DNA from: Cohnella laeviribosi DSM 21336
GTDB taxonomy: Bacteria > Bacillota > Bacilli > Paenibacillales > Paenibacillaceae
Direction: 5' to 3'
DNA: 64,000 nt
Assembly (NCBI RefSeq): GCF_000378425.1
Contig: NZ_KB899810.1
Coordinates: forward strand, 1-64,000
Under the pieces are notes generated by a model. It was not told the DNA's origin. It saw nothing but the letters and a program-made list of their open reading frames with translations, and searched no databases. Made by a program: the position numbers and the translations under genes. Position 1 is the first letter of the stretch. Each line of letters opens with the position of its first letter. Shown here in pieces: positions 1 to 64,000 of this stretch.

Positions 1-243
1 ATGATTGGCAGCATGAGTCGCAAGGGCAACTGTTACGACAATGCCTGCATCGAATCTTTCCACAGCGTTCTCAAGAAAGAGCTCATTTACCAAACGAAAT
101 TTAACACTCGTAAACAGGCGTATGATGCGATTTACGAGTACATTGAATTGGAGTATAACCGCATCCGTATCCATTCGTCGATCGGTTATCTGACTCCGTA
201 TTTGTACGAAAAAAGGTACTATGAGCAACTCCAGGCAGGATAA
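1..243 (+). CDS. IS3-family transposase, C-terminal part (partial)
   Basis: The reading frame is open from the first base of the window, so this is the 3' end of a longer gene. It matches the C-terminal part of the DDE integrase core (rve) of IS3/IS150 OrfB proteins, which carries out strand cleavage and transfer. Visible landmarks are the [19 protein letters not shown] block, whose Glu is the expected third catalytic acid, and the [13 protein letters not shown] tail typical of these enzymes. The two catalytic Asp residues lie upstream, outside the window. The stop codon is followed within a few bases by a probable inverted-repeat end. I cannot tell whether the element is intact. Confidence 0.9.
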
Positions 244-249
244 AAGTTG

Positions 250-274
250 TGTCCACTTTCTTGACAGTGATCCA
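250..274. repeat. Probable right terminal inverted repeat of the IS3-family element
   Basis: The 25 bases starting TGTCCACTTTC and ending GTGATCCA lie 6 bp past the transposase stop. IS3-family ends finish in CA-3', which fits position 274. The left end lies outside the window, so the match between ends and the target duplication cannot be checked. Confidence 0.55.
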
Positions 275-399
275 CAGGACCGGCCGGGCGGAACTGCAGT
301 TGCTATAACAGCAACTGCAGAACCCGTTCTCGCGTGTACCCCCGATTTAAGTGCCCAAACGGCAATTAAATCGGCATCGGCCCGCAGGACCGGCCGGCG
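275..399. repeat. Dispersed palindromic repeat, about 1.1 units next to the IS end
   Basis: A block of about 110 bp begins CAGGACCGGCC at 275, and the same start recurs at 385. It contains the palindromic core GCAGTTGCTATAACAGCAAC, a stretch resembling CGATTTAAGTGCC, and ACGGCAATTAAAT. The same order of landmarks occurs in the 112-bp tandem repeat at 22424-22735. The IS end at 274 abuts this repeat directly, so the element probably inserted into an older repeat copy. Confidence 0.7.
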
Positions 400-445
400 A
401 AAAGAAGATGGCCGCAAGCCGCTGCGAAGTGCTTACGCGAAGTGC

Positions 446-976
446 TTACGAAGTTAGGGACAGAAACGGGGCCAGCGCTTCGCGCCATGCCCGCAGCCGC
501 TCATCCAGCCCGCGAAATTGCGGAGTCGGAATCGGGCTGGTCGACGGCAGGCGGAGCACCGTCCGCTCCATTACCTCAGGCGCGGTCCCGAAATGGCGAA
601 GCAGCACCGCATGCGACTGCGCCCCGTTGCAGGCCAGCACGGCGATGCCGGGGTATTGCCGGAGCAGCCCCGGAATGTCGTTCGGCACCGCATCGCGAAT
701 ATCGCTGTCGAGGCTCCCCTTCCGCTCGCATGACGCGATGGAATCCCATAACGCGATCCCGTGCGCCAAGGCGAACCGAAGCCGGTCCTCGTAACGCTCG
801 TGCGGCGCGGACTCGCCAAAAAGCGCGTAAACGATCCGCCAGAAATAGTTTCTCGAGTTGCCGTAGTATTGCTGCGCCTTCAGCGACGCGACCCCCGGCA
901 TGCTGCCCAGAATCAATACGCGGGAACGCCCGTCCGCCACGGGCGGGAACGAGCTGACTCTCGCACGGTCAGGCAT
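446..976 (-). CDS. Uracil-DNA glycosylase superfamily protein (hypoxanthine/deoxyinosine glycosylase type)
   Basis: The protein of about 176 aa would remove deaminated bases, probably hypoxanthine, from DNA as the first step of base-excision repair. Seen in the sequence: LILGSMPGVASL near the N-terminus (motif 1 with the GSxPG turn), QQYYGNSRNYFW just after it, and LPSTSPIPTP near the C-terminus, which is the second conserved loop of this superfamily. The length fits the small single-domain deoxyinosine glycosylase family. I chose the ATG at 976 because AGGTGA sits about 5 bases upstream; a GTG three codons earlier is possible. The gene stands alone between the IS/repeat region and the sugar transporter. 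Substrate choice is inferred from the family. Confidence 0.8.
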   Translation of the reverse strand: MPDRARVSSFPPVADGRSRVLILGSMPGVASLKAQQYYGNSRNYFWRIVYALFGESAPHERYEDRLRFALAHGIALWDSIASCERKGSLDSDIRDAVPNDIPGLLRQYPGIAVLACNGAQSHAVLLRHFGTAPEVMERTVLRLPSTSPIPTPQFRGLDERLRAWREALAPFLSLTS

Positions 977-1135
977 CGCATTCACCTGCTTTCCATGAGA
1001 GCTTTCCCTTTATTATCGGCCGCCATCCCGCCCGAGGCAAATCGCCCGCGTTTCGCCGCCACTGCTTTCACCATCCCCTCCTTCACCATCCCCTCCTTCA
1101 CCGCCCCTTCCGCAAAGAACCGGCGCCGGACCGCC

Positions 1136-1966
1136 TTACCCTTTTACGCTGCCCGCCGTAAGGCCTTCGATGATGTTTTTCTGAAGGAGCGCATAGAGGA
1201 CCAGAACCGGGACGACGCTGAACACGATGCCTGTGCAGATAAGCGCATAGTTGGTCTGAAACGCGTCCCGAAAGCCGACCATGCCGGTCGGCAGCGTGCG
1301 CAGCGAGTCCTTGTTCAAAAAGAAATTGGCCAGCAAATACTCGTTCCAATTCCCCAGGAAATTCACGATGAACACGGTCACGAGCGCGGGCAGCGTCAGC
1401 GGCAGCAGAATCCGGACGAACAGGCCCGGCGCGCTCAGTCCGTCGACGATCGCCGCCTCTTCCAGCTCGCCCGGAATCGAGCGCATGAACGCCGCGATCA
1501 GCAGCACGCTGATCGGCAGCGCGCCGGCCGTATAGGGCAGAAACAGCGACCAGTGCGTATTCAGAATGCCCAGGTTGCGCACGAGCAAATATTGGGCGAT
1601 AAACAGGACGTTGCCCGGAATCAGCATGCCGATCAGCACGAACTGGTAAATCCAGCGGCTGGCCGATTCGAATTTCATGCGCGTAAGCGCGAAAGCGGTA
1701 GCCGCGGCCAGCAGCACGCCCGCAACGGCGGACGACAGCGACAGGTAAAGGCTGTTCCAGAAATACACGCTGATTTTCGCCTTGACCCAAGCCTCTTTGT
1801 AGTTTTCGAACGCCCATATCTTCGGTAGCCCGAACGGCCTCGTCGCAATCTCGACGTTATTCGCTTTGAACGAGGACAACAGCACGAACAGAAACGGAAC
1901 GAGGATGACCGCGACGTACGCCAACAGGACGACATGGGGAATGGTTTTTTTGATCGCCGCCGGCAT
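1136..1966 (-). CDS. Carbohydrate ABC transporter permease, MalG/UgpE type
   Basis: This 276-aa inner-membrane permease is one half of the channel of a CUT1 sugar importer. It has six hydrophobic segments, the first at residues about 9-30. The EAA loop is present as EEAAIVDGLSAPGLF, which docks the ATPase subunit. The C-terminus ends LTAGSVKG, close to the usual ending of this family. The ATG overlaps the TGA of the upstream permease (TGATG), which implies translational coupling. No ATPase gene is nearby, so a shared MsmX-type ATPase is likely. Longer frames upstream of 1966 only shadow the partner permease. Confidence 0.93.
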   Translation of the reverse strand: MPAAIKKTIPHVVLLAYVAVILVPFLFVLLSSFKANNVEIATRPFGLPKIWAFENYKEAWVKAKISVYFWNSLYLSLSSAVAGVLLAAATAFALTRMKFESASRWIYQFVLIGMLIPGNVLFIAQYLLVRNLGILNTHWSLFLPYTAGALPISVLLIAAFMRSIPGELEEAAIVDGLSAPGLFVRILLPLTLPALVTVFIVNFLGNWNEYLLANFFLNKDSLRTLPTGMVGFRDAFQTNYALICTGIVFSVVPVLVLYALLQKNIIEGLTAGSVKG

Positions 1967-2847
1967 CAGTATTCCAACCTTTCTTGTCTTCTGGCGAACA
2001 GAATCTGGTAAGCCGCGGTCAATACGAGCGCAAACACGAAAATGATGATCGCCAGCGCCGTGCCGTAGCCGTATTCCCCGTATTTGATCGCCTTGTTGAC
2101 CATGTAAGAAGCCATCACTTCCGTCGCCCCCGCCGGCCCCCCGCCCGTCATGACCAGCACGATGTCCACGACCCGCAGCGCGCCCGCGATGGAAAGCATA
2201 ATGACGACGTTGACGACCGGCTTGATCAGCGGCACCGTCAAATGCCATGCCCGCTGCGCGCCGCTTGCGCCGTCGATCCTGGCCGCCTCGTCGATCTCTT
2301 TCGGGATGGCCAGAATCGCCGCCAAAATCAGCACGATATAAAAGCCCATCCACTGCCAGGCGTTGGTGATCAGAATCGAAAGCATCGCCCATTTCGACTC
2401 CGCCAGCCAGTAAATCGGTCCCGCGCCGAACAGCTTGAGCAGGTTGTTGAGCAACCCCACGTCGGGATCGTAAATATAGCCCCACAAAATGCCGATGACC
2501 GAGGTGGACAGAATGGACGGCATGAACACGGTCGTTTTGTAGAAGCCCTGAAGGCGTTTGACGCTGCTGATCACCAAGGAAAAGACGACGATGAGCGGCA
2601 CCTGGACGCAGCAGGAGAAAAGCAAAATATAGACGTTGTTCAACATGGAGGAGCGGAATTCGGGATCGCGGAAGGCGGTGGCAAAGTTATCCGATCCGAT
2701 GAAGTTTGGCTTGTTCAGGCCATCCCAATCCGTAAACCCGTAATAAACGGACATGATCATCGGATAGATGAAAAACAGAAAATAAAGCGCGATCGTCGGA
2801 AGGATAAAGGCCACATAAACATAAGGATTGCGAAGCGCGTTTTTCAT
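1966..2847 (-). CDS. Carbohydrate ABC transporter permease, MalF/UgpA type
   Basis: This 293-aa polytopic membrane protein pairs with the downstream MalG-type permease. It starts MKNALRNPYVYVAFILPTIA, the usual short N-terminus with TM1 at residues about 10-32. An EAA loop reads DEAARIDGASGAQ, and MTGGGPAGATEVMASYM is the conserved periplasmic-side loop of sugar permeases. It sits 81 bp downstream of the binding-protein gene and overlaps the next permease by one base. The substrate cannot be read from the permeases. Confidence 0.93.
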   Translation of the reverse strand: MKNALRNPYVYVAFILPTIALYFLFFIYPMIMSVYYGFTDWDGLNKPNFIGSDNFATAFRDPEFRSSMLNNVYILLFSCCVQVPLIVVFSLVISSVKRLQGFYKTTVFMPSILSTSVIGILWGYIYDPDVGLLNNLLKLFGAGPIYWLAESKWAMLSILITNAWQWMGFYIVLILAAILAIPKEIDEAARIDGASGAQRAWHLTVPLIKPVVNVVIMLSIAGALRVVDIVLVMTGGGPAGATEVMASYMVNKAIKYGEYGYGTALAIIIFVFALVLTAAYQILFARRQERLEY

Positions 2848-2928
2848 TGAGGATTCCCCCGCCGTCGTTTAAAGTCTGACGCGGAAGGAGCCGCCCGGAC
2901 CGCGGGCGGCTCCTCTCTTGCTCCGGGC

Positions 2929-4326
2929 TTATTTCGCCGCGGCCGCGTTTTCTTCGTCCTGCACCTTCTGGATGGCGTCGGCCACCTGCTGCGGCGTCGC
3001 TTTGCCGGCAATGAGCTTTTGCAGCTGCGTTTCGGTCTCGGTATACACCTTCGATTGGACGACCGAGTCGAAGTGCGGGAACGTCACGCCCGCGCCGTTC
3101 AGCACGTCCAGCACCTGCTTGACGATCGGATCGCTCACCTGCGCGATGGATTCTTCCGACAACTTCATCGAAGGCAGCACGCCGTCCTCCAGCAGGCCGC
3201 GAAGCTGCATTTCGTCGCTGTACATGTTTTTGATGAACGCTTTGACGGCCTTCAGCTCGTTCTCGTTCATATCGGAGGAGAAGCCGTAGCCTTCGCCGTA
3301 GTTGGCGTTGACCGAAGTTTGGTCGCCTTTGCCGTTCGGCAGCGGCGGCAGCGAAACGAACGCGACTTTGCCCGCGACGGCCGCGCCGACGGCGTCGTTC
3401 TTGAACGCCGAGGAGCGCCACGAGCCGTCGAACATCATCCCCGCCTTGCCGGCGACAAAATCGTTCAGCATATCGCCGTATTCCTTGCCGAGCTCGCCTT
3501 TGGTGAAGTAGCCTTTATCCACCCATTCTTTATACAGCGTGTACGCGGCCACGACGTCCGGCGAATTCCACTTGCTGGCGCCTGTCGTAAAGCCCGTGAT
3601 CGTCTCCGGTCCGGCCAGGCGGCCGATAAACGTGTTGATCGTCATGTTCGGCACCCATGCGCCCTTGGAGCCGACGGCGAACGGCGTAATCCCGTTTTCC
3701 TTCAGCGTGTCGGCGGCCTTGATCAGATCGTCCCAGGTCGTCGGCGGATTCAGGCCGTATTTTCCGAAAATTTCCGTATTGTAAAAAATGCCTTCGGTGT
3801 TGCCCCCGATCGGCAGCCCGTATACTTTGCCGTCGACCGAGAACGGATCGAGCACGTTGAGGAATTTGTCCTTGAGGCCAAGCTCCTCGAGAATCGGCGT
3901 CAGATCGAGCAGCCGTCCGGCTTTGGCGTATTTCTGCGTGTCGCCCGCGCCGCCGAAGATGGACATGATTTTCGGAGGATTGCCCGCGGCCATCTCGGCC
4001 GGCAGCTTCGTGAACCGGTTGACGCTGTCTTCCACGCCGTCCAGCTCGAATTTCAGGCCGGGCACTTCTTCTTCCGTTTTCTTGACGACGTCGTCGAGAA
4101 TCGCTTTCCTGAATTTCTGCGGCTCGCCGATCTGGATATGGCGAAGCGACATCGTGAAATTCTCCGCCTTGGCCGGCGAGGGGGACTCGCTCGGGGAAGC
4201 CGGCGGGCTTTCGCTGGCGGGAGAGCTGCCGGAAGCGGCCGGCTCGTTGCCTCCTCCGCCGCATCCGGCCAATAACGCGGCTAACGCGACCGCTGCGGCC
4301 AGGACGGAAGTCAGTTTCTTTTTCAC
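2929..4326 (-). CDS. Extracellular sugar-binding lipoprotein of an ABC transporter
   Basis: This 465-aa protein starts with a lipoprotein signal peptide (KKKLTSVLAAAVALAALLAG followed by the lipobox Cys), then a Ser/Pro/Glu-rich linker at residues about 28-55. It would be anchored outside the membrane and deliver sugar to the two permeases encoded just downstream. The body is a family 1 solute-binding fold; landmarks are GIFYNTEIFGKYGLNPPTTWDDL and, later, AGKAGMMFDGSW. The start is GTG with GGAGGG upstream. It is the first gene of the operon and faces a divergent histidine phosphatase gene, so the 227-bp gap holds promoters for both. Confidence 0.92.
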   Translation of the reverse strand: MKKKLTSVLAAAVALAALLAGCGGGGNEPAASGSSPASESPPASPSESPSPAKAENFTMSLRHIQIGEPQKFRKAILDDVVKKTEEEVPGLKFELDGVEDSVNRFTKLPAEMAAGNPPKIMSIFGGAGDTQKYAKAGRLLDLTPILEELGLKDKFLNVLDPFSVDGKVYGLPIGGNTEGIFYNTEIFGKYGLNPPTTWDDLIKAADTLKENGITPFAVGSKGAWVPNMTINTFIGRLAGPETITGFTTGASKWNSPDVVAAYTLYKEWVDKGYFTKGELGKEYGDMLNDFVAGKAGMMFDGSWRSSAFKNDAVGAAVAGKVAFVSLPPLPNGKGDQTSVNANYGEGYGFSSDMNENELKAVKAFIKNMYSDEMQLRGLLEDGVLPSMKLSEESIAQVSDPIVKQVLDVLNGAGVTFPHFDSVVQSKVYTETETQLQKLIAGKATPQQVADAIQKVQDEENAAAAK

Positions 4327-4553
4327 GCTGGGGACCCTCCTAAAGGATAAAATGGGTTTTCTTGCTACATCTTTATTGTAAAAGCTAACGCCGCCAAAGA
4401 AAGTGCGTCATTCCCACAAAACAGGGATACAATCGTCTTGCAAGAGCCGTCATGTTGAAATGAATCCGCAAATGGGCTATCATTCCACATAAAGCCAGCG
4501 TTGGCGATGACTTTGAAGCGCCTCGCCAGTTGCGCGCGGAAGGCGCGGCCGTC

Positions 4554-5153
4554 ATGCCGCGGAAAAAGCGAAAACCAACCGGGAAAGGCGGAAACAAGCT
4601 GAAAATCGGACTGATTCGCCACTATCGGGTGCTGAAGGCGTTGCCCCGGGGCGCGCTCGTTACGGGAGAGGAGCTTCGGCGCTGGTTCGAAGAATACGAC
4701 GAAGCGGATATTGAGCCGGGGAACGCCGCGCTGCACGATTCGTCCTGGGCCCGATGCTTTTCCAGCGATATGCCCAGAGCGGCGAAAACGGCCGGACACC
4801 TCTATCGGGGCGAAATCCGCTACCTTCCCGAATTGAGGGAAATTCCGGCACCCGCGTTCCGCAGCGGGCTGAAGCTGCCCGTTCCGCTATGGTTTGCGCT
4901 GCTCCGGACGGCCGGATGGCACAACCGCAAGTCGCGCGGGGATATTCGGGAAGCCAAGCGGCGCGTCGAGCGCATCGTCGACCTGGCGCTGGCGGAGCCC
5001 CAACAAGACACGCTGATCGTCAGCCACGCGGCGGTGATGTTCTATCTCCGCAAAGAGCTTGTGCGCAGAGGCTTCAGAGGACCTTCCTTTCAAATCGCGA
5101 AAAACGGCAAACTGTATGTGTTCGAGAAGAAAACCGAAACGGAGGAAACATGA
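4554..5153 (+). CDS. Histidine phosphatase family protein
   Basis: A protein of about 199 aa of the phosphoglycerate-mutase-like superfamily. The catalytic signature is present as KIGLIRHYRV (RH motif with the nucleophilic His) near residue 20. FSSDMPRAAKTA in the middle contains the second conserved Arg. LIVSHAAVM near the C-terminus supplies the second catalytic His. The basic N-terminus (PRKKRKPTGKGG) is unusual. Start choice is uncertain: a TTG at 4530 would add eight residues, and neither start has a strong ribosome site. It ends two bases before the aminopeptidase ATG, so the two are co-translated. The substrate is unknown. Confidence 0.8.
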   Translation: MPRKKRKPTGKGGNKLKIGLIRHYRVLKALPRGALVTGEELRRWFEEYDEADIEPGNAALHDSSWARCFSSDMPRAAKTAGHLYRGEIRYLPELREIPAPAFRSGLKLPVPLWFALLRTAGWHNRKSRGDIREAKRRVERIVDLALAEPQQDTLIVSHAAVMFYLRKELVRRGFRGPSFQIAKNGKLYVFEKKTETEET

Positions 5154-5154
5154 G

Positions 5155-6387
5155 ATGCCATCGTTTCAAGAGAGGCTGAGCCGCTATGCGGACCTGATCG
5201 TCAATGTCGGCGTTCAGCTTCAACCCGGGCAAAAGCTCGTCGTCAACGCCGCCCTGGACGCGGCCGAACTGGTGCGCGAAATCGCGCGCAAAGGCTACGA
5301 AGCCGGCGCTTACACCGTCAAAGTGAACTGGTCCGATGATGCGGTCAACCGCTTGCGGTACGAATTTGCGCCGAACGAGGCTTTTTTGGAGGAACCGAAA
5401 TGGTATGCCGGCGAGATGCTGGAGCTGGTTGAAAACAACGCAGCCGTCGTCAGCGTCGTATCGTCCGATCCCGATCTGCTCAAAGGCATCGACCCGGAGA
5501 AAATCGCGAACCACCAGAAAACGTACGGCAAGGCGATGGCCAAGTACAGGGAATACGCGCAGTCGGACAAATTCAGCTGGTGCGTCGTCGCCGCTCCATC
5601 CCAAGCATGGGCCGCCAAGGTATTTCCGAACGAGCCGGAAGACCGGCAGGTGGAGAAGCTGTGGGATTCGATCTTCAAAGCGGTAAGAGTCGACGAGGAC
5701 AATCCCGTGGCCGCCTGGGACCGGCACATCCGGACGCTCAACGAAAAGGCCGATTATTTGAACGCCAAGCAATATGCGAAACTGCACTACGTCGCGCCCG
5801 GCACCGATCTGTTCGTAGGGCTGCCCGAAGGCCACATTTGGGTCGCCGCCGACAGCGTCAACGAGAAGGGCACGAAGTTTGTGGCGAATATGCCGACCGA
5901 AGAAGTGTTTACCGCGCCGCATGCCGAACGCGTCGACGGATACGTGTCCAGCACCAAACCGCTCAGCTACGGGGGCACCGTGATCGACGGCTTCAAGCTG
6001 ACGTTCGAAAACGGCCGCATCGTCGGCGTTGAAGCGGAAAAAGGCGAGGAAACGTTAAAGAAGCTGGTCGAGATGGACGAAGGTTCCCATTACCTCGGCG
6101 AAGTGGCGCTCGTCCCGCACCGCTCCCCGATTTCGGAATCGAACATTCTCTACTACAACACGCTGTTCGACGAGAATGCGTCCAACCACCTGGCGATCGG
6201 CAGCGCCTACGCCTTCTGCCTGAAGGGCGGCAAATCCATGACGCAGGATGAGCTCAAAGCCAAAGGCCTGAACCGCAGCCTCACCCATGTCGACTTTATG
6301 ATCGGCTCGGCGGAGATGGATATTTTCGGCGTCACCGCGGACGGAAAGGAAGAACCGGTGTTCCGGAAAGGCAATTGGGCGTTCTGA
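5155..6387 (+). CDS. Aminopeptidase, M29 family (AmpS/PepS type)
   Basis: This 410-aa cytoplasmic metallopeptidase would release N-terminal amino acids from short peptides. Family landmarks seen are the N-terminal SRYADLIVNVGVQLQPGQKL, SESNILYYNTLFDENASNH containing metal-binding Glu/Asp and His residues, LTHVDFMIGS, and the C-terminal FRKGNWAF. The length matches the usual 408-415 aa. The start at 5155 has GGAGGA nine bases upstream. It forms an operon with the phosphatase gene and ends in a strong hairpin terminator. Confidence 0.93.
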   Translation: MPSFQERLSRYADLIVNVGVQLQPGQKLVVNAALDAAELVREIARKGYEAGAYTVKVNWSDDAVNRLRYEFAPNEAFLEEPKWYAGEMLELVENNAAVVSVVSSDPDLLKGIDPEKIANHQKTYGKAMAKYREYAQSDKFSWCVVAAPSQAWAAKVFPNEPEDRQVEKLWDSIFKAVRVDEDNPVAAWDRHIRTLNEKADYLNAKQYAKLHYVAPGTDLFVGLPEGHIWVAADSVNEKGTKFVANMPTEEVFTAPHAERVDGYVSSTKPLSYGGTVIDGFKLTFENGRIVGVEAEKGEETLKKLVEMDEGSHYLGEVALVPHRSPISESNILYYNTLFDENASNHLAIGSAYAFCLKGGKSMTQDELKAKGLNRSLTHVDFMIGSAEMDIFGVTADGKEEPVFRKGNWAF

Positions 6388-6398
6388 GCCAAAAGGCG

Positions 6399-6442
6399 AG
6401 GAGCCTCTCTCCCGCAGCATTGCTGCGGGGAGAGGCTCCTTT
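6399..6442 (+). terminator. Rho-independent terminator after the aminopeptidase gene
   Basis: AGGAGCCTCTC and CCCGCAGCA pair with TGCTGCGGG and GAGAGGCTCCT in a long, nearly perfect stem, followed by TTT. It lies 11 bp after the stop codon. Confidence 0.85.
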
Positions 6443-6604
6443 GCCGTTCGGCAGGCGCGTTCGCGCCGGCGGCATCGCTGCGGCTCCGCGCGCCGGGAGA
6501 AGCCGGCTTTATTGCCGACCAACCGGACAGCCGGCAAGACGGTACAGCCGCCTTGTGCGGCGGCGCCATGCGCGCTTTCGCGGCGCGCGTCTGCGGCCGC
6601 TTGC

Positions 6605-7237
6605 TCAAACAAGCCTCACTTTCGCGCTGCCGACCTCGCGGCCGTCCCAGGCGAGCGTCAGCTCGTCTCCGTCGCGAAGGGCGCCTACGCCCGCCGGCGT
6701 CCCGGTAAACAGCACATCGCCGGGCCCGAGGCCGTAGCGCTCGCCGATAAAGGACGCCAGTTCCGCAAAGCCGAACACCATGTCCCGAATGTTGCCCCGC
6801 TGCGCCTCCCTTCCGTTGATGCGCAGCGTGAAATCCCGCCGGGCCAGCTCTTCCTCGCCCGGATAGGCTTCCCATCGGCCGAAGCCGGCCGAGTTCCGGA
6901 AGCCTTTGGCCGAAAGCCAGGGCCAGCCCTCCGCCTTCAGCCTCTCCTGCTCGTCGCGAAGCGTAAAATCGAGTCCGACGGTAAAATGCGAGACGACGCG
7001 GTCGAGGGAAGCGCCGCGTTCATAAGGCTGCCCGAACAGCAGCACCAGCTCCGTCTCGTAATGGACGGAGCCCTGCGTGCCGGGCAGCGCGACCTCCCCT
7101 TCCCAGGAAACGGCCGCATGCGTCGGTTTCGTAAAGATCAGCGGCGTCTCCGGAACGGCATTGCCCAGCTCGGCGGCGTGCAGCCGGTAGTTTCGTCCGA
7201 CGCAATAAAGGTTGCGAATGGGAATAGGCGCATTCAT
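6605..7237 (-). CDS. Fumarylacetoacetate hydrolase (FAH) family protein
   Basis: This 210-aa protein is a compact FAH-fold enzyme, a family that hydrolyses or decarboxylates beta-diketo acids or their enols using Mg or Mn. Metal-site signatures are HYETELVLLF (paired Glu) and GLDFTLRDEQ (Asp). GDVLFTGTPAGVG is the C-terminal family motif. The start overlaps the TGA of the phosphodiesterase gene (ATGA), so the two are coupled. The substrate is not readable. Relatives are often annotated acylpyruvase or 2-hydroxyhepta-diene-dioate isomerase. Confidence 0.88.
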   Translation of the reverse strand: MNAPIPIRNLYCVGRNYRLHAAELGNAVPETPLIFTKPTHAAVSWEGEVALPGTQGSVHYETELVLLFGQPYERGASLDRVVSHFTVGLDFTLRDEQERLKAEGWPWLSAKGFRNSAGFGRWEAYPGEEELARRDFTLRINGREAQRGNIRDMVFGFAELASFIGERYGLGPGDVLFTGTPAGVGALRDGDELTLAWDGREVGSAKVRLV

Positions 7238-8001
7238 GCCCGGCTTCCTGCTCCTTCCTGTACCGCCGCCAGCCAGCGGTCGGGGTAATTGGTGCAAATT
7301 TGAAAAGGCTGCGGCATCGCGACCAGCCGCGACAGATCGCGCCGGTCGTTCACCGTCCAGGCCATGATGCGGATGCCGGCCGCTTCCGCCTCTTTCAATA
7401 GCGAAGCGTTCACCGACCGGTATTCGATCGACAGGTTGCTTGCGCCGAGGGAACGCAATTTGTCCATGAGCCTTGCCGACCGTTTGTCGACAATGAGCCC
7501 AGTCTCGACGACGGGCAGATGTTTTTTGGCGGCGGCAATAAGCGCCGGGTCGAACGACGTGATGACGACGTCGCGCTCCAGACAATAGCGGCGGATGAGC
7601 TGCGTTACGTTCCGCGCCAGGCGGTCCTTGTCGGGCCCGTCTTCCTTCAGTTCGATATTCAGGCGGCAGCGCCCGGCCGCAAGCGCCAGCACCTGCTCCA
7701 GCACGGGTACCGGCTCGCCGGCGTAAACCGGATGGAACCAGCTTCCGGCGTCCACCCTCGACAGCTCCCGAGCCGTCCGGTCCCGGACCCTCCCTTTGTC
7801 GTTGGTCGTGCGGTTCAACGTCGAATCGTGAATGACTACGGGAACGTCATCCTTGCTCAGATGAACGTCCAGCTCGAGCCAATGGACGGCCGGCTCGCTG
7901 ATGGCCAGGCGGAACGCCGCCATCGTATTTTCCGGCGCGCCGCCGGACCAACCCCGATGCGCCACGCACGGATGAAGAAATGCTCGTTGCCACGGCTCCA
8001 T
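7234..8001 (-). CDS. Glycerophosphodiester phosphodiesterase
   Basis: This 255-aa protein is a cytoplasmic-type GDPD that would hydrolyse glycerophosphodiesters to glycerol 3-phosphate and an alcohol. The catalytic entrance is AHRGWSGGAPENTMAAF (HR and EN residues), followed by LELDVHLSKD and VVIHD with the metal-binding and second catalytic His. AWTVND near the C-terminus is a family hallmark. No signal peptide is visible. The ATG at 8001 has GGGAGAG eight bases upstream; the longer frame to 8085 lacks such support. It overlaps the FAH-family gene by four bases. Confidence 0.92.
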   Translation of the reverse strand: MEPWQRAFLHPCVAHRGWSGGAPENTMAAFRLAISEPAVHWLELDVHLSKDDVPVVIHDSTLNRTTNDKGRVRDRTARELSRVDAGSWFHPVYAGEPVPVLEQVLALAAGRCRLNIELKEDGPDKDRLARNVTQLIRRYCLERDVVITSFDPALIAAAKKHLPVVETGLIVDKRSARLMDKLRSLGASNLSIEYRSVNASLLKEAEAAGIRIMAWTVNDRRDLSRLVAMPQPFQICTNYPDRWLAAVQEGAGSRA

Positions 8002-8102
8002 CGATGGTTCTCTCCCTTCGCCGAGAAGTGGGCAGGACGTTTTCCGCGCTGCGGAATCGGTCCTTTGCTTTGCGCCGTTTGCCAAGCAGAGCGGCTTCCG
8101 TT

Positions 8103-9542
8103 TTAGGGCGCCGCGGCGGCCGCGCCGGACGGCGCTGCGGCCGTTTCCGGCAGCGCGGACGCCCTCGGCGTTTCCGCCGGCGTCTTCGGCGCTTTGCCGG
8201 GCGCGGGAACAAGGTTCCCCAATTCATCCACATCGGCGCGAATGGACAAATCGGACAGCCGGGACAGCAGCAGTTGGGAATCGATCGGCACCATCGGCGC
8301 CGGCTGCGATTTTTCGGCGAACATCGGCACAAAGGAAAGGGCGCACTCCCCGTTTTTGCCGCATTTCGCGTTCAACACCCCTGTCTGTTGCGTCAGCGTA
8401 TTGCCGTTGGACGTAAAGACGAAATTGCCCAGGCTGTACGCAATCCATTTGCCCTTGTAATGTTCGAACCCTTGCAAAATATGGGGATGGCTGCCGATCA
8501 CCAGATCGGCTCCGGCGTCGATAAACGCATGGCCCCGTTCCGTCTGCCGCAATACCGGCCGCTCGTTCAGCTCCTCGCCCCAGTGAACCATCACGACGAC
8601 GACGTCCGCAAGCTTTCTTGCCGCCTGTATGGCCGCTTTGGCGCGGGTCAAATCGTAGGCTTCGGCTACGCCCGGATGGTTTTTGTCCGCCTTCCAGGTG
8701 GTGACGGGAACGATGTTCGTTACCCCGATATAGGCGACCGTCATTCCGTTGCTCTCGATGTAAACGGGCGTAAACGCCTCCTCGTCGTCCCGCCCCGCGC
8801 CGACATGCCGAATGCCCGCGTCGTCCAAATGATCCATCGTGTCGCTCAGGCCTTCCCATCCCTGATCCAGCGTATGGTTGTTCGCCAGCGTGACGACGTC
8901 GAAACCCGCATTTTTCAGTCCCGCCAAATATTCCGGTTTGCCCTTGAATACGTACTTTTTGTCCTCCGCCGGCGTGCCGCGAAGGGTAATCGGCGTTTCC
9001 AGATTGCCGGCGGTGATGTCTGCGGCTTCCAGAATGCTTTTGGACGCGGCGAACGGATAGTCCACACCGTTCTTGTCCATCAGCTCCCCTACCCGTGCAG
9101 CCGGAAGCAAATCGCCGACAAACGCGAGCGTCACGGCAGCCGTCTTCCCGTCTGCCGGGACGGCGGACGCATTTCCCGGAGCTTCTCGGGAAGGTTCGGC
9201 GCCCGCAGCCGCGTCGCCATCATCAGTCGGCTGCGGAGATTCGCTCACGGCATCGGCCGGTTCCGCGGATCCGTTCGCAGCATCGGCAGGTTCCGCATAT
9301 TCGCTCGCGGCTCCTCCGGCATTCTGCGGCGATCCGGCCGGCGTCTGTGCCGCCGGTAGCGCTCCGCTTTGGCCGCCTTCCAAAGCTCCGCCGGCTGTCC
9401 GTTCTCCGCGGTCCTGCAGCCACGAAGCGCCCCATATTCCGCCCACGATAACGATGGCAACGATAAGCGTCAAATTTAAATAAAGCAGCATGCGGGCGCG
9501 CCTTCGCAACCTGCGTCTCGTCTGGGTACGGGAATAAGGCAT
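8103..9542 (-). CDS. CapA-family protein (poly-gamma-glutamate capsule type metallophosphatase fold)
   Basis: A 479-aa membrane-anchored protein. After a basic N-terminus (RRRLRRRARM) there is one TM helix at residues about 18-42, then an Ala/Gly/Ser/Pro-rich linker to about residue 130. The CapA/PGA_cap domain follows: AFVGDLLPAARVGELM, GNLETPITLRGTP, LANNHTLDQG, VVVMVHWGEE, GSHPHILQGFEHY and YSLGNFVF carry the conserved His/Asp/Asn metal-site residues. The C-terminal 50 residues are low-complexity Pro/Ala. CapA proteins act outside the membrane in polymer synthesis, but no capB or capC lies nearby, so a capsule role here is not supported. Confidence 0.88.
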   Translation of the reverse strand: MPYSRTQTRRRLRRRARMLLYLNLTLIVAIVIVGGIWGASWLQDRGERTAGGALEGGQSGALPAAQTPAGSPQNAGGAASEYAEPADAANGSAEPADAVSESPQPTDDGDAAAGAEPSREAPGNASAVPADGKTAAVTLAFVGDLLPAARVGELMDKNGVDYPFAASKSILEAADITAGNLETPITLRGTPAEDKKYVFKGKPEYLAGLKNAGFDVVTLANNHTLDQGWEGLSDTMDHLDDAGIRHVGAGRDDEEAFTPVYIESNGMTVAYIGVTNIVPVTTWKADKNHPGVAEAYDLTRAKAAIQAARKLADVVVVMVHWGEELNERPVLRQTERGHAFIDAGADLVIGSHPHILQGFEHYKGKWIAYSLGNFVFTSNGNTLTQQTGVLNAKCGKNGECALSFVPMFAEKSQPAPMVPIDSQLLLSRLSDLSIRADVDELGNLVPAPGKAPKTPAETPRASALPETAAAPSGAAAAAP

Positions 9543-10358
9543 GAACGTTCGTCTCCCCTTTCCATTTCATGCCGTCATTATACCATACGCATGCTGGGCC
9601 GCCGACTTGTTTTTCTTGGCGATATTATCGGGCATTCCCGTATGGCGGAGAGGCCCGGACGCAACGCCGGCCGCCATGAGACGGCCCCGCTCTCTTCCTT
9701 CTTTTTTCCCGTTGTCTCGCCCTCATTTTTCGTCTTGTTCCCGGTTCGCCGCAATATCCCGAACGGCGTTCAAGCGGCAATTTTTTCGTACGTTGCCCGT
9801 CGTCGGGAGCCTGGCGGCGTTTTCGCCCCCCTTTGCCCTGTTCCCGGTATCCCATTCGCTCAGGATTGTTTCTAACGACAAGCAGGCCTGGGTCTCGCCT
9901 TTTGCAGTAGAAGATTTGTTTTTTCCGTTTACCCTGGCTCGTTTTCTTACGCGAAGATGAAATGCAAATACGGGGCTTGACAAACAATGTTCACGGCAGT
10001 TGCTTCAAAAGCAATTGCAGGACCGGCTTCCCCTTTTTCAGCTCATGCAATTGCTTTTACGGCAATTCAAGGCCAGGCCGTACAGCGTTTTGGGCTTCAA
10101 ACGGGTTGCAGTTGCTGCTATAGCACTTAGACCGCACCCTTCCGCAGAAAAGGCCATTGCAGTTGCTATAAAGTCACTTATTTTAATTGGGGGGTAACTT
10201 GGTTCGGAGCCAAGGTGTTCGTCAGCTTGGTGAATGTTTCTCATTCCTGGAACGACACGATTCATTTTGCAGGTCTATTTAATTGTAAAATAAAATCAAT
10301 AGTATGCCGCCTTTCCCACAAGTATTGGAATAATGAGAAAACTTAGGGAAGTGAACGT
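9543..10358. other. Gene-poor stretch
   Basis: I see no convincing gene in these about 816 bases. The open frames here have no ribosome sites and no recognisable composition. The left part holds the promoter of the CapA-like gene; the middle holds a diverged repeat copy. Base composition becomes AT-rich after about 10190. Confidence 0.6.
9989..10172. repeat. Diverged copy of the dispersed palindromic repeat
   Basis: Short elements such as GGCAGTTGCTTCAAAAGCAA, ATTGCTTTTACGGCAATT and TTGCAGTTGCTATAA recur here. They resemble the palindromic core of the repeats at 275-399 and 22424-22735, but unit boundaries are no longer clear. Confidence 0.4.
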
Positions 10359-10390
10359 TAAAAAACAAAAACCGGCCTGTCCGGCCGGTT
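10359..10390 (-). terminator. Rho-independent terminator (reads leftward)
   Basis: On the minus strand ACCGGCC and GGCCGGT form a 7-bp stem around a 5-base loop, followed by TTTTTGTTTTTT. It lies about 95 bp downstream of the decayed gene at 10486-10870. Confidence 0.8.
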
Positions 10391-10485
10391 CAAGATTTAG
10401 AATCAGTTGATTATGTTGAAGCTCCGGGCGAGAGAAGATGGACCTGCTAAATATTCAATTCCTTCGTTCGGATGGGCAAATAGCA

Positions 10486-10870
10486 TCAAATTTTGTACAC
10501 CTCCGAAGCCCCGATTATCCCCTTTAAAATATAATATTTAATAAATGTCTTATAAGTAAATCCGTAACTTTTCTCGACCGTGGCAAGAACATTGAACTCT
10601 GAATCCGGATGCAGTTCCCGGGTACCAACAACTTTAATAATGCTATAGGGTTTAAAGGACATCTCGTTTAATTTCTCGTTCGACAAATCTAGCTTCTTGT
10701 CAGTTAAGGAGGTTGAAAACGTCCCCATTCAACGTGATAGAGTTGGCAGTCGTCGATTTTGCTTGAATTTCAAGAGCACCATTTAGACCGGCAGGAGTCG
10801 ATTCTGCTTGAACATCGTTAGGGTTTTGGGCGGCATTTACCGAACCCATTATTAAGAAGAAAAATGTAAT
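10486..10870 (-). pseudogene. Decayed small secreted-protein gene with a frameshift
   Basis: Two minus-strand frames join into one plausible protein. The upstream frame reads TFFFLIMGSVNAAQNPNDVQ, which looks like the end of a signal peptide with an AxA-type site, and continues to GALEIQAKSTTANSITLNGD before a TGA at 10700-10702. The second frame (ORF 10486-10728) continues as STSLTDKKLDLSNEKL and runs 80 aa to a normal stop. A one-base change around 10710-10725 would fuse them. The N-terminus also lacks an ATG: a TAA precedes the hydrophobic stretch. The DNA is AT-rich compared with its neighbours, which suggests transfer. I do not recognise the family. Confidence 0.6.
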
Positions 10871-10964
10871 TTAGTTTTATAGTAAGGTATTTCTATTTAA
10901 TAATATACTAATAAAGAAAAATATGTAAATAATTAGGAAAATACGGCGAAAGGGTTTTTACGCC

Positions 10965-11363
10965 ATGGGAAAGAGACTGTTGGCTTGTGTCATCACTATC
11001 GCACTGTTATTCATCGTTATGGTTCTGAATGCAAGTGATGAGTCGTCGTCTCTTGCTTCCTTCTCCAATACGTATGTAATAGGGACTGCGATTGTTCAAC
11101 TGTCGTTTTTTTATTTCTTTATCGCTTGCCCGATTTCGGTGTTTGTTGATAACATCTTGCATCGAAGAAATCCGTCTGGCAAAGCGCTGATATGGAAACG
11201 AGGTCTGGGTCATACCGTATCGGGAATCGTTGTCGGTTGGCTTCTTTCCTATCCTCTGAATGTGCTTCCCGAGTACCGATTGAACTTTGTAGCCGGTTGC
11301 TGCTTACTTATGCTCCTTATGTTGGTTATCGATATGCTTCTTTCACTTAGGATACGAAAGTAA
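10965..11363 (+). CDS. Hypothetical four-helix membrane protein
   Basis: A 132-aa protein with four hydrophobic segments at residues about 5-21, 37-60, 84-102 and 107-126, and short charged loops (HRRNPSGKALIWKRG between the second and third). GAAAGGG lies about 11 bases before the ATG. I do not recognise the family. Base composition is lower in GC than the surrounding conserved genes, as for the neighbouring decayed gene, so the whole 10.2-11.7 kb stretch may be an imported segment. Confidence 0.65.
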   Translation: MGKRLLACVITIALLFIVMVLNASDESSSLASFSNTYVIGTAIVQLSFFYFFIACPISVFVDNILHRRNPSGKALIWKRGLGHTVSGIVVGWLLSYPLNVLPEYRLNFVAGCCLLMLLMLVIDMLLSLRIRK

Positions 11364-11682
11364 CGACAACTTAGAGGAAGATAGCCGAATGAAAACAAAA
11401 AAGGATCTGCCATGCGCTGGTTCCCCTTGACGCTTGCCCGGGTGCAGAGAGTGTGTAGTTGGAGTCCGGAGGACAGCTGCGTTATCACACAACAACTCGT
11501 TCATATCAATGTCAACCCTAGAGATAACCTCGACATCCTTCTTGATAATGGTTAACACGTTTCTCCTTCCAAATGGCAATAACCCTATTTAAGGCTTGCT
11601 GAACGATAAAAAATCCAGTAACCACAAGGGTTTGAGGCTCGTTTTGTCGAATTTATATGTACGGAAATATAAGAAATCGGGA
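11364..11682. other. Intergenic stretch without a supported gene
   Basis: The only candidate is a minus-strand frame (11343-11579) that starts plausibly (NVLTIIKKDVEVISRVDIDM) but turns into composition unlike protein and overlaps the 3' end of the membrane-protein gene. It may be a remnant of a decayed gene. Confidence 0.4.
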
Positions 11683-11721
11683 TAAAAACCGTGCACATGG
11701 AGGATGACGATTGCGCACGGT
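11683..11721 (-). terminator. Probable terminator of the alkyltransferase-like gene
   Basis: ACCGTGC and GCACGGT form a stem with a large loop. On the minus strand it is followed by TTTTTA, and it begins at the stop codon of the leftward gene. Confidence 0.5.
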
Positions 11722-12044
11722 CATATGTCGGCCTCCCATTCCGGTTCGTGAAGATAGCGCGCCAGATCCACCCGTCCGCTGCCGTCCAAAACGATCCCTT
11801 CCTGCCTCAAAAGGCGCATCTGCGTTTTCCGGCCCGCCTCGTCCGGTATCGCGATTTCTCCCTTGGCGTTGACGACCCGATGCCAGGGCAGCCGGTGCTT
11901 GCCGCTCAGCGAATGCAAAATCTGCACGACTTGCCGCGCGCCTCGCGGACTGCCGGCACGACGGGCGATTTGTCCGTACGTCATAACGCGGCCTTCGGGT
12001 ATGCTTTGAATGAGTCGTATAACCTTTAACGTAAAAGGCTTCAT
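11721..12044 (-). CDS. Alkyltransferase-like (ATL) DNA-binding protein of the MGMT family
   Basis: This 107-aa protein is the DNA-binding domain of O6-alkylguanine-DNA alkyltransferase without its N-terminal domain. The helix-turn-helix region is EGRVMTYGQIARRAGSPRGAR. The active-site motif of true alkyltransferases, PCHR, is here LPWHRVV, so the acceptor Cys is replaced by Trp. That is the signature of ATL proteins, which bind alkylated guanine and hand it to nucleotide-excision repair instead of repairing it. The ATG at 12044 has GGGAGAG nearby. Longer upstream frames have no support. Confidence 0.9.
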   Translation of the reverse strand: MKPFTLKVIRLIQSIPEGRVMTYGQIARRAGSPRGARQVVQILHSLSGKHRLPWHRVVNAKGEIAIPDEAGRKTQMRLLRQEGIVLDGSGRVDLARYLHEPEWEADI

Positions 12045-12144
12045 CGTTCTCTCCCGTCCGCTATGTCTGTTCGCACAAAGTATAACACACCGGGAACCTG
12101 CCGGGGCCCTCCCGCGGTCCTCTAGCGGCGAGGGCGCGAGCCGC

Positions 12145-12188
12145 AAAAGAAGCGAGCCCGCGATCCTCGGCAGCGAGGGGGCGGGCTC
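12145..12188 (-). terminator. Terminator-like hairpin after the ROK kinase gene
   Basis: GAGCCCGC and GCGGGCTC form an 8-bp stem around a 19-base loop that can itself fold. On the minus strand it is followed by GCTTCTTTT, a weak T-rich tail. Confidence 0.5.
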
Positions 12189-12204
12189 GGGTGCGGCGCG
12201 AGCG

Positions 12205-13170
12205 TCAACGGCTCAGCAGGCTTTGCGCGTACGCCGCGCTGCCGATCAGTCCGGCATCGTCGTCCAGGCTGCCGGGGACGATGCGCAGCCGCTCGCGGTA
12301 AAGCGGGTGGACGCGCCGCGAGACTTCTTCGCGCAGCGGGCCGAACAGGATATCGCCGGCCGCGGCGACGCCTCCTCCGACGATCACGACGTCGGGAGAA
12401 AGCAGGATGACGGCCGGCGCAAGCGCGAGCGCAAGCTTCTCGGCGGTATAGCGGTAGATGGAAAGCGCGAAGTCGTCGCCGTCCACCGCGGCCTGCCAGA
12501 CGTCTCGGGCGGTCAATTCGCCGCGCGACGAAGGATCGGGGAAGCGCTCCGCGAGCAGGCCGCCCCGTCCGGCCGCAAGGCCGTCTTGTGCCTGGCGGGC
12601 GATTCCCGTGGCGGACGCGATCGTCTCGAGGCAGCCGGTCATGCCGCAGCCGCACGTATACTGGACTCCGTCCATGATGACGTGACCGATCTCCCCGGCC
12701 AGTCCCTCCGCGCCCGTATGAATGCGCCCGTCCGTCACGAACGCCGCGGACATGCCGGTGCCGAGCGTAAGGCCGAGCACATGGCGGTATCCCGCTCCGG
12801 CGCCGCGGATCGTTTCCCCGTACACGATCATCCTCACGTCGTTCTGAACCGCCACCGGCACGCCGAGCTTGCGGGACAAGAGCTGCGCCACCGGGGTACC
12901 GGACAGCGGCAGGTTCGCCGCCGTGACGGTTCCGTCCTTTTCGTTCATGAATCCGGGCAGACCGATGCCCACCGCCGCAAGCGAGCCTTCCGCGATTCCC
13001 CGCTCGCTCAGCAGCTTGCGCGCCAGTCCGGCCAGCTGGTCCAAGAAGCCTTCCGTCCCCGAAGACTTTTCCGTCGGCGTTTTGAGCTTGGCGAGCAGAA
13101 CGCCGTCGCCATCGAACAGCCCGGCCACCACGTTGGTTCCGCCTACGTCAATGCCTATCGTATACGTCAT
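12205..13170 (-). CDS. ROK-family sugar kinase (glucokinase-like)
   Basis: This 321-aa cytoplasmic kinase would phosphorylate glucose or a related hexose with ATP. The phosphate-binding loop is IGIDVGGTNVVAGLFDGDG at the N-terminus. The ROK zinc motif is CGCGMTGCLE near residue 170, preceded by GEIGHVIMDG. VGIGLPGFMN lies in the first domain. I chose the ATG at 13170 because GGAGG is 10 bases upstream; an ATG three codons earlier is too close to that site. There is no N-terminal DNA-binding domain, so it is not a NagC-type repressor. It lies downstream of the two-component pair on the same strand. Confidence 0.88.
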   Translation of the reverse strand: MTYTIGIDVGGTNVVAGLFDGDGVLLAKLKTPTEKSSGTEGFLDQLAGLARKLLSERGIAEGSLAAVGIGLPGFMNEKDGTVTAANLPLSGTPVAQLLSRKLGVPVAVQNDVRMIVYGETIRGAGAGYRHVLGLTLGTGMSAAFVTDGRIHTGAEGLAGEIGHVIMDGVQYTCGCGMTGCLETIASATGIARQAQDGLAAGRGGLLAERFPDPSSRGELTARDVWQAAVDGDDFALSIYRYTAEKLALALAPAVILLSPDVVIVGGGVAAAGDILFGPLREEVSRRVHPLYRERLRIVPGSLDDDAGLIGSAAYAQSLLSR

Positions 13171-13424
13171 TTTGTCCATGCCTCCACTTGTGTCCCGACA
13201 AGGAACCGTTCGGCAAGCCCGTTCTCCGCACGGCCGGGAGCCGATCCTGACCGGCGGGACGCCCCGGAGCCGCAACTTTCCGGCAGGACGCCGGCCGGCG
13301 CGTTCATCATCGTCGGTTTATTCTCGTCAGTGCAAATATAAAGGGCAGCCTTTGGCACTGTCAACCAATCGCATGAATCCCGGCCGCGGCGCAACCGGCG
13401 AACAGGCGCGGTTGGAGCCGCCGC

Positions 13425-15059
13425 TCATTGCTCCTTGTCGGCCCATCCGGACAAAACCGGCTTGATCTCCCGCCGATGCGACAGCTCGCGGTATTCCGAC
13501 GGAAGCATGCCGGTATATTTGCTGAACACGCGCGTGAAATAGCGGCGCTCCGAATAGCCGACCATTTGTCCGACCGCCGTTACGTTCTTGTCGCTTAAGG
13601 CCAGCAGCGATTTCGCCATCTCCATTCGCTGCCGGGTCACGTATTCCACGAACGTTTCCCCGAAATGCTGCTTGAACAGCAGGCTGAAATAGCTGCCGCT
13701 AATGCCGAGATAATCGGCCAGCAGGTCGATGCTTAAATCCGACGACAGGTTCCGCTCGATGTAGTCTTTGGCCGCCAGCATGAGCACGTCGCTCGTTTTC
13801 TTTTTCATCGCGCTGTCGATCGACTGGTCGATGAGGCGGTTGATGACCGCCAGCGTTTCGCGGATGCCGGGACTGCGGTCGATCCGGCTCCAAAATTCGG
13901 CTTCGTCGTCCCGGCCGATCACGTCCATCGCCCGCATCTCCCGCAGCAGATGAAGACAGACGTAATGCAGAATCGGCTCGATCCGTTCGAACGAGCTTTC
14001 CGGCAGCCTGCGGAAGCTTTCGTTCAGCTCGCGCAGCGCCTCCTCCGTCTTGCGCCTGTCGCAGCGCTTAAGCCCGGTGACCATCTCTTCGATCCAATCC
14101 CACAGGCGCTGCGTCTCCTCCTGACCGGCGCGCTGGAACGCGGGCACGATCACGCCCCCTTCCCCGCCGAAGCTTAAATTCAGGGAGCGCTGCAAATGTT
14201 TGTAGGTTCCGGCCAGCCGCTCGAGCGGAACGGAGACAGGATGAAGCGCAACGCGGATGCTCAGCTTCAGGTAGGCGCCAATCTTCCGGCGCAACTCCTC
14301 GGCCCATGCCGCGCATTCGCTCCGGTCGAACGACTCCGGCGGCGTGCGTTCGATCAGCACGCACCATTCGCCGCCGCGCATTTGCAGCACGGAATGCGGA
14401 ACCTCGAGGCCGGCGAAATGCTCCTGCAAAATGTTGTGCACCGCAAAGTTCCACAGCTTGCGCTCCCGTTCGTCCCAGCGGACGCCCCTTTTGGCGTAGT
14501 CCTCCACATCGATGAGCATCATCGCGAACGCCAAATTTCCCCCCGATAGCTCGCTGAGCTTGAGAAGCGGCTTGGCCGTCCCGCTTCCGGCGTCGATCAG
14601 CAAATCGTAAAGCACTCTTTCGTAGGCAAGCCGGAACATCTGCCGCCATTCCCGCTGGATCGTCCGCTGCTCGGCGTCGCGCTCGCGGATGCCGTCGGCC
14701 AGCCGCCGAATCGTGCGGGTCAATTCCTCGTAGTCGATCGGCTTCAAAATGTAATCTCGGACTTCGTAACGGATGACCGACCGGACATAGCTGAAATCCT
14801 GGTAACCGGTCATCATGATGACTTCGGCGTCGGCGTCGAATTCCCGCAGGGCGCCCAGAAATTCGATTCCGTCCATGACGGGCATGCGGATGTCGCACAA
14901 AATCAGATGCGGGCGGTGCTCCCGGGCCAGCTCCAGCGCCGTTTTCCCGTTTTTGGCCAATCCGACGATCTCCGCGTTGACGTCTTCCCAAGGCACGACG
15001 GCTTGAAGATTTTTCAAAATGTTGATTTCGTCGTCCACCAGCAGCACCTTCAGCTTCAT
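13425..15059 (-). CDS. Response regulator with AraC-type DNA-binding domain (YesN family)
   Basis: A 544-aa protein. The receiver domain occupies residues about 1-120: LLVDDEINIL (acidic pair), LILCDIRMPVMDG with the phospho-acceptor Asp, MMTGYQ, and ILKPIDYEEL with the conserved Lys. The middle region of about 300 residues is variable, as is usual for YesN proteins. The C-terminal 100 residues hold two helix-turn-helix units: LADYLGISGSYFSLLFKQHF and VGQMVGYSERRYFTRVFSKY. It lies 55 bp downstream of its partner kinase gene. Such pairs usually control sugar uptake or glycan genes; the target is not evident here. Confidence 0.93.
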   Translation of the reverse strand: MKLKVLLVDDEINILKNLQAVVPWEDVNAEIVGLAKNGKTALELAREHRPHLILCDIRMPVMDGIEFLGALREFDADAEVIMMTGYQDFSYVRSVIRYEVRDYILKPIDYEELTRTIRRLADGIRERDAEQRTIQREWRQMFRLAYERVLYDLLIDAGSGTAKPLLKLSELSGGNLAFAMMLIDVEDYAKRGVRWDERERKLWNFAVHNILQEHFAGLEVPHSVLQMRGGEWCVLIERTPPESFDRSECAAWAEELRRKIGAYLKLSIRVALHPVSVPLERLAGTYKHLQRSLNLSFGGEGGVIVPAFQRAGQEETQRLWDWIEEMVTGLKRCDRRKTEEALRELNESFRRLPESSFERIEPILHYVCLHLLREMRAMDVIGRDDEAEFWSRIDRSPGIRETLAVINRLIDQSIDSAMKKKTSDVLMLAAKDYIERNLSSDLSIDLLADYLGISGSYFSLLFKQHFGETFVEYVTRQRMEMAKSLLALSDKNVTAVGQMVGYSERRYFTRVFSKYTGMLPSEYRELSHRREIKPVLSGWADKEQ

Positions 15060-15114
15060 GGCTCATCCTCCCCTCGGACCATCCGTGCGTTCGCTTGCCT
15101 GTCCGCCGCCCGGA

Positions 15115-16944
15115 TCAGGGCGCCGACTTCGGGATCAAGCATTTGATGACCGTTCCCATCCCCTCCGCGCTGCACAGAATCAACCCGTAGCCCGGACCGT
15201 AGTGGATGCGGAGCCGGTCGTTGACGTTGCCGACGCCAAGCCCCCGCCTTTCGCCGGTTTCCGCCGACTCCCCGTACAGCGCTTCGAGCGTCGTCGCCCC
15301 CCCGGAGGCGAACATGGCCAGCTTGCGCCGGGGTATGCCGATCCCGTTGTCCTCCACGTAGAAGGCGATGTTGTCCCCTTCCTCGACCGCGCTGACGCGG
15401 ATGCGTCCCAAGTAGTCGATGCCCTCGAAGCCGTGCTGGATGCTGTTCTCCACAAGCGGCTGAAGCGTCAGCTTCAAAATCCGGTGGCGAAGCAGCCGGT
15501 CCGGCACGTCGATTTCGAATTCGAACAATTCCTCGAACCGGAATTTCTGAATTTCCAGATAACTTCGCACATGCTCCAGCTCCTGGTCGATGCGGACCTC
15601 TTCCTTCTGCTGGATGCTGATGCGGAAAATATTGGCAAGCTGCTGCACCATGCGGCTCACTTTCCGCCCTTCGTTCCGCACGGCCAAAATGTTGATCGAC
15701 TCCAGCGCGTTAAACAGAAAATGCGGCTTGATCTGCGCCTGCAGCAGCATCATCTCCGCCTTGCGTTTGCGCCGCTGCTCCCGGACGACCTCGTCCAGCA
15801 GCTCGGAGACGCGGGCGACAAGGCTGTTGAAGCCTTTGGCGAGAATGACCGTCTCGTCGTTGCCGGTCACCGGCACGCGCGTGGACAGATCGCCGCGCTC
15901 GACGCGCCGCATGGCGCTTGCCACGCGCACGAAGGAGTTCACCGTCCGCCGGACGAACATCAGGTTGAAGATGAGGGCGCAGGCGAGCGAAGCGGCCGTA
16001 ATGCCGACGACCCAGCGGAGGACGCGCGTCTGATCCCCGGACAGGTAGTTCCAGTCGGTCACCGTGACGAGCGTCCAGTCTCCGGCGCCGAGGCGCTTGA
16101 TCTCTCCGAGGTTGTGGACGGAGACGAGGCTTTTGCGGCCGAGAAAATTCATCTTCGAGCTTTGATAGCTTTGCGTAAGATCGAGCTGTCCCGTCGGGTC
16201 CGCATGCAGATAGAAGTTCTGTCCCGCCAGATGCTCCCCGCTGTCGTAAATGATCGTGCCGCCCCGTCCGACGAGCAGGTAGCGGCGGTTGTCGCTGGCT
16301 TCGGTATTGTAGAAATCGAAAATCCGCTCGAGCTCGTTCATCTGGAACCGGATGACAAGCAGGCCCTTGCTCTGAAGCGTGTCGATGTCGAGCAGCACCC
16401 GGATCTGGGTGAACAGGTTGTTTTCCCCGGTCAGCAGCCGGTCTTCGTAGGGGCCGATCCAGACGGGCGCGCCGTTTTTTTTCAGCGCTTCGGCGTACAG
16501 CGGATTCGTCTTCAGCTTCTCCAGCGGAGCCGGCGTATCGGGAATGAACCTGACATTGACGACTTTACCGTCGTTGCCGTACAAGGTCACCGATTTGATG
16601 CCCGGATACGTCAGCAGAACCCGTTGGCTCAGCTTTTGCTTTTCCAGCATTTCTTCGATGTACGGATCGTCCGTCGCAGACGGCGACGCGCCTCCCATCC
16701 CGATGGACTGCTCGACGCTCTGCACGCTGTCCTTGGTCGTCACCCAGAAATCGGAGAAATAATTGGCCTCCTTGATCATATTGTTGAGGTTGCGCCCGAT
16801 GGCGTTCATGGACAGCTCGAGCTGCTCTTCGTATTTCTCCCGGGTCACGTGCTGGAATACGAGATAGGAGACGGTGCCGAGCACAAACAAAGGGATGATA
16901 ATGAAAACGAAAAAAGCCGTAAACACCCGTCGCCCCAGACTCAT
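15115..16944 (-). CDS. Sensor histidine kinase, YesM family
   Basis: A 609-aa membrane kinase. TM1 spans residues about 7-30 and TM2 about 290-312, enclosing an extracellular sensor of about 260 residues, probably a Cache-like fold. A HAMP linker follows. The phospho-acceptor region is QAQIKPHFLFNALESINILA. The ATPase domain shows LQPLVENSIQHGF (N box), VEDNGIGIPRR (G1) and GLGVGNVNDRLRIHYG (G2). It is the upstream partner of the YesN-type regulator. The 172-bp gap to mobB probably carries the promoter of the pair. Confidence 0.93.
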   Translation of the reverse strand: MSLGRRVFTAFFVFIIIPLFVLGTVSYLVFQHVTREKYEEQLELSMNAIGRNLNNMIKEANYFSDFWVTTKDSVQSVEQSIGMGGASPSATDDPYIEEMLEKQKLSQRVLLTYPGIKSVTLYGNDGKVVNVRFIPDTPAPLEKLKTNPLYAEALKKNGAPVWIGPYEDRLLTGENNLFTQIRVLLDIDTLQSKGLLVIRFQMNELERIFDFYNTEASDNRRYLLVGRGGTIIYDSGEHLAGQNFYLHADPTGQLDLTQSYQSSKMNFLGRKSLVSVHNLGEIKRLGAGDWTLVTVTDWNYLSGDQTRVLRWVVGITAASLACALIFNLMFVRRTVNSFVRVASAMRRVERGDLSTRVPVTGNDETVILAKGFNSLVARVSELLDEVVREQRRKRKAEMMLLQAQIKPHFLFNALESINILAVRNEGRKVSRMVQQLANIFRISIQQKEEVRIDQELEHVRSYLEIQKFRFEELFEFEIDVPDRLLRHRILKLTLQPLVENSIQHGFEGIDYLGRIRVSAVEEGDNIAFYVEDNGIGIPRRKLAMFASGGATTLEALYGESAETGERRGLGVGNVNDRLRIHYGPGYGLILCSAEGMGTVIKCLIPKSAP

Positions 16945-17116
16945 CGTCTACCGCGCCATCCTTTCGGCCGCCCGCTTCCTCCGGTTCCGGCAGGAAGAAT
17001 ACGCTTGCACTCTCCATTATAGGAGGCTCAACCCGGCGGTTTAAGTCCTTATTTATCCAAAGGGGGGATAAAAACCTCTACTTAAGGGAGAATTCCTTGA
17101 GGCCGCTTCGCTGCGC

Positions 17117-17632
17117 TCAGCGGCGAGAGTACCGACTGCGGATGAAGTCGATCAGGGCTTGCCGTTCCGCCCCTTCGGAGCGGAACGCGGCAAGGCCGAG
17201 CCCGGCGGCTTCGGCTTGAACCGCGGGCGCAGGTTCCCGCAGCATGACCGCCAAAACGCCGGGCAACCGCAATAACTCGGCGTCCGCATCGGTGCGGACG
17301 ATGGCGATCTTCGGATAGGGGGCGGTTTTGAAGCCTTCCGCCAGCACCACGTCGAGACCGAACGGCTTCATTCCGTCGATCAGTTCGTCCAGCGTCCGCG
17401 GAACGCAGGCGAACCAGGCGGTCCTGGCCGGAGAGGAGACGGCGGTGACAAGCGCCCCCGCCCGCCGGTGAAGCCAGCTGTCCGTTCCCCGCGTATCCGG
17501 CTCGAACGTATCGTGCGCGTCGCGCTTGACGGTCCCGACCCGCAGCCCGTCTTGCGCCAGCGCGGAGACGAGCTCGCACAGCAGCGTCGTTTTGCCGGCG
17601 TTCTTGAAGCCGACCACTTGCAAAATGTCCAC
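17117..17632 (-). CDS. mobB: Molybdopterin-guanine dinucleotide biosynthesis protein MobB
   Basis: This 171-aa GTP-binding protein assists guanylylation of molybdenum cofactor. The Walker A loop GFKNAGKTTLLCELV lies at residues about 7-21, followed by the family's VGTVKRDAHDTFEPDTRGTD and later LAEGFKTAPYPKI. The start is GTG at 17632 with GGAGGAGGGG just upstream. The longer frame towards 18040 shadows mobA. It lies 64 bp downstream of mobA on the same strand. Confidence 0.92.
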   Translation of the reverse strand: MDILQVVGFKNAGKTTLLCELVSALAQDGLRVGTVKRDAHDTFEPDTRGTDSWLHRRAGALVTAVSSPARTAWFACVPRTLDELIDGMKPFGLDVVLAEGFKTAPYPKIAIVRTDADAELLRLPGVLAVMLREPAPAVQAEAAGLGLAAFRSEGAERQALIDFIRSRYSRR

Positions 17633-17696
17633 GTTGCCCCTCCTCCGGAAGCAGAAATGGGTAAGGAACCGCACCTTCCAAATAAGGCCGGCCGCG

Positions 17697-18317
17697 TCAA
17701 TCGTCCGGGCCCGCCGCGTCCTTAAGCAGCCGGCGATATTCCTCCGGCGTGTCCACGTCCGTTGCGAAGCCAAGGCCGATGCCGGCGCGGATGAACGCCT
17801 CCTCCGGCACGCCGGTCCAGGCGATGGCTTCGAGCAGCGCGCCGAGCCTGCGCTCGCCCGCGGCCAGAAGCGCCCCGCAGACGGAGGCGAGGTCCGTGCG
17901 GTACAGCGCGTGCAGCGGCTGCGTTCGGCCGCCGACAATCGGAACGGCCGCCCGGTGCGTTCCGGCCGCAAGCTTCTCTCCCAGCAGCCGGGCCGCTTCG
18001 GGGCTCGGCGACGGATGGTCGCACGCAAGAGCCCATACAACCGGCGACGACGACGCCTTCAAGCCGGCGTGAAGTCCGGCAAGCGGCCCCAGGCCCGTCC
18101 ATTCGTCCGGGACGACGCGCACCCGCCCAAGGCCGCAAACGGCTTGAAGCAGCTCCTCCGACGGCGGCGCGACGACGATCGCCTCTTTCGCCCATTCCAG
18201 GGCGAGTCGGCATTGTCTGCGTATAAACGGCTCGTTTCCGTACGTCAGCAGCGCCTTGTTGCGGCCGCCCATTCTTCGCCCGCGGCCGCCCGCCAAAATT
18301 ACGGCCGCAACGTCCAT
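17697..18317 (-). CDS. mobA: Molybdenum cofactor guanylyltransferase MobA
   Basis: This 206-aa nucleotidyltransferase would add GMP from GTP to molybdopterin to form the guanine dinucleotide cofactor. The N-terminal signature AAVILAGGRGRRMGGRNKAL includes the GTP-binding LAGGxGxRMGxxK pattern. GLGPLAGLHAGL and ACDHPSPSP (metal-binding Asp) are also family features. The ATG at 18317 is chosen because it places the signature at residue 3. No other cofactor gene is in the window. Confidence 0.9.
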   Translation of the reverse strand: MDVAAVILAGGRGRRMGGRNKALLTYGNEPFIRRQCRLALEWAKEAIVVAPPSEELLQAVCGLGRVRVVPDEWTGLGPLAGLHAGLKASSSPVVWALACDHPSPSPEAARLLGEKLAAGTHRAAVPIVGGRTQPLHALYRTDLASVCGALLAAGERRLGALLEAIAWTGVPEEAFIRAGIGLGFATDVDTPEEYRRLLKDAAGPDD

Positions 18318-18445
18318 CTCGCCGCTCTCGAATTGGCCGTTTTTTATGCTGACGCTGTCGCCCCCGCTCTTTGTCAAGCCCTCATCCCCTTTGCGGCCCG
18401 CATTCGCCACGAATTCGCCCCTCCCGGGACGCAATATGTGCGGAC

Positions 18446-19513
18446 TTACACCTCGACCGTCCAGCCGAACGGGTCCGGCGCTTTCCCTGTCTGAATACCG
18501 GTCAGCGTTTCGTAAAGCCGCGCGGTCAGCGTTCCCGTCCGGCCGTTGCCGATGCTCCATACGTTCCCCTGCCAACAAAGCTCCCCGATCGGGGACACCG
18601 CTGCGGCCGTTCCGGTGCCGAACGCCTCGGCGAGCGTGCCGTCGAGGCTGGCCCGCTCCAGCTCGTCGATCGAAATCTGCCGTTCCTCGACCCTGACGCC
18701 CCAGCTTGCCAGCAGCCGAATGACGGAGTCTCTCGTCACCCCGTCCAGGATGCTGCCGTTCAGCGCCGGCGTGAGGACGGTATCGCCGATCTTGAAAAAG
18801 ACGTTCATGCTCCCCACTTCCTCGATGTACCGGCGGTGAACCCCATCCAGCCAGAGCACCTGGGCATACCCTTCCTTCGCCGCTTCCCGCTGGGCCAAAA
18901 GGCCGGCCGCGTAATTTCCGGCCGCCTTCGCCGCGCCGACGCCTCCGGCCACGGCTCTGACATAATTGGATTCTACGTATATTTTAACAGGATTGATGCC
19001 TGCCTCGTAGTAGGGACCGACCGCCGACATGATGATGATAAACCGGTATTCGGCGGAAGGCGCCACGCCGAGCGCCGGTTCGGTCGCGATGATGAACGGA
19101 CGGATGTACAGCGCGGTTCCCGGCTCCTCCGGAATCCAATCCCGGTCGACCGCCACCAGCCGTTTGATCGCCTCAAGCGCCAGTTCCCCGTCGATCGGCG
19201 GAATGCTCAGCCGGTAATTCGAGCGGTTCAGCCGCTCGATATGGCGGTCGGGCCGAAACAGCACCGTGCGCCCGTCCGCGGTTGAGTGCGCTTTCAAGCC
19301 TTCGAATACCGTTTGGCCGTAATGAAACACCTTGGCCGACGGATCAAGCGCAATCGGCTGGTACGGGATGATGCGCGGCTCATGCCAGCCATGGTCGGCG
19401 CTATAGTTCATGATAAACATATGATCGGTAAACACGCGTCCGAAGCCCAGCCGGCTGGCGGGAATTTTCGGCTTTTTGGCGGCACTGGGAAAAACGGAGA
19501 TCGTCACATTCAT
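18446..19513 (-). CDS. ilvE: Branched-chain amino acid aminotransferase
   Basis: This 355-aa fold-type IV PLP enzyme transfers amino groups between Leu/Ile/Val and 2-oxoglutarate. Family features seen: FGRVFTDHMFIMNYS near the N-terminus, KVFHYGQTVFEGLKAH, the PLP-lysine region GGVGAAKAAGNYAAG, and EAFGTGTAAAVSPIGEL, the phosphate-binding loop of class II branched-chain enzymes. The length fits the 355-365-aa type. The start at 19513 has GGAG 12 bases upstream. It faces the LysR gene, so their 181-bp gap holds both promoters and could be a LysR target. Confidence 0.93.
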   Translation of the reverse strand: MNVTISVFPSAAKKPKIPASRLGFGRVFTDHMFIMNYSADHGWHEPRIIPYQPIALDPSAKVFHYGQTVFEGLKAHSTADGRTVLFRPDRHIERLNRSNYRLSIPPIDGELALEAIKRLVAVDRDWIPEEPGTALYIRPFIIATEPALGVAPSAEYRFIIIMSAVGPYYEAGINPVKIYVESNYVRAVAGGVGAAKAAGNYAAGLLAQREAAKEGYAQVLWLDGVHRRYIEEVGSMNVFFKIGDTVLTPALNGSILDGVTRDSVIRLLASWGVRVEERQISIDELERASLDGTLAEAFGTGTAAAVSPIGELCWQGNVWSIGNGRTGTLTARLYETLTGIQTGKAPDPFGWTVEV

Positions 19514-19694
19514 CCTGATATCGTCTCCTTTGGCAAAATAATGTTTGTTAGTTGAATGATAGCAAGAGAATTCGTATATTAAAAATATCGGTTTTGTCGG
19601 TCGGCCATACCTTTTAAGTATCCGGCCTAAACGGCTGTGCCGCCTTTCGAAAATCGCGTCCGCAATAGCGCCGATAGAGAAAAGAGGGGCAAAC

Positions 19695-20588
19695 ATGGAT
19701 ATCCGCCAGCTTCGCTATTTTCTGGAGATTGCCCGCGAGGGGCAAATTACGCGCGCCGCCAAACGGCTCCATATGGAGCAGCCCCCGCTCAGCCGGCAGC
19801 TCAAGCAGATGGAGAAGGAGCTCGGCGTCACCCTGTTCGACCGCAGCGGCAAGCAGCTTGAGCTGACCCGGGCGGGAGAACTGCTGCGCCAAAAGGCCGA
19901 AAGCCTTCTCCAGCAATTCCACGAATCGCTTAACGAAGTCAAGGAACTGGACGAAGGCGTTCGCGGCACGTTGGCGATCGGGGCGGTCGTCTCTTGCGTC
20001 TCCCTGCTTCCTCCGAAAATCAAGCTGTTCCATGAACGCTATCCGAATGTCACCTTCCATATCCGGGAAGGAGACCACTTTCTGCTCGGGGATCTGCTTC
20101 ATCACCGAAACATCGAGCTGGTCGTCACCCGCCTGCCGTTCGAATCCGTCCCTGCACCAAAGGCTTACGAAATCATGCCTCTTCCTTCCGATCCGTTTGT
20201 CGCCGTCGTTCCCCGCCCCTGGCTTGCGACAGCCAAGCTTGGTACCGGTTCCGTTACGCTGCGGCAGCTTGCGGATTGTCCGTTTTTGACCTTGAAGACC
20301 GATAAAACGACCGGCATGCACGAACGGGTGCTGGAGCAATTCCGGCAATCCGGGGCCGAGCCCCGCGTTTTGTGTGAATGCAGCAGCGTCGCCATCGCAG
20401 TCGCCCTGGTGGCCGCCGGCATCGGCATGACCATTTTGCCGAAATCCGTTATGGCCTCCTTCCCCCACCCCGATATCGCCACCGTCGCGATCGCGGATAC
20501 CGTCTTCAAGTCGGAAGTCGGCATCGTCTGGCTGAAAGACCGGTATTTATCCAAAAGCGCGCGCCATTTTATCAGCATGTTCCGCTAA
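19695..20588 (+). CDS. LysR-family transcriptional regulator
   Basis: This 297-aa regulator has an N-terminal winged helix-turn-helix (residues about 1-60; ITRAAKRLHMEQPPLSRQLK is the recognition region) and a two-lobed effector domain. Lobe II includes the segment AAGIGMTILPKSV. It lacks the paired Cys pattern of OxyR, so peroxide sensing is not indicated even though a catalase gene follows 154 bp downstream on the same strand. It is divergent from ilvE. Targets could be ilvE, the catalase or itself. Confidence 0.92.
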   Translation: MDIRQLRYFLEIAREGQITRAAKRLHMEQPPLSRQLKQMEKELGVTLFDRSGKQLELTRAGELLRQKAESLLQQFHESLNEVKELDEGVRGTLAIGAVVSCVSLLPPKIKLFHERYPNVTFHIREGDHFLLGDLLHHRNIELVVTRLPFESVPAPKAYEIMPLPSDPFVAVVPRPWLATAKLGTGSVTLRQLADCPFLTLKTDKTTGMHERVLEQFRQSGAEPRVLCECSSVAIAVALVAAGIGMTILPKSVMASFPHPDIATVAIADTVFKSEVGIVWLKDRYLSKSARHFISMFR

Positions 20589-20742
20589 CGCGTCATCCGC
20601 CTTCCCTTCGATGGCATGCTTCCCGAATTCGGCGAATATATTGTAACCGATTGCGGGCTCGGCGCTTGGGGCCGGACGGTACCGCAGGACAAACAACGCC
20701 GGGGGATGCGCTCATCATGCCTAGCGGGAGGGAGAATGCTTG

Positions 20743-22194
20743 ATGGACAGACTGACCACCAATCAAGGGGTGCCGATCGGAGACAACCAGAACTCCAAGA
20801 CGGCCGGCATCCGCGGACCTACGCTTCTCGAAGACTATCAGCTTTTGGAGAAGCTTGCCCACTTTGACCGGGAACGGGTTCCCGAACGCGTCGTACACGC
20901 CCGGGGCGCCGGGGCGCACGGCGTTTTTACGCTCAAGAACAGCATGAAGCGGTATACGAAAGCGGCGTTCCTTCAGGACGAGGGTACGCAGACGCCGGTG
21001 TTCGTCCGTTTCTCGACGGTGATTCACGGCCAGCATTCTCCGGAAACGCTGCGGGATCCCCGCGGCTTTGCCGTCAAGTTTTATACGGCGGAAGGAAATT
21101 ACGATTTTGTCGGCAACAACCTGCCGGTCTTCTTCATCCGCGATGCGATGAAATTTCCCGACATGGTGCACGCCTTAAAGCCCGATCCGCGAACGAATAT
21201 CCAGCATCCCGACCGCTACTGGGACTTTATGTCGCTTACGCCCGAATCGACGAACATGCTCGTGCATCTGTTCTCGGACGAAGGCATTCCCGCCAGCTAC
21301 CGGCATATGCGCGGCTCCAGCGTTCACGCCTTCAAATGGATCAACGCCTACGGAAATACCGTGTACGTCAAGCTCCGCTGGGTTCCGAAGCAGGGCATCC
21401 GAAACCTGTCCGCCGAGGAAGCGTCCGCCATTCAGGCCAAGGACTTCAACCATGCGAGCCGCGATTTGTACGAAGCGATCGAGCGGGGCGACTATCCGGA
21501 ATGGGACTTGTACGTGCAAATCCTGGACCCGGCCGATATGGATCAATTCGATTTCGATCCGCTTGACGCCACGAAGGACTGGTTCGAAGACGTCATTCCC
21601 TATCAGCTCGTCGGCACGATGACGCTTAACCGCAATCCGGACAATGTTTTTGCCGAAACCGAATCGGTCGGGTTCAATCCCGGCGTCGTCGTTCCCGGCA
21701 TCGAACCTTCCGAAGACAAGCTGCTGCAGGGCCGCCTGTTCTCGTATTCCGACACCCAGCGATACCGCATCGGCACGAACTACCTGCAGCTTCCGATCAA
21801 CTGCCCGTTCGCGAAAGTCAGCAACAACCAGCGGGACGGCGCGATGCCGTTCAAGCAGCAGACCCATCCGGTGAACTACGAGCCCAACCGCCACCAGGAC
21901 ACGCCGAAGGAAGACCCGGCCTACCGGGAGGCAAGCACGCCGATCGGCGGCGCGGCCGGCCGCCAGAAGATCGCCAAGACGAACGATTTCGGCCAGGCGG
22001 GCCAAGTTTGGAGACGCTTTTCGAACGAGGAGAAAGACGCGCTCGTCAAAAACCTGACCGCCGATCTGAAGCAGGTGGCGGAAGCGACCCGGCTGCGCGC
22101 CATTTGCAACTTCTACCGGGCGGACGCGGAGCTTGGCCAAAGGCTTGCGGACAATCTGAACGCGGACATTCAGCCGTATCTCAAGCCATTGTAA
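20743..22194 (+). CDS. Haem catalase, small-subunit (clade 3) type
   Basis: This 483-aa enzyme degrades hydrogen peroxide. Visible active-site features are the distal His in VVHARGAGAHGVF, the distal Asn region FVGNNLPVFFIRD, RFSTVIHGQHSPET, and the proximal haem Tyr in GRLFSYSDTQRYRIG. The length of about 480 fits KatA-type enzymes. GGGAGGGA lies nine bases before the ATG at 20743; a TTG one codon earlier is less likely. A strong hairpin follows 78 bp after the stop. Confidence 0.95.
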   Translation: MDRLTTNQGVPIGDNQNSKTAGIRGPTLLEDYQLLEKLAHFDRERVPERVVHARGAGAHGVFTLKNSMKRYTKAAFLQDEGTQTPVFVRFSTVIHGQHSPETLRDPRGFAVKFYTAEGNYDFVGNNLPVFFIRDAMKFPDMVHALKPDPRTNIQHPDRYWDFMSLTPESTNMLVHLFSDEGIPASYRHMRGSSVHAFKWINAYGNTVYVKLRWVPKQGIRNLSAEEASAIQAKDFNHASRDLYEAIERGDYPEWDLYVQILDPADMDQFDFDPLDATKDWFEDVIPYQLVGTMTLNRNPDNVFAETESVGFNPGVVVPGIEPSEDKLLQGRLFSYSDTQRYRIGTNYLQLPINCPFAKVSNNQRDGAMPFKQQTHPVNYEPNRHQDTPKEDPAYREASTPIGGAAGRQKIAKTNDFGQAGQVWRRFSNEEKDALVKNLTADLKQVAEATRLRAICNFYRADAELGQRLADNLNADIQPYLKPL

Positions 22195-22232
22195 ACAATG
22201 AGGCTCGCCCAAAAGCAAGTCCGCTCATCCGG

Positions 22233-22352
22233 CGGACAGCTGGCTTGATGAGAAATGCAGGTAAAATGAAGAAACGGCGGTGCAAGGGGATTATCCCTGC
22301 ATCGCCGTTTTATTGCTTTCGGTCTATGGCCCCGGTTGCCCTGCATTTGTCC
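22233..22352 (+). repeat. Dispersed hairpin element, copy A
   Basis: About 110 bp starting CGGACAGCTGGCTTG and ending near CATTTGTCC resemble positions 52750-52859 throughout. The shared core is a hairpin (22272-22312). The two copies differ in the outer stem (CGGCG/CGCCG here, TGGCG/CGCCA there), a compensatory change that supports the RNA or DNA fold. It lies 38 bp after the catalase stop. Confidence 0.6.
22272..22312 (+). terminator. Terminator hairpin downstream of the catalase gene
   Basis: CGGCG, TGCA and GGG pair with CCC, TGCA and CGCCG around a GATTAT-type loop, followed by TTTTATTG. It is part of the repeated hairpin element and could act as the catalase terminator. Confidence 0.75.
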
Positions 22353-22423
22353 AAATACACGTTCCGTCTTGATCAGCCGCCTCGGTCATCCGCCGAACTT
22401 ACAACGCATAGCCTTCCCCGCTT

Positions 22424-22735
22424 GCCCGCCACACCGGTCGGGCGCAACTGCAGTTGCCATAACAGCAACTGCAATGTCCGTTTGCGCGAGAACCCTCGAT
22501 TGAAGTGCCTAAACGGCAATTAAATTGCGCATCCGGCCCGCCACACCGGTCGGGCGCAACTGCAGTTGCCATAACAGCAACTGCAAAACCCGTTTGCATG
22601 AGAACCCTCGATTGAAGTGCCTAAACGGCAATTAAATTGCGCATCCGGCCCGTCACACCGGTCGGGCGCAACTGCAGTTGCCGCAAAAACAACTGAAAAG
22701 CCCGTTTGCGCGCAATCCCCCGATTGAATCGCCGG
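22424..22735. repeat. Tandem 112-bp repeat, about 2.8 units
   Basis: Units begin GCCCGYCACACCGGTCGGGC at 22424, 22536 and 22648, giving an exact 112-bp period. Each unit carries the palindrome GCAACTGCAGTTGC followed by an inverted copy (AACAGCAACTGCA), then CCCTCGATTGAAGTGCCTAA and ACGGCAATTAAATTGCGC. Units 1 and 2 are nearly identical; unit 3 decays after its palindrome. A related unit lies at 275-399. There is no coding potential, and the unit is too long for a CRISPR repeat. The remaining bases up to 22799 show nothing else. Confidence 0.85.
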
Positions 22736-22799
22736 ATCTCGCCGTACCTCCCCGGCAGCGCCTTATCCGCGCGGGTTCGCGTGCGGCGGCCAATTCCGC

Positions 22800-23306
22800 T
22801 CAGGAAGGAATGAATTGCTTGTACGTAATCACGTAGCTGGCGCCCAGCGGAATCAGCTCGCTCAGATACTTGCCGATCAGTTCTTTTTCGACATCGGTGA
22901 TCGCGGAGCCGGTGCGAATGTCGAAATGAATGACTCCCGTATGAACGTCATAGCGGGTGAAATGCATGCTCCCCCCGGCCAGCATGCCGTTGATGACGGC
23001 GGCAATCCGGTGCTGATCCAACGACCGGCTCATGGCGGCCTGCTCGACGCATTCCGGCAGCGGTTCGGCGATCGGGACCCCGTCGGCCTGCACCATGGCG
23101 TAAGGCTTAACTTTGAAGCAGACGTAAGGAAGCAGATATAACGAAGCGAAGCGGAGCAGTGCCTCTTCGTCCCGTTCCGGCAGTTCCAGCCGTTCGTTCC
23201 AGGCGTAGATGACAGCGGCGTTTTTGCCGCACGAATGAATGCGAACATACCTCAAATGCGGAAATTGGCTTTTGACCAGATGCTCCGACAACAAACGCGT
23301 CCCCAT
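22800..23306 (-). CDS. Hypothetical protein, 168 aa
   Basis: I do not recognise the family. The protein is soluble, without signal peptide or membrane segment, of mixed alpha/beta composition, and has three Cys (IHSCGKN, YVCFKV, PECVEQ). The start at 23306 is well supported by GGGAGGGG six bases upstream. A sequence close to a catabolite-repression site lies about 44 bp upstream, suggesting control by carbon source. The gene is the only one between the tandem repeat and the haem operon. Confidence 0.7.
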   Translation of the reverse strand: MGTRLLSEHLVKSQFPHLRYVRIHSCGKNAAVIYAWNERLELPERDEEALLRFASLYLLPYVCFKVKPYAMVQADGVPIAEPLPECVEQAAMSRSLDQHRIAAVINGMLAGGSMHFTRYDVHTGVIHFDIRTGSAITDVEKELIGKYLSELIPLGASYVITYKQFIPS

Positions 23307-23349
23307 TCCAATCCCCTCCCACATGGTGTCAACCGCGGAGTCCAGTCGA

Positions 23350-23363
23350 TGTCAGCGCTTACA
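23350..23363. promoter_or_regulatory. cre-like site (CcpA operator candidate)
   Basis: TGTCAGCGCTTACA differs by one base from the idealised cre sequence TGTAAGCGCTTACA. It lies 44-57 bp upstream of the start of the hypothetical gene at 22800-23306. Confidence 0.5.
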
Positions 23364-23541
23364 ATTCGTTTATCGCTTACTTTGTGCCTGACGGTTACGA
23401 TCGCAAGGGTTCGTTTGGTACAGCGGGCCAAAAGAAGGCCGAAAGGTTCTCGTTGCCCATCCGTTTTGCAACAGCGGTTACTCCATCGTATTCAATTCCG
23501 GCCGCCATGATGAGCGGTTCTTCGAATTTCCGCAGAATGGC

Positions 23542-23572
23542 AAAAAGCCGCCCCGGATCGGGACGGCTTTAC
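23542..23572 (-). terminator. Terminator of the hem operon
   Basis: On the minus strand AAAGCCG and CCCG pair with CGGG and CGGCTTT, followed by TTTG. It lies 18 bp after the stop of the last hem gene. Confidence 0.8.
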
Positions 23573-23590
23573 TTCTTTACTTATAGACGG

Positions 23591-25081
23591 TCAACCGGCC
23601 TGCAGGCTGTCCAGCAACCGTTCGGCCGCCGCCTTGCCCTGTTCGACGCAATCCGGCAGCCCGACGCCTTCGAAGGGCGCCCCGGCGGCAAACACGCCGG
23701 GCAGGCGGAGCGCCAGCTGTTCCCGGAACGCCGCGATATGCTTCAGATGATCGACGGGATATTGCGGCATCGATTGCCGCAAACGGGTAATCTCGACAAA
23801 CAGGGGCGTCGCCGTCAGCCCCATATAGTGCCGCAGGTCGCGGCAAACCGCCGCCGTCATTTCTTCGTCGTCCAGTTCGACCGTCTCCTCGTCGCCCGCC
23901 CGTCCGACGTAGCAGCGGATGAGCCTTTTGCCGGCCGGCGCCGTATGAAGCCACTTGGCCGACGTCCAAGTGCTGGCCGTAATCGTCCGCCCCTCCGACC
24001 GGGGAACGAGAAAGCCGGAGCCGTCCAGCTTATGGTTAAACTCTTTTTCGTCATAGGCCAGCACGACGTTGGCAACCGAAACGTAACGGATGGCGGTCAT
24101 CGCCGATACGTCGACATGAGGCGACAACAGCTTCGCGTTCGCATAGGCCGGGAGCGTAAAAAGTACGGCATCGGCGCCGAAGGAAGCGCCGTCGGCCAGC
24201 TGAAGCCGGTAACGTCCTTCCGTCTCCCCGCCTGCCGTCCCGCCGCCGGCTAGCGCCAAAGACGCGACCGGGCTGCCGAGCCGGATCTCGCCGCCCAGCG
24301 CGCGAATCCGCCTTTCCAGCGCTTCGATGACGGCGGACAATCCGCTGCGGAACGTCAGAAACGCCGTCGGCGGAACGCTCGCCCCGCCTACCGCTTCCGA
24401 ACGCATTTGCGCCGCTTTCGCCCCTGCCGCGGGCGCCGCGCGCCGCGCCTCGATCATGCCGCGAATGACGCTTCCGTATTTCCGCTCCATCTCCGCAAAC
24501 TGCGGAAAGGTGGCGTTCAGGCCGAGCTTGTATAGATCGCCGGCATGAATGCCCGCAAGCAGCGGCTCCAAGATCCGCTCGACCATTTCCTTGCCGAGGC
24601 GCCGCTCGAGAAAATCGCCGACCGTTTCGTCGCCGGTCTCCTCGCGCCTGGGCAGCCGCAGATCGTCCAGCGCCCGGAGCTTCCCGCGGGGAGAAATGTA
24701 GCTTGTTCTCGCAAACGCGCCCAGATCGTTCGGAATACCGAGATTCATCCCTTTGGGCATCGGCCTGAGCTTGCCGTCGGCCGCAATGTACGTGTTGGGC
24801 GCGGCAGGGTTGGTGCCGACCAGTTCGCCGAGCAGCCCGAGCTCCCGGGCAAGATGCAGCATCGGAAGCTTGCGGCCGAGAAACGAATCGGGTCCGCGCT
24901 CGATAACGAAGCCGTCGCGCCTGAGCGTATTGACTCTGCCGCCCAGCCGGTTCGAGCCTTCGAAAACCGTCACCGCAACTTTCCGCCCCCGCTCCTCGGC
25001 CATCCGCAACAGATAAAAAGCCGCGCTCAGGCCGGTTATGCCGCCGCCGAGCACCGCAATCCGGCAAATATCCCGTTCCAT
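23591..25081 (-). CDS. hemY: Protoporphyrinogen/coproporphyrinogen III oxidase
   Basis: This 496-aa FAD enzyme oxidises the porphyrinogen ring in haem synthesis; in Gram-positives it acts on coproporphyrinogen III. The FAD-binding N-terminus is RIAVLGGGITGLSAAFYLL, and GSNRLGGRVNTLRRDGFVIE and IERGPDSFLGRK are family hallmarks. The C-terminus FAAGAPFEGVGLPDCVEQGK is the second FAD-contacting segment. It is the last gene of hemE-hemH-hemY, 125 bp after hemH. A Gly/Ala-rich insertion around residue 230-245 looks like a loop expansion. It is probably membrane-associated. Confidence 0.94.
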   Translation of the reverse strand: MERDICRIAVLGGGITGLSAAFYLLRMAEERGRKVAVTVFEGSNRLGGRVNTLRRDGFVIERGPDSFLGRKLPMLHLARELGLLGELVGTNPAAPNTYIAADGKLRPMPKGMNLGIPNDLGAFARTSYISPRGKLRALDDLRLPRREETGDETVGDFLERRLGKEMVERILEPLLAGIHAGDLYKLGLNATFPQFAEMERKYGSVIRGMIEARRAAPAAGAKAAQMRSEAVGGASVPPTAFLTFRSGLSAVIEALERRIRALGGEIRLGSPVASLALAGGGTAGGETEGRYRLQLADGASFGADAVLFTLPAYANAKLLSPHVDVSAMTAIRYVSVANVVLAYDEKEFNHKLDGSGFLVPRSEGRTITASTWTSAKWLHTAPAGKRLIRCYVGRAGDEETVELDDEEMTAAVCRDLRHYMGLTATPLFVEITRLRQSMPQYPVDHLKHIAAFREQLALRLPGVFAAGAPFEGVGLPDCVEQGKAAAERLLDSLQAG

Positions 25082-25206
25082 ATGCCAGCCTCCTTTATCG
25101 TTTTCGCCCGCAAACCAAACAGAGGGCGAAGCGCCTTCGCTCCAGCCCTCGCCTTCCGAACCCGCCTTCCGGGCTCTCCCTCGCCCGGCCGCACGCCCGC
25201 CCGGCG

Positions 25207-26151
25207 TCAGCCGGCGAGTTCCTTCTCCGCCGCCCGTACCGAGTCGGCGAGCGCCCGCATGTACTGCGGATCGTCGTTCAGCATTTCGATCCGCTCCAGG
25301 CGGATGCCGCGTTCGCTCGCGAACCGGCTCGCTTCGATATCGATGTCGTACAGGACCTCGAGATGATCTGAGACGAAGCCGACCGGAGCCACAAGCACCG
25401 AGCGGATTCCTTCTCTGGCGAGCGATTCCAGCGTCTCGAGAATGTCCGGACCGAGCCAGGGCTGGCCGGTCTGCCCCGCGCTTTGCCACGTGAACTGCCA
25501 GCGGCCCACGTCCGCGGCGGACGCTACGGCGTGGGACGTTTCCAGCAGCTGCTCCGGGTAAGGGTCGCCGATTTCGACAATCCGCTGCGGCAGGCTGTGG
25601 GCGCTGAACAGGACGAGCACGTCGCCGCGGGCGTCCCCGAATTTGTCCAGGCCGCTCGCCACCCGCTTCGCCAGCGCCGAAATCAGCTCGGGATGCAGAT
25701 GGTACTGCTCCACCCCCGCAAACGCAATGCCCTGCTTCTCCGCTTCTTCCCTCGCCCGCTTCAGGTAGCTGCCGACGCTCATCGAAGAATACTGCGGCGT
25801 CAGCACGATGCCGACCGCCTCGCGGATGCCGTCCTTCGCCATCGCGGCGATTCCGTCCTCGATAAACGGCTTCGCGTGCTTCAGCCCCTGGTAGCAGACG
25901 TAGCGGCCCGCTCCCGCCAGTTCGTCCAGCGTGCGCTGAAGCGCCGCCACCTGCCGGTTCGTGTTCTCCCGAAGCGGAAAAACGCCGCCGACAATCGCCC
26001 GGTAGCGGGCGGTCAAGTCTTCCAGTTGCTCGGGAGTCGGCGGATGGCCTCTGCGAATATGCGTATAATAGGCTTCGATTTCGTCCATACTTTCCGGCGT
26101 TCCGTAGGACATGACCAGCACGCCCACCGGCCGGGCAGCCGATTCGCTCAT
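25207..26151 (-). CDS. hemH: Ferrochelatase (coproporphyrin type)
   Basis: This 314-aa enzyme inserts iron into the porphyrin ring. Seen: VGVLVMSYGTPESMDEIEAY at the N-terminus, LTPQYSSMSVGSYLKRA, the metal-site His in VLFSAHSLPQRI, and VGFVSDHLEVLYDIDIEA with the conserved acid cluster. The length and motifs match the monomeric Bacillus-type enzyme, which acts on coproporphyrin in Gram-positives. Its ATG overlaps the hemE stop (ATGA), so the two are translationally coupled. Confidence 0.95.
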   Translation of the reverse strand: MSESAARPVGVLVMSYGTPESMDEIEAYYTHIRRGHPPTPEQLEDLTARYRAIVGGVFPLRENTNRQVAALQRTLDELAGAGRYVCYQGLKHAKPFIEDGIAAMAKDGIREAVGIVLTPQYSSMSVGSYLKRAREEAEKQGIAFAGVEQYHLHPELISALAKRVASGLDKFGDARGDVLVLFSAHSLPQRIVEIGDPYPEQLLETSHAVASAADVGRWQFTWQSAGQTGQPWLGPDILETLESLAREGIRSVLVAPVGFVSDHLEVLYDIDIEASRFASERGIRLERIEMLNDDPQYMRALADSVRAAEKELAG

Positions 26152-27200
26152 AACGACACCTCCGGCTTCAGCCGCTGTTCGGAGTATTCGTGCACGAATT
26201 CCGTCAGCAAACGCAACTTGTCCAGCGATGCGTCCGGAAACAGCCCGTGCCCGAGGTTAAAAATAAATCCGGGCTCTTTCATCCCTTCATCGAGCAGCCG
26301 GCGGGCATGCTCGCGGAGGACGCTCTCCGGCGCCGTCAAGACATACGGGTCCAAATTGCCCTGCACCGCGAACTTCCCGCCGGTGCGGCGACGTCCTTCG
26401 GCGATCGGCACCCGCCAGTCGAGACCGATGACGTCGGCGTCGAGCCGGCCGAGCAGCGGAAGCAGCTCGCCGGAGCTTACGCCCGGAAAATAAATTTTCG
26501 GAATGTCCAGATCGGAAAGCCGGTCGAAAATGCGCTCCACATGAGGCAGCACGTACTCCTGGAAATCATGCGGCGCAAGCGCTCCGACCCAGCTGTCGAA
26601 CAGCTGCACGGCGCGGGCGCCCGCAGCCGCGTGGGCGCGCAAATATTCCGCCGCCATATCGGACAGCTTCGCCATCAGCTTGTGCCAAACGTCCGGATGA
26701 CCGTACATCAGCGCCTTGGTGTTCATGTACGATTTGGACGGCCGGCCCTCCACGATATAGCTTGCGAGCGTAAACGGCGCCCCTCCGAACGTAATGAGCG
26801 GCACTTTAAGCTCCCGGACGAGAATGCGGATCGTCTCCAGCACATGGGACAGATCGCCTTCCACGTCGATCGGCTTCAGGCGCTCCACGTCGTCCGCGCT
26901 GCGGACCGGATTATGAATGACCGGACCGACATCCTTGACGATATCGAAATCGATGCCGATCGACGAAACGGGATTCATGATGTCGGAATACAGAATCGCG
27001 GCATCGACGCCCAGCTTGCGGACGGGCATCATCGTCACTTCCGCGGCCAGTTCCGGCTGGCGGCAAATTTCCAGCAGCGAATATTTTTCTTTGATTTTCC
27101 GGTAGTCGGGGTCGTACCGCCCGGCTTGCCGCATATACCAGACCGGCACCCGGTCCACGGGCTGCCTGCGGCATGCGCGCAAGAAACGGTCATTAAACAT
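26148..27200 (-). CDS. hemE: Uroporphyrinogen decarboxylase
   Basis: This 350-aa enzyme converts uroporphyrinogen III to coproporphyrinogen III. The signature PVDRVPVWYMRQAGRYDPDY contains the substrate-binding Arg residues. VQLFDSWVGALAPHDFQEYV and FNLGHGLFPDAS are further conserved blocks. It is the first gene of the hem operon, overlapping hemH by four bases, and is divergent from the MFS gene. The 190-bp gap upstream should carry the operon promoter. Confidence 0.96.
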   Translation of the reverse strand: MFNDRFLRACRRQPVDRVPVWYMRQAGRYDPDYRKIKEKYSLLEICRQPELAAEVTMMPVRKLGVDAAILYSDIMNPVSSIGIDFDIVKDVGPVIHNPVRSADDVERLKPIDVEGDLSHVLETIRILVRELKVPLITFGGAPFTLASYIVEGRPSKSYMNTKALMYGHPDVWHKLMAKLSDMAAEYLRAHAAAGARAVQLFDSWVGALAPHDFQEYVLPHVERIFDRLSDLDIPKIYFPGVSSGELLPLLGRLDADVIGLDWRVPIAEGRRRTGGKFAVQGNLDPYVLTAPESVLREHARRLLDEGMKEPGFIFNLGHGLFPDASLDKLRLLTEFVHEYSEQRLKPEVSL

Positions 27201-27390
27201 GCTTCAGCTTCCCCTTCGATAGTTGTAGGTTCCCAATGCTTCCATTATGCCCTTTTTGCTAGGCTGCCACAACATGGATGCCGGAACGGAGTATGACAAA
27301 GCTATGACAATCGCCGCCTAAAGGTCGATCCGAAAGATTGTGATATACTGGAAGAACGATGCAGCTACATCAGACTAGAAGGTGAACGGT

Positions 27391-28614
27391 TTGCAGCAAT
27401 GGAAAATCAATCTGGCCGTGCTTTGGGTCGGCAATTTTCTCGTCATGGCCGGTATGACCATGATTACTCCGTTTCTTTCCCTGTACCTGCAGCAGGATCT
27501 CGGGGTCGCGGGCGAGCACCGGATTTCGCTATGGGCCGGACTAATCTTCGCAGCGAACTTCGTCACGTCTTTTCTGTTCCAGCCTCTGTGGGGCAAGCTG
27601 TCGGACCGTTACGGGCGCAAGATGATGCTTCTCCGCTCCGGGTTCGGGATGTCGATCGTCATCGTTCTGATGGGCATGGCCACCTCTCCTTGGCATCTGC
27701 TGCTGCTCCGGATCGCAAACGGCGTCATTTCGGGCTTCTCGCCGGCCGCCGTGTCGCTTGTCTCGGGGGGAACGCCGAAAGAGCGGATGGGCTTTGCCAT
27801 GGGCACGCTTCAGTCCGGCGCGACGGCGGGGACGATCCTGGGTCCCTTGATCGGCGGGCTGATGGCCGACACCTTCGGTTTCCGTCCGATCTTTTACATG
27901 ACCGGCACGATGCTGTTTCTCGCTTCGGCGCTGTCCGGTTTTATGATTAAGGAAAATTTCGACCGGGAAGCCGCCGCCCGGAAACCTCAGGCCAGCCTTC
28001 TCAAAGGCTTTCGCAACCTGATGCGGATTCCGCAGATGCCCGTGCTTTTGTCCATAACGTTTCTCATTCAGTTCGCCATGCTCAGTCCGATGGCGCTGAT
28101 CCCCATTTACGTGCAGCAGTTGCATGGGACGACCGAAAACCTGGCGTTCTGGGCCGGCTTCGTCGGCGCCGTCACCGGATTGTCCAACATGGTGTCCGCG
28201 CCGGTTCTGGGCAGGATCAGCGACCGCGTCGGCCCGAAATGGATTTTGCTTGTCTCGCTGATCGGCGCGGGACTGATGTTCATCCCGCAGTCGTTCGTCG
28301 GCACCGTCGGACAGCTGCTCGTCTGCCGCTTTCTGCTCGGCTGCTTCATGGGAGGCCTGATTCCGACCGTCAACGCCCTCATCCGGCGCTACACGCCGGA
28401 CGGCCAGGACAGCCGGGCCTTCGGCTTCAACAGCAGCGCCCTCGCGCTCGGCAACATGACCGGCCCCGTAACCGGGGGCGTGCTGTCCGGCCTGATCGGC
28501 ATCGAAGGGCTGTTCATCATGTCGGGCCTCTTTCTGTTCGCGACGTCGCTGTGGACTTATGTCATGCTCATCCGCCGCGACGGCGGCTTCTCCGCCGGCT
28601 CCGAGCGGCGCTGA
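27391..28614 (+). CDS. MFS transporter, drug-efflux type
   Basis: This 407-aa protein has about twelve hydrophobic helices. The MFS loop 2-3 motif is GKLSDRYGRKMMLL at residues about 68-81, with its second-half counterpart GRISDRVGPKWILL. A TM5 antiporter-like motif reads GTILGPLIGGLM. It resembles the YttB/MdtG-type exporters of Bacillaceae. I chose the TTG at 27391 because AGAAGGTG sits seven bases upstream; a GTG at 27382 overlaps that site. The substrate is not known. Confidence 0.88.
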   Translation: MQQWKINLAVLWVGNFLVMAGMTMITPFLSLYLQQDLGVAGEHRISLWAGLIFAANFVTSFLFQPLWGKLSDRYGRKMMLLRSGFGMSIVIVLMGMATSPWHLLLLRIANGVISGFSPAAVSLVSGGTPKERMGFAMGTLQSGATAGTILGPLIGGLMADTFGFRPIFYMTGTMLFLASALSGFMIKENFDREAAARKPQASLLKGFRNLMRIPQMPVLLSITFLIQFAMLSPMALIPIYVQQLHGTTENLAFWAGFVGAVTGLSNMVSAPVLGRISDRVGPKWILLVSLIGAGLMFIPQSFVGTVGQLLVCRFLLGCFMGGLIPTVNALIRRYTPDGQDSRAFGFNSSALALGNMTGPVTGGVLSGLIGIEGLFIMSGLFLFATSLWTYVMLIRRDGGFSAGSERR

Positions 28615-28689
28615 CCGGCGGAACTTCCGTGCCGGCCGGTCCGGATGCAAACGGCGCCGGTTTCAAGGACGGCGCTCCCTGCCGCCCTT

Positions 28690-29319
28690 TCACTTGACCA
28701 TCGCCAGCGCCAAGCCGTCGAAGGCGGGCAGATGAGCGCCGATAAGCCGCTCGTCCTGCGCGATCCGGCGGTTGAATTCGCGCATTGCCCGTACGGCCGG
28801 CCCCTGCTTGTCCGGATTCAGCGTCCGACCGCGCAGCAGCGTGTTGTCCGCGGCGATTACCGCGCCGGGCTCGGCCAGGCGTATCGCCCACTCGAGATAC
28901 GCCGGATAGTTCTCCTTGTCCGCATCGATAAAGAAAAAGTCGAATTTCCTCCCGTCCGCTTCGAGTTTTTCCAAGCTGTCCGCCGCGTTGCCCACGATCA
29001 TTTCGACCTTGTCCGCGAACCCTGCGGCGGCCAGATTCGCCCGGGCCAGCTCGGCATACTCCGGCTTGAGCTCCAGCGAGGTAAGCGTCCCGCCCGCCCG
29101 CAGGCCTCTGGCGAGGCACACGCCGCTGTAGCCGCCCAGCGCCCCGATCTCAAGCGCCGCCTTCGCGCCCGTCGCGGCCGCAAGCAGCGTCAGCAGCCGT
29201 CCGTATGCGGGCTCGACCGATATTTCCGGCATTCCCCTTTCCCTGATCGATTCTTCGATTCGCGCAAGCTCCCGGTCTTCCGGAAACAACGATTCGAAAT
29301 AGACCTCCGGCTCCGTCAT
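28690..29319 (-). CDS. SAM-dependent O-methyltransferase (COMT-like, YrrM type)
   Basis: This 209-aa cytoplasmic methyltransferase has the class I SAM fold. LEIGALGGYSGVCLARGL is motif I, LTSLELKPEYAELARANL motif II, and FFFIDADKENYPAYLEW carries the metal-binding Asp of cation-dependent O-methyltransferases. AADNTLLRGR supplies the second metal ligand region (DN). The start at 29319 puts the domain in register; an extra ten residues from 29349 are possible. It is divergent from the LTA-synthase-like gene. The substrate is unknown, perhaps a phenolic compound. Confidence 0.9.
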   Translation of the reverse strand: MTEPEVYFESLFPEDRELARIEESIRERGMPEISVEPAYGRLLTLLAAATGAKAALEIGALGGYSGVCLARGLRAGGTLTSLELKPEYAELARANLAAAGFADKVEMIVGNAADSLEKLEADGRKFDFFFIDADKENYPAYLEWAIRLAEPGAVIAADNTLLRGRTLNPDKQGPAVRAMREFNRRIAQDERLIGAHLPAFDGLALAMVK

Positions 29320-29479
29320 CCCTTCTTCATCCTTTCCGCGCCGAAACAATCGGCATCCCCCGAAAGTCCGGCTTTCTGTTTTCCCGGCCTTGTTCTTCTC
29401 TATTGTAGCGGATCGCCGAACCGGCGCAAATCGCGGCGATTTTCCTCCGCCTTGCCGCCTCCGGCGCTTCCTCGCGAAT

Positions 29480-29509
29480 TTGTAACCGACTTGCCGTTTC
29501 CGATATACT
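29480..29509 (+). promoter_or_regulatory. SigA-type promoter of the surface-polymer module
   Basis: TTGTAA at 29480-29485 and TATACT at 29504-29509 are separated by 18 bp. The predicted start is about 75 bp upstream of the GTG of the LTA-synthase-like gene. Confidence 0.6.
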
Positions 29510-29590
29510 GTTTTGTGGCGAAAAATTTACAGAACGATTACATTCTCCTAACAAAAAGAGACTTGAAATCGGGAAAGGAAGCGGTTCAAC

Positions 29591-31678
29591 GTGATTTCGC
29601 AATTGCAAACCGCCGCGCGCAGCGGCATTCGGCTTTCGCTTCGCGGCCTGCGAAAGTGGCCGTACGGGGGAGCCATGCTGTTTATCGCGGCGATGCTCTA
29701 CAAGCTCAATTGGCTGGACGGACAATTGAACGTCGGCGGGATGAATCCCTGGAAATGGACGGTCAATCTCGGCGCGATGGTGCTGGCGACCTTCTGGACC
29801 GTATGGCTCGGCCGCCGGACCCGCGCGGTCGTTCTCGCCTGCCTCGATATCGTCTTCTCGGCCGTCATGCTGGCCGATCTGGTTTATTTCCGCTATTTTA
29901 AAGATTTCATTTCCGTCCCCGTGCTGCTTCAGGCCGGACAAGTCGGCGAACTGGAAGACAGCATCTGGAATTTGATCCATCCGGGAGACTGGGTTCTGCT
30001 TGCCGACCTTCCGGCGGCCGTGGCGATCGCCGTCTTCGTCTGCTGGAGGCTTCGTCCCTCCAGGCTCGAACGGCTGGGACAACCGCGCCCCCGAAAATCG
30101 CTCAAGGCCGTCCTGCTGCGCCTTGCCCTCGGCGTCGCGCTGCTCGTCGGCGGCATCTACATGATCGCCGTGCCGGTCAATATTCAAAAGAACGGCTGGG
30201 CCAGAGGCCTGTTTGTCGGCAACTGGTGGAACGTTCCGATCTATAACGTGACGGGACTGTTCGGCTTCCACGGCTACGACGCTTACCGCTACGCAAAAGA
30301 GCACTGGTTCGGCAGCGGCCCGAGCCAAGCCGACATCCAGGAAGCGGAGGAATGGTTCGACAAGCGGGCCGCCCTGCAGAAGCAGGCCGAGACCGAGCCG
30401 ATGTTCGGCGCCTACAAGGGCAAAAACGTGCTGATCGTGCAGGCCGAGGCGTTCCAGACGTTTGTCATCGGCCAATCGGTGAACGGAAAGGAAATTACCC
30501 CGAATCTCAACAAGCTGATCGGCCAAAGCCTGTATTTTCCGAACTTCTATCATCAGACGGGACAAGGCCGCACGTCCGACGCGGACTTCCTGACGAACTG
30601 TTCCCTGCATCCGATGCCGACGGGCTCCGTGTTTATCCGGTTCGCGGACCATACCTACAACTGCCTCCCGTCGATCCTGAACGGGCAAGGATACGATACG
30701 ACCGTGCATCACGCATATGAAGGCAGCTTCTGGAACCGCAACAACATGTACCGCAATATGCAATACGCCGATTTTTACACGATCAAAGACTATACGAACG
30801 ACGAACCGCTTGGCTGGTCGCTCGGGGACAAATCGTTTTTCCGCCAGACGATCGACCAGTTGAAGCAGCGCGACAAATCGCCTTTTTACGCGTTTGCCAT
30901 CACGATTTCCGGGCATCACCCTTACAACCTGCCTTCCACGGCGACCCATTTCGACGCGGGACCGTTCGAAGGCACCACGTTCGGCGATTACCTGAAAGCG
31001 TCCCACTACGTCGACGAAGCGGTCGGCGAGCTCGTGCAGCGGCTGAAGGACGAAGGCTTGTGGGACAACACGATCCTCATGTTCTACGGCGACCACGACA
31101 ACTCGCTTTATGACGCGGAGCCCTACGAGAAATTGTTCGGTCGCAAGCTGTCCGACCAGGTGAAGGACGCCCTTCAGCGCAAAGTGCCGTTCTTCATTCA
31201 TTTTCCGAACGACGCGCATGCCGGCGTCATCGAAAAACCGGTCGGGCAAATCGACACGACGCCGACGGTGCTCCAACTGCTGGGCATCCCCGCCTCCGGG
31301 TACAAGCTGATGGGCGTCAGCATGCTGTCGGAAGCGGAAGCTCCGGTCGTCTTCCGGAACGGGGGCTTCGCGACGAAGCAAGTCTATTTCGTGCCTTCCG
31401 ACGACGGAATCTTGGAGCACGGGACGTGCTACCTGGCCGAAACCGGCGAACCGACCGAAATGTCCGCCTGCCAAGCCGGAGCCGAGGCGGCCCGGCTCGA
31501 ATTGAAGGTGTCCGACCTGGTCGTCGAGCACGATCTCATCCCGACGCTGTTCGACAGCGCGAACGGCGCAAGCGGCGATACGAGCGGCGGCAACGCGGGC
31601 GGAGAGAAGGCGAACGAAGAGAACCCGAGCGCGGCAAAAGAAGCCGGGTCGAACGCGGCGCCGCCGGCCGCGCCTTGA
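29591..31678 (+). CDS. LTA synthase-like membrane phosphotransferase (sulfatase fold)
   Basis: This 695-aa protein has five predicted TM helices (residues about 24-45, 52-72, 77-98, 136-155, 168-190) followed by a large extracellular alkaline-phosphatase/sulfatase domain. LtaS enzymes move glycerol phosphate from phosphatidylglycerol onto a growing polymer. The catalytic Thr context is conserved as HQTGQGRTSDADFLTN. LIVQAEAFQ carries the metal-binding Glu, TISGHHPYNLP the His region, and FYGDHDNSL the second metal site (DH). The C-terminal 45 residues are a low-complexity Gly/Ala/Glu tail, unusual for LtaS. The start is GTG with AAGGAAG upstream. It is first of three co-directional genes with an MBOAT and an SGNH protein, suggesting the polymer is acylated. 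The exact polymer is inference. Confidence 0.9.
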   Translation: MISQLQTAARSGIRLSLRGLRKWPYGGAMLFIAAMLYKLNWLDGQLNVGGMNPWKWTVNLGAMVLATFWTVWLGRRTRAVVLACLDIVFSAVMLADLVYFRYFKDFISVPVLLQAGQVGELEDSIWNLIHPGDWVLLADLPAAVAIAVFVCWRLRPSRLERLGQPRPRKSLKAVLLRLALGVALLVGGIYMIAVPVNIQKNGWARGLFVGNWWNVPIYNVTGLFGFHGYDAYRYAKEHWFGSGPSQADIQEAEEWFDKRAALQKQAETEPMFGAYKGKNVLIVQAEAFQTFVIGQSVNGKEITPNLNKLIGQSLYFPNFYHQTGQGRTSDADFLTNCSLHPMPTGSVFIRFADHTYNCLPSILNGQGYDTTVHHAYEGSFWNRNNMYRNMQYADFYTIKDYTNDEPLGWSLGDKSFFRQTIDQLKQRDKSPFYAFAITISGHHPYNLPSTATHFDAGPFEGTTFGDYLKASHYVDEAVGELVQRLKDEGLWDNTILMFYGDHDNSLYDAEPYEKLFGRKLSDQVKDALQRKVPFFIHFPNDAHAGVIEKPVGQIDTTPTVLQLLGIPASGYKLMGVSMLSEAEAPVVFRNGGFATKQVYFVPSDDGILEHGTCYLAETGEPTEMSACQAGAEAARLELKVSDLVVEHDLIPTLFDSANGASGDTSGGNAGGEKANEENPSAAKEAGSNAAPPAAP

Positions 31679-31813
31679 CGTGAAACCCTCTGGCAAAGTT
31701 TAAGAAAATAAGCATGGACGACGGGTGGACTTTTGTTTACCATTATTGAGGATGGTTCTGCAACTTTCAGCAGCAACCGACAAAAGGCAGCCGCCGAAAG
31801 AAAGAGGGACGTC

Positions 31814-33202
31814 ATGCTTTTTAATTCTTATCCGTTCATTTTCGTATTCTGGCCGGTGACGGCCGTCGTCTATTTCCTGCTGATCCGATTCAGATGGACG
31901 CTAGCGGCCAAAGGCTGGCTGGCGCTGGCATCGCTGTTTTTCTACGGATACTGGGACTACAAGTATGTTCCGCTCATTTTGGGCTCGATTCTGTTCAACT
32001 ATTTGACCGGACGCTGGATCGCGTCCGTTTCGGGCTCGGCCGTCGGCAAGCGCAAAGCGATTCTCGCCTTCGGCATCGTGGTCGACGTGGCGCTGCTCGG
32101 CTACTACAAATACGCGAACTTTTTCCTGGAAAACTTAAGCGAGCTTACCGGGCATCATTATCCGCTGCTGCAAATCGTATTGCCGCTTGGCATCAGCTTT
32201 TTCACGTTTACCCAAATCGCGTTTCTGGTCGACGCTTATCGCGGCAAAGTGCACGAAACGAACTTCGTGAGCTACGTGCTGTTCGTGACGTTTTTCCCTC
32301 ACCTGATCGCCGGCCCGATCCTTCACCACGGTGAAATGATGCCGCAGTTCGACCGGCTCCGCAATAAAGTATGGAACTGGTCGAACGCGGCCAAGGGACT
32401 GTTTTTGTTTTGCATCGGCCTGTTCAAAAAGGTGGTCATCGCCGACACGTTCGCCATCTACGCCAACGACGGCTTCAAGTCGGCGACTCAATTTACGGAC
32501 TCGTGGGTAGCGTCGCTCTCGTATACGCTTCAGCTCTATTTCGATTTCAGCGGCTATACGGACATGGCCATCGGGATCGCCCTGTTTTTCAATATCGTGC
32601 TGCCGCAAAACTTCAATTCGCCGTACAAGGCGGTCTCGATTACCGATTTCTGGAGACGGTGGCATATGACGCTCAGCCGCTGGCTGCGCGATTACATCTA
32701 CATACCGCTCGGAGGCAACCGGAAAGGCTTCGCCCGGGCCAACGTCAACCTGATCATCGTCTTTTTCATAGGCGGCTTGTGGCACGGCGCCGGCTGGACC
32801 TTTATTTTGTGGGGACTTTTGCACGGTTTCGGACAAGCGCTGCAGCGCGTCTGGACGCGGCGGGGCCGTCCGCTGCCCAAGTGGCTGGCCATCGCGGTTA
32901 CGTTCCTGTTCGTGAACGTGACCTGGGTGTTCTTCCGGGCGGAGAACGTCGATCAGGCGCTCCGCATTCTCAAAGGCATGGCGGGAATGAACGGCCTCGG
33001 CCTGGACCAGCTTTCCAGCTTCGTCTTCCCGATTTTACTGTTCGCCGTCTTTCTGCCGATCGTCTTCTTCGCGAAGAACTCGTCCGAACGGGCGGAAGCC
33101 TTCCGCCCGAGCGTCAAGACCGCGCTGGGGATGGCGGTGCTGTTCATCGTCTCGCTGCTCTATTTGAATCGCATCAGCGAGTTCCTGTATTTCAATTTCT
33201 AG
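31814..33202 (+). CDS. MBOAT-family O-acyltransferase (AlgI/DltB-like)
   Basis: This 462-aa polytopic membrane protein would move acyl groups across or at the membrane to an extracellular acceptor. The N-terminus MLFNSYPFIFVFWPVTAVVY is typical of AlgI/PatA proteins. The MBOAT core is visible as ISDFWRRWHMTLSRW-like SITDFWRRWHMTLSRW with His284, DYIYIPLGGNRKG, and the catalytic His324 in GGLWHGAGW. YFDFSGYTDMAIG is the second family block. AGAGGGA precedes the ATG at 31814; a longer frame to 31733 lacks support. It ends 19 bp before the SGNH gene. In alginate, peptidoglycan and teichoic-acid systems an MBOAT works with an SGNH partner exactly as arranged here. Confidence 0.93.
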   Translation: MLFNSYPFIFVFWPVTAVVYFLLIRFRWTLAAKGWLALASLFFYGYWDYKYVPLILGSILFNYLTGRWIASVSGSAVGKRKAILAFGIVVDVALLGYYKYANFFLENLSELTGHHYPLLQIVLPLGISFFTFTQIAFLVDAYRGKVHETNFVSYVLFVTFFPHLIAGPILHHGEMMPQFDRLRNKVWNWSNAAKGLFLFCIGLFKKVVIADTFAIYANDGFKSATQFTDSWVASLSYTLQLYFDFSGYTDMAIGIALFFNIVLPQNFNSPYKAVSITDFWRRWHMTLSRWLRDYIYIPLGGNRKGFARANVNLIIVFFIGGLWHGAGWTFILWGLLHGFGQALQRVWTRRGRPLPKWLAIAVTFLFVNVTWVFFRAENVDQALRILKGMAGMNGLGLDQLSSFVFPILLFAVFLPIVFFAKNSSERAEAFRPSVKTALGMAVLFIVSLLYLNRISEFLYFNF

Positions 33203-33221
33203 GAAAGGCGTGACCACTTCG

Positions 33222-34691
33222 ATGACTTCATCGTCCAACGCTATGCTGCAAACGAATCGAAGCGTCCCCAAGCGGGTCCGCGCCAGACGTTTTTGTCTTT
33301 CGTTTGTGTTCTATTCCATTATTGTAGCCGTTGCGGTCGCACTGCTTACCGTATGGATCGACCCGCTGCAGTTTTACCATAAAGCGACGTGGTACAACGC
33401 CCGGTTCTCGACCGAAGAACGGTACCAGAATCCGGGTCTGGCCAAAAACTTCGATTACGATACCATCATTATCGGAACCTCGATGACCGAAAATTTCGTT
33501 CCGTCCCAAGTCGGCGAGCAATTGGGCGGAAAAGTGATGAAGCTGTCGATGGAGGGCTCGATCTCGGAAGAGCATTACCAAATGGCCCGCCTCGCGCTGA
33601 GCACCGGCAAGGTCAAAAAGGTGCTGTGGGGGCTCGATTATTTTTCGCTGAAAAGCAAGGCGGCCGACAGCAACTACGAGCTGCCCAAATACATGTACGA
33701 CGACAAGTGGTGGAACGATTACCCGTATTGGTTCAACTACACCGTATACGAGCAGTTTTTCAAAAGCGTCATGCTGCAGCTCAAAGGCACGCCGAAACAG
33801 AACCTCGACTATTTGAGCAACTGGAACTGGATGGTCACTTTCGGCAAGGAGCGGGTGGCCAAAGCCTACGACAAGGCGAACGCGGAGGAAGGCTACTTCG
33901 GGCTGGACGAAGAGGCGCCGGAATCGCTCAAGGTCAACTTCGACCATAATATTCTGTCGCTGGTCAAGGACCACCCGGACGTGGAGTTCATTTTCTACTA
34001 TCCGCCTTACAGCGTGCTGCGGCAGGTCGTCTGGTACAACACGAATCCGACCCGGTTCGGCTACCAGATCGAAATGCGCAAATGGATGTACGAGCAATTC
34101 GCCCAATATCCGAACGTCAAGCTGTACGATTTCCAAACGGCGGATTGGACGTACGATCTGGACTTGTACAAGGACTTGTCCCACCACCATATGGACGTCA
34201 ACAAGTGGATCGCCGAAGCGATCGGCAAGGACGATTCCAAGTACCGGGTGACGGACGACAACGTGGATGCGCTGAACGACAGCCTGATCGCGGCCGCGGA
34301 GAACGCCGTCATGACCCCGGAATACGAAGTGGTGAATTTCTCCACGCTGCTGAGCGGCCAAAAGCACGTCTTCACCGGACGGTTGCTCCAGGAGGACGGC
34401 AAGGACCTGCTCGTGCCGGTCAAGCAGCTCGCCTCCGAGCTGGGCGCGGAGCTGACGTGGGACCAGGCGACGAAGACCGCTGTCTTAAAGCGCGGGGATC
34501 GCGAGCTGAAGCTGACGATGGGCAGCACCGACGCGGTCTCCTCCGGCCAAACCGTCAAGCTGGAATACGCGCCGCGGCTGATCGGCGGCACGTCGCTTGT
34601 CCCGCTCGGCTTCGCCGCCGGGGAACTGGGCTACAAGACCGAGCTTTCGCAGCTTGAGGACGGAACGACGCAGCTTTCGATAACCGAATAG
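33222..34691 (+). CDS. SGNH/DltD-AlgX-like acyltransfer partner fused to a CuAO-like N-terminal domain
   Basis: This 489-aa protein has a basic N-terminus and one TM or signal anchor at residues about 26-46, so the rest is extracellular. An SGNH-like domain follows: DTIIIGTSMTENFVPSQ places the nucleophile at Ser87 (GTSMTEN block I), and KDLSHHHMDVNKWI provides the Asp318/His321-323 pair of block V. Residues about 385-489 match a copper-amine-oxidase-like N-terminal domain (LLVPVKQLASELGAELTWD and GTSLVPLGFAAGELG), common on Paenibacillus surface proteins. That fusion is unusual. GTG at 33210 is an alternative start, but the ribosome site AGGAAAGG is nearly adjacent to it. A strong terminator follows. 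It is probably the final acyltransferase or acceptor-binding partner of the MBOAT protein. Confidence 0.82.
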   Translation: MTSSSNAMLQTNRSVPKRVRARRFCLSFVFYSIIVAVAVALLTVWIDPLQFYHKATWYNARFSTEERYQNPGLAKNFDYDTIIIGTSMTENFVPSQVGEQLGGKVMKLSMEGSISEEHYQMARLALSTGKVKKVLWGLDYFSLKSKAADSNYELPKYMYDDKWWNDYPYWFNYTVYEQFFKSVMLQLKGTPKQNLDYLSNWNWMVTFGKERVAKAYDKANAEEGYFGLDEEAPESLKVNFDHNILSLVKDHPDVEFIFYYPPYSVLRQVVWYNTNPTRFGYQIEMRKWMYEQFAQYPNVKLYDFQTADWTYDLDLYKDLSHHHMDVNKWIAEAIGKDDSKYRVTDDNVDALNDSLIAAAENAVMTPEYEVVNFSTLLSGQKHVFTGRLLQEDGKDLLVPVKQLASELGAELTWDQATKTAVLKRGDRELKLTMGSTDAVSSGQTVKLEYAPRLIGGTSLVPLGFAAGELGYKTELSQLEDGTTQLSITE

Positions 34692-34704
34692 GGTCCGAAC
34701 CGCC

Positions 34705-34758
34705 AAAAAGGCTGTCCTTGCAAAACGCGTCGAGCGTTTTGCGCAAGGACAGCCTTTT
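34705..34758. terminator. Bidirectional terminator
   Basis: AAAAAGGCTGTCCTTGC and AACGC pair with GCGTT and GCAAGGACAGCCTTTT, giving a stem of more than 20 bp with A and T runs on either side. It closes the three-gene module on the plus strand and the DUF1450 operon on the minus strand. Confidence 0.9.
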
Positions 34759-34785
34759 ATGGCAAATAGCCGTAGAATGGCGGGA

Positions 34786-35034
34786 TTATTTCAAAAAAGA
34801 ACGGGCCTTTTCGATGGCTTCGTCCTCGGTCGGCGCCGTGACATAGCGGCCGTTCACGAAAATGAAGGCGCGTTTGGCGCAGGGGCCGCAATACGATTTG
34901 CAGCCCACTTTGATTTCCGCATCGGGATCGAGCTTCTTCAGCTTCGCCAAAGCCGTCTTCAGCCGAAGATGCCGGCATTTGTCGCAGATGCGGATATCGT
35001 TCTTTTTTTTGACGGTCGTTTCAGTGGTCGCCAT
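34786..35034 (-). CDS. DUF1450 / YuzB-like small Cys-rich protein
   Basis: This 82-aa protein has a four-Cys pattern: CDKCRHLRL near residue 15, then VGCKSYCGPCAKRAF, with INGRYVT-like FVNGRYVTAPTEDEA near the end. It matches the DUF1450 family, a small thioredoxin-like fold resembling [2Fe-2S] ferredoxins. The function is unknown. The ATG at 35034 lies inside the last codons of the IscA-like gene (14-bp overlap), so the two are coupled and may share a role in Fe-S or redox chemistry. Confidence 0.82.
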   Translation of the reverse strand: MATTETTVKKKNDIRICDKCRHLRLKTALAKLKKLDPDAEIKVGCKSYCGPCAKRAFIFVNGRYVTAPTEDEAIEKARSFLK

Positions 35035-35323
35035 GATTGCCCTTCGACGGATTGGTGATGACAAAGCCTTCCTGCGGAAAATACAAATAATCGATCATGA
35101 CGCCGTCGAGAAACTCGTCGCCCGACTTCAGCAGCACGTCGATCCCTTTATCGGTCGACACGATTTCGTCCCCGTCGCCGGGTTTGTCCAAATCGAGGCC
35201 GTAATGGGCATGATCCCCGTGGCTGTGCGTCACGAATACCCGCAGCTTCAATCCCTCATTCTCCGGCTTATCCAATTCCTTTCGCAGCACTTTGGCGGCA
35301 TTGCGCGTAATTTTGCATTTCAT
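35021..35323 (-). CDS. HesB/IscA-like protein lacking the CGC motif
   Basis: This 100-aa protein fits the HesB/YadR fold: KITRNAAKVLRKELD at the start, LKLRVFVTHSHGDHAHYGLDLD in the middle, and IDYLYFPQEGFVITNP at the end. A-type Fe-S carriers need one Cys in the middle and C-G-C near the end; here the only Cys is at position 3. It therefore belongs with the Cys-less HesB-like group (as in B. subtilis YneR) and is unlikely to hold a cluster the classical way. A His cluster (HSHGDHAH) is notable. It overlaps the DUF1450 gene. Confidence 0.8.
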   Translation of the reverse strand: MKCKITRNAAKVLRKELDKPENEGLKLRVFVTHSHGDHAHYGLDLDKPGDGDEIVSTDKGIDVLLKSGDEFLDGVMIDYLYFPQEGFVITNPSKGNHGDH

Positions 35324-35393
35324 TGTCGATCGCTCCCGTTCCTTATGAAGGTCTTGTTCTATTGTAATGAAACGGAACCGGCTGCGCAACCGC

Positions 35394-35663
35394 TCATTTG
35401 CTCCGATCCGGCAGTTCCGGCGCGCCAAGACCGTATTTACGCTCCATCCTGCCGGCGAACCACCCGGCCAGAGCCACGGTAAAGGCGATGTCGTCAACGG
35501 GCATAAACGGCATCCAATCGGGCAGCACCCAATACAGCAGGACGGGCACGACAAGCAGCAGCTTGTCCGCAAGGGAAACCCGGGGCGAACGCAAAATGCG
35601 CCATACCCTGGAAGGCAGCCGCATCCACAGTTTCGCCCACGATTTCGCAGATCTTCGGGACAT
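35394..35663 (-). CDS. Small membrane protein, DUF1232/YkvA-like
   Basis: This 89-aa protein has a basic amphipathic N-terminus and a central hydrophobic stretch at residues about 33-63. VSLADKLLLVVPVLLYWVLP followed by DWMPFMPVDDIAFTVAL matches the DUF1232 pattern, where a loop with PD and DD residues joins two helices. The function of the family is unknown. It lies between the IscA-like gene and the carboxypeptidase gene on the same strand. Confidence 0.7.
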   Translation of the reverse strand: MSRRSAKSWAKLWMRLPSRVWRILRSPRVSLADKLLLVVPVLLYWVLPDWMPFMPVDDIAFTVALAGWFAGRMERKYGLGAPELPDRSK

Positions 35664-35744
35664 TCCATCTCCCCCTTCGCGCGGCGGCCCGCACTCGCGG
35701 CGGGCCCTCCATACGAAAAGTGTACCCGTTCAACCCCTCTTCCA

Positions 35745-36953
35745 TCAATCGGACAGCTCCATCGCCGCCGCCAGCAACGACTGCACTTCCGGGTACCATT
35801 CGGCAAGCGATTCGAGCGGCAGCGGATTTCGTCCCCATCCCGCCTCTACCGTAAAGCCGGGACGTCCGAATTCGGAGATGAACCAGTCTTTGAAGCCCGC
35901 ATCGCTGCCTTCCAGCCGCACCGGCCGGTAACCGGAGGCCCTGCCCAGCCGCTGCGCCCATGCCAGCGAGTGCCGCGGCTCCATCCCCCGGTAGTTCCAA
36001 TAAATCTCCTCGCCTTGCGTATGAAAAGCGATCGCCGCATGGAAATCCGTCTCTCTGGTAAATTCGGCAAGAGCTTTCGCTTCCGGTTCCGTAAGCGGCG
36101 CCGTGCCGCCGTAATCCCGCGGTCCCGGGCCGTCCGCGCCCCTTCGGAGCCGCTCTTCCTCCCAATGCGCGGGGAACTGGTCGTTCAGATCGACGCCGCG
36201 CGCATTCGCCTTCCAGCGGTGAAACCGGTCGCTGCCGCCGTTCCAGCGCACAAGCTCCCGGTACCGGGGATGATCGGGAGCGATGCCTTCCACGACCAGG
36301 TCGACGCCGTCGGGATTCACCATCGGCACGACCCACAGCGTGCATTTCGCATACAAGGCGGTCGCCTGCTTGCCCCCGAAGGCGATTTTTCTTTTGCACG
36401 CTTTCGCATAATCTTCGACAAAGCGCATCAGCGCAAGCGAGGTGATCCATTCGTTCGCGTGCACCGCACCGTTCGCTTGCAGGCGAAACGGGCCTTCCCC
36501 GATCCGCAAGGCATAGATCGGCTTTCCCAATGCGCTTTTGCCGATCACGCAAGTGGTGATGAACGGGTACAGCCGCTTCAAAGCGTCCAGATCCCGCTCC
36601 AACTGATGCGAGCCGTACTCCGCCGTCAGACGGACAACCCGCTCCCTTTCCGGCGAAGGAATTTCGATGATCTGGCCTTCCTCCAGTCGCTGCCCCCATG
36701 CCTCCGCATTCATTTCCTGCAGGCGGGCCAAGGAGACTTGCGTTTTGCCGGCGATGGTTTCCCACGTTTCTCCCCGCTGAACGACATATCGACGAGGCAG
36801 CCTTACGGGCACCTGAACGAGCTCCCCGGGAATGAGGGGCTCTCCGTGCCACTGCGGATTGAATGCCGCCCAGGAAGACGGCGAGATGCCGAAACGGGCG
36901 GCGATGCGTCTTGGCGTGTCCCCGGGCTGCACGACATAACCGATCGTATTCAT
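35745..36953 (-). CDS. LysM-containing M14 zinc carboxypeptidase (gamma-D-glutamyl-diamino-acid peptidase type)
   Basis: A 402-aa protein with two LysM peptidoglycan-binding repeats (residues about 4-48 and 53-98; GYVVQPGDTPRRIAARFGIS and RYVVQRGETWETIAGK) followed by a peptidase M14 domain. Zinc ligands are in NGAVHANEWITS (HxxE) and the later His of AIAFHTQGEEIYW. The catalytic Glu is in FTVEAGWGRNPLP. The arrangement matches endopeptidase I of Bacillus spores, which cuts the gamma-D-Glu-diaminopimelate bond in stem peptides. There is no signal peptide, as in that family. The start at 36953 has GGAG upstream. Confidence 0.92.
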   Translation of the reverse strand: MNTIGYVVQPGDTPRRIAARFGISPSSWAAFNPQWHGEPLIPGELVQVPVRLPRRYVVQRGETWETIAGKTQVSLARLQEMNAEAWGQRLEEGQIIEIPSPERERVVRLTAEYGSHQLERDLDALKRLYPFITTCVIGKSALGKPIYALRIGEGPFRLQANGAVHANEWITSLALMRFVEDYAKACKRKIAFGGKQATALYAKCTLWVVPMVNPDGVDLVVEGIAPDHPRYRELVRWNGGSDRFHRWKANARGVDLNDQFPAHWEEERLRRGADGPGPRDYGGTAPLTEPEAKALAEFTRETDFHAAIAFHTQGEEIYWNYRGMEPRHSLAWAQRLGRASGYRPVRLEGSDAGFKDWFISEFGRPGFTVEAGWGRNPLPLESLAEWYPEVQSLLAAAMELSD

Positions 36954-37021
36954 GCTTCTCCTCACCCTTCGTTCCGGATTCTTTTCGTTATATGAAGGAT
37001 GGGGCCTCGATATGATTCCGC

Positions 37022-37050
37022 AAAAAAAGAAGGCGGCCGTCAGGCTGCCT
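37022..37050 (-). terminator. Probable terminator after glutamate racemase
   Basis: On the minus strand GGCAGCC and GGCCGCC can form a stem with one mismatch, followed by TTCTTTTTTT. It lies 28 bp past the stop. Confidence 0.5.
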
Positions 37051-37077
37051 GGGAAAACCGGCTCCGATTTTCGATTG

Positions 37078-37890
37078 TTACGCGCCGACGCGGCGAACCT
37101 GCCAGACGACAGGCGTAAGACGGATCTGCTCGCCGAGCCAATCCTGGGCGATAACCTGGAATTTCTTCGGATCGCCGCTGCAGAAAAACTGATGAACCGG
37201 CACCTCTTCGTTTCTTGCGAGCATATTCTTTTCATGCAATATCGTGCTGATTTCGCGGGCCGTTTCATATGCCGAGCTGATAAGGGTGACTTTGGGCCCC
37301 ATGACTTCGGAAATCGTGTCGGCCAGAAACGGATAATGCGTGCAACCGAGAATAAGGCAGTCCATCGGAAAGCCGCGAAGCGGCAGCAGATCGTTCGCGA
37401 CCGTATCGCGCGCGTCCTGCGAACGGTAATGGCCGTCTTCGACAAGCGGAACGAAGTTCGGACAGGCCTTGGTCACTACGCGAACAAGCGGGGACAATTG
37501 CCTGAGCGCCTGCTCGTAAGCCCCGCTGTTGATTGTTCCTTCGGTGCCGATGACGCCCACGACCCCTGTTTTGGTCCGCCCGATCGCGGCGCGGGCGCCC
37601 GGATTGATGACGCCGATGACCGGAATGCCGACCCTTGACCGGATATCCTCCAGGGCGATCGCGGTAGCGGTGTTGCAGGCGATGACAACCATCTTCGGCT
37701 TGTACTGAATCAAGTAATCGACGATCTCGCGGGTGAAGCGAACGATTTCCTCCGCCGGACGCGGACCGTACGGGGCACGTGCGGTGTCGCCGAAATACAA
37801 TATTTTCTCTCTGGGCAACTGACGCATCACTTCCCGAACGACAGTCAGCCCTCCTACGCCGGAGTCCAGGACTGCGATCGCTTGTTGCAC
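37078..37890 (-). CDS. racE: Glutamate racemase
   Basis: This 270-aa cytoplasmic enzyme makes D-glutamate for peptidoglycan. The two catalytic Cys contexts are VIACNTATAIALEDI and LILGCTHYPFLAD. AVLDSGVGGLTVVREVMRQL is the N-terminal signature and ILYFGDTARAPYGPRP follows. The start is GTG at 37890, placing the signature at residue 5; upstream codons to 37953 are not conserved in such enzymes. It stands beside the LysM carboxypeptidase, another wall enzyme, on the same strand. Confidence 0.94.
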   Translation of the reverse strand: MQQAIAVLDSGVGGLTVVREVMRQLPREKILYFGDTARAPYGPRPAEEIVRFTREIVDYLIQYKPKMVVIACNTATAIALEDIRSRVGIPVIGVINPGARAAIGRTKTGVVGVIGTEGTINSGAYEQALRQLSPLVRVVTKACPNFVPLVEDGHYRSQDARDTVANDLLPLRGFPMDCLILGCTHYPFLADTISEVMGPKVTLISSAYETAREISTILHEKNMLARNEEVPVHQFFCSGDPKKFQVIAQDWLGEQIRLTPVVWQVRRVGA

Positions 37891-37994
37891 GTGAACACCG
37901 CTTTCTGCATGAGTTGATAAAGGAACATGATACTTTATGAGTCCGCGCGACAAAAGGTACCTATGTTGACGCCTATTCGGCCCTTACGCGAACA

Positions 37995-38020
37995 AACCGC
38001 CCTGCGGGAGCGGGCGGTTC
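37995..38020 (-). terminator. Terminator-like hairpin after the YtxH gene
   Basis: AACCGCCC and GGGCGGTT form an 8-bp stem; the minus-strand tail is TGTTCG, so the T-tract is weak. It lies 22 bp after the stop of the YtxH gene. Confidence 0.5.
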
Positions 38021-38041
38021 GGTCTGGCGCGGCAACGCGCG

Positions 38042-38362
38042 TCAGAGAGCGGATGTTTCTTCCGATTCGTTCTGATCGGCGGAAGCAACGAAAGCCGTCT
38101 CTTCGCCGCCGTCTTTTTTGCCGAACTTCGAACGCAAGCCGGATGCCAGATCGGAGGTTTTTCTCGCGATCGACTGGGCGGTTGCCCCGGCCTGCCGCCC
38201 CAGATCGGCGGTTTTCTCGATCGTCAGCTGCGCCGTGTCGGCAATATCTTTGCGCAGCTCCTTGCCCGGCTTCGGCGCAAACAGCAAAGCCGTTACGGCC
38301 CCGGTCAGCGCGCCCGCCACCGTTCCCCAAACGAACGATTTGACGATTTTTCTGTCTGCCAT
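38042..38362 (-). CDS. YtxH domain-containing protein
   Basis: This 106-aa protein has one N-terminal membrane helix with a Gly-rich face (FVWGTVAGALTGAVTALLFA), followed by PKPGKELRKDIADTA, the defining YtxH motif, and a helical charged tail. YtxH proteins are general-stress membrane proteins of unclear role. It is 82 bp downstream of a DUF948-like gene, the usual pairing in Bacillales. Confidence 0.88.
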   Translation of the reverse strand: MADRKIVKSFVWGTVAGALTGAVTALLFAPKPGKELRKDIADTAQLTIEKTADLGRQAGATAQSIARKTSDLASGLRSKFGKKDGGEETAFVASADQNESEETSAL

Positions 38363-38444
38363 TTTCGTTTTTCTCCTTCCCTTGCGAAAGCCGCCGTCGA
38401 TCTTCGTGGCGCGATCCCGCGTCCCGGATTCCAAGCGGACCCGC

Positions 38445-38924
38445 CTATTGTCGCCCGCATTCGTCCTTTTGCCCGGGCGGAGGGTTCGGTGCGCCGCTGC
38501 CGCGCCGGCGCGCGTACTGCCACAGGCTCCACAGCGTCTCCGACCAGTCGATCGCTTCCCCGATATGGCGCCTCTGCCGTTCCGCCGCTTCGGACATATG
38601 CTGCGCGATTCGCCCGCTCCACATATGGGCCGCATCCGCCGCCGTCCGCGCCGCGTGCCGGGCGGCCTCGCCGAGCGCCCGCCCCCCTTCCGCAAGCGCC
38701 TCGAGTCCTTGCAGCAGCGCTCCGACCTTGGCGGCTGACTCGGCCGCTTCCCGGCCAAGACGGCGCCATTGCCGCAGGGCCGTTTCCGCTTCGCGGTCGA
38801 GCCTGCTTACGGCCGCGTTCCAGCGGTCAAGCGACCGAAGCAAGGCGACAACCGCAAGCGCAATCGCCGCAGCGGCCGTCAAGCACAAGAACGCCACCGC
38901 GTAACCAGCCAGCTCCCACGCCAT
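38445..38924 (-). CDS. DUF948-like membrane protein
   Basis: This 159-aa protein has one TM helix at residues about 7-30 and a long Ala/Arg/Glu-rich helical region likely to form a coiled coil. The DUF948 assignment rests on this layout and the adjacent YtxH gene; sequence motifs are weak. GGGAGGTG eight bases upstream supports the ATG at 38924. The C-terminal 20 residues are Gly/Pro-rich and Cys-containing. Confidence 0.7.
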   Translation of the reverse strand: MAWELAGYAVAFLCLTAAAAIALAVVALLRSLDRWNAAVSRLDREAETALRQWRRLGREAAESAAKVGALLQGLEALAEGGRALGEAARHAARTAADAAHMWSGRIAQHMSEAAERQRRHIGEAIDWSETLWSLWQYARRRGSGAPNPPPGQKDECGRQ

Positions 38925-39039
38925 TTGGGAAGCACCTCCCCATCCCCTTGTTGCGGCATCCGCCGCAGGCAGCCGTGACAAATGCCTATGCGGCTACAAC
39001 CAGTATAAGAAGATTGGGCTCGTCTTGACACACGCCGAC

Positions 39040-39077
39040 AAAAAATAACGGCCGTTCCATTCGGCCGTTATTTTTTA
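39040..39077. terminator. Terminator downstream of the SufR-like gene
   Basis: AAAAATAACGGCCG and CGGCCGTTATTTTT form a perfect stem around a 7-base loop. It overlaps the stop codon of the leftward gene at 39075. Confidence 0.85.
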
Positions 39078-39716
39078 CGTTTTGGGCCTGATCGCGTAGG
39101 CGCAGCGAATGCCGCCGTCGGCAAGGCACTCCGTGCGCTCGACGTCGGCTTCCAGAAGCTGCCGGAACAGCGATTTCTCGCATTGGCAGGCCTGACGATA
39201 CTTGCCCGCCACCATGGCGATCGGGCAGTTGTATTCGTACAGGTAGTAGACCTCTTCCTCGTTGCCGGACTCCCATTCGGCCATGTACCCCCCGGCATTC
39301 TGAATGGAAGACAGCTCCGCAACGCGCTCCTTAAGACTTCTTCCGGTCATGCGGTCGCGGTAACGGGACGCAAGCTTATCCCGACGGCCGGCAAACAACC
39401 GGTCAACCGCGTCCGCGCCTGCCGTCTCTTCCAGCTCGGACAGCAGCTCAAGCGTCAGGTGCGGATAATTTTTCGGAAACAAATCGTCCGCCCGTTCGGT
39501 CAGCCTATAGCGATAGGACGGTCTGCCCATGGCCTGTCGGACAAGCGACGAGCGTACCAGGCCGTCCTTCTCCAACGTATGAACGTGGCGCCGAACCGCC
39601 ACCTCGGTAATCGCCAGCGCCTTTGACAGCTCGCTTATGCTTAAGCCGCCCTGCGTCTTCAGAAGCCGGATCAGGCGGTAACGCGTCGATCCCTCTTCCT
39701 GCTGCAGCATGTGCAT
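39075..39716 (-). CDS. Winged-helix regulator, SufR/DeoR-like with a C-terminal Cys cluster
   Basis: A 213-aa regulator. The N-terminal winged helix is at residues about 10-75 (LSISELSKALAITEVAVRRH is the recognition region; MGRPSYRYRLTERA the wing). The C-terminus has four Cys in NCPIAMVAGK, QACQCEKSL, VERTECLADG and GIRCAYAI, matching the pattern of COG2345/SufR regulators that bind an Fe-S cluster. Fe-S sensing is therefore likely. The target is not evident; the gene ends in a strong terminator and is read away from the HepT-like operon. Confidence 0.85.
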   Translation of the reverse strand: MHMLQQEEGSTRYRLIRLLKTQGGLSISELSKALAITEVAVRRHVHTLEKDGLVRSSLVRQAMGRPSYRYRLTERADDLFPKNYPHLTLELLSELEETAGADAVDRLFAGRRDKLASRYRDRMTGRSLKERVAELSSIQNAGGYMAEWESGNEEEVYYLYEYNCPIAMVAGKYRQACQCEKSLFRQLLEADVERTECLADGGIRCAYAIRPKT

Positions 39717-39888
39717 CCCACTCCTTCCGGTTCGGCCTGAGACCGGCGCCGCGAGTTGTCGTCCTGACTTGGACTTATAAGCCTATTGTAGCGGAAGAGG
39801 CCCGGCGCGTAAATTTATTTATGAAACATAAACGTTCGCAAAGTTAGCCATGGCGATGCGCCACGCCGGAACAAAGGAACGGAAAGCA

Positions 39889-39915
39889 TAAAAAAACGGG
39901 CCGGCATCGGCCCGT
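39889..39915 (-). terminator. Terminator of the HepT-like operon
   Basis: On the minus strand ACGGGCCG and CGGCCCGT form an 8-bp stem with a 4-base loop, followed by TTTTTTTATG. It lies 57 bp past the stop of the HepT-like gene. Confidence 0.85.
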
Positions 39916-39971
39916 GAAACGTTCGGATGATCCGAAACGATTTTTCGGTTTTTCGCGGAACGCCGTCCCCG

Positions 39972-40409
39972 CTACCGCTTTTCCCAAGGATCAAGCTCGC
40001 GGCGCAAATACGCCCTGATGTCCTCCGCAAAGGCGGTCAAAAGCTCCGGCAATTCGCCGGACAGCGGATGCAGCTCGCGGCGCGGCCAGCGGTCGTAATC
40101 CTGCACAAGCGGTCTGCGCAGCGTCACCAGCCGCCGCAGCGCCTGCGCGCGCGCTTCCGGAATTACGCCCTCTCCGGCGATGACATCGACGATATCCTCG
40201 TAGCTGCTGGCGTCGCGCATCATGAATCCGTCGATAAGCGAGCTTCCGATATCCGTCACGATTTCCAGCGCCAGATGCAGAATTCGTTCCTGAGCCAGTC
40301 CCTGCAGCGTCGACGCCGTCCAGCTTTCGTTCAATTCCCGCTGCGCGGCGACCAGTTCGGGAATGCAGTCGAGCCGGCGTTCGATACCTTCGCGGTTTAC
40401 GTAGTACAT
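39972..40409 (-). CDS. HepT-like protein (DUF86, YutE type) without the catalytic His
   Basis: This 145-aa all-helical protein matches the DUF86/HepT family: LAQERILHLALEIVTDIGSS, IDGFMMRDASSYEDIVDVI and ALRRLVTLRRPLVQDYDRW. In HepT toxins the catalytic motif is RX4HXY; here it reads RRPLVQDY, so Gln stands in the His position. No MntA-type nucleotidyltransferase antitoxin is adjacent. It is more likely a resident YutE-type protein than an active toxin. It is the last gene of a run with a 45-aa membrane protein and a Dabb protein. Confidence 0.8.
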   Translation of the reverse strand: MYYVNREGIERRLDCIPELVAAQRELNESWTASTLQGLAQERILHLALEIVTDIGSSLIDGFMMRDASSYEDIVDVIAGEGVIPEARAQALRRLVTLRRPLVQDYDRWPRRELHPLSGELPELLTAFAEDIRAYLRRELDPWEKR

Positions 40410-40415
40410 TTCGGT

Positions 40416-40553
40416 TCAACCCCTGTCGTCGCGGCCTTTGCGTTTGTTTTTCCGTTTCAGCCATACCACCATTACGACGGCGCTGATGAGAATGACGAGC
40501 AAATACGTCAGCATTTCATACAGATCGCCGGCACCGGAATCCGTCGTATTCAC
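40416..40553 (-). CDS. Small single-pass membrane protein, 45 aa
   Basis: The minus strand encodes a 45-aa protein starting GTG, with NTTDSGAGDLYEML outside, one TM helix (TYLLVILISAVVMVVWL) and a basic tail (KRKNKRKGRDDRG). AGGGAG lies eight bases upstream, and the frame ends six bases before the HepT-like ATG. The composition and spacing make a real gene likely. It could be a membrane anchor or a small regulator; I do not recognise a family. Confidence 0.65.
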   Translation of the reverse strand: MNTTDSGAGDLYEMLTYLLVILISAVVMVVWLKRKNKRKGRDDRG

Positions 40554-40567
40554 CGCAATTCTCCCTC

Positions 40568-40855
40568 TCAGCTTTCGTAATCCACGCTGACGGACGATTC
40601 CCGCACCGCCGCCATATGCTCGATAACCTTTTTATGTACCGGATGCACCTGGTAAGCCTGCAGCGCTTCCAGCGAAGCGTGCTTGGTCGTCAACGCGATA
40701 TCGTACGAACGCTCCGAGTGCAGCACGTCGACGCCGACTTCGATCGAGAGCAGTTCGTCGATTTTGCCTTCCATATCGCGCAGCACCTGCGCCGTTCTGG
40801 CGACGCTCTCCGGACTGCGGTCCTTCAGTTTGAACAAAACGATATGCGTGATCAT
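40568..40855 (-). CDS. Dabb (stress-responsive A/B barrel) family protein
   Basis: This 95-aa protein is a dimeric alpha/beta-barrel domain. It starts ITHIVLFKLKDRSPESV, the standard opening, and carries YDIALTTKHASLEALQAYQ and HPVHKKVIEH, the defining helix and His region. Function in bacteria is unclear; members act in stress responses or polyketide cyclisation. It is the first gene of the small operon with the 45-aa and HepT-like proteins. Confidence 0.9.
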   Translation of the reverse strand: MITHIVLFKLKDRSPESVARTAQVLRDMEGKIDELLSIEVGVDVLHSERSYDIALTTKHASLEALQAYQVHPVHKKVIEHMAAVRESSVSVDYES

Positions 40856-40970
40856 CGGTCATGTCTCCTTCGGTTAAGTTTGAAGATGTCCGGGACTTCG
40901 CCGAATGAGCGCTTTCCTCCAAGCGCATACTAAGGCGGAAGAAACGCCGCATCGAGAAAGGAAGACTTGC

Positions 40971-41222
40971 ATGCGCTATGCCGTCACCTTGACGTGTACG
41001 CTTTTCGGGTTGGCGCTGTGCCTGTTTAACGCCACCGGTTACGATCCCCATAACATCTTTCTGTTTATGCTCAGCGTTCCCGTCTGGTTCGTCGAAGTCT
41101 TCTCCGACATACACCGGGTCAGCACAGGAACCGTGTACGTGCTCACGGTGCTCAGCTGGGCGGTTATCGGCTATTTGTGCGATCGGTTGCTGGAGCGGTC
41201 CCGCGGCGCGAAACAAACCTGA
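40971..41222 (+). CDS. Hypothetical two-helix membrane protein
   Basis: This 83-aa protein has hydrophobic helices at residues about 3-21 and 28-44, and a weaker third at about 54-71, with a basic C-terminus. GAAAGGAAG precedes the ATG at 40971; the longer frame from 40905 has charged, unsupported residues. I do not recognise a family. It is divergent from the Dabb operon and converges on the cupredoxin gene. Confidence 0.6.
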   Translation: MRYAVTLTCTLFGLALCLFNATGYDPHNIFLFMLSVPVWFVEVFSDIHRVSTGTVYVLTVLSWAVIGYLCDRLLERSRGAKQT

Positions 41223-41229
41223 ATCCGTC

Positions 41230-41257
41230 AAAAAAGGAGCCCGCGCGGCTCCTTTTT
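41230..41257. terminator. Bidirectional terminator
   Basis: AAAAAAGGAGCC and GGCTCCTTTTT form a stem with A and T runs on both sides. It sits between the convergent small membrane protein and cupredoxin genes. Confidence 0.85.
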
Positions 41258-41261
41258 ATTG

Positions 41262-41636
41262 TTATTCTACAATAATTTTGGACACCATGCCAGCATGGCC
41301 TTGTCCGCACATAATCGAACAGTGCATTTCATACGTACCCGGGGTGTCGAAGGTGACTTCCGCTCTCGGATTGTCCTTGGTCAGGTTAATGCCCAGTTCC
41401 TTGATTTCCGCGCCGTGGTTGCCCAATTTGTTCGAGAAACTGAGGACGTACGTCGTGCCCGCTTTCACATGGTATTCCGCTTGGTCAAAATTGAAGTTGG
41501 TCGCCGATATTTTCAACAGTTCCTGTCCTTCCGCCAGTTCCTCTTCCTTCGGTCTTTCCGGCAATCCGGTCGCAAGCAAGTAAACGCCGAACAGACAGGC
41601 GACGATAATCAAGGCTGGCATAATCCTCTTGTGCAT
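41262..41636 (-). CDS. Membrane-anchored cupredoxin with a CuA site (COX2-like)
   Basis: This 124-aa protein has an N-terminal anchor (residues about 5-23) and a cupredoxin domain outside the membrane. The motif MHCSIMCGQGHAGM gives C-x3-C-x3-H-x2-M, and GNHGAEIKEL supplies the second His, together the ligand set of the binuclear CuA site of cytochrome oxidase subunit II. There are no other oxidase genes nearby and no subunit II TM hairpin, so this is a stand-alone CuA protein, perhaps in oxidase assembly, electron transfer or nitrosative stress. Confidence 0.85.
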   Translation of the reverse strand: MHKRIMPALIIVACLFGVYLLATGLPERPKEEELAEGQELLKISATNFNFDQAEYHVKAGTTYVLSFSNKLGNHGAEIKELGINLTKDNPRAEVTFDTPGTYEMHCSIMCGQGHAGMVSKIIVE

Positions 41637-41809
41637 TGATGCTCCCCCTGCTTCTTCAAATGTCCATCACTTATTCTACCTAAAATGGGCAATCGAACTC
41701 AACTATTGATTGGGAAATATCGTCAACTTTTTTTCACATATGACAAAATGATGAACAATCGGCTGCAGAAAACGTTCAAACGACCGGAAAAAGGGAAAGG
41801 ATGGCAATT

Positions 41810-42250
41810 TCAGGATTGCGGGGGACCGTTTCCGGAACCGGAGGCATCGTTCTTTTTGTCCCCTTCGGCACGGTTGCGCAGAATGAGGACGGCCTGACGA
41901 AGGCGCGGGGGAATCGGCAGCCCTATCCTGCCGTAGTTTTCCAGAACGGACAGCAGCTCGTTGGCGGTATAAAACAGAATCGCGCCGCCCATCGCCAGCT
42001 CGGTGCCGAGCAATACGTCGATCCGGTGCGCCAAAAGGATGACGAGCAGCATGAGTCCTTTTTTGGTCAACCCCCAAAATCCGAAGGCGCTGCTCAGGCC
42101 TTTCCCTTCCCGCAGCGACGCGGCAACTCCGCTCACGTAGTCGATGCCCATCACGACAAGCAAAAACGTCAGCGATTCCGGCCAGACTCCAAAAGCAAAC
42201 GTCAGTATGGACCCGCAGATGACGCATGCAATACCGAAGTGCGGATGCAC
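41810..42250 (-). CDS. Holin-like membrane protein (phage holin 4 / Cph1 family)
   Basis: This 146-aa protein has TM segments at residues about 6-24, 28-48, 66-84 and 90-108. VVMGIDYVSGVAASLREGKG and SAFGFWGLTKKGLMLLVILL are hallmarks of the toxin-secretion/phage-lysis holin family. AAAGGAGG lies ten bases before the GTG at 42250; an ATG at 42301 with GGAG is an alternative that adds 17 residues. No endolysin or phage gene is adjacent, so it may be a domesticated holin. Confidence 0.82.
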   Translation of the reverse strand: MHPHFGIACVICGSILTFAFGVWPESLTFLLVVMGIDYVSGVAASLREGKGLSSAFGFWGLTKKGLMLLVILLAHRIDVLLGTELAMGGAILFYTANELLSVLENYGRIGLPIPPRLRQAVLILRNRAEGDKKNDASGSGNGPPQS

Positions 42251-42455
42251 GGCACGTCGTCCTCCTTTCCCGCCAGCGGGATTTGAAAAGTTGCGATTCA
42301 TATTAATATACTCCGGCGGGAAAGGCGGAGAAACGTTCGAATGCCCGTCCGACCGCTTCGCTGTCACCATTTGGATGCTCGTCCCGATTCCGGCGGCCCG
42401 TTTCCGGAGCCCCCCTTGCGGTTTATCGCGAAGTTGGTTGAAATCGCATGCCGAC

Positions 42456-43244
42456 TCAAAAACCGTTCAGCTTCAGCCAGGAAGCGCACGCGTCCGTCCA
42501 GCCGCCGACGTGCGGATCGTCTTCCGCCAGGCCCAGGCCGTGCCGGCCATGCGCATAAACATGCAGGTCGAACGGCACCCCGCGCTTGCGGAGCGCAGCG
42601 GCGAACATCAGGCTGTTCTCCACCGGGACCGCCGCGTCGTCGGACGTATGCCACAAAAAGACCGGGGGCGTGTCCGCCGCAACCTGATCTTCGCTGCTGA
42701 GCAGCGCAATCCGGTCGTCCTCGGGCTCCGGTCCGAGCAAATTCAGGCGCGATCCGGCATGCGTGAACGGATCGCGCATCGTGATGACCGGGTAACAGAG
42801 GATCGTCAGATCGGGTCGGCTCGACTGCCGTTCCACGGGATCGTCCGCTTCCGGACGTCCGGCGTCGAAGCGCGTTCCCGCCGTCGAGGCCAGATGACCG
42901 CCGGCGGAAAAACCGAGGATGCCCACCCGGCCGGGATCGATCCCGAAACGGTCCGCTTCGTGCCGCACCGTGCGAATGGCCCGCTGGGCGTCCAGCAAGG
43001 CGCACGGATAACGGTAAGGGGCGACGCGATACCGCAGGACAAACGCGGAAATGCCGATGGAATTCAGCCACAATGCGACGGGTTCGGCTTCGTGGGCAGC
43101 CCTCATCCCGTACCCGCCGCCCGGGCAAACGATAACCGCCGGATTTCCTTTCCCCTCCAGCAAATACGGAAAAATCGCCGGACGGTCCTCGTCCGCGTCT
43201 CCCATCGCATAAGGCGCTCCTTCCGGCCACAACAACTGTTCCAT
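42456..43244 (-). CDS. Alpha/beta hydrolase, acetylesterase/BD-FAE type
   Basis: This 262-aa cytoplasmic serine hydrolase has the oxyanion motif VIVCPGGGYGMRA, the nucleophile elbow GILGFSAGGHLAS, a C-terminal Asp in WHTSDDAAVPVEN and His in AHGRHGLG. These features match the small xylan/acetyl-esterase-like branch (BD-FAE) that removes acyl groups from plant glycans or oligosaccharides. The start at 43244 has GGGGGAGG upstream. There is no signal peptide. It lies 71 bp downstream of a PLD lipoprotein gene. Confidence 0.88.
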   Translation of the reverse strand: MEQLLWPEGAPYAMGDADEDRPAIFPYLLEGKGNPAVIVCPGGGYGMRAAHEAEPVALWLNSIGISAFVLRYRVAPYRYPCALLDAQRAIRTVRHEADRFGIDPGRVGILGFSAGGHLASTAGTRFDAGRPEADDPVERQSSRPDLTILCYPVITMRDPFTHAGSRLNLLGPEPEDDRIALLSSEDQVAADTPPVFLWHTSDDAAVPVENSLMFAAALRKRGVPFDLHVYAHGRHGLGLAEDDPHVGGWTDACASWLKLNGF

Positions 43245-43315
43245 TCGAATCCTCCCCCGAGATTTGGCTGCGCGCGTATTGGCAGCCTGCGAACCAAGCG
43301 GCTTGCCGTCTGCGC

Positions 43316-44149
43316 TTACTTCGCCGGACGGTATCCGGCCGCTACGGCGTCCTCTTCCGTGCAGAACATCTCTTCGGGCTTGGTCTGCTCGTAAGACGGG
43401 CCGCCGGGAACGTGATAAATTTTGTCCCCCTTGGCATTGATGTTCCCCTTGATTTGCGGGTTCGTGCACGGCGCCGGAGAGGACGGCCCGGAGGAAGATT
43501 CCTCGGCCTCCTCTTCCGCCTCCGTTTCCTTCGCCGTCCGCCCGGCGCCGGAGGAAGCTTTCCGTTCCGGCTGGGCAATCCGCGCTTCCAGCGTCTCGAA
43601 CCGGTCGTTGTCGTTCCACATGCGCTCGAACTCGTCCGCGAACGCCCCGGCGATCGTGGGATTGTCGATCACCACGAGCATCTCGTCGTTTCTCGTGCTG
43701 GCGGCTTTGGAATAGTTGAACGAGCCGGTGGACGCCTTCTTCTTGTCGGCTATCGTCATCTTCAAATGCATCAGGCCGTCGTGCTTGTTGACTTTCATCG
43801 GAATGCCCGCGCTGCCGAGCAGCTTGACCGCTTCCCCTTGCGTCTTGCCGGACAACTGCGACCGGTCCGTAATGATGCGGACGGCGACGCCGCGCTGATG
43901 CGCTTTCTTAATCGCCTGCACGATGTCCGGATGCGTCAGGCTGTAAATCGCAATGTCGAGCGTTTCCTTTGCCCCGTCGATCAGGGCGATCAATTCCCGC
44001 TCCGGATGCTGATCCGCCTGCGTAAAAGCCCAAACGATCTGATTTTCCTCCATGGAAGCCGTGGCGGGCTTCCCTTGCTGGCCGGCTGCGCAGCCGCCGA
44101 GCAGAAGAAGCGCCAGCCCCGCCGCAGCCGCTTTCCATCCTTTCCTCAA
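43316..44149 (-). CDS. Phospholipase D-like lipoprotein with a C-terminal Cys-containing domain
   Basis: This 277-aa protein starts at TTG with a lipoprotein signal (AAGLALLLLGGCAAG; Cys near residue 20). Residues about 35-185 form one PLD domain with a single HKD motif, MHLKMTIADKKKASTGSFN, so activity requires a dimer as in the Nuc endonucleases. After an acidic linker (ETEAEEEAEESSSG) the last 50 residues (KGNINAKGDKIYHVPGG and FCTEEDAVAAGYRPAK) form the small module found at the end of secreted nucleases. It would be a surface nuclease or phosphodiesterase. Confidence 0.85.
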   Translation of the reverse strand: MRKGWKAAAAGLALLLLGGCAAGQQGKPATASMEENQIVWAFTQADQHPERELIALIDGAKETLDIAIYSLTHPDIVQAIKKAHQRGVAVRIITDRSQLSGKTQGEAVKLLGSAGIPMKVNKHDGLMHLKMTIADKKKASTGSFNYSKAASTRNDEMLVVIDNPTIAGAFADEFERMWNDNDRFETLEARIAQPERKASSGAGRTAKETEAEEEAEESSSGPSSPAPCTNPQIKGNINAKGDKIYHVPGGPSYEQTKPEEMFCTEEDAVAAGYRPAK

Positions 44150-44308
44150 TGCGGTTTCACTCCCGGGTGCTTGTCTCTTGAAGTCTGTTCGTTTCGAAGC
44201 GTTTTGCTCCCTATCCTTCCAAACTCATATTCTATTACATTCGCGGGCGGATCGAAATAGCGGTATTCGGAGCGGCTCCGGCGGGAACGGCGCTTTCGGC
44301 GTCCGAAG

Positions 44309-44350
44309 AAAAAGGAAAGCTGCCCCCGGTCTTTGCGGACCGAGGGCAGC
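44309..44350 (-). terminator. Terminator of the DJ-1/PfpI gene
   Basis: On the minus strand GCTGCCC and CGGTCC pair with GGACCG-type and GGGCAGC arms, followed by TTTCCTTTTTCTTC. It lies 27 bp after the stop. Confidence 0.75.
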
Positions 44351-44376
44351 CGGCGGCCAAATGCGGATGGTCCGCG

Positions 44377-44934
44377 TTATCGAAGCAGCTTGATCAGCTC
44401 GCGCATAAATCCGGGCAAGTCGGGCCAGGCGTGTCCCGTGACGAGCTTGCCGTCCACGTGCACCGTTCCTTCGGCATACCGGGCGCCAAGCGACTCGATA
44501 TCGAGCCGGCAGGCGGAATAGGCGCTCATCGTTTTTCCCTGGAAGTACGACCGGTCCCGAAGCGCCAGGAACGCCAGCGGCCCGTGGCAGATCGCCCCGA
44601 TCGGCTTGTCGGATTCGATGAAATGGCCGATAATGCGCGGCAGCTCGGGATGGTTGCGGATATATTCGGGAGCGCGTCCGCCGGGAATGACAAGCGCGTC
44701 GTATCGGGCAGGATCCACATCGGCGAACGCGACATGGGCCTGCAGCAGATGCGCGGGCTTCTCCGAATACGTTTCCCATCCCTCGACGAAGTCGTGGCAA
44801 ACCGTATGCAGCGTTTTTGCCGCCGGAGCGGCGATGACGGCATCGAACCCTTCCTCCAAAAGCCGGTAATACGGATAATAAACCTCCAGCACCTCGACGG
44901 CGTCGCCTGTCAAAATCAGCACCCTTTTGGACAT
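44377..44934 (-). CDS. DJ-1/PfpI family protein
   Basis: This 185-aa protein has the class I glutamine-amidotransferase-like fold. It opens RVLILTGDAVEVLEVYYPYY. The nucleophilic Cys is in PIGAICHGPLAFLAL with a His directly after it, and DALVIPGGRAPEYIR precedes it. These features fit the PfpI/YhbO group (deglycase, protease or chaperone activities have been proposed). GGGAGTGGG precedes the ATG at 44934. It stands alone with its own terminator. Confidence 0.9.
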   Translation of the reverse strand: MSKRVLILTGDAVEVLEVYYPYYRLLEEGFDAVIAAPAAKTLHTVCHDFVEGWETYSEKPAHLLQAHVAFADVDPARYDALVIPGGRAPEYIRNHPELPRIIGHFIESDKPIGAICHGPLAFLALRDRSYFQGKTMSAYSACRLDIESLGARYAEGTVHVDGKLVTGHAWPDLPGFMRELIKLLR

Positions 44935-45064
44935 TGTCCCACTCCCTTGCCAAAATCGTAAGCCAATGCGGCCCCTTTCATTATGGTTGAATGGCGTAAA
45001 CGCGGTCAATGGTTCCAAAGGCAGATTCATCCTCGAAATTTGGCATCCGGGCTGCTTGAGCGCC

Positions 45065-45154
45065 CTATGCCGCGAAGTCCGGACGCGGCTTTTCGCCCAC
45101 CAGCAGCTCCGCCGCCCGCCTTCTTGCCTCGGCTGGATCGAGCCCACCGCTCAT
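45065..45154 (-). CDS. Possible small protein, 29 aa, after the aldolase gene
   Basis: A short frame starts ATG 12 bp after the aldolase stop, with GAGGGGGG five bases upstream. It reads SGGLDPAEARRRAAELL and ends KPRPDFAA. Position and ribosome site are good; length is too short to judge further. It could be a translated leader, a small regulator or chance. Confidence 0.3.
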   Translation of the reverse strand: MSGGLDPAEARRRAAELLVGEKPRPDFAA

Positions 45155-45166
45155 CGCTTGCCCCCC

Positions 45167-46033
45167 TCACGCATACAAGCTGCGCTTGCCGACGGAGCCG
45201 AACAGTTCCATTTTCCGGCCGATCAGCTCCTTCGCCGCTTCGATCGCGGACGGGAACAAGACGGTCGGCTCGCACTCGTTCGGCCGTTCCGCTAAATTTT
45301 GCCGCAGCCGGCCGAAAAACGCTTTTTTCATCTCCGTCGAAATGTTGACCTTGCAAATGCCGAGACGGATCGACTCCGCCACTTCCTCGGGCGAATTGTC
45401 GGAACCGCCGTGCAGCACAAGCGGAACCGGCACGAGCGAGGCGATCTCTTTGAGGCGGTCGAGCTGCAGCTTCGGCTTCCGCGACTTCGGGTACATGCCG
45501 TGCGCCGTACCGATCGCGACGGCAAGCGTATCGGCTCCCGTCCGCTCGACAAACTCCCGGGCTTCCTGCGGGTCCGTATACAAGATTTCGTCGCTGCCTC
45601 CTTCCATGCTGCCTTCCGCCTGGCCTACCGTTCCCAGCTCGGCCTCGACCGTGACGCCGACGGCTCTGGCAATCGCCACCGCTTCCCGGGTGATGCGGAT
45701 ATTTTCCTCGAACGGCTTCGTCGAAGCGTCGATCATCACCGACGTAAATCCGCAGCGGATGGCGCGGACAATGTGCTCCACGCTGCCGCCGTGGTCAAGG
45801 TGAATGACGGTCGGCACCTTCGCCTTGTTCGCGATGTCCCGGCAGTAGGCGACGAAGCTGTCCGTGAGAAATTCAAGCTCGGACGGGTGAATGGCCAGAA
45901 TGACCGGGGATTCGAGCCGCTCGGCGGTCTCCATGATCGCCCGCAAATACTCCCCGTTTCCGACATTGAACGCGCCTACGGCGAACCTGTGCTTTTGTGC
46001 GACCGACAGCAATTCTTTCATCGTGATCAACAA
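45167..46033 (-). CDS. Class II fructose-bisphosphate aldolase family protein
   Basis: This 288-aa zinc aldolase would cleave a ketose (bis)phosphate to dihydroxyacetone phosphate and an aldehyde. Zinc and active-site features: VIHLDHGGSVEHIVRAI (His ligand), MEGGSDEILYTDP near the Gly-rich loop, AIGTAHGMYP and VLHGGSDN with further His ligands. It begins at TTG (46033) after GAGAGG; an ATG four codons in is possible. Its family includes fructose-, tagatose- and sulfo-sugar aldolases. It follows the ADP-dependent kinase, so the pair would convert an imported sugar to triose units. A 425-bp gap separates it from that kinase. Confidence 0.9.
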   Translation of the reverse strand: MLITMKELLSVAQKHRFAVGAFNVGNGEYLRAIMETAERLESPVILAIHPSELEFLTDSFVAYCRDIANKAKVPTVIHLDHGGSVEHIVRAIRCGFTSVMIDASTKPFEENIRITREAVAIARAVGVTVEAELGTVGQAEGSMEGGSDEILYTDPQEAREFVERTGADTLAVAIGTAHGMYPKSRKPKLQLDRLKEIASLVPVPLVLHGGSDNSPEEVAESIRLGICKVNISTEMKKAFFGRLRQNLAERPNECEPTVLFPSAIEAAKELIGRKMELFGSVGKRSLYA

Positions 46034-46458
46034 GTTGTTCCTCTCCCTTATGTTTATGATTTTTAAAATGGCTGATCGCGTTCGGTTAGGCAGAACTTCG
46101 CTTCAGGCTTCAGGGAAGGTTCGGCTCTTTCATTGAGCAAAACCCTTCTCTAGTTGCCTCAATCGCAATCAGGGATACCGGTTGCCGTTTTTTCGCCTGT
46201 GCAGTTGCCTTTTCCGCATGTATTTCATCCGCCCGAACGATATTGGACGCTCATACGAAGTTTAGTTGCTGTTTCGACACTTCGATCGCCTTCCCTCACC
46301 GAAAAGGGCGCTGCCGTTGCGGAAATGGCAATTGCGATCGCGCGCATGCTCGAATCTCCCCTTATGGCTGAGACGCGACCAGCGACTGCGCAAGCGACGA
46401 TCCGGAGCCCGTCCGTTTTGGCCGAGACGATTCGTTTTCGAAAACGAAACCGCCGTCT
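46034..46458. other. Gap between the kinase and aldolase genes
   Basis: No gene is supported here. The stretch contains many short GCAGTTGCC / GGCAATTGCG-like words resembling the dispersed repeat core, but no clear unit. A perfect 18-bp palindrome lies at its right end. The aldolase may have its own promoter in this gap. Confidence 0.5.
46431..46448. repeat. Perfect 18-bp palindrome after the kinase stop
   Basis: TTCGTTTTCGAAAACGAA is its own reverse complement. It lies 11 bp downstream of the stop of the ADP-dependent kinase gene. It could be an operator or a weak terminator. Confidence 0.6.
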
Positions 46459-47640
46459 TCAATCGTCGAGGCCGGGAGCGAAGGCCAGCAGCCCGGCGGC
46501 GAAGGTGTCGCCGAGCCCGATCGTGCCGACGACCTGCTTCACCTCAAGCGCCGGCACGACGCAAATATGCCGCATCCCCGCTGCCGCGCCGGCCAGCCGG
46601 ACGCCTCTCGCGTTCGGCGGAAGCCCGGAGGCGATCGCTTCGATTTCCTCCGCCGTGCAAAACCGACCGGTCGCCGCCCGCGCGGCGGCGAAACGGATGC
46701 CCCCGCCAAGCGCCGGCTCCCACTTCCGCGCTTCCCCGTCCGAGACGCAGACCGCGAACTGATGGGTGTGCACGATCAAATTCCGCACGCCGAGGCGAAT
46801 TCTCGCTTCGCCGAGCCGGTCCAGCAGCTCCGCGTCGGGCAGCTTGAGCAGGGCGCCCTCCAGCCCGAGCAGCTCGGCCATCTCGTCTTCGTTGCATCCG
46901 ACGCTCCGCACCAGCGGCTTGAAACGACGGATGACGCCGAGCTGTTCCTCCCGGGAAAAAAAGGCCGCCAGTTCCAGATGAACCGGAATCGGGTGCGAGC
47001 CAAGCGACCGAAGAAACCGGACCTGTTCCCCGATCAGATCCGCAGCCTCCTCCGGCGAGTCGGCGGCGTTGTAGCCGGACACGAGCAGGGCGCGGAACCG
47101 GTCCGCCGAACCCTTAAGCCGCGCGGCGAACTCCGGGGCGATCAGGCCGCCGGCGAATTCGCCGGTGCCGCGCAAAATGATCCGGTTTGCCCGTCCGTTC
47201 CGGTTGTACTCCAGAATATAGTGAACGGGCGCTTCCTTTCCGTTCCCCCGCTCCTCTTCGAGCCCTTCATGGTTCAGCAGAAAATCGTACTCCGCCGTCC
47301 AGGCCGGCACGTTGACCATCGCGGGGCAGCCGGCCGCCGCAGCCGCCCGCGCGGCCTGAAGCCCCGTTCCGCCGACCGACCACGTCCAGTCCGCCAGACC
47401 GCGCAGTTCGCGCAGCATGCGCTCGCAGGTCACGATGTACTCGCCGCCGCGTCCGGCGCGCATATTCCATTCGACCGCGCCCGCCAGATCGGTCCAGGAA
47501 TGCAGATACATGCCCGGCCGCTTAGGCGTAGGCGGCTCGCTTCCCGATTCGCAGCGGCTCCGCAGCTTTTCCAGCAGCTTCCCGTCGAGCGATGCCTTTG
47601 CGTCGATATTGGCCGTAAATCCGCAGGCAATTCCCTTCAT
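46459..47640 (-). CDS. ADP-dependent sugar kinase (ADP-PFK/glucokinase family)
   Basis: This 393-aa protein matches the ADP-dependent phosphofructokinase/glucokinase family, a ribokinase-fold group best known from archaea and found in scattered bacteria. Seen: SVGGTGLQAARAAAA (sugar-side loop), IILRGTGEFAGGLI, the acidic segment VGCNEDEMAELLG, LIVHTHQFAV, and the C-terminal catalytic VVGTIGLGDTFAAGLL (GxGD with the base Asp). Substrate could be glucose, fructose 6-phosphate or another hexose. Its ATG overlaps the permease stop (ATGA), so it is translated with the transporter and probably acts on the imported sugar. Confidence 0.85.
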   Translation of the reverse strand: MKGIACGFTANIDAKASLDGKLLEKLRSRCESGSEPPTPKRPGMYLHSWTDLAGAVEWNMRAGRGGEYIVTCERMLRELRGLADWTWSVGGTGLQAARAAAAAGCPAMVNVPAWTAEYDFLLNHEGLEEERGNGKEAPVHYILEYNRNGRANRIILRGTGEFAGGLIAPEFAARLKGSADRFRALLVSGYNAADSPEEAADLIGEQVRFLRSLGSHPIPVHLELAAFFSREEQLGVIRRFKPLVRSVGCNEDEMAELLGLEGALLKLPDAELLDRLGEARIRLGVRNLIVHTHQFAVCVSDGEARKWEPALGGGIRFAAARAATGRFCTAEEIEAIASGLPPNARGVRLAGAAAGMRHICVVPALEVKQVVGTIGLGDTFAAGLLAFAPGLDD

Positions 47641-48473
47641 CCTTTGACCGCCCCTCCCGTCAGCCCTTTGGCGAGCTTGTTCTCAAACAGCAGCACGAGC
47701 GCAACGAGCGGAAGCGTCACCACGACCGAAGCCGCCGACACATCTCCCCAGGGCACGTAAAACATTTGCGGAAACAAGGCGATGCCTACCGGAATCGTCT
47801 GCGTGCTCACCTTGTTGGTCAGCGTAAGCGCGATAAGAAATTCGTTCCACGAAGCGATGAAAACGAGCAATCCCGCCGTCACCAGTCCCGGCATCGCCAG
47901 CGGAAGCGCAATTTGCCAAAAGGTGCGAACGGGGCCGCACCCGTCCACCGCCGCCGCTTCCTCCAGTCCCGCGGGCAAGTCCTTGAAAAAGCCGTACAGC
48001 AGCCAGACGCAAAGCGGAAGGCAGAACAGCATGTAGGACAGCACAAGTCCGGCATGCGTATTGTAAAGGCCGATCTTGCGGATCATCGCATAGAGCGGCG
48101 CGATGATGGCGATCTGGGGAAACATCGACGTCGCCAGAAACAACCCCAGCCACAAGCTCTTGCCCTTGATCGGCAGCCTCGCGATCGCGTAGGCCGCCAT
48201 GCTGCCCAGCAGCAGGCTGATTGCGGTAACGGAGAAGGCCACGATCGCGCTGTTGGCGATAAAGCGGACAAAAACCGAATGAAATACGTTGGCGTAATGG
48301 TCAAACGTCACCTCGCGGGGAAGGATCGGGGGGAGCGTGTTCAAATCCCGGTCCAGCTTGAGCGACGTAATCCCTTGCCACAGCAGCGGGCCAATGTTCA
48401 GAAACACGACGAGAGCCGCCGCCAGGCCGAGTCCCAAAGCCTTTATTTGCCGATTGAGCGTCATCTTGTTCAC
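47637..48473 (-). CDS. Carbohydrate ABC transporter permease, MalG type
   Basis: This 278-aa polytopic permease has six hydrophobic segments, an EAA loop (LEEAAAVDGCGPVRTFWQI) and the C-terminus KGLTGGAVKG typical of the family. The GTG start overlaps the TGA of the upstream permease (GTGA); an ATG three codons later with GGGTG six bases upstream is an alternative. At its 3' end it overlaps the kinase start by four bases. No ATPase gene is in the operon. Confidence 0.93.
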   Translation of the reverse strand: MNKMTLNRQIKALGLGLAAALVVFLNIGPLLWQGITSLKLDRDLNTLPPILPREVTFDHYANVFHSVFVRFIANSAIVAFSVTAISLLLGSMAAYAIARLPIKGKSLWLGLFLATSMFPQIAIIAPLYAMIRKIGLYNTHAGLVLSYMLFCLPLCVWLLYGFFKDLPAGLEEAAAVDGCGPVRTFWQIALPLAMPGLVTAGLLVFIASWNEFLIALTLTNKVSTQTIPVGIALFPQMFYVPWGDVSAASVVVTLPLVALVLLFENKLAKGLTGGAVKG

Positions 48474-49372
48474 CCGCCTTCGATTCGCCCGTACGCGCGG
48501 CGCTGCACATATTGCAAAACCCTGGCGAGAATCAGCACGGAAACGGCCATGACCGCCGCCATCGCCGCCCCGTAGCCTACTTGGGCGGAAGAGAATGTCG
48601 TCTTGTAAGCATAGCTGGACAGCACTTCCGTCGCGTTGGCGGGACCGCCCCCGGTCAGCACGTAAATCAGGTCGAACACCCTGAACGCGTCGAGCGTTCG
48701 CAATAGCAGCGCCGTCACAAGCGTCGGCAGCAGAAGCGGAAGCGTAATCAGGCGAAACCGCTGCAGAGAAGTCGCGCCGTCGATCGCGGCCGCTTCGTAA
48801 ATGTCCTCGGAAATCGTCTGCATGCCGGCGAGCAGAATCAGCGCCATGAACGGAGTCGTTTTCCACACGTCGGCGATAATGACGGCCCACATGGCGCTCG
48901 CCCGGTCGCCGAGCCAGTTCGGATAGGAAGAAATCAGATGCAGCCGCTCCAGCGCGTAGTTGATGAAGCCGAAATCGGCGTTAAACAGCCACTGCCACAT
49001 GCTGGCGGAAACGACGGTCGGAATCGCCCACGGAATCAGCACGCTTGCCCGAACCCACTTCCGGCCCGGCAGGCGTTTGTCCAGCAGCACGGCGAAGCTC
49101 AGTCCGATCGCCGTCTCCAGCGCCACCGAAACCGCGGTAAACAGCCACGTATTGCGATAGGCCAAATGAAACCAGACGTCATCCAGCAGCTTCGCATAAT
49201 TGCCCAAGCCGACAAACCGGGAAGGCGCGTTCAGAAAGGTGGCGTCGTACAGGCTAAGCAGCAGCGTCCGGACGACCGGATAAAATCCGATCGCCGTCAA
49301 AATCGCCAGCGACGGCGCGAGAAACAGGTAGCCGGTCAGGACGGCTCCCCGATGCCTGCGCGATCTTTTCAT
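48470..49372 (-). CDS. Carbohydrate ABC transporter permease, MalF type
   Basis: This 300-aa permease has a basic N-terminus (KRSRRHRG), then TM1 at residues about 12-34. The EAA loop reads YEAAAIDGATSLQRFRLI, and VLTGGGPANATEVLSSYAYK is the conserved extracytoplasmic loop. It lies 61 bp downstream of the binding-protein gene and overlaps the MalG-type permease by four bases. Confidence 0.94.
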   Translation of the reverse strand: MKRSRRHRGAVLTGYLFLAPSLAILTAIGFYPVVRTLLLSLYDATFLNAPSRFVGLGNYAKLLDDVWFHLAYRNTWLFTAVSVALETAIGLSFAVLLDKRLPGRKWVRASVLIPWAIPTVVSASMWQWLFNADFGFINYALERLHLISSYPNWLGDRASAMWAVIIADVWKTTPFMALILLAGMQTISEDIYEAAAIDGATSLQRFRLITLPLLLPTLVTALLLRTLDAFRVFDLIYVLTGGGPANATEVLSSYAYKTTFSSAQVGYGAAMAAVMAVSVLILARVLQYVQRRAYGRIEGG

Positions 49373-49433
49373 GGATTCAACCGCCTTTCGGGCCTGTCAG
49401 GGGGCGGCTTCTTGCACGCCCCCCTGACGTCCG

Positions 49434-50753
49434 TTAGTTCAAAATCGCTTGAATATCGCGGTCCAGCATTTCCACCGCTTTCTCGACGCTTAGCGAGCCC
49501 GTGAGCGCGGCCGATACGGTCGCCTGCAGCTTCAAAGAAATTTGCGGATACTTCGGCGTGACCGGACGGGCCACCGTACCGTTGAATACGTCGGCCAGCT
49601 CGGTCAGGAACGGAGATTCCTTGCGCAGTTCCTCGTCCTCCAGGACGGCGGGACGCGTCGGGCTGAACGCTACCTTTTTGGCGTAATAAAGCTGCGACTC
49701 CCGGCTGGATAGAAATTGCGCAAACTTGATCGCCGCTTCCTTGTTTTTGGCATTTTTCGCCACCATGAACTGGTAGCCTCCCATCGTCGACGCGCTTTTG
49801 CCCCCTTCGAAAGACGGCAGCGGAGCGACGCCGACCTTCCCGGCGACCTTCGAATTGGCCGGATCCTGCGAAGCGTCCCATACGTACGACCAGTTGCGGA
49901 GAAAGATCGCATTCCCGTCCGTAAAGACCGTGCGGCTCGGCTCCTCATCGTAGGACAACAGCGATTTCGGGCTGATGCCGTTGTCAAGCGTGCTTTTCAT
50001 GAACGAAAGCGCTTTGATCGTTTCCGGCGAGTTAATGACGCTCTTCTCGTTTTCGTCGACGATCGCCCCGCCGGCGCTGGTCAGAAATTCGACAAAATCG
50101 CACACGAGCACTTCGGCCTGCTTGCCCTGCCAGAGGAAGCCCTCCAGCTTCGGATTTTGCTCCTTTTCTTTGATCAGCTTGGCCGTTTCGACCAGTTCCT
50201 CCCACGTTTTCGGCACCGGCCGGCCGTACTTTTCCAGCAAATCCTTGCGGTAGTACAGCATGCCTCCGTCCACATACCACGGAATGGCGGCAAGCTTGCC
50301 TTGATACGTCAGAGCCTCGATGACGCCCGGATAATACTGATCCTTTTCCACATAATCGTCCATTGCTTCCGTCCAGCCGGCCGAAGCGAACTCCGGCACC
50401 CACACCACATCTCCGGTGAACACGTCGATATCGTTCTGGCCGGAGGATAGCGCCGTGACGAGATATTGGTGAATTTCCGTGCTTTTGGACGGAGGGGGCA
50501 GCTGATGCACTTCCACATGAATGCCGGGATTCCGGGCTTCGAACTGTTTGACCAGCTCGGTCCAGGAATCTTCCCCGAACGTCTTGATGCCCGCGAAGCG
50601 GATGGTGACCTTCTCTCCGTCAGCCGGCTTCGAAGCCGAGGAGGACGGGCTTGCGCCGCCGCTCCCGGAACCCGATCCGCAGCCGCCGACAACCGTTGAA
50701 ATGAAGGCTATTGCCGCCAGCCAGCCCGCGATCCGTTTCTTTGTTCCTTTCAA
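49434..50753 (-). CDS. Extracellular sugar-binding lipoprotein of the second ABC transporter
   Basis: This 439-aa protein starts TTG (GGGAGGG six bases upstream) with a lipoprotein signal ending VVGGCGSGSGSGG, Cys at residue about 25. The family 1 solute-binding fold is indicated by GMLYYRKDLLEKYGRPVPKT, YTQ-like AFMSGKVAM being replaced by DGNAIFLRNWSYVWD, and GGYQFMVAKNAKNKEAAIKF. It is first in the operon with two permeases, an ADP-dependent kinase and an aldolase. A SigA promoter and a cre-like site lie just upstream, with a DeoR gene divergent. Confidence 0.92.
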   Translation of the reverse strand: MKGTKKRIAGWLAAIAFISTVVGGCGSGSGSGGASPSSSASKPADGEKVTIRFAGIKTFGEDSWTELVKQFEARNPGIHVEVHQLPPPSKSTEIHQYLVTALSSGQNDIDVFTGDVVWVPEFASAGWTEAMDDYVEKDQYYPGVIEALTYQGKLAAIPWYVDGGMLYYRKDLLEKYGRPVPKTWEELVETAKLIKEKEQNPKLEGFLWQGKQAEVLVCDFVEFLTSAGGAIVDENEKSVINSPETIKALSFMKSTLDNGISPKSLLSYDEEPSRTVFTDGNAIFLRNWSYVWDASQDPANSKVAGKVGVAPLPSFEGGKSASTMGGYQFMVAKNAKNKEAAIKFAQFLSSRESQLYYAKKVAFSPTRPAVLEDEELRKESPFLTELADVFNGTVARPVTPKYPQISLKLQATVSAALTGSLSVEKAVEMLDRDIQAILN

Positions 50754-50836
50754 GTCAAACCCTCCCGATTTCCTAATTGATCATTCCGAAAAACAAGCAA
50801 AACAAATCGCCAATCCTTTTTACCACCTCGCTTGTT

Positions 50837-50850
50837 TTGTAGCGCTTACA
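50837..50850. promoter_or_regulatory. cre-like site downstream of the operon promoter
   Basis: TTGTAGCGCTTACA keeps the central AGCGCTTACA of the cre consensus. It lies about 10-23 bases downstream of the predicted transcription start, where CcpA would block elongation. Confidence 0.4.
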
Positions 50851-50866
50851 TGTTTGTTTGTCGTTT

Positions 50867-50895
50867 ATAATAGATCATAAAACTCAAATAGTCAA
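50867..50895 (-). promoter_or_regulatory. SigA-type promoter of the second sugar operon
   Basis: On the minus strand TTGACT (50895-50890) and TATTAT (50872-50867) are separated by 17 bp. The predicted start lies about 110 bp upstream of the binding-protein gene. Confidence 0.7.
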
Positions 50896-50913
50896 CAATT
50901 AAAAAACATTTTT

Positions 50914-50933
50914 TGTTTGTTTTCAAACGAACA
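50914..50933. promoter_or_regulatory. Candidate DeoR operator, site 1
   Basis: TGTTTG and CGAACA are separated by 8 bp, within a wider inverted repeat of TTTGTTTGTT and AACGAACAAA. It lies about 19 bp upstream of the sugar-operon -35 box. Confidence 0.5.
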
Positions 50934-51063
50934 AATAATTTCATTTGCCCCCTCCCCCAATCCGTCCCGGTTTTGCGCGTTTGATCACGGTAATCCCGTC
51001 CCTTTTCGCCAAGGCTTAAAACCGAATTTTGCGTAAACGGCACCGTTTTTGAAATAATATTTG

Positions 51064-51092
51064 TTGAATTGAAGCTTCATTTGCAATAAAAT
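51064..51092 (+). promoter_or_regulatory. SigA-type promoter of the DeoR gene
   Basis: TTGAAT (51064-51069) and TAAAAT (51087-51092) are separated by 17 bp, about 60 bp upstream of the DeoR start codon. Confidence 0.6.
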
Positions 51093-51107
51093 GTTTGTAA
51101 ACGAACA
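51092..51107. promoter_or_regulatory. Candidate DeoR operator, site 2
   Basis: TGTTTGTAAACGAACA has the same half-sites as site 1 with a 4-bp spacer. It starts at the last base of the predicted -10 box, so binding would block the regulator's own promoter. Confidence 0.55.
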
Positions 51108-51151
51108 GTTTTACGTTTGGTTTTGATGGATCATGCAAGGGGGAATCCCGA

Positions 51152-51901
51152 ATGTCGGAAAAACGGCTGGACAGGCTTTCCGAGCTGATCAAGCAGCAGG
51201 GAAGCATGTCCGTTCAGGAACTGATGGATTACTTTCAAGTATCGGACATGACGATCCGCAGGGATTTGCAGAAACTGGAGCAGACCGGCAAATTTCAGCG
51301 TTTTCACGGGGGAATCCGGTTTGTCGATGAAACGCACCTGGATAAAAGGGAGGCTTGCCAACAGGAGGAAAAGATGCGGATCGCACGCTACTGCCTGACC
51401 CAACTGCAGCCGCGCGACACCATCATTCTCGACTCGGGAACGACCACCATCCAGATCGCGACGGCGATCGCGGAGTCGGATATTCGCGATATTACGGTCA
51501 TCACCAACTCTCTTGCCGCCGCCCACCGGCTGCGGAATGCGGAGCATATCAGCCTGATCGTAAGCGGAGGGGAGCTCCGGCACAGTTCCCAATCGTTTGT
51601 CGGCAGCACCTGCCGTTCGTTTTTCGAGAACATTTATGTCAACAAGGCGTTTATCGCTACAGGCGGCATTACCGAGAAAGGCTTCTCTACGGCCAATTTC
51701 GCCGAAGCGGAAATCAAGCTCTGCATGGCCAAAGCCAGCGCGCGCACGTATTTCGTCGCCGATTCGACGAAATTCGGGCAACGTTCGCTCAACTTCTTCG
51801 CTCCCCTCGAAGCCGCGAATGTTCTGGTGACGGATGACGGGGTGCCGGAGGAATGGGACGCGCTTTGCGCCCAACATCAGATCGAGCTGGTGAAGGTTTG
51901 A
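51152..51901 (+). CDS. DeoR/GlpR-family transcriptional repressor
   Basis: This 249-aa repressor has the N-terminal DeoR helix-turn-helix (residues about 3-58; SVQELMDYFQVSDMTIRRDL) and a C-terminal sugar-phosphate-sensing domain with DTIILDSGTTTIQIA, VITNSLAAAHRL and VADSTKFGQRSL. Such proteins release DNA on binding a phosphorylated sugar intermediate. It is divergent from the sugar operon and is its likely regulator; the inducer may be the product of the ADP-dependent kinase. GGGGGAAT-type Shine-Dalgarno AAGGGGG lies upstream of the ATG. Confidence 0.93.
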   Translation: MSEKRLDRLSELIKQQGSMSVQELMDYFQVSDMTIRRDLQKLEQTGKFQRFHGGIRFVDETHLDKREACQQEEKMRIARYCLTQLQPRDTIILDSGTTTIQIATAIAESDIRDITVITNSLAAAHRLRNAEHISLIVSGGELRHSSQSFVGSTCRSFFENIYVNKAFIATGGITEKGFSTANFAEAEIKLCMAKASARTYFVADSTKFGQRSLNFFAPLEAANVLVTDDGVPEEWDALCAQHQIELVKV

Positions 51902-51942
51902 GGCAGTCTGCCGCGTGTTGTTTTCCGCCCGAAGGCCGGAAA

Positions 51943-51981
51943 ACGGAAAGACCGCCGCGATGATCGCAGCGGCCTTTCCGT
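51943..51981. terminator. Bidirectional terminator between the DeoR and Gln-rich genes
   Basis: ACGGAAAG, CCGC and GCGA pair with TCGC, GCGG and CTTTCCGT around a 3-base loop. It lies between two convergent genes. Confidence 0.8.
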
Positions 51982-52000
51982 CGCAGCCGGCGCCCGATAT

Positions 52001-52453
52001 TTACTGAAAGCTTCTGTTTGCGGAACCCATCGAGCCGTAAGAAGCGGTCCCGAACGGCTGGTGTTGGCTCGGCTGGACTTGATGAGACCATGCTTGTTGG
52101 CTGAAGCTGTGCGCGGATTGCTCAAGCTGCCTGCAGATTTGCGCTACCTGCTGCATTTGCTGAACCGCCGTGTGGTGGCCTTGAAGCACGTTTTGAATCA
52201 TTTGAGAAGCTTTTTGCTCGCGTTGCGCGATTTCCTCCAGCCGGGTCGCATTTTGCTGCTCCTGCTGAAGCATTTGCTGATACATCTGCGAAGCCTGCTG
52301 CGTTTGATTGATCAGCTGCTGAATAATGTTTTGACACTGATGGAGCTGGTTCGACCAATTTTGGTTTTGCACGCCATAGCTTTGATATTGAGGCTGGACA
52401 TTCAAAGGCTGGTAATGGGGCGCTTGAAAGCTTTGGCTTTGGTTTTGATTCAT
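52001..52453 (-). CDS. Hypothetical Gln-rich coiled-coil protein
   Basis: This 150-aa protein has an extreme content of Gln, with Ser and Asn. Residues about 1-45 are disordered (NQNQSQSFQAPHYQPLN). Residues 45-125 look helical with heptad-like spacing (NIIQQLINQTQQASQMYQQM, TRLEEIAQREQKASQM). The tail is Ser/Gly/Phe-rich. AAGGAGG nine bases before the ATG strongly supports translation. No signal peptide. I do not recognise a family; similar composition occurs in spore-coat-associated proteins of Bacillales, but that is only an analogy. Confidence 0.75.
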   Translation of the reverse strand: MNQNQSQSFQAPHYQPLNVQPQYQSYGVQNQNWSNQLHQCQNIIQQLINQTQQASQMYQQMLQQEQQNATRLEEIAQREQKASQMIQNVLQGHHTAVQQMQQVAQICRQLEQSAHSFSQQAWSHQVQPSQHQPFGTASYGSMGSANRSFQ

Positions 52454-52646
52454 AGGGTTTTCCTCCTTGATGTGGGAAAATGACGCTTCGGGAACGAACC
52501 CTTCCGGAAGCGTTCGCCGGAAGAACTTTTGGTCCGCTCCGCGATTTGCGAACGTAGTTACCATTTCCCGAATTGGGGGGTTTTTATGCGTTTAGTCTTT
52601 AGTCGGTAATACAATCCGTCAATGACGTGAGCGCCAATTCCCATTT
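52454..52646. other. Intergenic stretch upstream of the Gln-rich gene
   Basis: No gene is visible. It should hold the promoter of the leftward Gln-rich gene. Together with the toxin-like remnant and hairpin copy that follow, it completes the 438-bp gene-free interval to 52891. Confidence 0.4.
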
Positions 52647-52760
52647 CTCATAGCCGAGTTTGTTCCGCCGAACAAGCACCACAAGATGGTAGTCGAGAAA
52701 TGGCACTTGGTGCTGTACCAGATCAAGGACCGAACGGTGTACGTCACGACGGACAGCTAG
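52647..52760 (+). pseudogene. Possible C-terminal remnant of a RelE/ParE-like toxin gene
   Basis: The plus strand reads EFVPPNKHHKMVVEKWHLVL followed by YQIKDRTVYVTTDS and a stop. This resembles the last beta strands of RelE/ParE toxins (basic NKHRKMVVE-type strand, then Y-x-I-x-x-x-TVYV). The N-terminal half is missing. It runs directly into the repeated hairpin element, so insertion or recombination may have cut the gene. The assignment rests on a short match. Confidence 0.3.
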
Positions 52761-52859
52761 CTTGCTGAAAACAAGCATGTAAAAAATGAAGAAGTGGCGG
52801 TGCAAGGGGGGGTATCCCTGCATCGCCATTTCTTGCTTCCGCTCTACTTCATTTGTCCG
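52750..52859 (+). repeat. Dispersed hairpin element, copy B
   Basis: Starts CGGACAGCTAGCTTG and runs to near TTCATTTGTCCG, matching 22233-22352. The hairpin lies at 52795-52828 (TGGCG, TGCA, GGG with CCC, TGCA, CGCCA). Confidence 0.6.
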
Positions 52860-52891
52860 TGTTTAGGCGGCTTGTGCCCTTTGGTTCTAGC

Positions 52892-53992
<1,101 letters not shown>

Positions 53993-54016
53993 TTGGCCTC
54001 ATTCCTCTCCAAGCGT

Positions 54017-54742
54017 TTAAAGTTGGTTGTCCGCCATGCCCGTATATGCGGCCTGGACGCCGCCGCCGGCCCGTTTTGCGGCCTCTTTGCCTTCCGCGCA
54101 CCACAGAAATCCGCGCCGCATCAGCTCCTTGACGACCGGAATCTCCATAATGTCCGCCTGATGGCCAAGCGAATTGTAATAGACGCGTCCGAGCCCCCAG
54201 CGCTTGGTCCAGACGACCGGCATATCGACGGCCTTGTTCAGCGAGTGGGGACCCGGCGCAACGGGAAAACGGGTTGTCGCGAGCACTTCGATCGCCGGGT
54301 CGATATGCAGGTAATACTGCTCGGTCTTCACCGTAAAATCCTCCAGCCCCTCCACGAGCGGACTGGAGCTGTGCTTGATATTGACGACATACTCCGTGCC
54401 GTCGTTGCCCGGATGCGCGACCCATTGGCCGCCGGTCATAAACTGCCAATCGACGTTTTCGCGGAACGCGTCGCACATCCCGCCGTGGCAGCCGGCGAGT
54501 CCGACGCCGCTCTGCACGGCTTCGGACACGTTTTGAACGAGCTGCTGCTCGATTCTTCCCATCGTCCAGACCGGGATGATCAGGTCGAGCGTTTTCAATT
54601 TGTCCGCGTCTGCGAACGCTTCCAGCGTGTTCGACACTTCCACCTCAAAGCCTTCGCTCTCCAAAATGCCGCGGAAAATGCCCGCCACTTCGCGGGGCTG
54701 ATGGCCTTCCCATCCTCCCCAAACGATCAACGCTTTTCTCAT
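54017..54742 (-). CDS. ThuA-like family protein
   Basis: This 241-aa protein has the ThuA fold, related to class I amidotransferases. It begins KALIVWGGWEGHQPREVAGI and has AVQSGVGLAGCHGGMCDAF, TGGQWVAHPGNDG and RVYYNSLGHQADIME, the family's blocks. ThuA proteins are linked to trehalose and other disaccharide use, possibly with the Gfo/Idh/MocA partner. Its ATG overlaps the LacI gene stop (ATGA). Confidence 0.9.
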   Translation of the reverse strand: MRKALIVWGGWEGHQPREVAGIFRGILESEGFEVEVSNTLEAFADADKLKTLDLIIPVWTMGRIEQQLVQNVSEAVQSGVGLAGCHGGMCDAFRENVDWQFMTGGQWVAHPGNDGTEYVVNIKHSSSPLVEGLEDFTVKTEQYYLHIDPAIEVLATTRFPVAPGPHSLNKAVDMPVVWTKRWGLGRVYYNSLGHQADIMEIPVVKELMRRGFLWCAEGKEAAKRAGGGVQAAYTGMADNQL

Positions 54743-55791
54743 TCGGACTCGTTCTCCTCTCGTATTGGGCTGGAGCTGCGAATGACCAATCGGGTCGGCA
54801 GCACCGCCTGAAACGTTTCTTCTTCTCCGGCGTTTCCGGACAGCCGTTTGATCAGCCTTTCGGCAGCGAGCTTCCCCATCTCGAAGAAAGGGACCTCGAC
54901 CGTCGTCAGCGGCGGATCAAACAAAGCGGCCGCATCGGAATTGTCGTAGCCGACGACCGGCAGGTCGCGCGGAATTCGGCAGCCCCGTTCGCGCAGCCCT
55001 TGAATGAGCCCGATCGCCATCCGGTCGTTGGCGCAAAGCATCGCGTCCAGGCGGTGCATCTCCCGGTGGACGGCCTCGGCCGCCTCGTAGCCGCTTTTGC
55101 GGCTGTAGTTTCCTTCGAAGACCGGAACCGCTTCGCCGCCGATCCCCGCTTCCTCAAGCGCCTTGCGGTAACCGGCCAAGCGGTCCCGGCTGTTCGAGTA
55201 CTGCGGGGCGCCGTTGAGGAATCCGATCCTGCGGTAGCCCAGGTCAAGCAAAAGGCGCGCGGCCCGGTAGGTCCCTTCGACATGATCGGCGACGATCGTC
55301 GGAATGCGCGGGTCCTCGGCGAATCGCTGATCGACGACGCAGAACGGCACGCCTTCGTCCGCCAGCCGCGAAATCGATTGCCGCTCGGGCTCCAGGGAGC
55401 TGGCGCCGAGAATGAGGCAGGCATCGACCCGCCGCGACCGAAACAGGGAGACGTAATCGTACGCCTCGCCCGGTTTGCGGTACAGCAGCAGCAAGCCGCC
55501 GCCGGTCTCGCCGCCTTGGACCGCCTCGCCGATGCCGCTCAGAATTTCCGCGAAATAGTACGTGGAAAACAGATGCACCTTGGGCACGTGCGGCAGAACA
55601 ACGCCGATATTGCCGCTTCTCCCGCGCGCGAAGCTGGCCGCAACGGCGTTGAGCTGGTAGTTGAGCTTTTCCGCGGCTTCAAGCACCCGACGGCGCGTCG
55701 ATTCCTTGATCGGGCCGACGCCGTTCAGCACGCGCGACACCGTCGCTTCCGATACGCCGGCCATGCGGGCCACTTCTTTGCGCGTTGCCAT
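54739..55791 (-). CDS. LacI-family transcriptional regulator
   Basis: This 350-aa repressor has the LacI helix-turn-helix (ATRKEVARMAGVSEATVSRV) and hinge at residues about 1-60, then a periplasmic-binding-protein-like sensor domain (GNIGVVLPHVPKVHL, RIGFLNGAPQYSNSRDRL, DAMLCANDRMAIGLIQGL, LPVVGYDNSDAAAL). It is the first gene of the LacI-ThuA-oxidoreductase operon. A palindrome with the LacI-type central CG lies about 55 bp upstream, suggesting autoregulation. The inducer is unknown. Confidence 0.94.
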   Translation of the reverse strand: MATRKEVARMAGVSEATVSRVLNGVGPIKESTRRRVLEAAEKLNYQLNAVAASFARGRSGNIGVVLPHVPKVHLFSTYYFAEILSGIGEAVQGGETGGGLLLLYRKPGEAYDYVSLFRSRRVDACLILGASSLEPERQSISRLADEGVPFCVVDQRFAEDPRIPTIVADHVEGTYRAARLLLDLGYRRIGFLNGAPQYSNSRDRLAGYRKALEEAGIGGEAVPVFEGNYSRKSGYEAAEAVHREMHRLDAMLCANDRMAIGLIQGLRERGCRIPRDLPVVGYDNSDAAALFDPPLTTVEVPFFEMGKLAAERLIKRLSGNAGEEETFQAVLPTRLVIRSSSPIREENESE

Positions 55792-55844
55792 TAATCGCTT
55801 CCTTTCTTTTTCTTGCCGTTAAAATGGAAAAATGCAACACAACA

Positions 55845-55860
55845 ATGTACACGCGTACAT
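55845..55860. promoter_or_regulatory. LacI-type operator candidate
   Basis: ATGTACACGCGTACAT is an inverted repeat (ATGTAC/GTACAT) centred on CG, fitting LacI-family operators. It lies 54-69 bp upstream of the LacI-family gene. Confidence 0.6.
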
Positions 55861-56180
55861 TATGGCACCGAAGCGGCGGGATGTCAACGGGAAATGAAGC
55901 TCTGGCGGACTGGCGGACCGAGAATCCGTTTTTTGCGGATTTTGCGCGGCGTTGGCGTTGCGTTCGGACAGCAGATTCGTTATTGGCTCACAATCCGCAG
56001 AAATCGGTGGGTTCGAGGCCCCATAACGGAATCGATGTCCGCCAAACCTCGAATGTTGAACTTTTGCGGCTTCATAAGGGAAGCACGGTCCGCATCGAAC
56101 GAACGATCAGCCGGTTGGGGAACTGCGCTCCATCGAAGCGGCACGGAGAGGCAAGCGGCCAAAAAATCAAGCGGCTGAAA

Positions 56181-56308
56181 AAGGCTAAAGAGACCAATGA
56201 GGCCACAGAGATCAAAGAGGTCAAAGAGATCGAAGAGACCACAGAGAATCGAAGAGGCCACAGAGATCGAAGAGGCCACAGAGATCGAAGAGGCCACAGA
56301 GAATCAAA
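56181..56308. repeat. Minisatellite of about seven 18-bp units
   Basis: The unit is GAGGCCACAGAGATCGAA with small variants, from 56181 (degenerate) and clearly from 56199 to 56308. Two units are identical; two have one extra base. The stretch 55861-56180 before it has no recognisable gene; a long plus-strand frame across it overlaps two real genes on the other strand and has no ribosome site. Confidence 0.8.
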
Positions 56309-56372
56309 AAAAACTAAACAGGCCGAGGCTGTGCGCATCATGCAGAATCCTGCATCAACGGAAGCCTCGGCG
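56305..56372 (-). terminator. Terminator of the rhamnosidase gene
   Basis: On the minus strand CCGAGGCTT and AGCCTCGG form the outer stem, with an inner TGCAGGATTCTGCA hairpin, followed by GTTTAGTTTTTTTT. It begins 18 bp past the stop. Confidence 0.75.
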
Positions 56373-56389
56373 GATCGCGGGCGGAAACC

Positions 56390-59065
56390 CTACGCGAGCG
56401 GATATTCGAAGCGGTACGAGCCGGAGCCGACCGTGAGCAGCGCGCCTTCCGCCGTGTCGGCGGCGGTCAGCACGCCGTCGGCGTCCGCGGCGGCGCGTCC
56501 GCTCTCGCGGAGCTTATCGAGCGTGGCGTCGCGCAGCAGCACTTCCGCCGTCGTGTTCGGCGGCACGACGGCCTCGACGACGCGCGCGCCGCCTTCCGCG
56601 CGCCAGGACGCTTCGATTCGCCCGTAAGGCGAATCGAAGCGGGCGCGGGCGCTCGTCAGCCGCTCGCCGCCAAATCGCGGGCGGATGCGCGAACGCTTGT
56701 AGGCGGGTTCGCGCGGATCCGAATCCAGGCCGGCGACGACGCGGTACAGCCAATCCCCGATCGCCCCGTACGCGTAGTGATTAAAGGAGTTCATGTCGTC
56801 GCTCCAGAACGAGCCGTCCGGCTTGATGCCGTCCCAATGCTCCCAAATCGTCGTCGCGCCCTGCAACACGGAGTACAGCCAAGAAGGATAGCTTTCCTGA
56901 AGAAGCAGCTTGAGCGCGGTATCGTGATAGCCGTTGTCCGACAGCACGTGGCACAGATACGGAGTGCCGACGAAGCCGGTCGTCAGATGGTAATCGTTGT
57001 CCGCGATCAACCGGTTCAAGTCGCGCGCCACCCGCTCGCGGACCTTGCCCTCCACCAGATCGAACATAAGCGCCAGCACATGCGCGGTCTGCGTCGGAGC
57101 GGCAAGCCTGCCGGACGGCGTGACGAACTCGTCGCGGAAGGCGGCGACAACGCGCTGATGCAGCTCGCCGTACGTGCGCACGTCCTCGGCCCTGCCCAGC
57201 TCGACCGCCGCATCGCGCACCAGCCGGGCCGAATAGGCGAAAAAGGCGGTGGCGATCAAGTCGCGCGGCGTCGCGCCGACGTAGCTGTTCTCCTTGGCGT
57301 CGAGGCCCAGCCAATCCCCGAAGTGAAAGCCCGTATTCCACAAAAATTCGTTTTCGCCCTGCGCGCGGATATAGTCGATCCATGCCTTCATGCTGTCAAA
57401 CTGCTCGGCCAGCAGCTCCTTGTCTCCGTATATCCTATACATCGCCCACGGAACGATGACCGCCGCGTCCCCCCACGCCGCCGACGAATGGTCGCCGTCC
57501 AGCACGTCCGGGATCACGAACGGCACGCCGCCGTCCGGCTTCTGATCGGCGGCAAGATCGCGCAGCCATTTTCGGAAAAACGGTCCGACATTGTAGTTAA
57601 AAGCCGCCGTCCACACGAAGACCTGCGCGTCCCCGGTCCAGCCGAGCCGTTCGTCCCGCTGCGGGCAGTCGGTCGGCACGTCGAGGAAATTCCCCCGTTG
57701 CCCCCAGACGATGTTGCGCTGCAGCCTGTTCACAAGCTCGTGCGAGCACTCGAATTCGCCGGTCCGCGGCATATCCGAATGGATCACCTCGCCGACAAAA
57801 CGGTCGAGCGGAAGCTCGGCCCCGTCTCCCGGATAACCCTCCACCTTAACATAACGGAAGCCTTGAAACGTAAAATAAGGCGCGTAAGACTCCGTCCCTT
57901 CCCCTTTGGCGATATACTCGACCGTCTGCTTCGCGGAGCGGAGATTGCCGGTGTAGAAATGGCCGTCCTTGTCCAGCACCTCCGCGTGCTGCAGCCGGAT
58001 GCGCGTTCCGGCGGGGGCCTCGACCGTCAGGCGGATGCGGCCGACCATGTTCTGCCCCATGTCGAGCACGGCATCGCCGGAGGGAGTCCGGATGAACGCG
58101 GCCGGACGGATCGTCTCCGTCACGCGCGTCGGCCAGTTTTCCTGCGGGACGAGCACGGACAGCGGCAAATCGACCGGAACGACCGGCTTCCAATCCGATG
58201 CGTCGTAATTCCCTTTCGACCAGCCGGGAAGCTCCAGGCGCGCATCGTACGTTTCGCCATGATAGATTTCGGAGTAAAGGATCGGACCGGTCGTTGCGGT
58301 CCACGTCGGGTCCGTGGCCACCACTTCTTCCGTACCGTCCGAATACGACACGTGAAGCTGCACGAGCGCGGCCCTGCGGTTGCCGTAGAGCTCTTTTTTG
58401 TTCAGCCATGTCAGCTCCCCCTTGTACCAGCCGTTCGCCAGCATGATGCCGATCCCGTTCGGCCCGGACCGAAGCTTGCCGGTCACGTCGTAGGTTTGAA
58501 ATTGCAGGCGTTTGCGGTAACTGGTCCAACCCGGAGCGAGCAGATCGTCGCCGACTTTGTCCCCGTTCACATACAGATCGTATACGCCCAGCCCGGTCGC
58601 ATAAATACGGGCCGAACGCACCTTCCCCCTAAGCTCGAAGCTTTTGCGCAGCAAAAACGCAGGCTCGGCCAGCGGATCGATGCCGGCCGGATCGGGGGTA
58701 ATCCACTTCGCCTTCCACTCGTCCGCGGACAGCAGCGCCGTCTCCCACCATGCCGTTTCGCTCCAATCCGATTCGCGTCCGAAGTTGTCCCATACCTTTA
58801 CACGGCAGTGGTAGCGGGTTCGGGAAGCCGGCTTCGGTCCGCGATACGCCGCTTCGATCGACCGGTCCGACTCGACCCGGCCCGAATCCCAGACCGGCTT
58901 GCCGAAATCGCCGTCCGCTCCGGCCACCTGTATCCGGTAAGCGGTCTGCATCGTTCCCCGCCGCTCCGACTCCAGCTTCCAGCCGAATCGGGGAGCGGCG
59001 CCGTCCGTCCCGAGCGGATTCGTTTTCCCGTTGATTGTCAACGCTTTCACCAGCAGTTCGCCCAT
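56390..59065 (-). CDS. Alpha-L-rhamnosidase, GH78
   Basis: This 891-aa enzyme removes terminal alpha-L-rhamnose from glycosides or pectin and surface glycans. It has N-terminal beta-sandwich domains (PLGTDGAAPRFGWKLESERR, RIYATGLGVYDLYVNGDKVG, WYKGELTWLNKKELYGNR) and a C-terminal (alpha/alpha)6 barrel. Catalytic-domain features include NFLDVPTDCPQRDERLGWTG (general acid region, DERLGW), GDAQVFVWTAAFNYN and TTIWEHWDGIKPDGSFW. No signal peptide is present, so it is cytoplasmic and acts on imported oligosaccharides. The start at 59065 is preferred to 59116. It is divergent from an AraC regulator. Confidence 0.94.
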   Translation of the reverse strand: MGELLVKALTINGKTNPLGTDGAAPRFGWKLESERRGTMQTAYRIQVAGADGDFGKPVWDSGRVESDRSIEAAYRGPKPASRTRYHCRVKVWDNFGRESDWSETAWWETALLSADEWKAKWITPDPAGIDPLAEPAFLLRKSFELRGKVRSARIYATGLGVYDLYVNGDKVGDDLLAPGWTSYRKRLQFQTYDVTGKLRSGPNGIGIMLANGWYKGELTWLNKKELYGNRRAALVQLHVSYSDGTEEVVATDPTWTATTGPILYSEIYHGETYDARLELPGWSKGNYDASDWKPVVPVDLPLSVLVPQENWPTRVTETIRPAAFIRTPSGDAVLDMGQNMVGRIRLTVEAPAGTRIRLQHAEVLDKDGHFYTGNLRSAKQTVEYIAKGEGTESYAPYFTFQGFRYVKVEGYPGDGAELPLDRFVGEVIHSDMPRTGEFECSHELVNRLQRNIVWGQRGNFLDVPTDCPQRDERLGWTGDAQVFVWTAAFNYNVGPFFRKWLRDLAADQKPDGGVPFVIPDVLDGDHSSAAWGDAAVIVPWAMYRIYGDKELLAEQFDSMKAWIDYIRAQGENEFLWNTGFHFGDWLGLDAKENSYVGATPRDLIATAFFAYSARLVRDAAVELGRAEDVRTYGELHQRVVAAFRDEFVTPSGRLAAPTQTAHVLALMFDLVEGKVRERVARDLNRLIADNDYHLTTGFVGTPYLCHVLSDNGYHDTALKLLLQESYPSWLYSVLQGATTIWEHWDGIKPDGSFWSDDMNSFNHYAYGAIGDWLYRVVAGLDSDPREPAYKRSRIRPRFGGERLTSARARFDSPYGRIEASWRAEGGARVVEAVVPPNTTAEVLLRDATLDKLRESGRAAADADGVLTAADTAEGALLTVGSGSYRFEYPLA

Positions 59066-59213
59066 TCGCCCTTCACTCCTCGCTTGTTCGTTTCCTCCTT
59101 CATCATAAGCCTCCAAACGCTTATAATATTGTGGTGATCAGGACTTTTATATAGGGTGATACAGACTAATCCGAAGCAAAAAGGGGCAGCCGGTACAAAA
59201 GGGAGGCTGGAAA

Positions 59214-60071
59214 ATGGCCATCAAGCGGCCGATCGGATTGTTTCAGGGAGAATGGTTTTATCGGCGGGATCTGCCGATTTACGTAAACCGGGCGGTGGAA
59301 TCGTTCGACCTGGCGGAGCACCGGCATGAGTTCGTCGAAATCAGCTACGTCAGCGAAGGAACCGGAACGCACCATTACGGCCGCAGCTCGCTGCCCGTCG
59401 CGCGGGGCGACATCTTTCTCATTCCCGTCGGCCAATCCCATGTGTTCCGTCCCGCCTCGGCTTCCGGAGCGAAGCCCTTGATCGTGTACAACTGCGTGTT
59501 CGCGGAAGAAGCCGCAGACCGGCTGCTGCGCTCCTTTCCGGGCGGCGAACCGATCGCGCGCCTGCTCGAACACAAGGAAATCCGCCGCTACCGCGACCGC
59601 TACGGGGAATTCCACCGCTTGTTCCAGCGCCTGCATTACGAGTATTCATCCGAGCGTGCGGGACGCGAGACCGCGCTTTATATCGCTTTGCTTGAACTGC
59701 TGCTGTTTCTGTTCCGCGGCGATGCCGAGCCCGGGCCGGAGAAAGCTGCGGGCGCAAGCGGCGGCATGGAGGCCGCGCTGCACGCGCTGCATACGCAATT
59801 CAGCCGGCCGGTCAGCGTGCGGGCGCTGGCGTCTTTGGCCGGCGTCGGCGAGCGCCAGTTCCACCGCCTGTTCCGCAAGCACACCGGCATGAGCCCGACC
59901 GAATACGTCCAGAACGTCCGAATCAACGAAGCGTGCCGGCTGCTGAAAACAACCGACCGCAAAATCGCCGATATCGCGTCCGCGGTCGGTTATCATGACC
60001 TTCCTTTTTTTAACTCGCTGTTCAAAAAAATAACGGGGGTTGCCCCCCGCGAGTACCGCAAACGCGGCTGA
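59214..60071 (+). CDS. AraC-family regulator with cupin sensor domain
   Basis: This 285-aa regulator has an N-terminal cupin-like sugar-sensing region (residues about 20-95; HRHEF-like EHRHEFVEISYVSEGTG, and GDIFLIPVGQSHVFRP) and a C-terminal pair of helix-turn-helix units (RALASLAGVGERQFHRLFRK and KIADIASAVGYHDLPFFNSL, ending GVAPREYRKR). It is divergent from the GH78 gene with 148 bp between the starts and is the likely activator of that gene, perhaps responding to rhamnose. GGGAGG precedes the ATG. Confidence 0.92.
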   Translation: MAIKRPIGLFQGEWFYRRDLPIYVNRAVESFDLAEHRHEFVEISYVSEGTGTHHYGRSSLPVARGDIFLIPVGQSHVFRPASASGAKPLIVYNCVFAEEAADRLLRSFPGGEPIARLLEHKEIRRYRDRYGEFHRLFQRLHYEYSSERAGRETALYIALLELLLFLFRGDAEPGPEKAAGASGGMEAALHALHTQFSRPVSVRALASLAGVGERQFHRLFRKHTGMSPTEYVQNVRINEACRLLKTTDRKIADIASAVGYHDLPFFNSLFKKITGVAPREYRKRG

Positions 60072-60159
60072 AAAGGCGCCGCAGCCCGGCCCATTGATTG
60101 CCGCCGAAGCCGCAAAGCGAGCCGAACGCGGCCCAGACCGCCAGCGCATCAGCGGCCGG

Positions 60160-61050
60160 TTATTGCGCCTTCCCCGCCGACTGCAACGCTTGCAGCCCGA
60201 GCGCCAAAGCGCCGCACAAGCCCGCGTTGTCTCCCAATCCGGGCGGCACGATGTAATCGTCTATGCCCTCCAATACTTCCCTCGCGCGGACATAGCCGTT
60301 CAGGTAGTCTTTGACTTGCTGCCGGATGAGGGGGAACAGATGAAACTGATGCATGACGCCGCCGCCGAGAATGATTTTTTTCGGAGAGAGCAGCAAAATC
60401 GTGCCGGACAACGCCTGCGCGATATAATAAGCCTCAAGCTCCCAAGCCTTATGGTCGGGGGCCAGCTCGCTGCCTTTGACTCCCCACCGCTTTTCCAGCG
60501 CGGGACCGGCCGCCATCCCTTCAAGACAGTCGCCGTGATACGGGCACCAGCCTTCAAACGTGTCGTCCGGATGCCGCCGCAGCGGAATATGGCCGCCCTC
60601 GGGATGCGTCAGGCCGTGAACGAGCTTGCCTTCCGCAAACACGCCGACGCCTACGCCCGTGCCGATCGTGTAGTAGACGCAGCTGTCCAGCCCTTTGGCC
60701 GCGCCCCAGGTCGCCTCTCCGAACGCCGCCGCATTCACGTCCGTATCCCATCCGAACGGCACGTCGAACTCCCGCTTCAGCACGGGCAGGAACGGATAAT
60801 CCGACCATCCCGGCTTGGGCGTCGTCGTGACGTAACCGTAACGCGGGCTGGACGGATCGAGGTCGATCGGACCGAACGTGCCGATCCCGATCGCGTCAAC
60901 TTTTTTGTCCCGAAAATACGAAATCACATTGCTCAGGGTCTGTTCCGGCAACTCGGTCGGGAATTGCACCCGATCTTCGATGACACCGTTTTCATTCCCG
61001 ATCCCGCAGACGAATTTCGTGCCGCCCGCTTCGATCGCACCGATTCTCAT
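60160..61050 (-). CDS. ROK-family fructokinase
   Basis: This 296-aa kinase would phosphorylate fructose (some homologues also mannose). The ATP loop is IGAIEAGGTKFVCGIGNENG, whose GAIEAGGTK form separates fructokinases from glucokinases. GIGTFGPIDLDP follows. The zinc site is spread over GGHIPLRRHPDDTFEGWCPY and HGDCLEGMAAGPAL. The length matches B. subtilis GmuE-type enzymes. It is convergent with the AraC gene and divergent from the CuAO-domain hydrolase. Confidence 0.93.
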   Translation of the reverse strand: MRIGAIEAGGTKFVCGIGNENGVIEDRVQFPTELPEQTLSNVISYFRDKKVDAIGIGTFGPIDLDPSSPRYGYVTTTPKPGWSDYPFLPVLKREFDVPFGWDTDVNAAAFGEATWGAAKGLDSCVYYTIGTGVGVGVFAEGKLVHGLTHPEGGHIPLRRHPDDTFEGWCPYHGDCLEGMAAGPALEKRWGVKGSELAPDHKAWELEAYYIAQALSGTILLLSPKKIILGGGVMHQFHLFPLIRQQVKDYLNGYVRAREVLEGIDDYIVPPGLGDNAGLCGALALGLQALQSAGKAQ

Positions 61051-61183
61051 TTCCTTGCGCCTCCTGTGCTGCTAGACCTTACCGTTTTAAGTTATAACGA
61101 TTCCGGTTGCTTGTCAAAACCTATTCTTTCGTTTTTGTCGTGATTATGGAGTCTATACGACGAGCAAGCGGATTTGGTTTCGA

Positions 61184-61212
61184 TTGACAGCGCCGGTTTT
61201 TTCGGTTAATCT
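61184..61212 (+). promoter_or_regulatory. SigA-type promoter of the CuAO-domain hydrolase gene
   Basis: A consensus TTGACA (61184-61189) is followed after 17 bp by TAATCT (61207-61212). The predicted start is about 50 bp before the ATG. Confidence 0.75.
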
Positions 61213-61216
61213 TTAT

Positions 61217-61232
61217 TTAGATATTTATCTAA
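61217..61232. promoter_or_regulatory. Operator-like inverted repeat at the transcription start
   Basis: TTAGATA and TATCTAA are exact inverted arms separated by TT, sitting 5 bp after the -10 box of a near-consensus promoter. The position fits repressor binding; the repressor is not identified. Confidence 0.55.
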
Positions 61233-61272
61233 TTATACAAAAGACTTAATTTCAAAGGGGAGAGGGAATGGA

Positions 61273-62985
61273 ATGAAAAAATCGGCAACCGTCCGCTACG
61301 CCATTACGGTGGCGGCTCTGGCTCTGACGCTGAATGTGCCCTTCGCAGCCTCCGCGGCTTCCAGTGCCGGCGCGCAGGCCGTACCGACGCAGACCGCCGG
61401 CAACGGCCCGCAAGCCGACAGCCGGCTCGTGCCGCTGCGCGTCGTCGCCGAAACCGTAGGCGCCTCCGTCAAATGGAAGGGCGGCGGCAACATCAGCATC
61501 GCTCGCGGCTCGTCTGCCATTGAGCTTCGGGTCGGCGGTACGACCGCTCTGGTAAACGGCAAACCGCAGAACATCGGCCTTGCGGTACAGACGATCGGCG
61601 GCAAAACGTATGTTGCGCTCGATTTCCTGAACGCGGCGCTGGGCAGCCGGCTCGGCTGGGACGAAGCCAACCAAAAAGTCGTCATTCCGAAGGACGACTA
61701 TGTCTCGCTGGCCAGCCGGTTCGTGTACGAGCTGATCCACGGCAATGCGGATGCGGCGGCCGCCGTTTTAAGTCCCGCCGTGAAGCCCGCACTGCCAGCC
61801 GCCGCCTTGCAGACGCTCTGGCCCAGCCTGGTCCAAGGCTACGGCGTTACGCCCAACCAATCGTCCGCAACCGTCGAGCCGAACGCGGTCCATACGAATG
61901 TCCGGCTTACATATGAGGGTGCGGCGCTGCCGTTCGAGATTACGGTCCGCTTCGATTCGGAAGGCCGGGTCGACGACTTGGCGTTCTCACCGGTTTCGGC
62001 CGCGGAGCCGTATCGGGCCCCGGCCTACGACCATGCGGAAAAATATACGGAAAAGGAAGTCGTTATCGGCGAAGGAACGTTTGCGCTTCCCGGCACGTTG
62101 ACGATGCCGAAGGGAGAAGGCCCGTTCCCGGCGGTCGTGCTCGTGCACGGTTCCGGGCCGCACGACCGCGATTCGACGATCGGCGGAGCGAAGCCGTTCC
62201 GGGATTTGGCGGTCGGCCTCGCCGGCAAGGGCATTGCGGTGCTCCGTTACGAGAAAGTCACGCTGGAGCATACGCTCAAATCCTCGATCGTGCCGAATTT
62301 CAGCATCGAGGACGAGACGGTGAACGACGCGCTGAAGGCCGTCAAGCTGCTGAAAGAAACGGACGGCATCGATCCGCGGCGGATCTTCGTCGTCGGCCAC
62401 AGCCAAGGCGGCTTCGCGGTGCCGAAGCTGATCGAACTCGACGCGGAAGGCAGCGTGGCCGGAGCCGTTCTGCTCTCCAGCCCGAGCGGCAAATTCGGGG
62501 ACATTCTGGTCGAGCAGCAGCAGATTGCGCTTGAGCGGATGAAGCTGCTCGGATTCCCGCAGGAGACGCTGGCCCAGCAGGAACAGGCTTTGGCGTCCAT
62601 GGCGGGCATCGTGAGCGTGCTGAACGATCCTCAATTCTCGGCCGCGAACCTGCCGTCCCCGGACCGGTTTCCGCTGCAGCCCGCCTATTGGTGGTACGAC
62701 ATCCGCGATTACGTGCCGGCGGAAACGGCCAAGACGCAGCAGCGCCCGCTGCTCATCCTGCAAGGCGAGAACGACTGGCAGGTGTCGATGAAGCAGTTCG
62801 AGGGCTGGAAGGAGGCGCTGAAAAACCGCACCGACGTGGAGTACAAATCGTACCCGAAAATGAACCATCTGCTCACCGAGTACGACAACCTCTCCGTCGG
62901 AACGGAATACAGCCGCGCAGCCAACGTGTCGGCCGAACTGATCGAGGATATTGCCGCCTGGATTCAAAAACGGCAGCCCAAATGA
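61273..62985 (+). CDS. Secreted alpha/beta hydrolase with CuAO-like and DUF3887-like N-terminal domains
   Basis: This 570-aa protein has a signal peptide (KKSATVRYAITVAALALTLN, cleavage near ASAAS). Residues about 50-140 match the copper-amine-oxidase-like domain (SRLVPLRVVAETVGASVKW, TYVALDFLNAALGSRLGWD). Residues about 150-245 look like a DUF3887-type domain (YELIHGNADAAAAVLSPAVK). The hydrolase domain shows VVLVHGSGPHDRDSTIGGAK (oxyanion loop), VVGHSQGGFAVPK with the nucleophile Ser, LQGENDWQV with the acid and YPKMNHLL with His. It would be a surface esterase or peptidase. GGGGAGAGGG precedes the ATG. Confidence 0.9.
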   Translation: MKKSATVRYAITVAALALTLNVPFAASAASSAGAQAVPTQTAGNGPQADSRLVPLRVVAETVGASVKWKGGGNISIARGSSAIELRVGGTTALVNGKPQNIGLAVQTIGGKTYVALDFLNAALGSRLGWDEANQKVVIPKDDYVSLASRFVYELIHGNADAAAAVLSPAVKPALPAAALQTLWPSLVQGYGVTPNQSSATVEPNAVHTNVRLTYEGAALPFEITVRFDSEGRVDDLAFSPVSAAEPYRAPAYDHAEKYTEKEVVIGEGTFALPGTLTMPKGEGPFPAVVLVHGSGPHDRDSTIGGAKPFRDLAVGLAGKGIAVLRYEKVTLEHTLKSSIVPNFSIEDETVNDALKAVKLLKETDGIDPRRIFVVGHSQGGFAVPKLIELDAEGSVAGAVLLSSPSGKFGDILVEQQQIALERMKLLGFPQETLAQQEQALASMAGIVSVLNDPQFSAANLPSPDRFPLQPAYWWYDIRDYVPAETAKTQQRPLLILQGENDWQVSMKQFEGWKEALKNRTDVEYKSYPKMNHLLTEYDNLSVGTEYSRAANVSAELIEDIAAWIQKRQPK

Positions 62986-63060
62986 TGAAGCGCCGGCGTG
63001 CGCATGGGGCTGTCCCATAAGGGGTAGGCCCGAAAAGCCCGTCCCCGCCTCAAAACGGAC

Positions 63061-63107
63061 GAACCTCCAACCCCGCTGCGACAAGCGGGATTGGAGGTTC
63101 CTTTTTA
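63061..63107 (+). terminator. Terminator of the CuAO-domain hydrolase gene
   Basis: GAACCTCCAA and CCCGCT pair with AGCGGG and TTGGAGGTTC around a short loop, followed by CTTTTTAG. Confidence 0.85.
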
Positions 63108-63180
63108 GATTAGTCCGATAACCCTCTGACTGAACGGCCGCAATCGGCAAGCCGGCCATCGCGCCGGCAGGCTTGCCCCC

Positions 63181-64000
63181 TCATCCGGTTTCTTCTCCCT
63201 CTTCCAAATACGCGAGCTGCTCCGGCGTCAGCCTAACCTCCGCCGCGCTCATGCTGTCGAGCAGCTGCTCGACGTTGTTGGGGCCGACGATCGGGATCGT
63301 CGGGAACGGCTGGCTGATCAAATAGCCGAGCACGATCCGGTTGACCGACAGCGACAGCTCGGCGGCAAGCCGGCGGCTTCGCTTCCAGCGTGCCACGTTT
63401 TCCCCGCTTCGGTATTGGGGCGCGATCCGCTCGTCCTGTTCGTCGTACGTACCCTTTTCCCACTTGCTGAACAGCCCTTGCGCCTGCGACGAATACGGAA
63501 CGGCCGCAAGCTTCGACTCCAGGTGCAGGCGGTACATTTCGCCGTCCATCGGCACAAGCGTCGGATCGGACAATTGCGCCTTGTCGACCGCCGCCAGGCT
63601 CCACATCATCTGATTGGCGGCAAAGCCCTGCAGGCCGCGTTCGGCCGCATACGCCTGCGCTTCCCGCATCCGCTCCGCCGTCCAGTTCGAGCAGCCGAAA
63701 TAGCGGATTTTGCCTTCGCGGACAAAATCGTTCATCGTCTCGATGATTTCCCCGGCCTCGCGCGACGCATCGTCGCGGTGCAGCCAATACAAATCGATCG
63801 CTTCGACCTGAAGCCGCGCAGGCTTCCTTCCAGATCCTCGCGGATTTCCGCCTTCGAGAGGCGCGGAATATGCATCGTATCCATCCGGGGATGAGCGCCC
63901 TTGGTCGTCACGACGAGCCGGTTCCGGTTGCCTCTTTCCTTCATCCACTCGCCGATCGTTTTCTCGCTGACGCTCGTCTCCACATCCGGCAGCCAGTTCG
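63181..64000 (-). pseudogene. Aldo/keto reductase with a one-base frameshift, cut by the window edge
   Basis: The minus strand carries an aldo/keto reductase in two frames. The upstream part (64000 to about 63815) reads WLPDVETSVSEKTIGEWMK, NRNRLVVTTKGAHPRMDTMH and KAEIREDLEGSLR. The downstream part continues as RLQVEAIDLYWLHRDD, YFGCSNWTAERMREAQAY and PIVGPNNVEQLLDSM, the usual C-terminal blocks. Restoring one base (an extra C in the CTGCGCGGCTT stretch at 63811-63820) gives a continuous reductase. This is either a true inactivating mutation or a sequence error in a GC run. The N-terminus with the catalytic Tyr lies outside the window. Confidence 0.8.

Follow-up and report, generated by a model that had tools for sequence, protein, structure and literature searches.

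Acetyl-CoA-using MBOAT/SGNH pairs, exemplified by PatA, are described as carrying an acyl-shuttle motif, FxYxxF (PMC12148441). An excerpt of a review reports that PatA1 and PatA2 of Bacillus anthracis, together with PatB1, O-acetylate the secondary cell wall polysaccharide (PMC7759979). An excerpt of PMC4192460 treats the lipoteichoic acid (LTA) synthase LtaS, and an excerpt of PMC12419801 mentions, in a different setting, an MBOAT alongside an SGNH lipase. Among open-licence PMC papers searched by title and abstract opening, none describes a system built of LtaS, MBOAT and SGNH proteins.

Within the window, the whole stretch of 64,000 nucleotides analyzed from Cohnella laeviribosi DSM 21336, three co-oriented genes encode an LtaS-like protein, an MBOAT and an SGNH protein, in this order, on the plus strand across positions 29591-34691. 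The row, its orientation and its span agree with the initial annotation, which read the first gene as a dedicated synthase whose polymer is O-acylated by the products of the other two. Comparison with related genomes favors another reading, with a probability of about 0.72: positions 31814-34691 would encode an acyl-CoA-dependent, PatA/PatB-type two-protein envelope O-acyltransferase that came to lie behind a core LtaS gene. The features of the locus are as follows.

29480..29509, plus strand: putative LtaS promoter TTGTAA-18-TATACT, a weak match by itself (9 of 12); TATACT found in 15/16 upstream regions compared
29591..31678, plus strand: LtaS-type glycerophosphate transferase, 695 amino acids from a GTG start, a core gene in the genus
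31679..31813, plus strand: gap of 135 nt between LtaS and MBOAT, without a detected terminator; one is present in 6/8 genomes of the same arrangement
31814..33202, plus strand: predicted MBOAT O-acyltransferase, 462 amino acids, ATG at 31814, H284 and H324
33182..33199, plus strand: codons of the putative acyl-shuttle motif FLYFNF (FxYxxF) at the MBOAT C terminus, with Tyr459, from the sequence
33210..34691, plus strand: predicted SGNH acyltransferase with an N-terminal helix, S91 and D322/H325; start at GTG 33210 or ATG 33222
34398..34643, plus strand: Cu_amine_oxidN1 stalk domain of the SGNH protein, residues 397-478
34702..34763, no strand assigned: strong hairpin separating the SGNH gene from the convergent DUF1450 gene, probably a terminator for both directions

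Judged by their sequences, all three genes look active. The LtaS-like protein matches the Pfam family Sulfatase (E 4e-44) and aligns with LtaS of Staphylococcus aureus (2w5q) at E 5e-70. Its catalytic threonine lies within GQGRTSDAD, which confirms the GRTSDAD context named earlier. This residue, T328, is identical in all 35 sequences compared from the 37 genomes of the genus, as are E286, W381, R383, H442, D501 and H502. We take the seven residues to fill the metal, nucleophile and glycerophosphate roles, in part as seen in the aligned 2w5q sequence. With the catalytic threonine and the residues of the metal and glycerophosphate motifs kept, in roles presumed on the same grounds, the protein belongs among the LtaS-type enzymes; its 380.5 bits lie below the NCBIfam LtaS equivalog cut-off of 970. 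Two further LtaS-like paralogues in the same genome reach 345.1 and 344.1 bits. The enzyme ahead of the pair would be the ordinary core LTA synthase of the genus.

The second protein matches the Pfam family MBOAT (E 5e-34) and is the single match to PF03062 in the whole genome. Its conserved residues His284 and His324 had been numbered correctly from the ATG at 31814 and do not vary across the 47 aligned rows. The protein ends in FLYFNF, a motif that the initial annotation had missed, and the pattern F.Y..F is found in 74 of 75 MBOATs. A structure model leaves this stretch at low confidence, without a resolved shuttle motif (pLDDT about 31). DltB is the closest solved MBOAT structure; the score of 167.8 bits stays below the DltB equivalog cut-off of 375. 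The conserved histidine and C-terminal FxYxxF of the MBOAT, together with the Ser/Asp/His set of its SGNH partner, are the marks of a PatAB-like system.

In the SGNH protein, S91 and D322-x-x-H325, counted from GTG 33210, are all unchanged throughout the 59 aligned rows; the residues previously given as Ser87, Asp318 and His hold under these new numbers. The N-terminal helix comprises residues 21-50 in the structure model. The C-terminal Cu_amine_oxidN1 stalk domain, which may hold the enzyme in the wall, is the only Pfam match, and the SGNH half has none in Pfam or NCBIfam. A phmmer search of the protein against the PDB gives chance-like matches only, at E 0.24 and above. Fold comparison by Z alone places esterases at the top (13.3 over 182 residues), so that the fold by itself does not choose a transferase; the longest alignments are those with DltD. 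PatB1 and AlgX are absent among the 50 fold-comparison rows listed, which excludes nothing.

Of the absence of DltA and DltC claimed earlier for the window, that of DltA extends to the genus: no genome of 37 has a DltA over the cut-off (weaker matches occur in all 37), and none of the 197 family genomes has a DltD over the cut-off (one weak match). These counts, the sole PF03062 match and the FLYFNF motif support the acylation logic and non-Dlt donor proposed at the outset. A Dlt-type system was rejected on the DltA and DltD counts, and lipoprotein N-acetylation was rejected as well; that route uses LhaT and a lipid carrier, as stated in an excerpt of PMC12345273.

The distribution of the genes separates LtaS from the pair. 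In the family sample of 197 genomes, LtaS (threshold E 1e-60) is matched in all 197, SGNH (E 1e-15) in 59 and MBOAT, at E 1e-30 and with distant relatives counted, in 123. The MBOAT gene adjoins the SGNH gene in 58 of those 59 genomes, judged by eye from the listed coordinates, and lies on another contig in G136. Within Cohnella, LtaS is present in 37/37 genomes and the pair in 9/37; it lies beside LtaS in 8/37 (triad genomes) and away from it in G117. The 28 genomes without the pair, G052 included, keep LtaS. A set of 80 SGNH loci, overlapping with the genome sets so that counts are not additive, was covered by flanks that extend 8 kb to each side in most cases and less where a contig ends. 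An MBOAT gene is adjacent in 74 of these loci. An LtaS homologue occurs in the flank covered at 6 of the 74, all Cohnella, and at none of the other 68. In the remaining six loci the SGNH gene stands alone, with no MBOAT; they come from the same six Cohnella strains that carry the LtaS-flanked pairs, and two of them (L071 and L072) have shorter upstream flanks. The earlier expectation that the three genes co-occur and stay adjacent in relatives is thus not borne out, nor is LtaS as the dedicated synthase of a three-gene system.

Gene order points the same way. Among the 29 genus genomes without an adjacent pair, the order O-methyltransferase-LtaS-DUF1450 is kept in 17 of 17 stretches examined, with the LtaS and DUF1450 matches separated by 77-139 bases in 16 of them and by 641 in the other. 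The pair occupies this LtaS/DUF1450 junction, whose two sides are direct neighbors in those 17 genomes. DUF1450 follows the pair directly in the window and in L045, L047 and L091, and about 2 kb further on in L046; it is undetected after the pair in L085 and L143, though the following block is present, and a contig end cuts off the region beyond the pair in L048 and L144. The triad SGNH proteins form a single clade (100/98) in the SGNH tree, as do the triad MBOATs in theirs (support 99). A single acquisition inherited within an already conserved gene order means that the eight triad genomes are not independent witnesses. LtaS retains both its place and its promoter box in genomes without the pair, which weakens the idea of a dedicated synthase. 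LtaS and the pair are separate units that became neighbors in one small branch. A lineage-specific link between them is possible.

The transcription signals bear on this link. The visible promoter claimed upstream of LtaS fares unevenly: a scan of the region puts TTGTAA-18-TATACT at 29480 barely above the chance level (5 hits on both strands against 2.9 expected), whereas 15 of the 16 genus genomes compared carry TATACT ahead of LtaS, including 8/8 without an adjacent pair; G178 failed to align there. The gap between LtaS and MBOAT measures 135-233 nt across the eight triad genomes. Six of them contain a hairpin with a T run (-16 to -23 kcal/mol; 0 to 2 of 60 shuffles as good), found by a bulge-tolerant folding scan that was added after imperfect hairpins had been noticed by eye; a stricter first scan, allowing no mismatches, detects a terminator in none of the eight gaps. 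The folding scan finds no hairpin with a T run in the gap of the window (-4.3; 5/60 shuffles as good) or of its nearest relative, G197 (-2.7; 21/60). The same scan misses the hairpin 3' of the SGNH gene, with its short U run; this hairpin is very strong (dG -43.5, z -9.35), as had been claimed for the terminator there. Given the gap and the terminator-like hairpins in 6/8 genomes, the three genes are not confirmed as one unit; in the window, the lack of a terminator makes read-through possible. Here, co-orientation and the open gap still allow one transcript and a functional link. The pair would probably be transcribed on its own in most of the lineage, and co-transcription with LtaS would be possible in the window's sublineage.

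A second SGNH gene, overlooked by the initial annotation, lies at G000:C22:55048-56463 (L041 7965-9503) and encodes the same active residues as the triad SGNH. The 18-kb stretch searched around it contains no MBOAT. This lone gene is present in 8/8 triad genomes versus 0/29 other genomes of the genus. A further, distant MBOAT is matched at E 1e-40 in G101 and in G178, and none in the other six triad genomes. A simple duplication of the triad SGNH was rejected, as the two form separate clades (triad 100/98, lone 100/100), with the lone clade placed beside a Paenibacillus taihuensis group (98/92). G052 has no pair between LtaS and DUF1450 and no SGNH match from the PIN/TRAM gene to pssA. In the LtaS tree it is nested among the triad genomes, with G109 (96/94), and a tree of five flanking genes puts it on one side with all triad loci used (99.8/100); both trees draw on genes of one neighborhood, and support for its exact sister is moderate in either (82/65 in the second). 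Joint loss of the pair and the lone SGNH in G052, as one event, is the simplest reading. Through shared presence and this joint absence, again a single event, the MBOAT has a firmer tie to the lone SGNH than to LtaS. The second SGNH protein is probably fed by the same MBOAT as the triad SGNH.

For the two-protein O-acyltransferase, we infer a multistep scheme that extends from catalysis and the acetyl group to transcription and the shared MBOAT. The pair entered the gap behind LtaS, ahead of the convergent DUF1450 block, in one Cohnella lineage. Via His324, the MBOAT would accept an acyl group from acyl-CoA in the cytoplasm, most likely an acetyl, and load it onto Tyr459 in its own C-terminal FLYFNF. 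From acyl-Tyr459 the group would move on to Ser91 in the SGNH protein, which is anchored in the membrane and would esterify a hydroxyl of an extracellular envelope polymer.

Which polymer this would be is a matter of graded candidates, of which LTA stands first, tentatively. Here, as in the initial annotation, the pair would O-acylate the glycerophosphate polymer of the neighboring LtaS in a Dlt-independent manner; the acylation logic of that claim is supported and LTA is possible, while the dedicated synthase is not supported. The pair is adjacent to and co-oriented with LtaS in 8 of the 9 pair-bearing genus genomes, and the terminator-free gap of the window agrees with a link. DltA and DltD do not exceed their cut-offs in the genus, so that LTA would otherwise lack a D-alanine ester, and DltB, the closest solved MBOAT, and DltD, which gives the longest SGNH alignments, act on LTA. 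These points are offset by the single origin of the eight arrangements, the 68 of 74 pair loci without an LtaS homologue in the flank covered, the hairpin between LtaS and the pair in 6/8 and the 28 pair-less genomes, G052 among them, that keep LtaS. A bolder version, in which the pair of this Dlt-lacking Cohnella lineage, captured behind LtaS, O-acylates LTA as a substitute for D-alanine of different chemistry and one MBOAT feeds two separately descended SGNH proteins on two different envelope polymers, is improbable.

A secondary cell wall polysaccharide, by analogy with B. anthracis, would be a rather doubtful second candidate, on a level with a polymer of some other kind. It has the reported precedent in a member of the Bacillales, cited above from an excerpt (PMC7759979), and a relative in Bacillus pinisoli whose pair lies within a glycan cluster with NeuB and UDP-GlcNAc 2-epimerase; the SGNH domain could hold the enzyme in the wall. 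However, neither the window nor any other Cohnella triad locus has such a cluster beside the pair, and SGNH occurs in only 59/197 family genomes. Peptidoglycan, O-acetylated as by PatA/PatB with the position beside LtaS accidental, ranks last and is unlikely. The one distant Clostridia array sampled by Pfam (L117; SGNH-SGNH-MBOAT-SGNH) has genes for L,D-transpeptidase, VanY carboxypeptidase and HtrA-like protease as its neighbors; the VanY and HtrA-like clusters (c12 and c15) recur in 9 and 8 loci, and an Alkalihalophilus pair adjoins an NlpC/P60 wall-hydrolase gene. Such wall-gene context is absent around the pairs of the closer Paenibacillaceae relatives, among the few neighbors identified. 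Moreover, the same genome as the window encodes an OatA-like AT3-SGNH protein (L181 2723-4684), its SGNH half below Pfam cut-offs, and AT3 matches occur in 36/37 genus genomes, in counts that do not follow pair presence.

If LTA is the substrate, the locus would represent Dlt-independent LTA esterification in a family without DltD over the cut-off and change the view of D-alanine-free teichoic acids. Even with another substrate, it is a natural setting in which to test whether a single MBOAT can serve two SGNH transferases. The enzymes belong to a known kind; of the novel aspects, this one-MBOAT-two-SGNH arrangement lends itself better to testing. The SGNH family is spread over 59 of 197 sampled family genomes, and the SGNH half of the window protein has no Pfam or NCBIfam match.

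Compared with LtaS lipoteichoic acid synthases, the window protein retains the catalytic threonine as well as those residues of the metal and glycerophosphate motifs that were aligned, and it differs in its score (380.5 bits, below the 970-bit equivalog cut-off). The pair resembles DltB/DltX/DltD in the DltB-like MBOAT fold, the DltD-like SGNH alignment, the tyrosine shuttle motif and, in this Cohnella clade, a nearby LTA synthase. In contrast to that system, its shuttle motif is fused to the MBOAT, DltA and DltD over the cut-off are lacking, and the MBOAT reaches 167.8 of the 375 bits for DltB. PatA1/PatA2 and PatB1 of B. anthracis, by the description in the review excerpt, likewise form an MBOAT/SGNH system in a member of the Bacillales; the window locus is set apart by its lack of wall-polysaccharide genes. 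From PatA/PatB, the Gram-negative peptidoglycan O-acetyltransferase, compared here by protein architecture and motif, the locus differs in the stalk domain of its SGNH protein and the LtaS neighbor in one Cohnella clade; the two systems share an MBOAT with a separate SGNH protein and the FxYxxF motif at the MBOAT C terminus.

The genome of Cohnella laeviribosi DSM 21336 carries a second SGNH-stalk gene on its contig C22 (positions 7965-9503 of stretch L041), the stalk being the C-terminal Cu_amine_oxidN1 domain known from the SGNH protein of the window. In the genome search, this second gene was found in all eight genomes in which the MBOAT-SGNH pair lies beside LtaS, as opposed to none of the 29 remaining genomes of the genus. 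MBOAT is absent from the 18-kb stretch searched around it.

The same genome encodes two more LtaS-like proteins outside the window (L042, 4930-6795, and L043, 4845-6758), which score 345 and 344 bits, respectively, with the LTA synthase model. The LtaS-like protein of the window ends in a C-terminal tail of ∼35 residues rich in Gly, Ala, and Glu (window positions 31570-31675), and many of the genus matches in the genome search end at query residue ∼655 of this protein.

The SGNH protein of the Cohnella sp. JJ-181 pair comprises 371 amino acids (L086, 8010-9122), with no stalk domain detected by Pfam (zero matches); its counterpart in the genome search, the SGNH match of G117 (the genome with the pair located elsewhere), contains one internal stop. 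One strain of Paenibacillus selenitireducens possesses two MBOAT-SGNH pairs (L049 and L056). Clostridia metagenome-assembled genomes (L115-L120 and L122-L124) show arrays of a single MBOAT gene with two or three SGNH genes, and the sole array sampled with Pfam, L117, adjoins genes for an L,D-transpeptidase, a VanY carboxypeptidase, and an HtrA-like protease.
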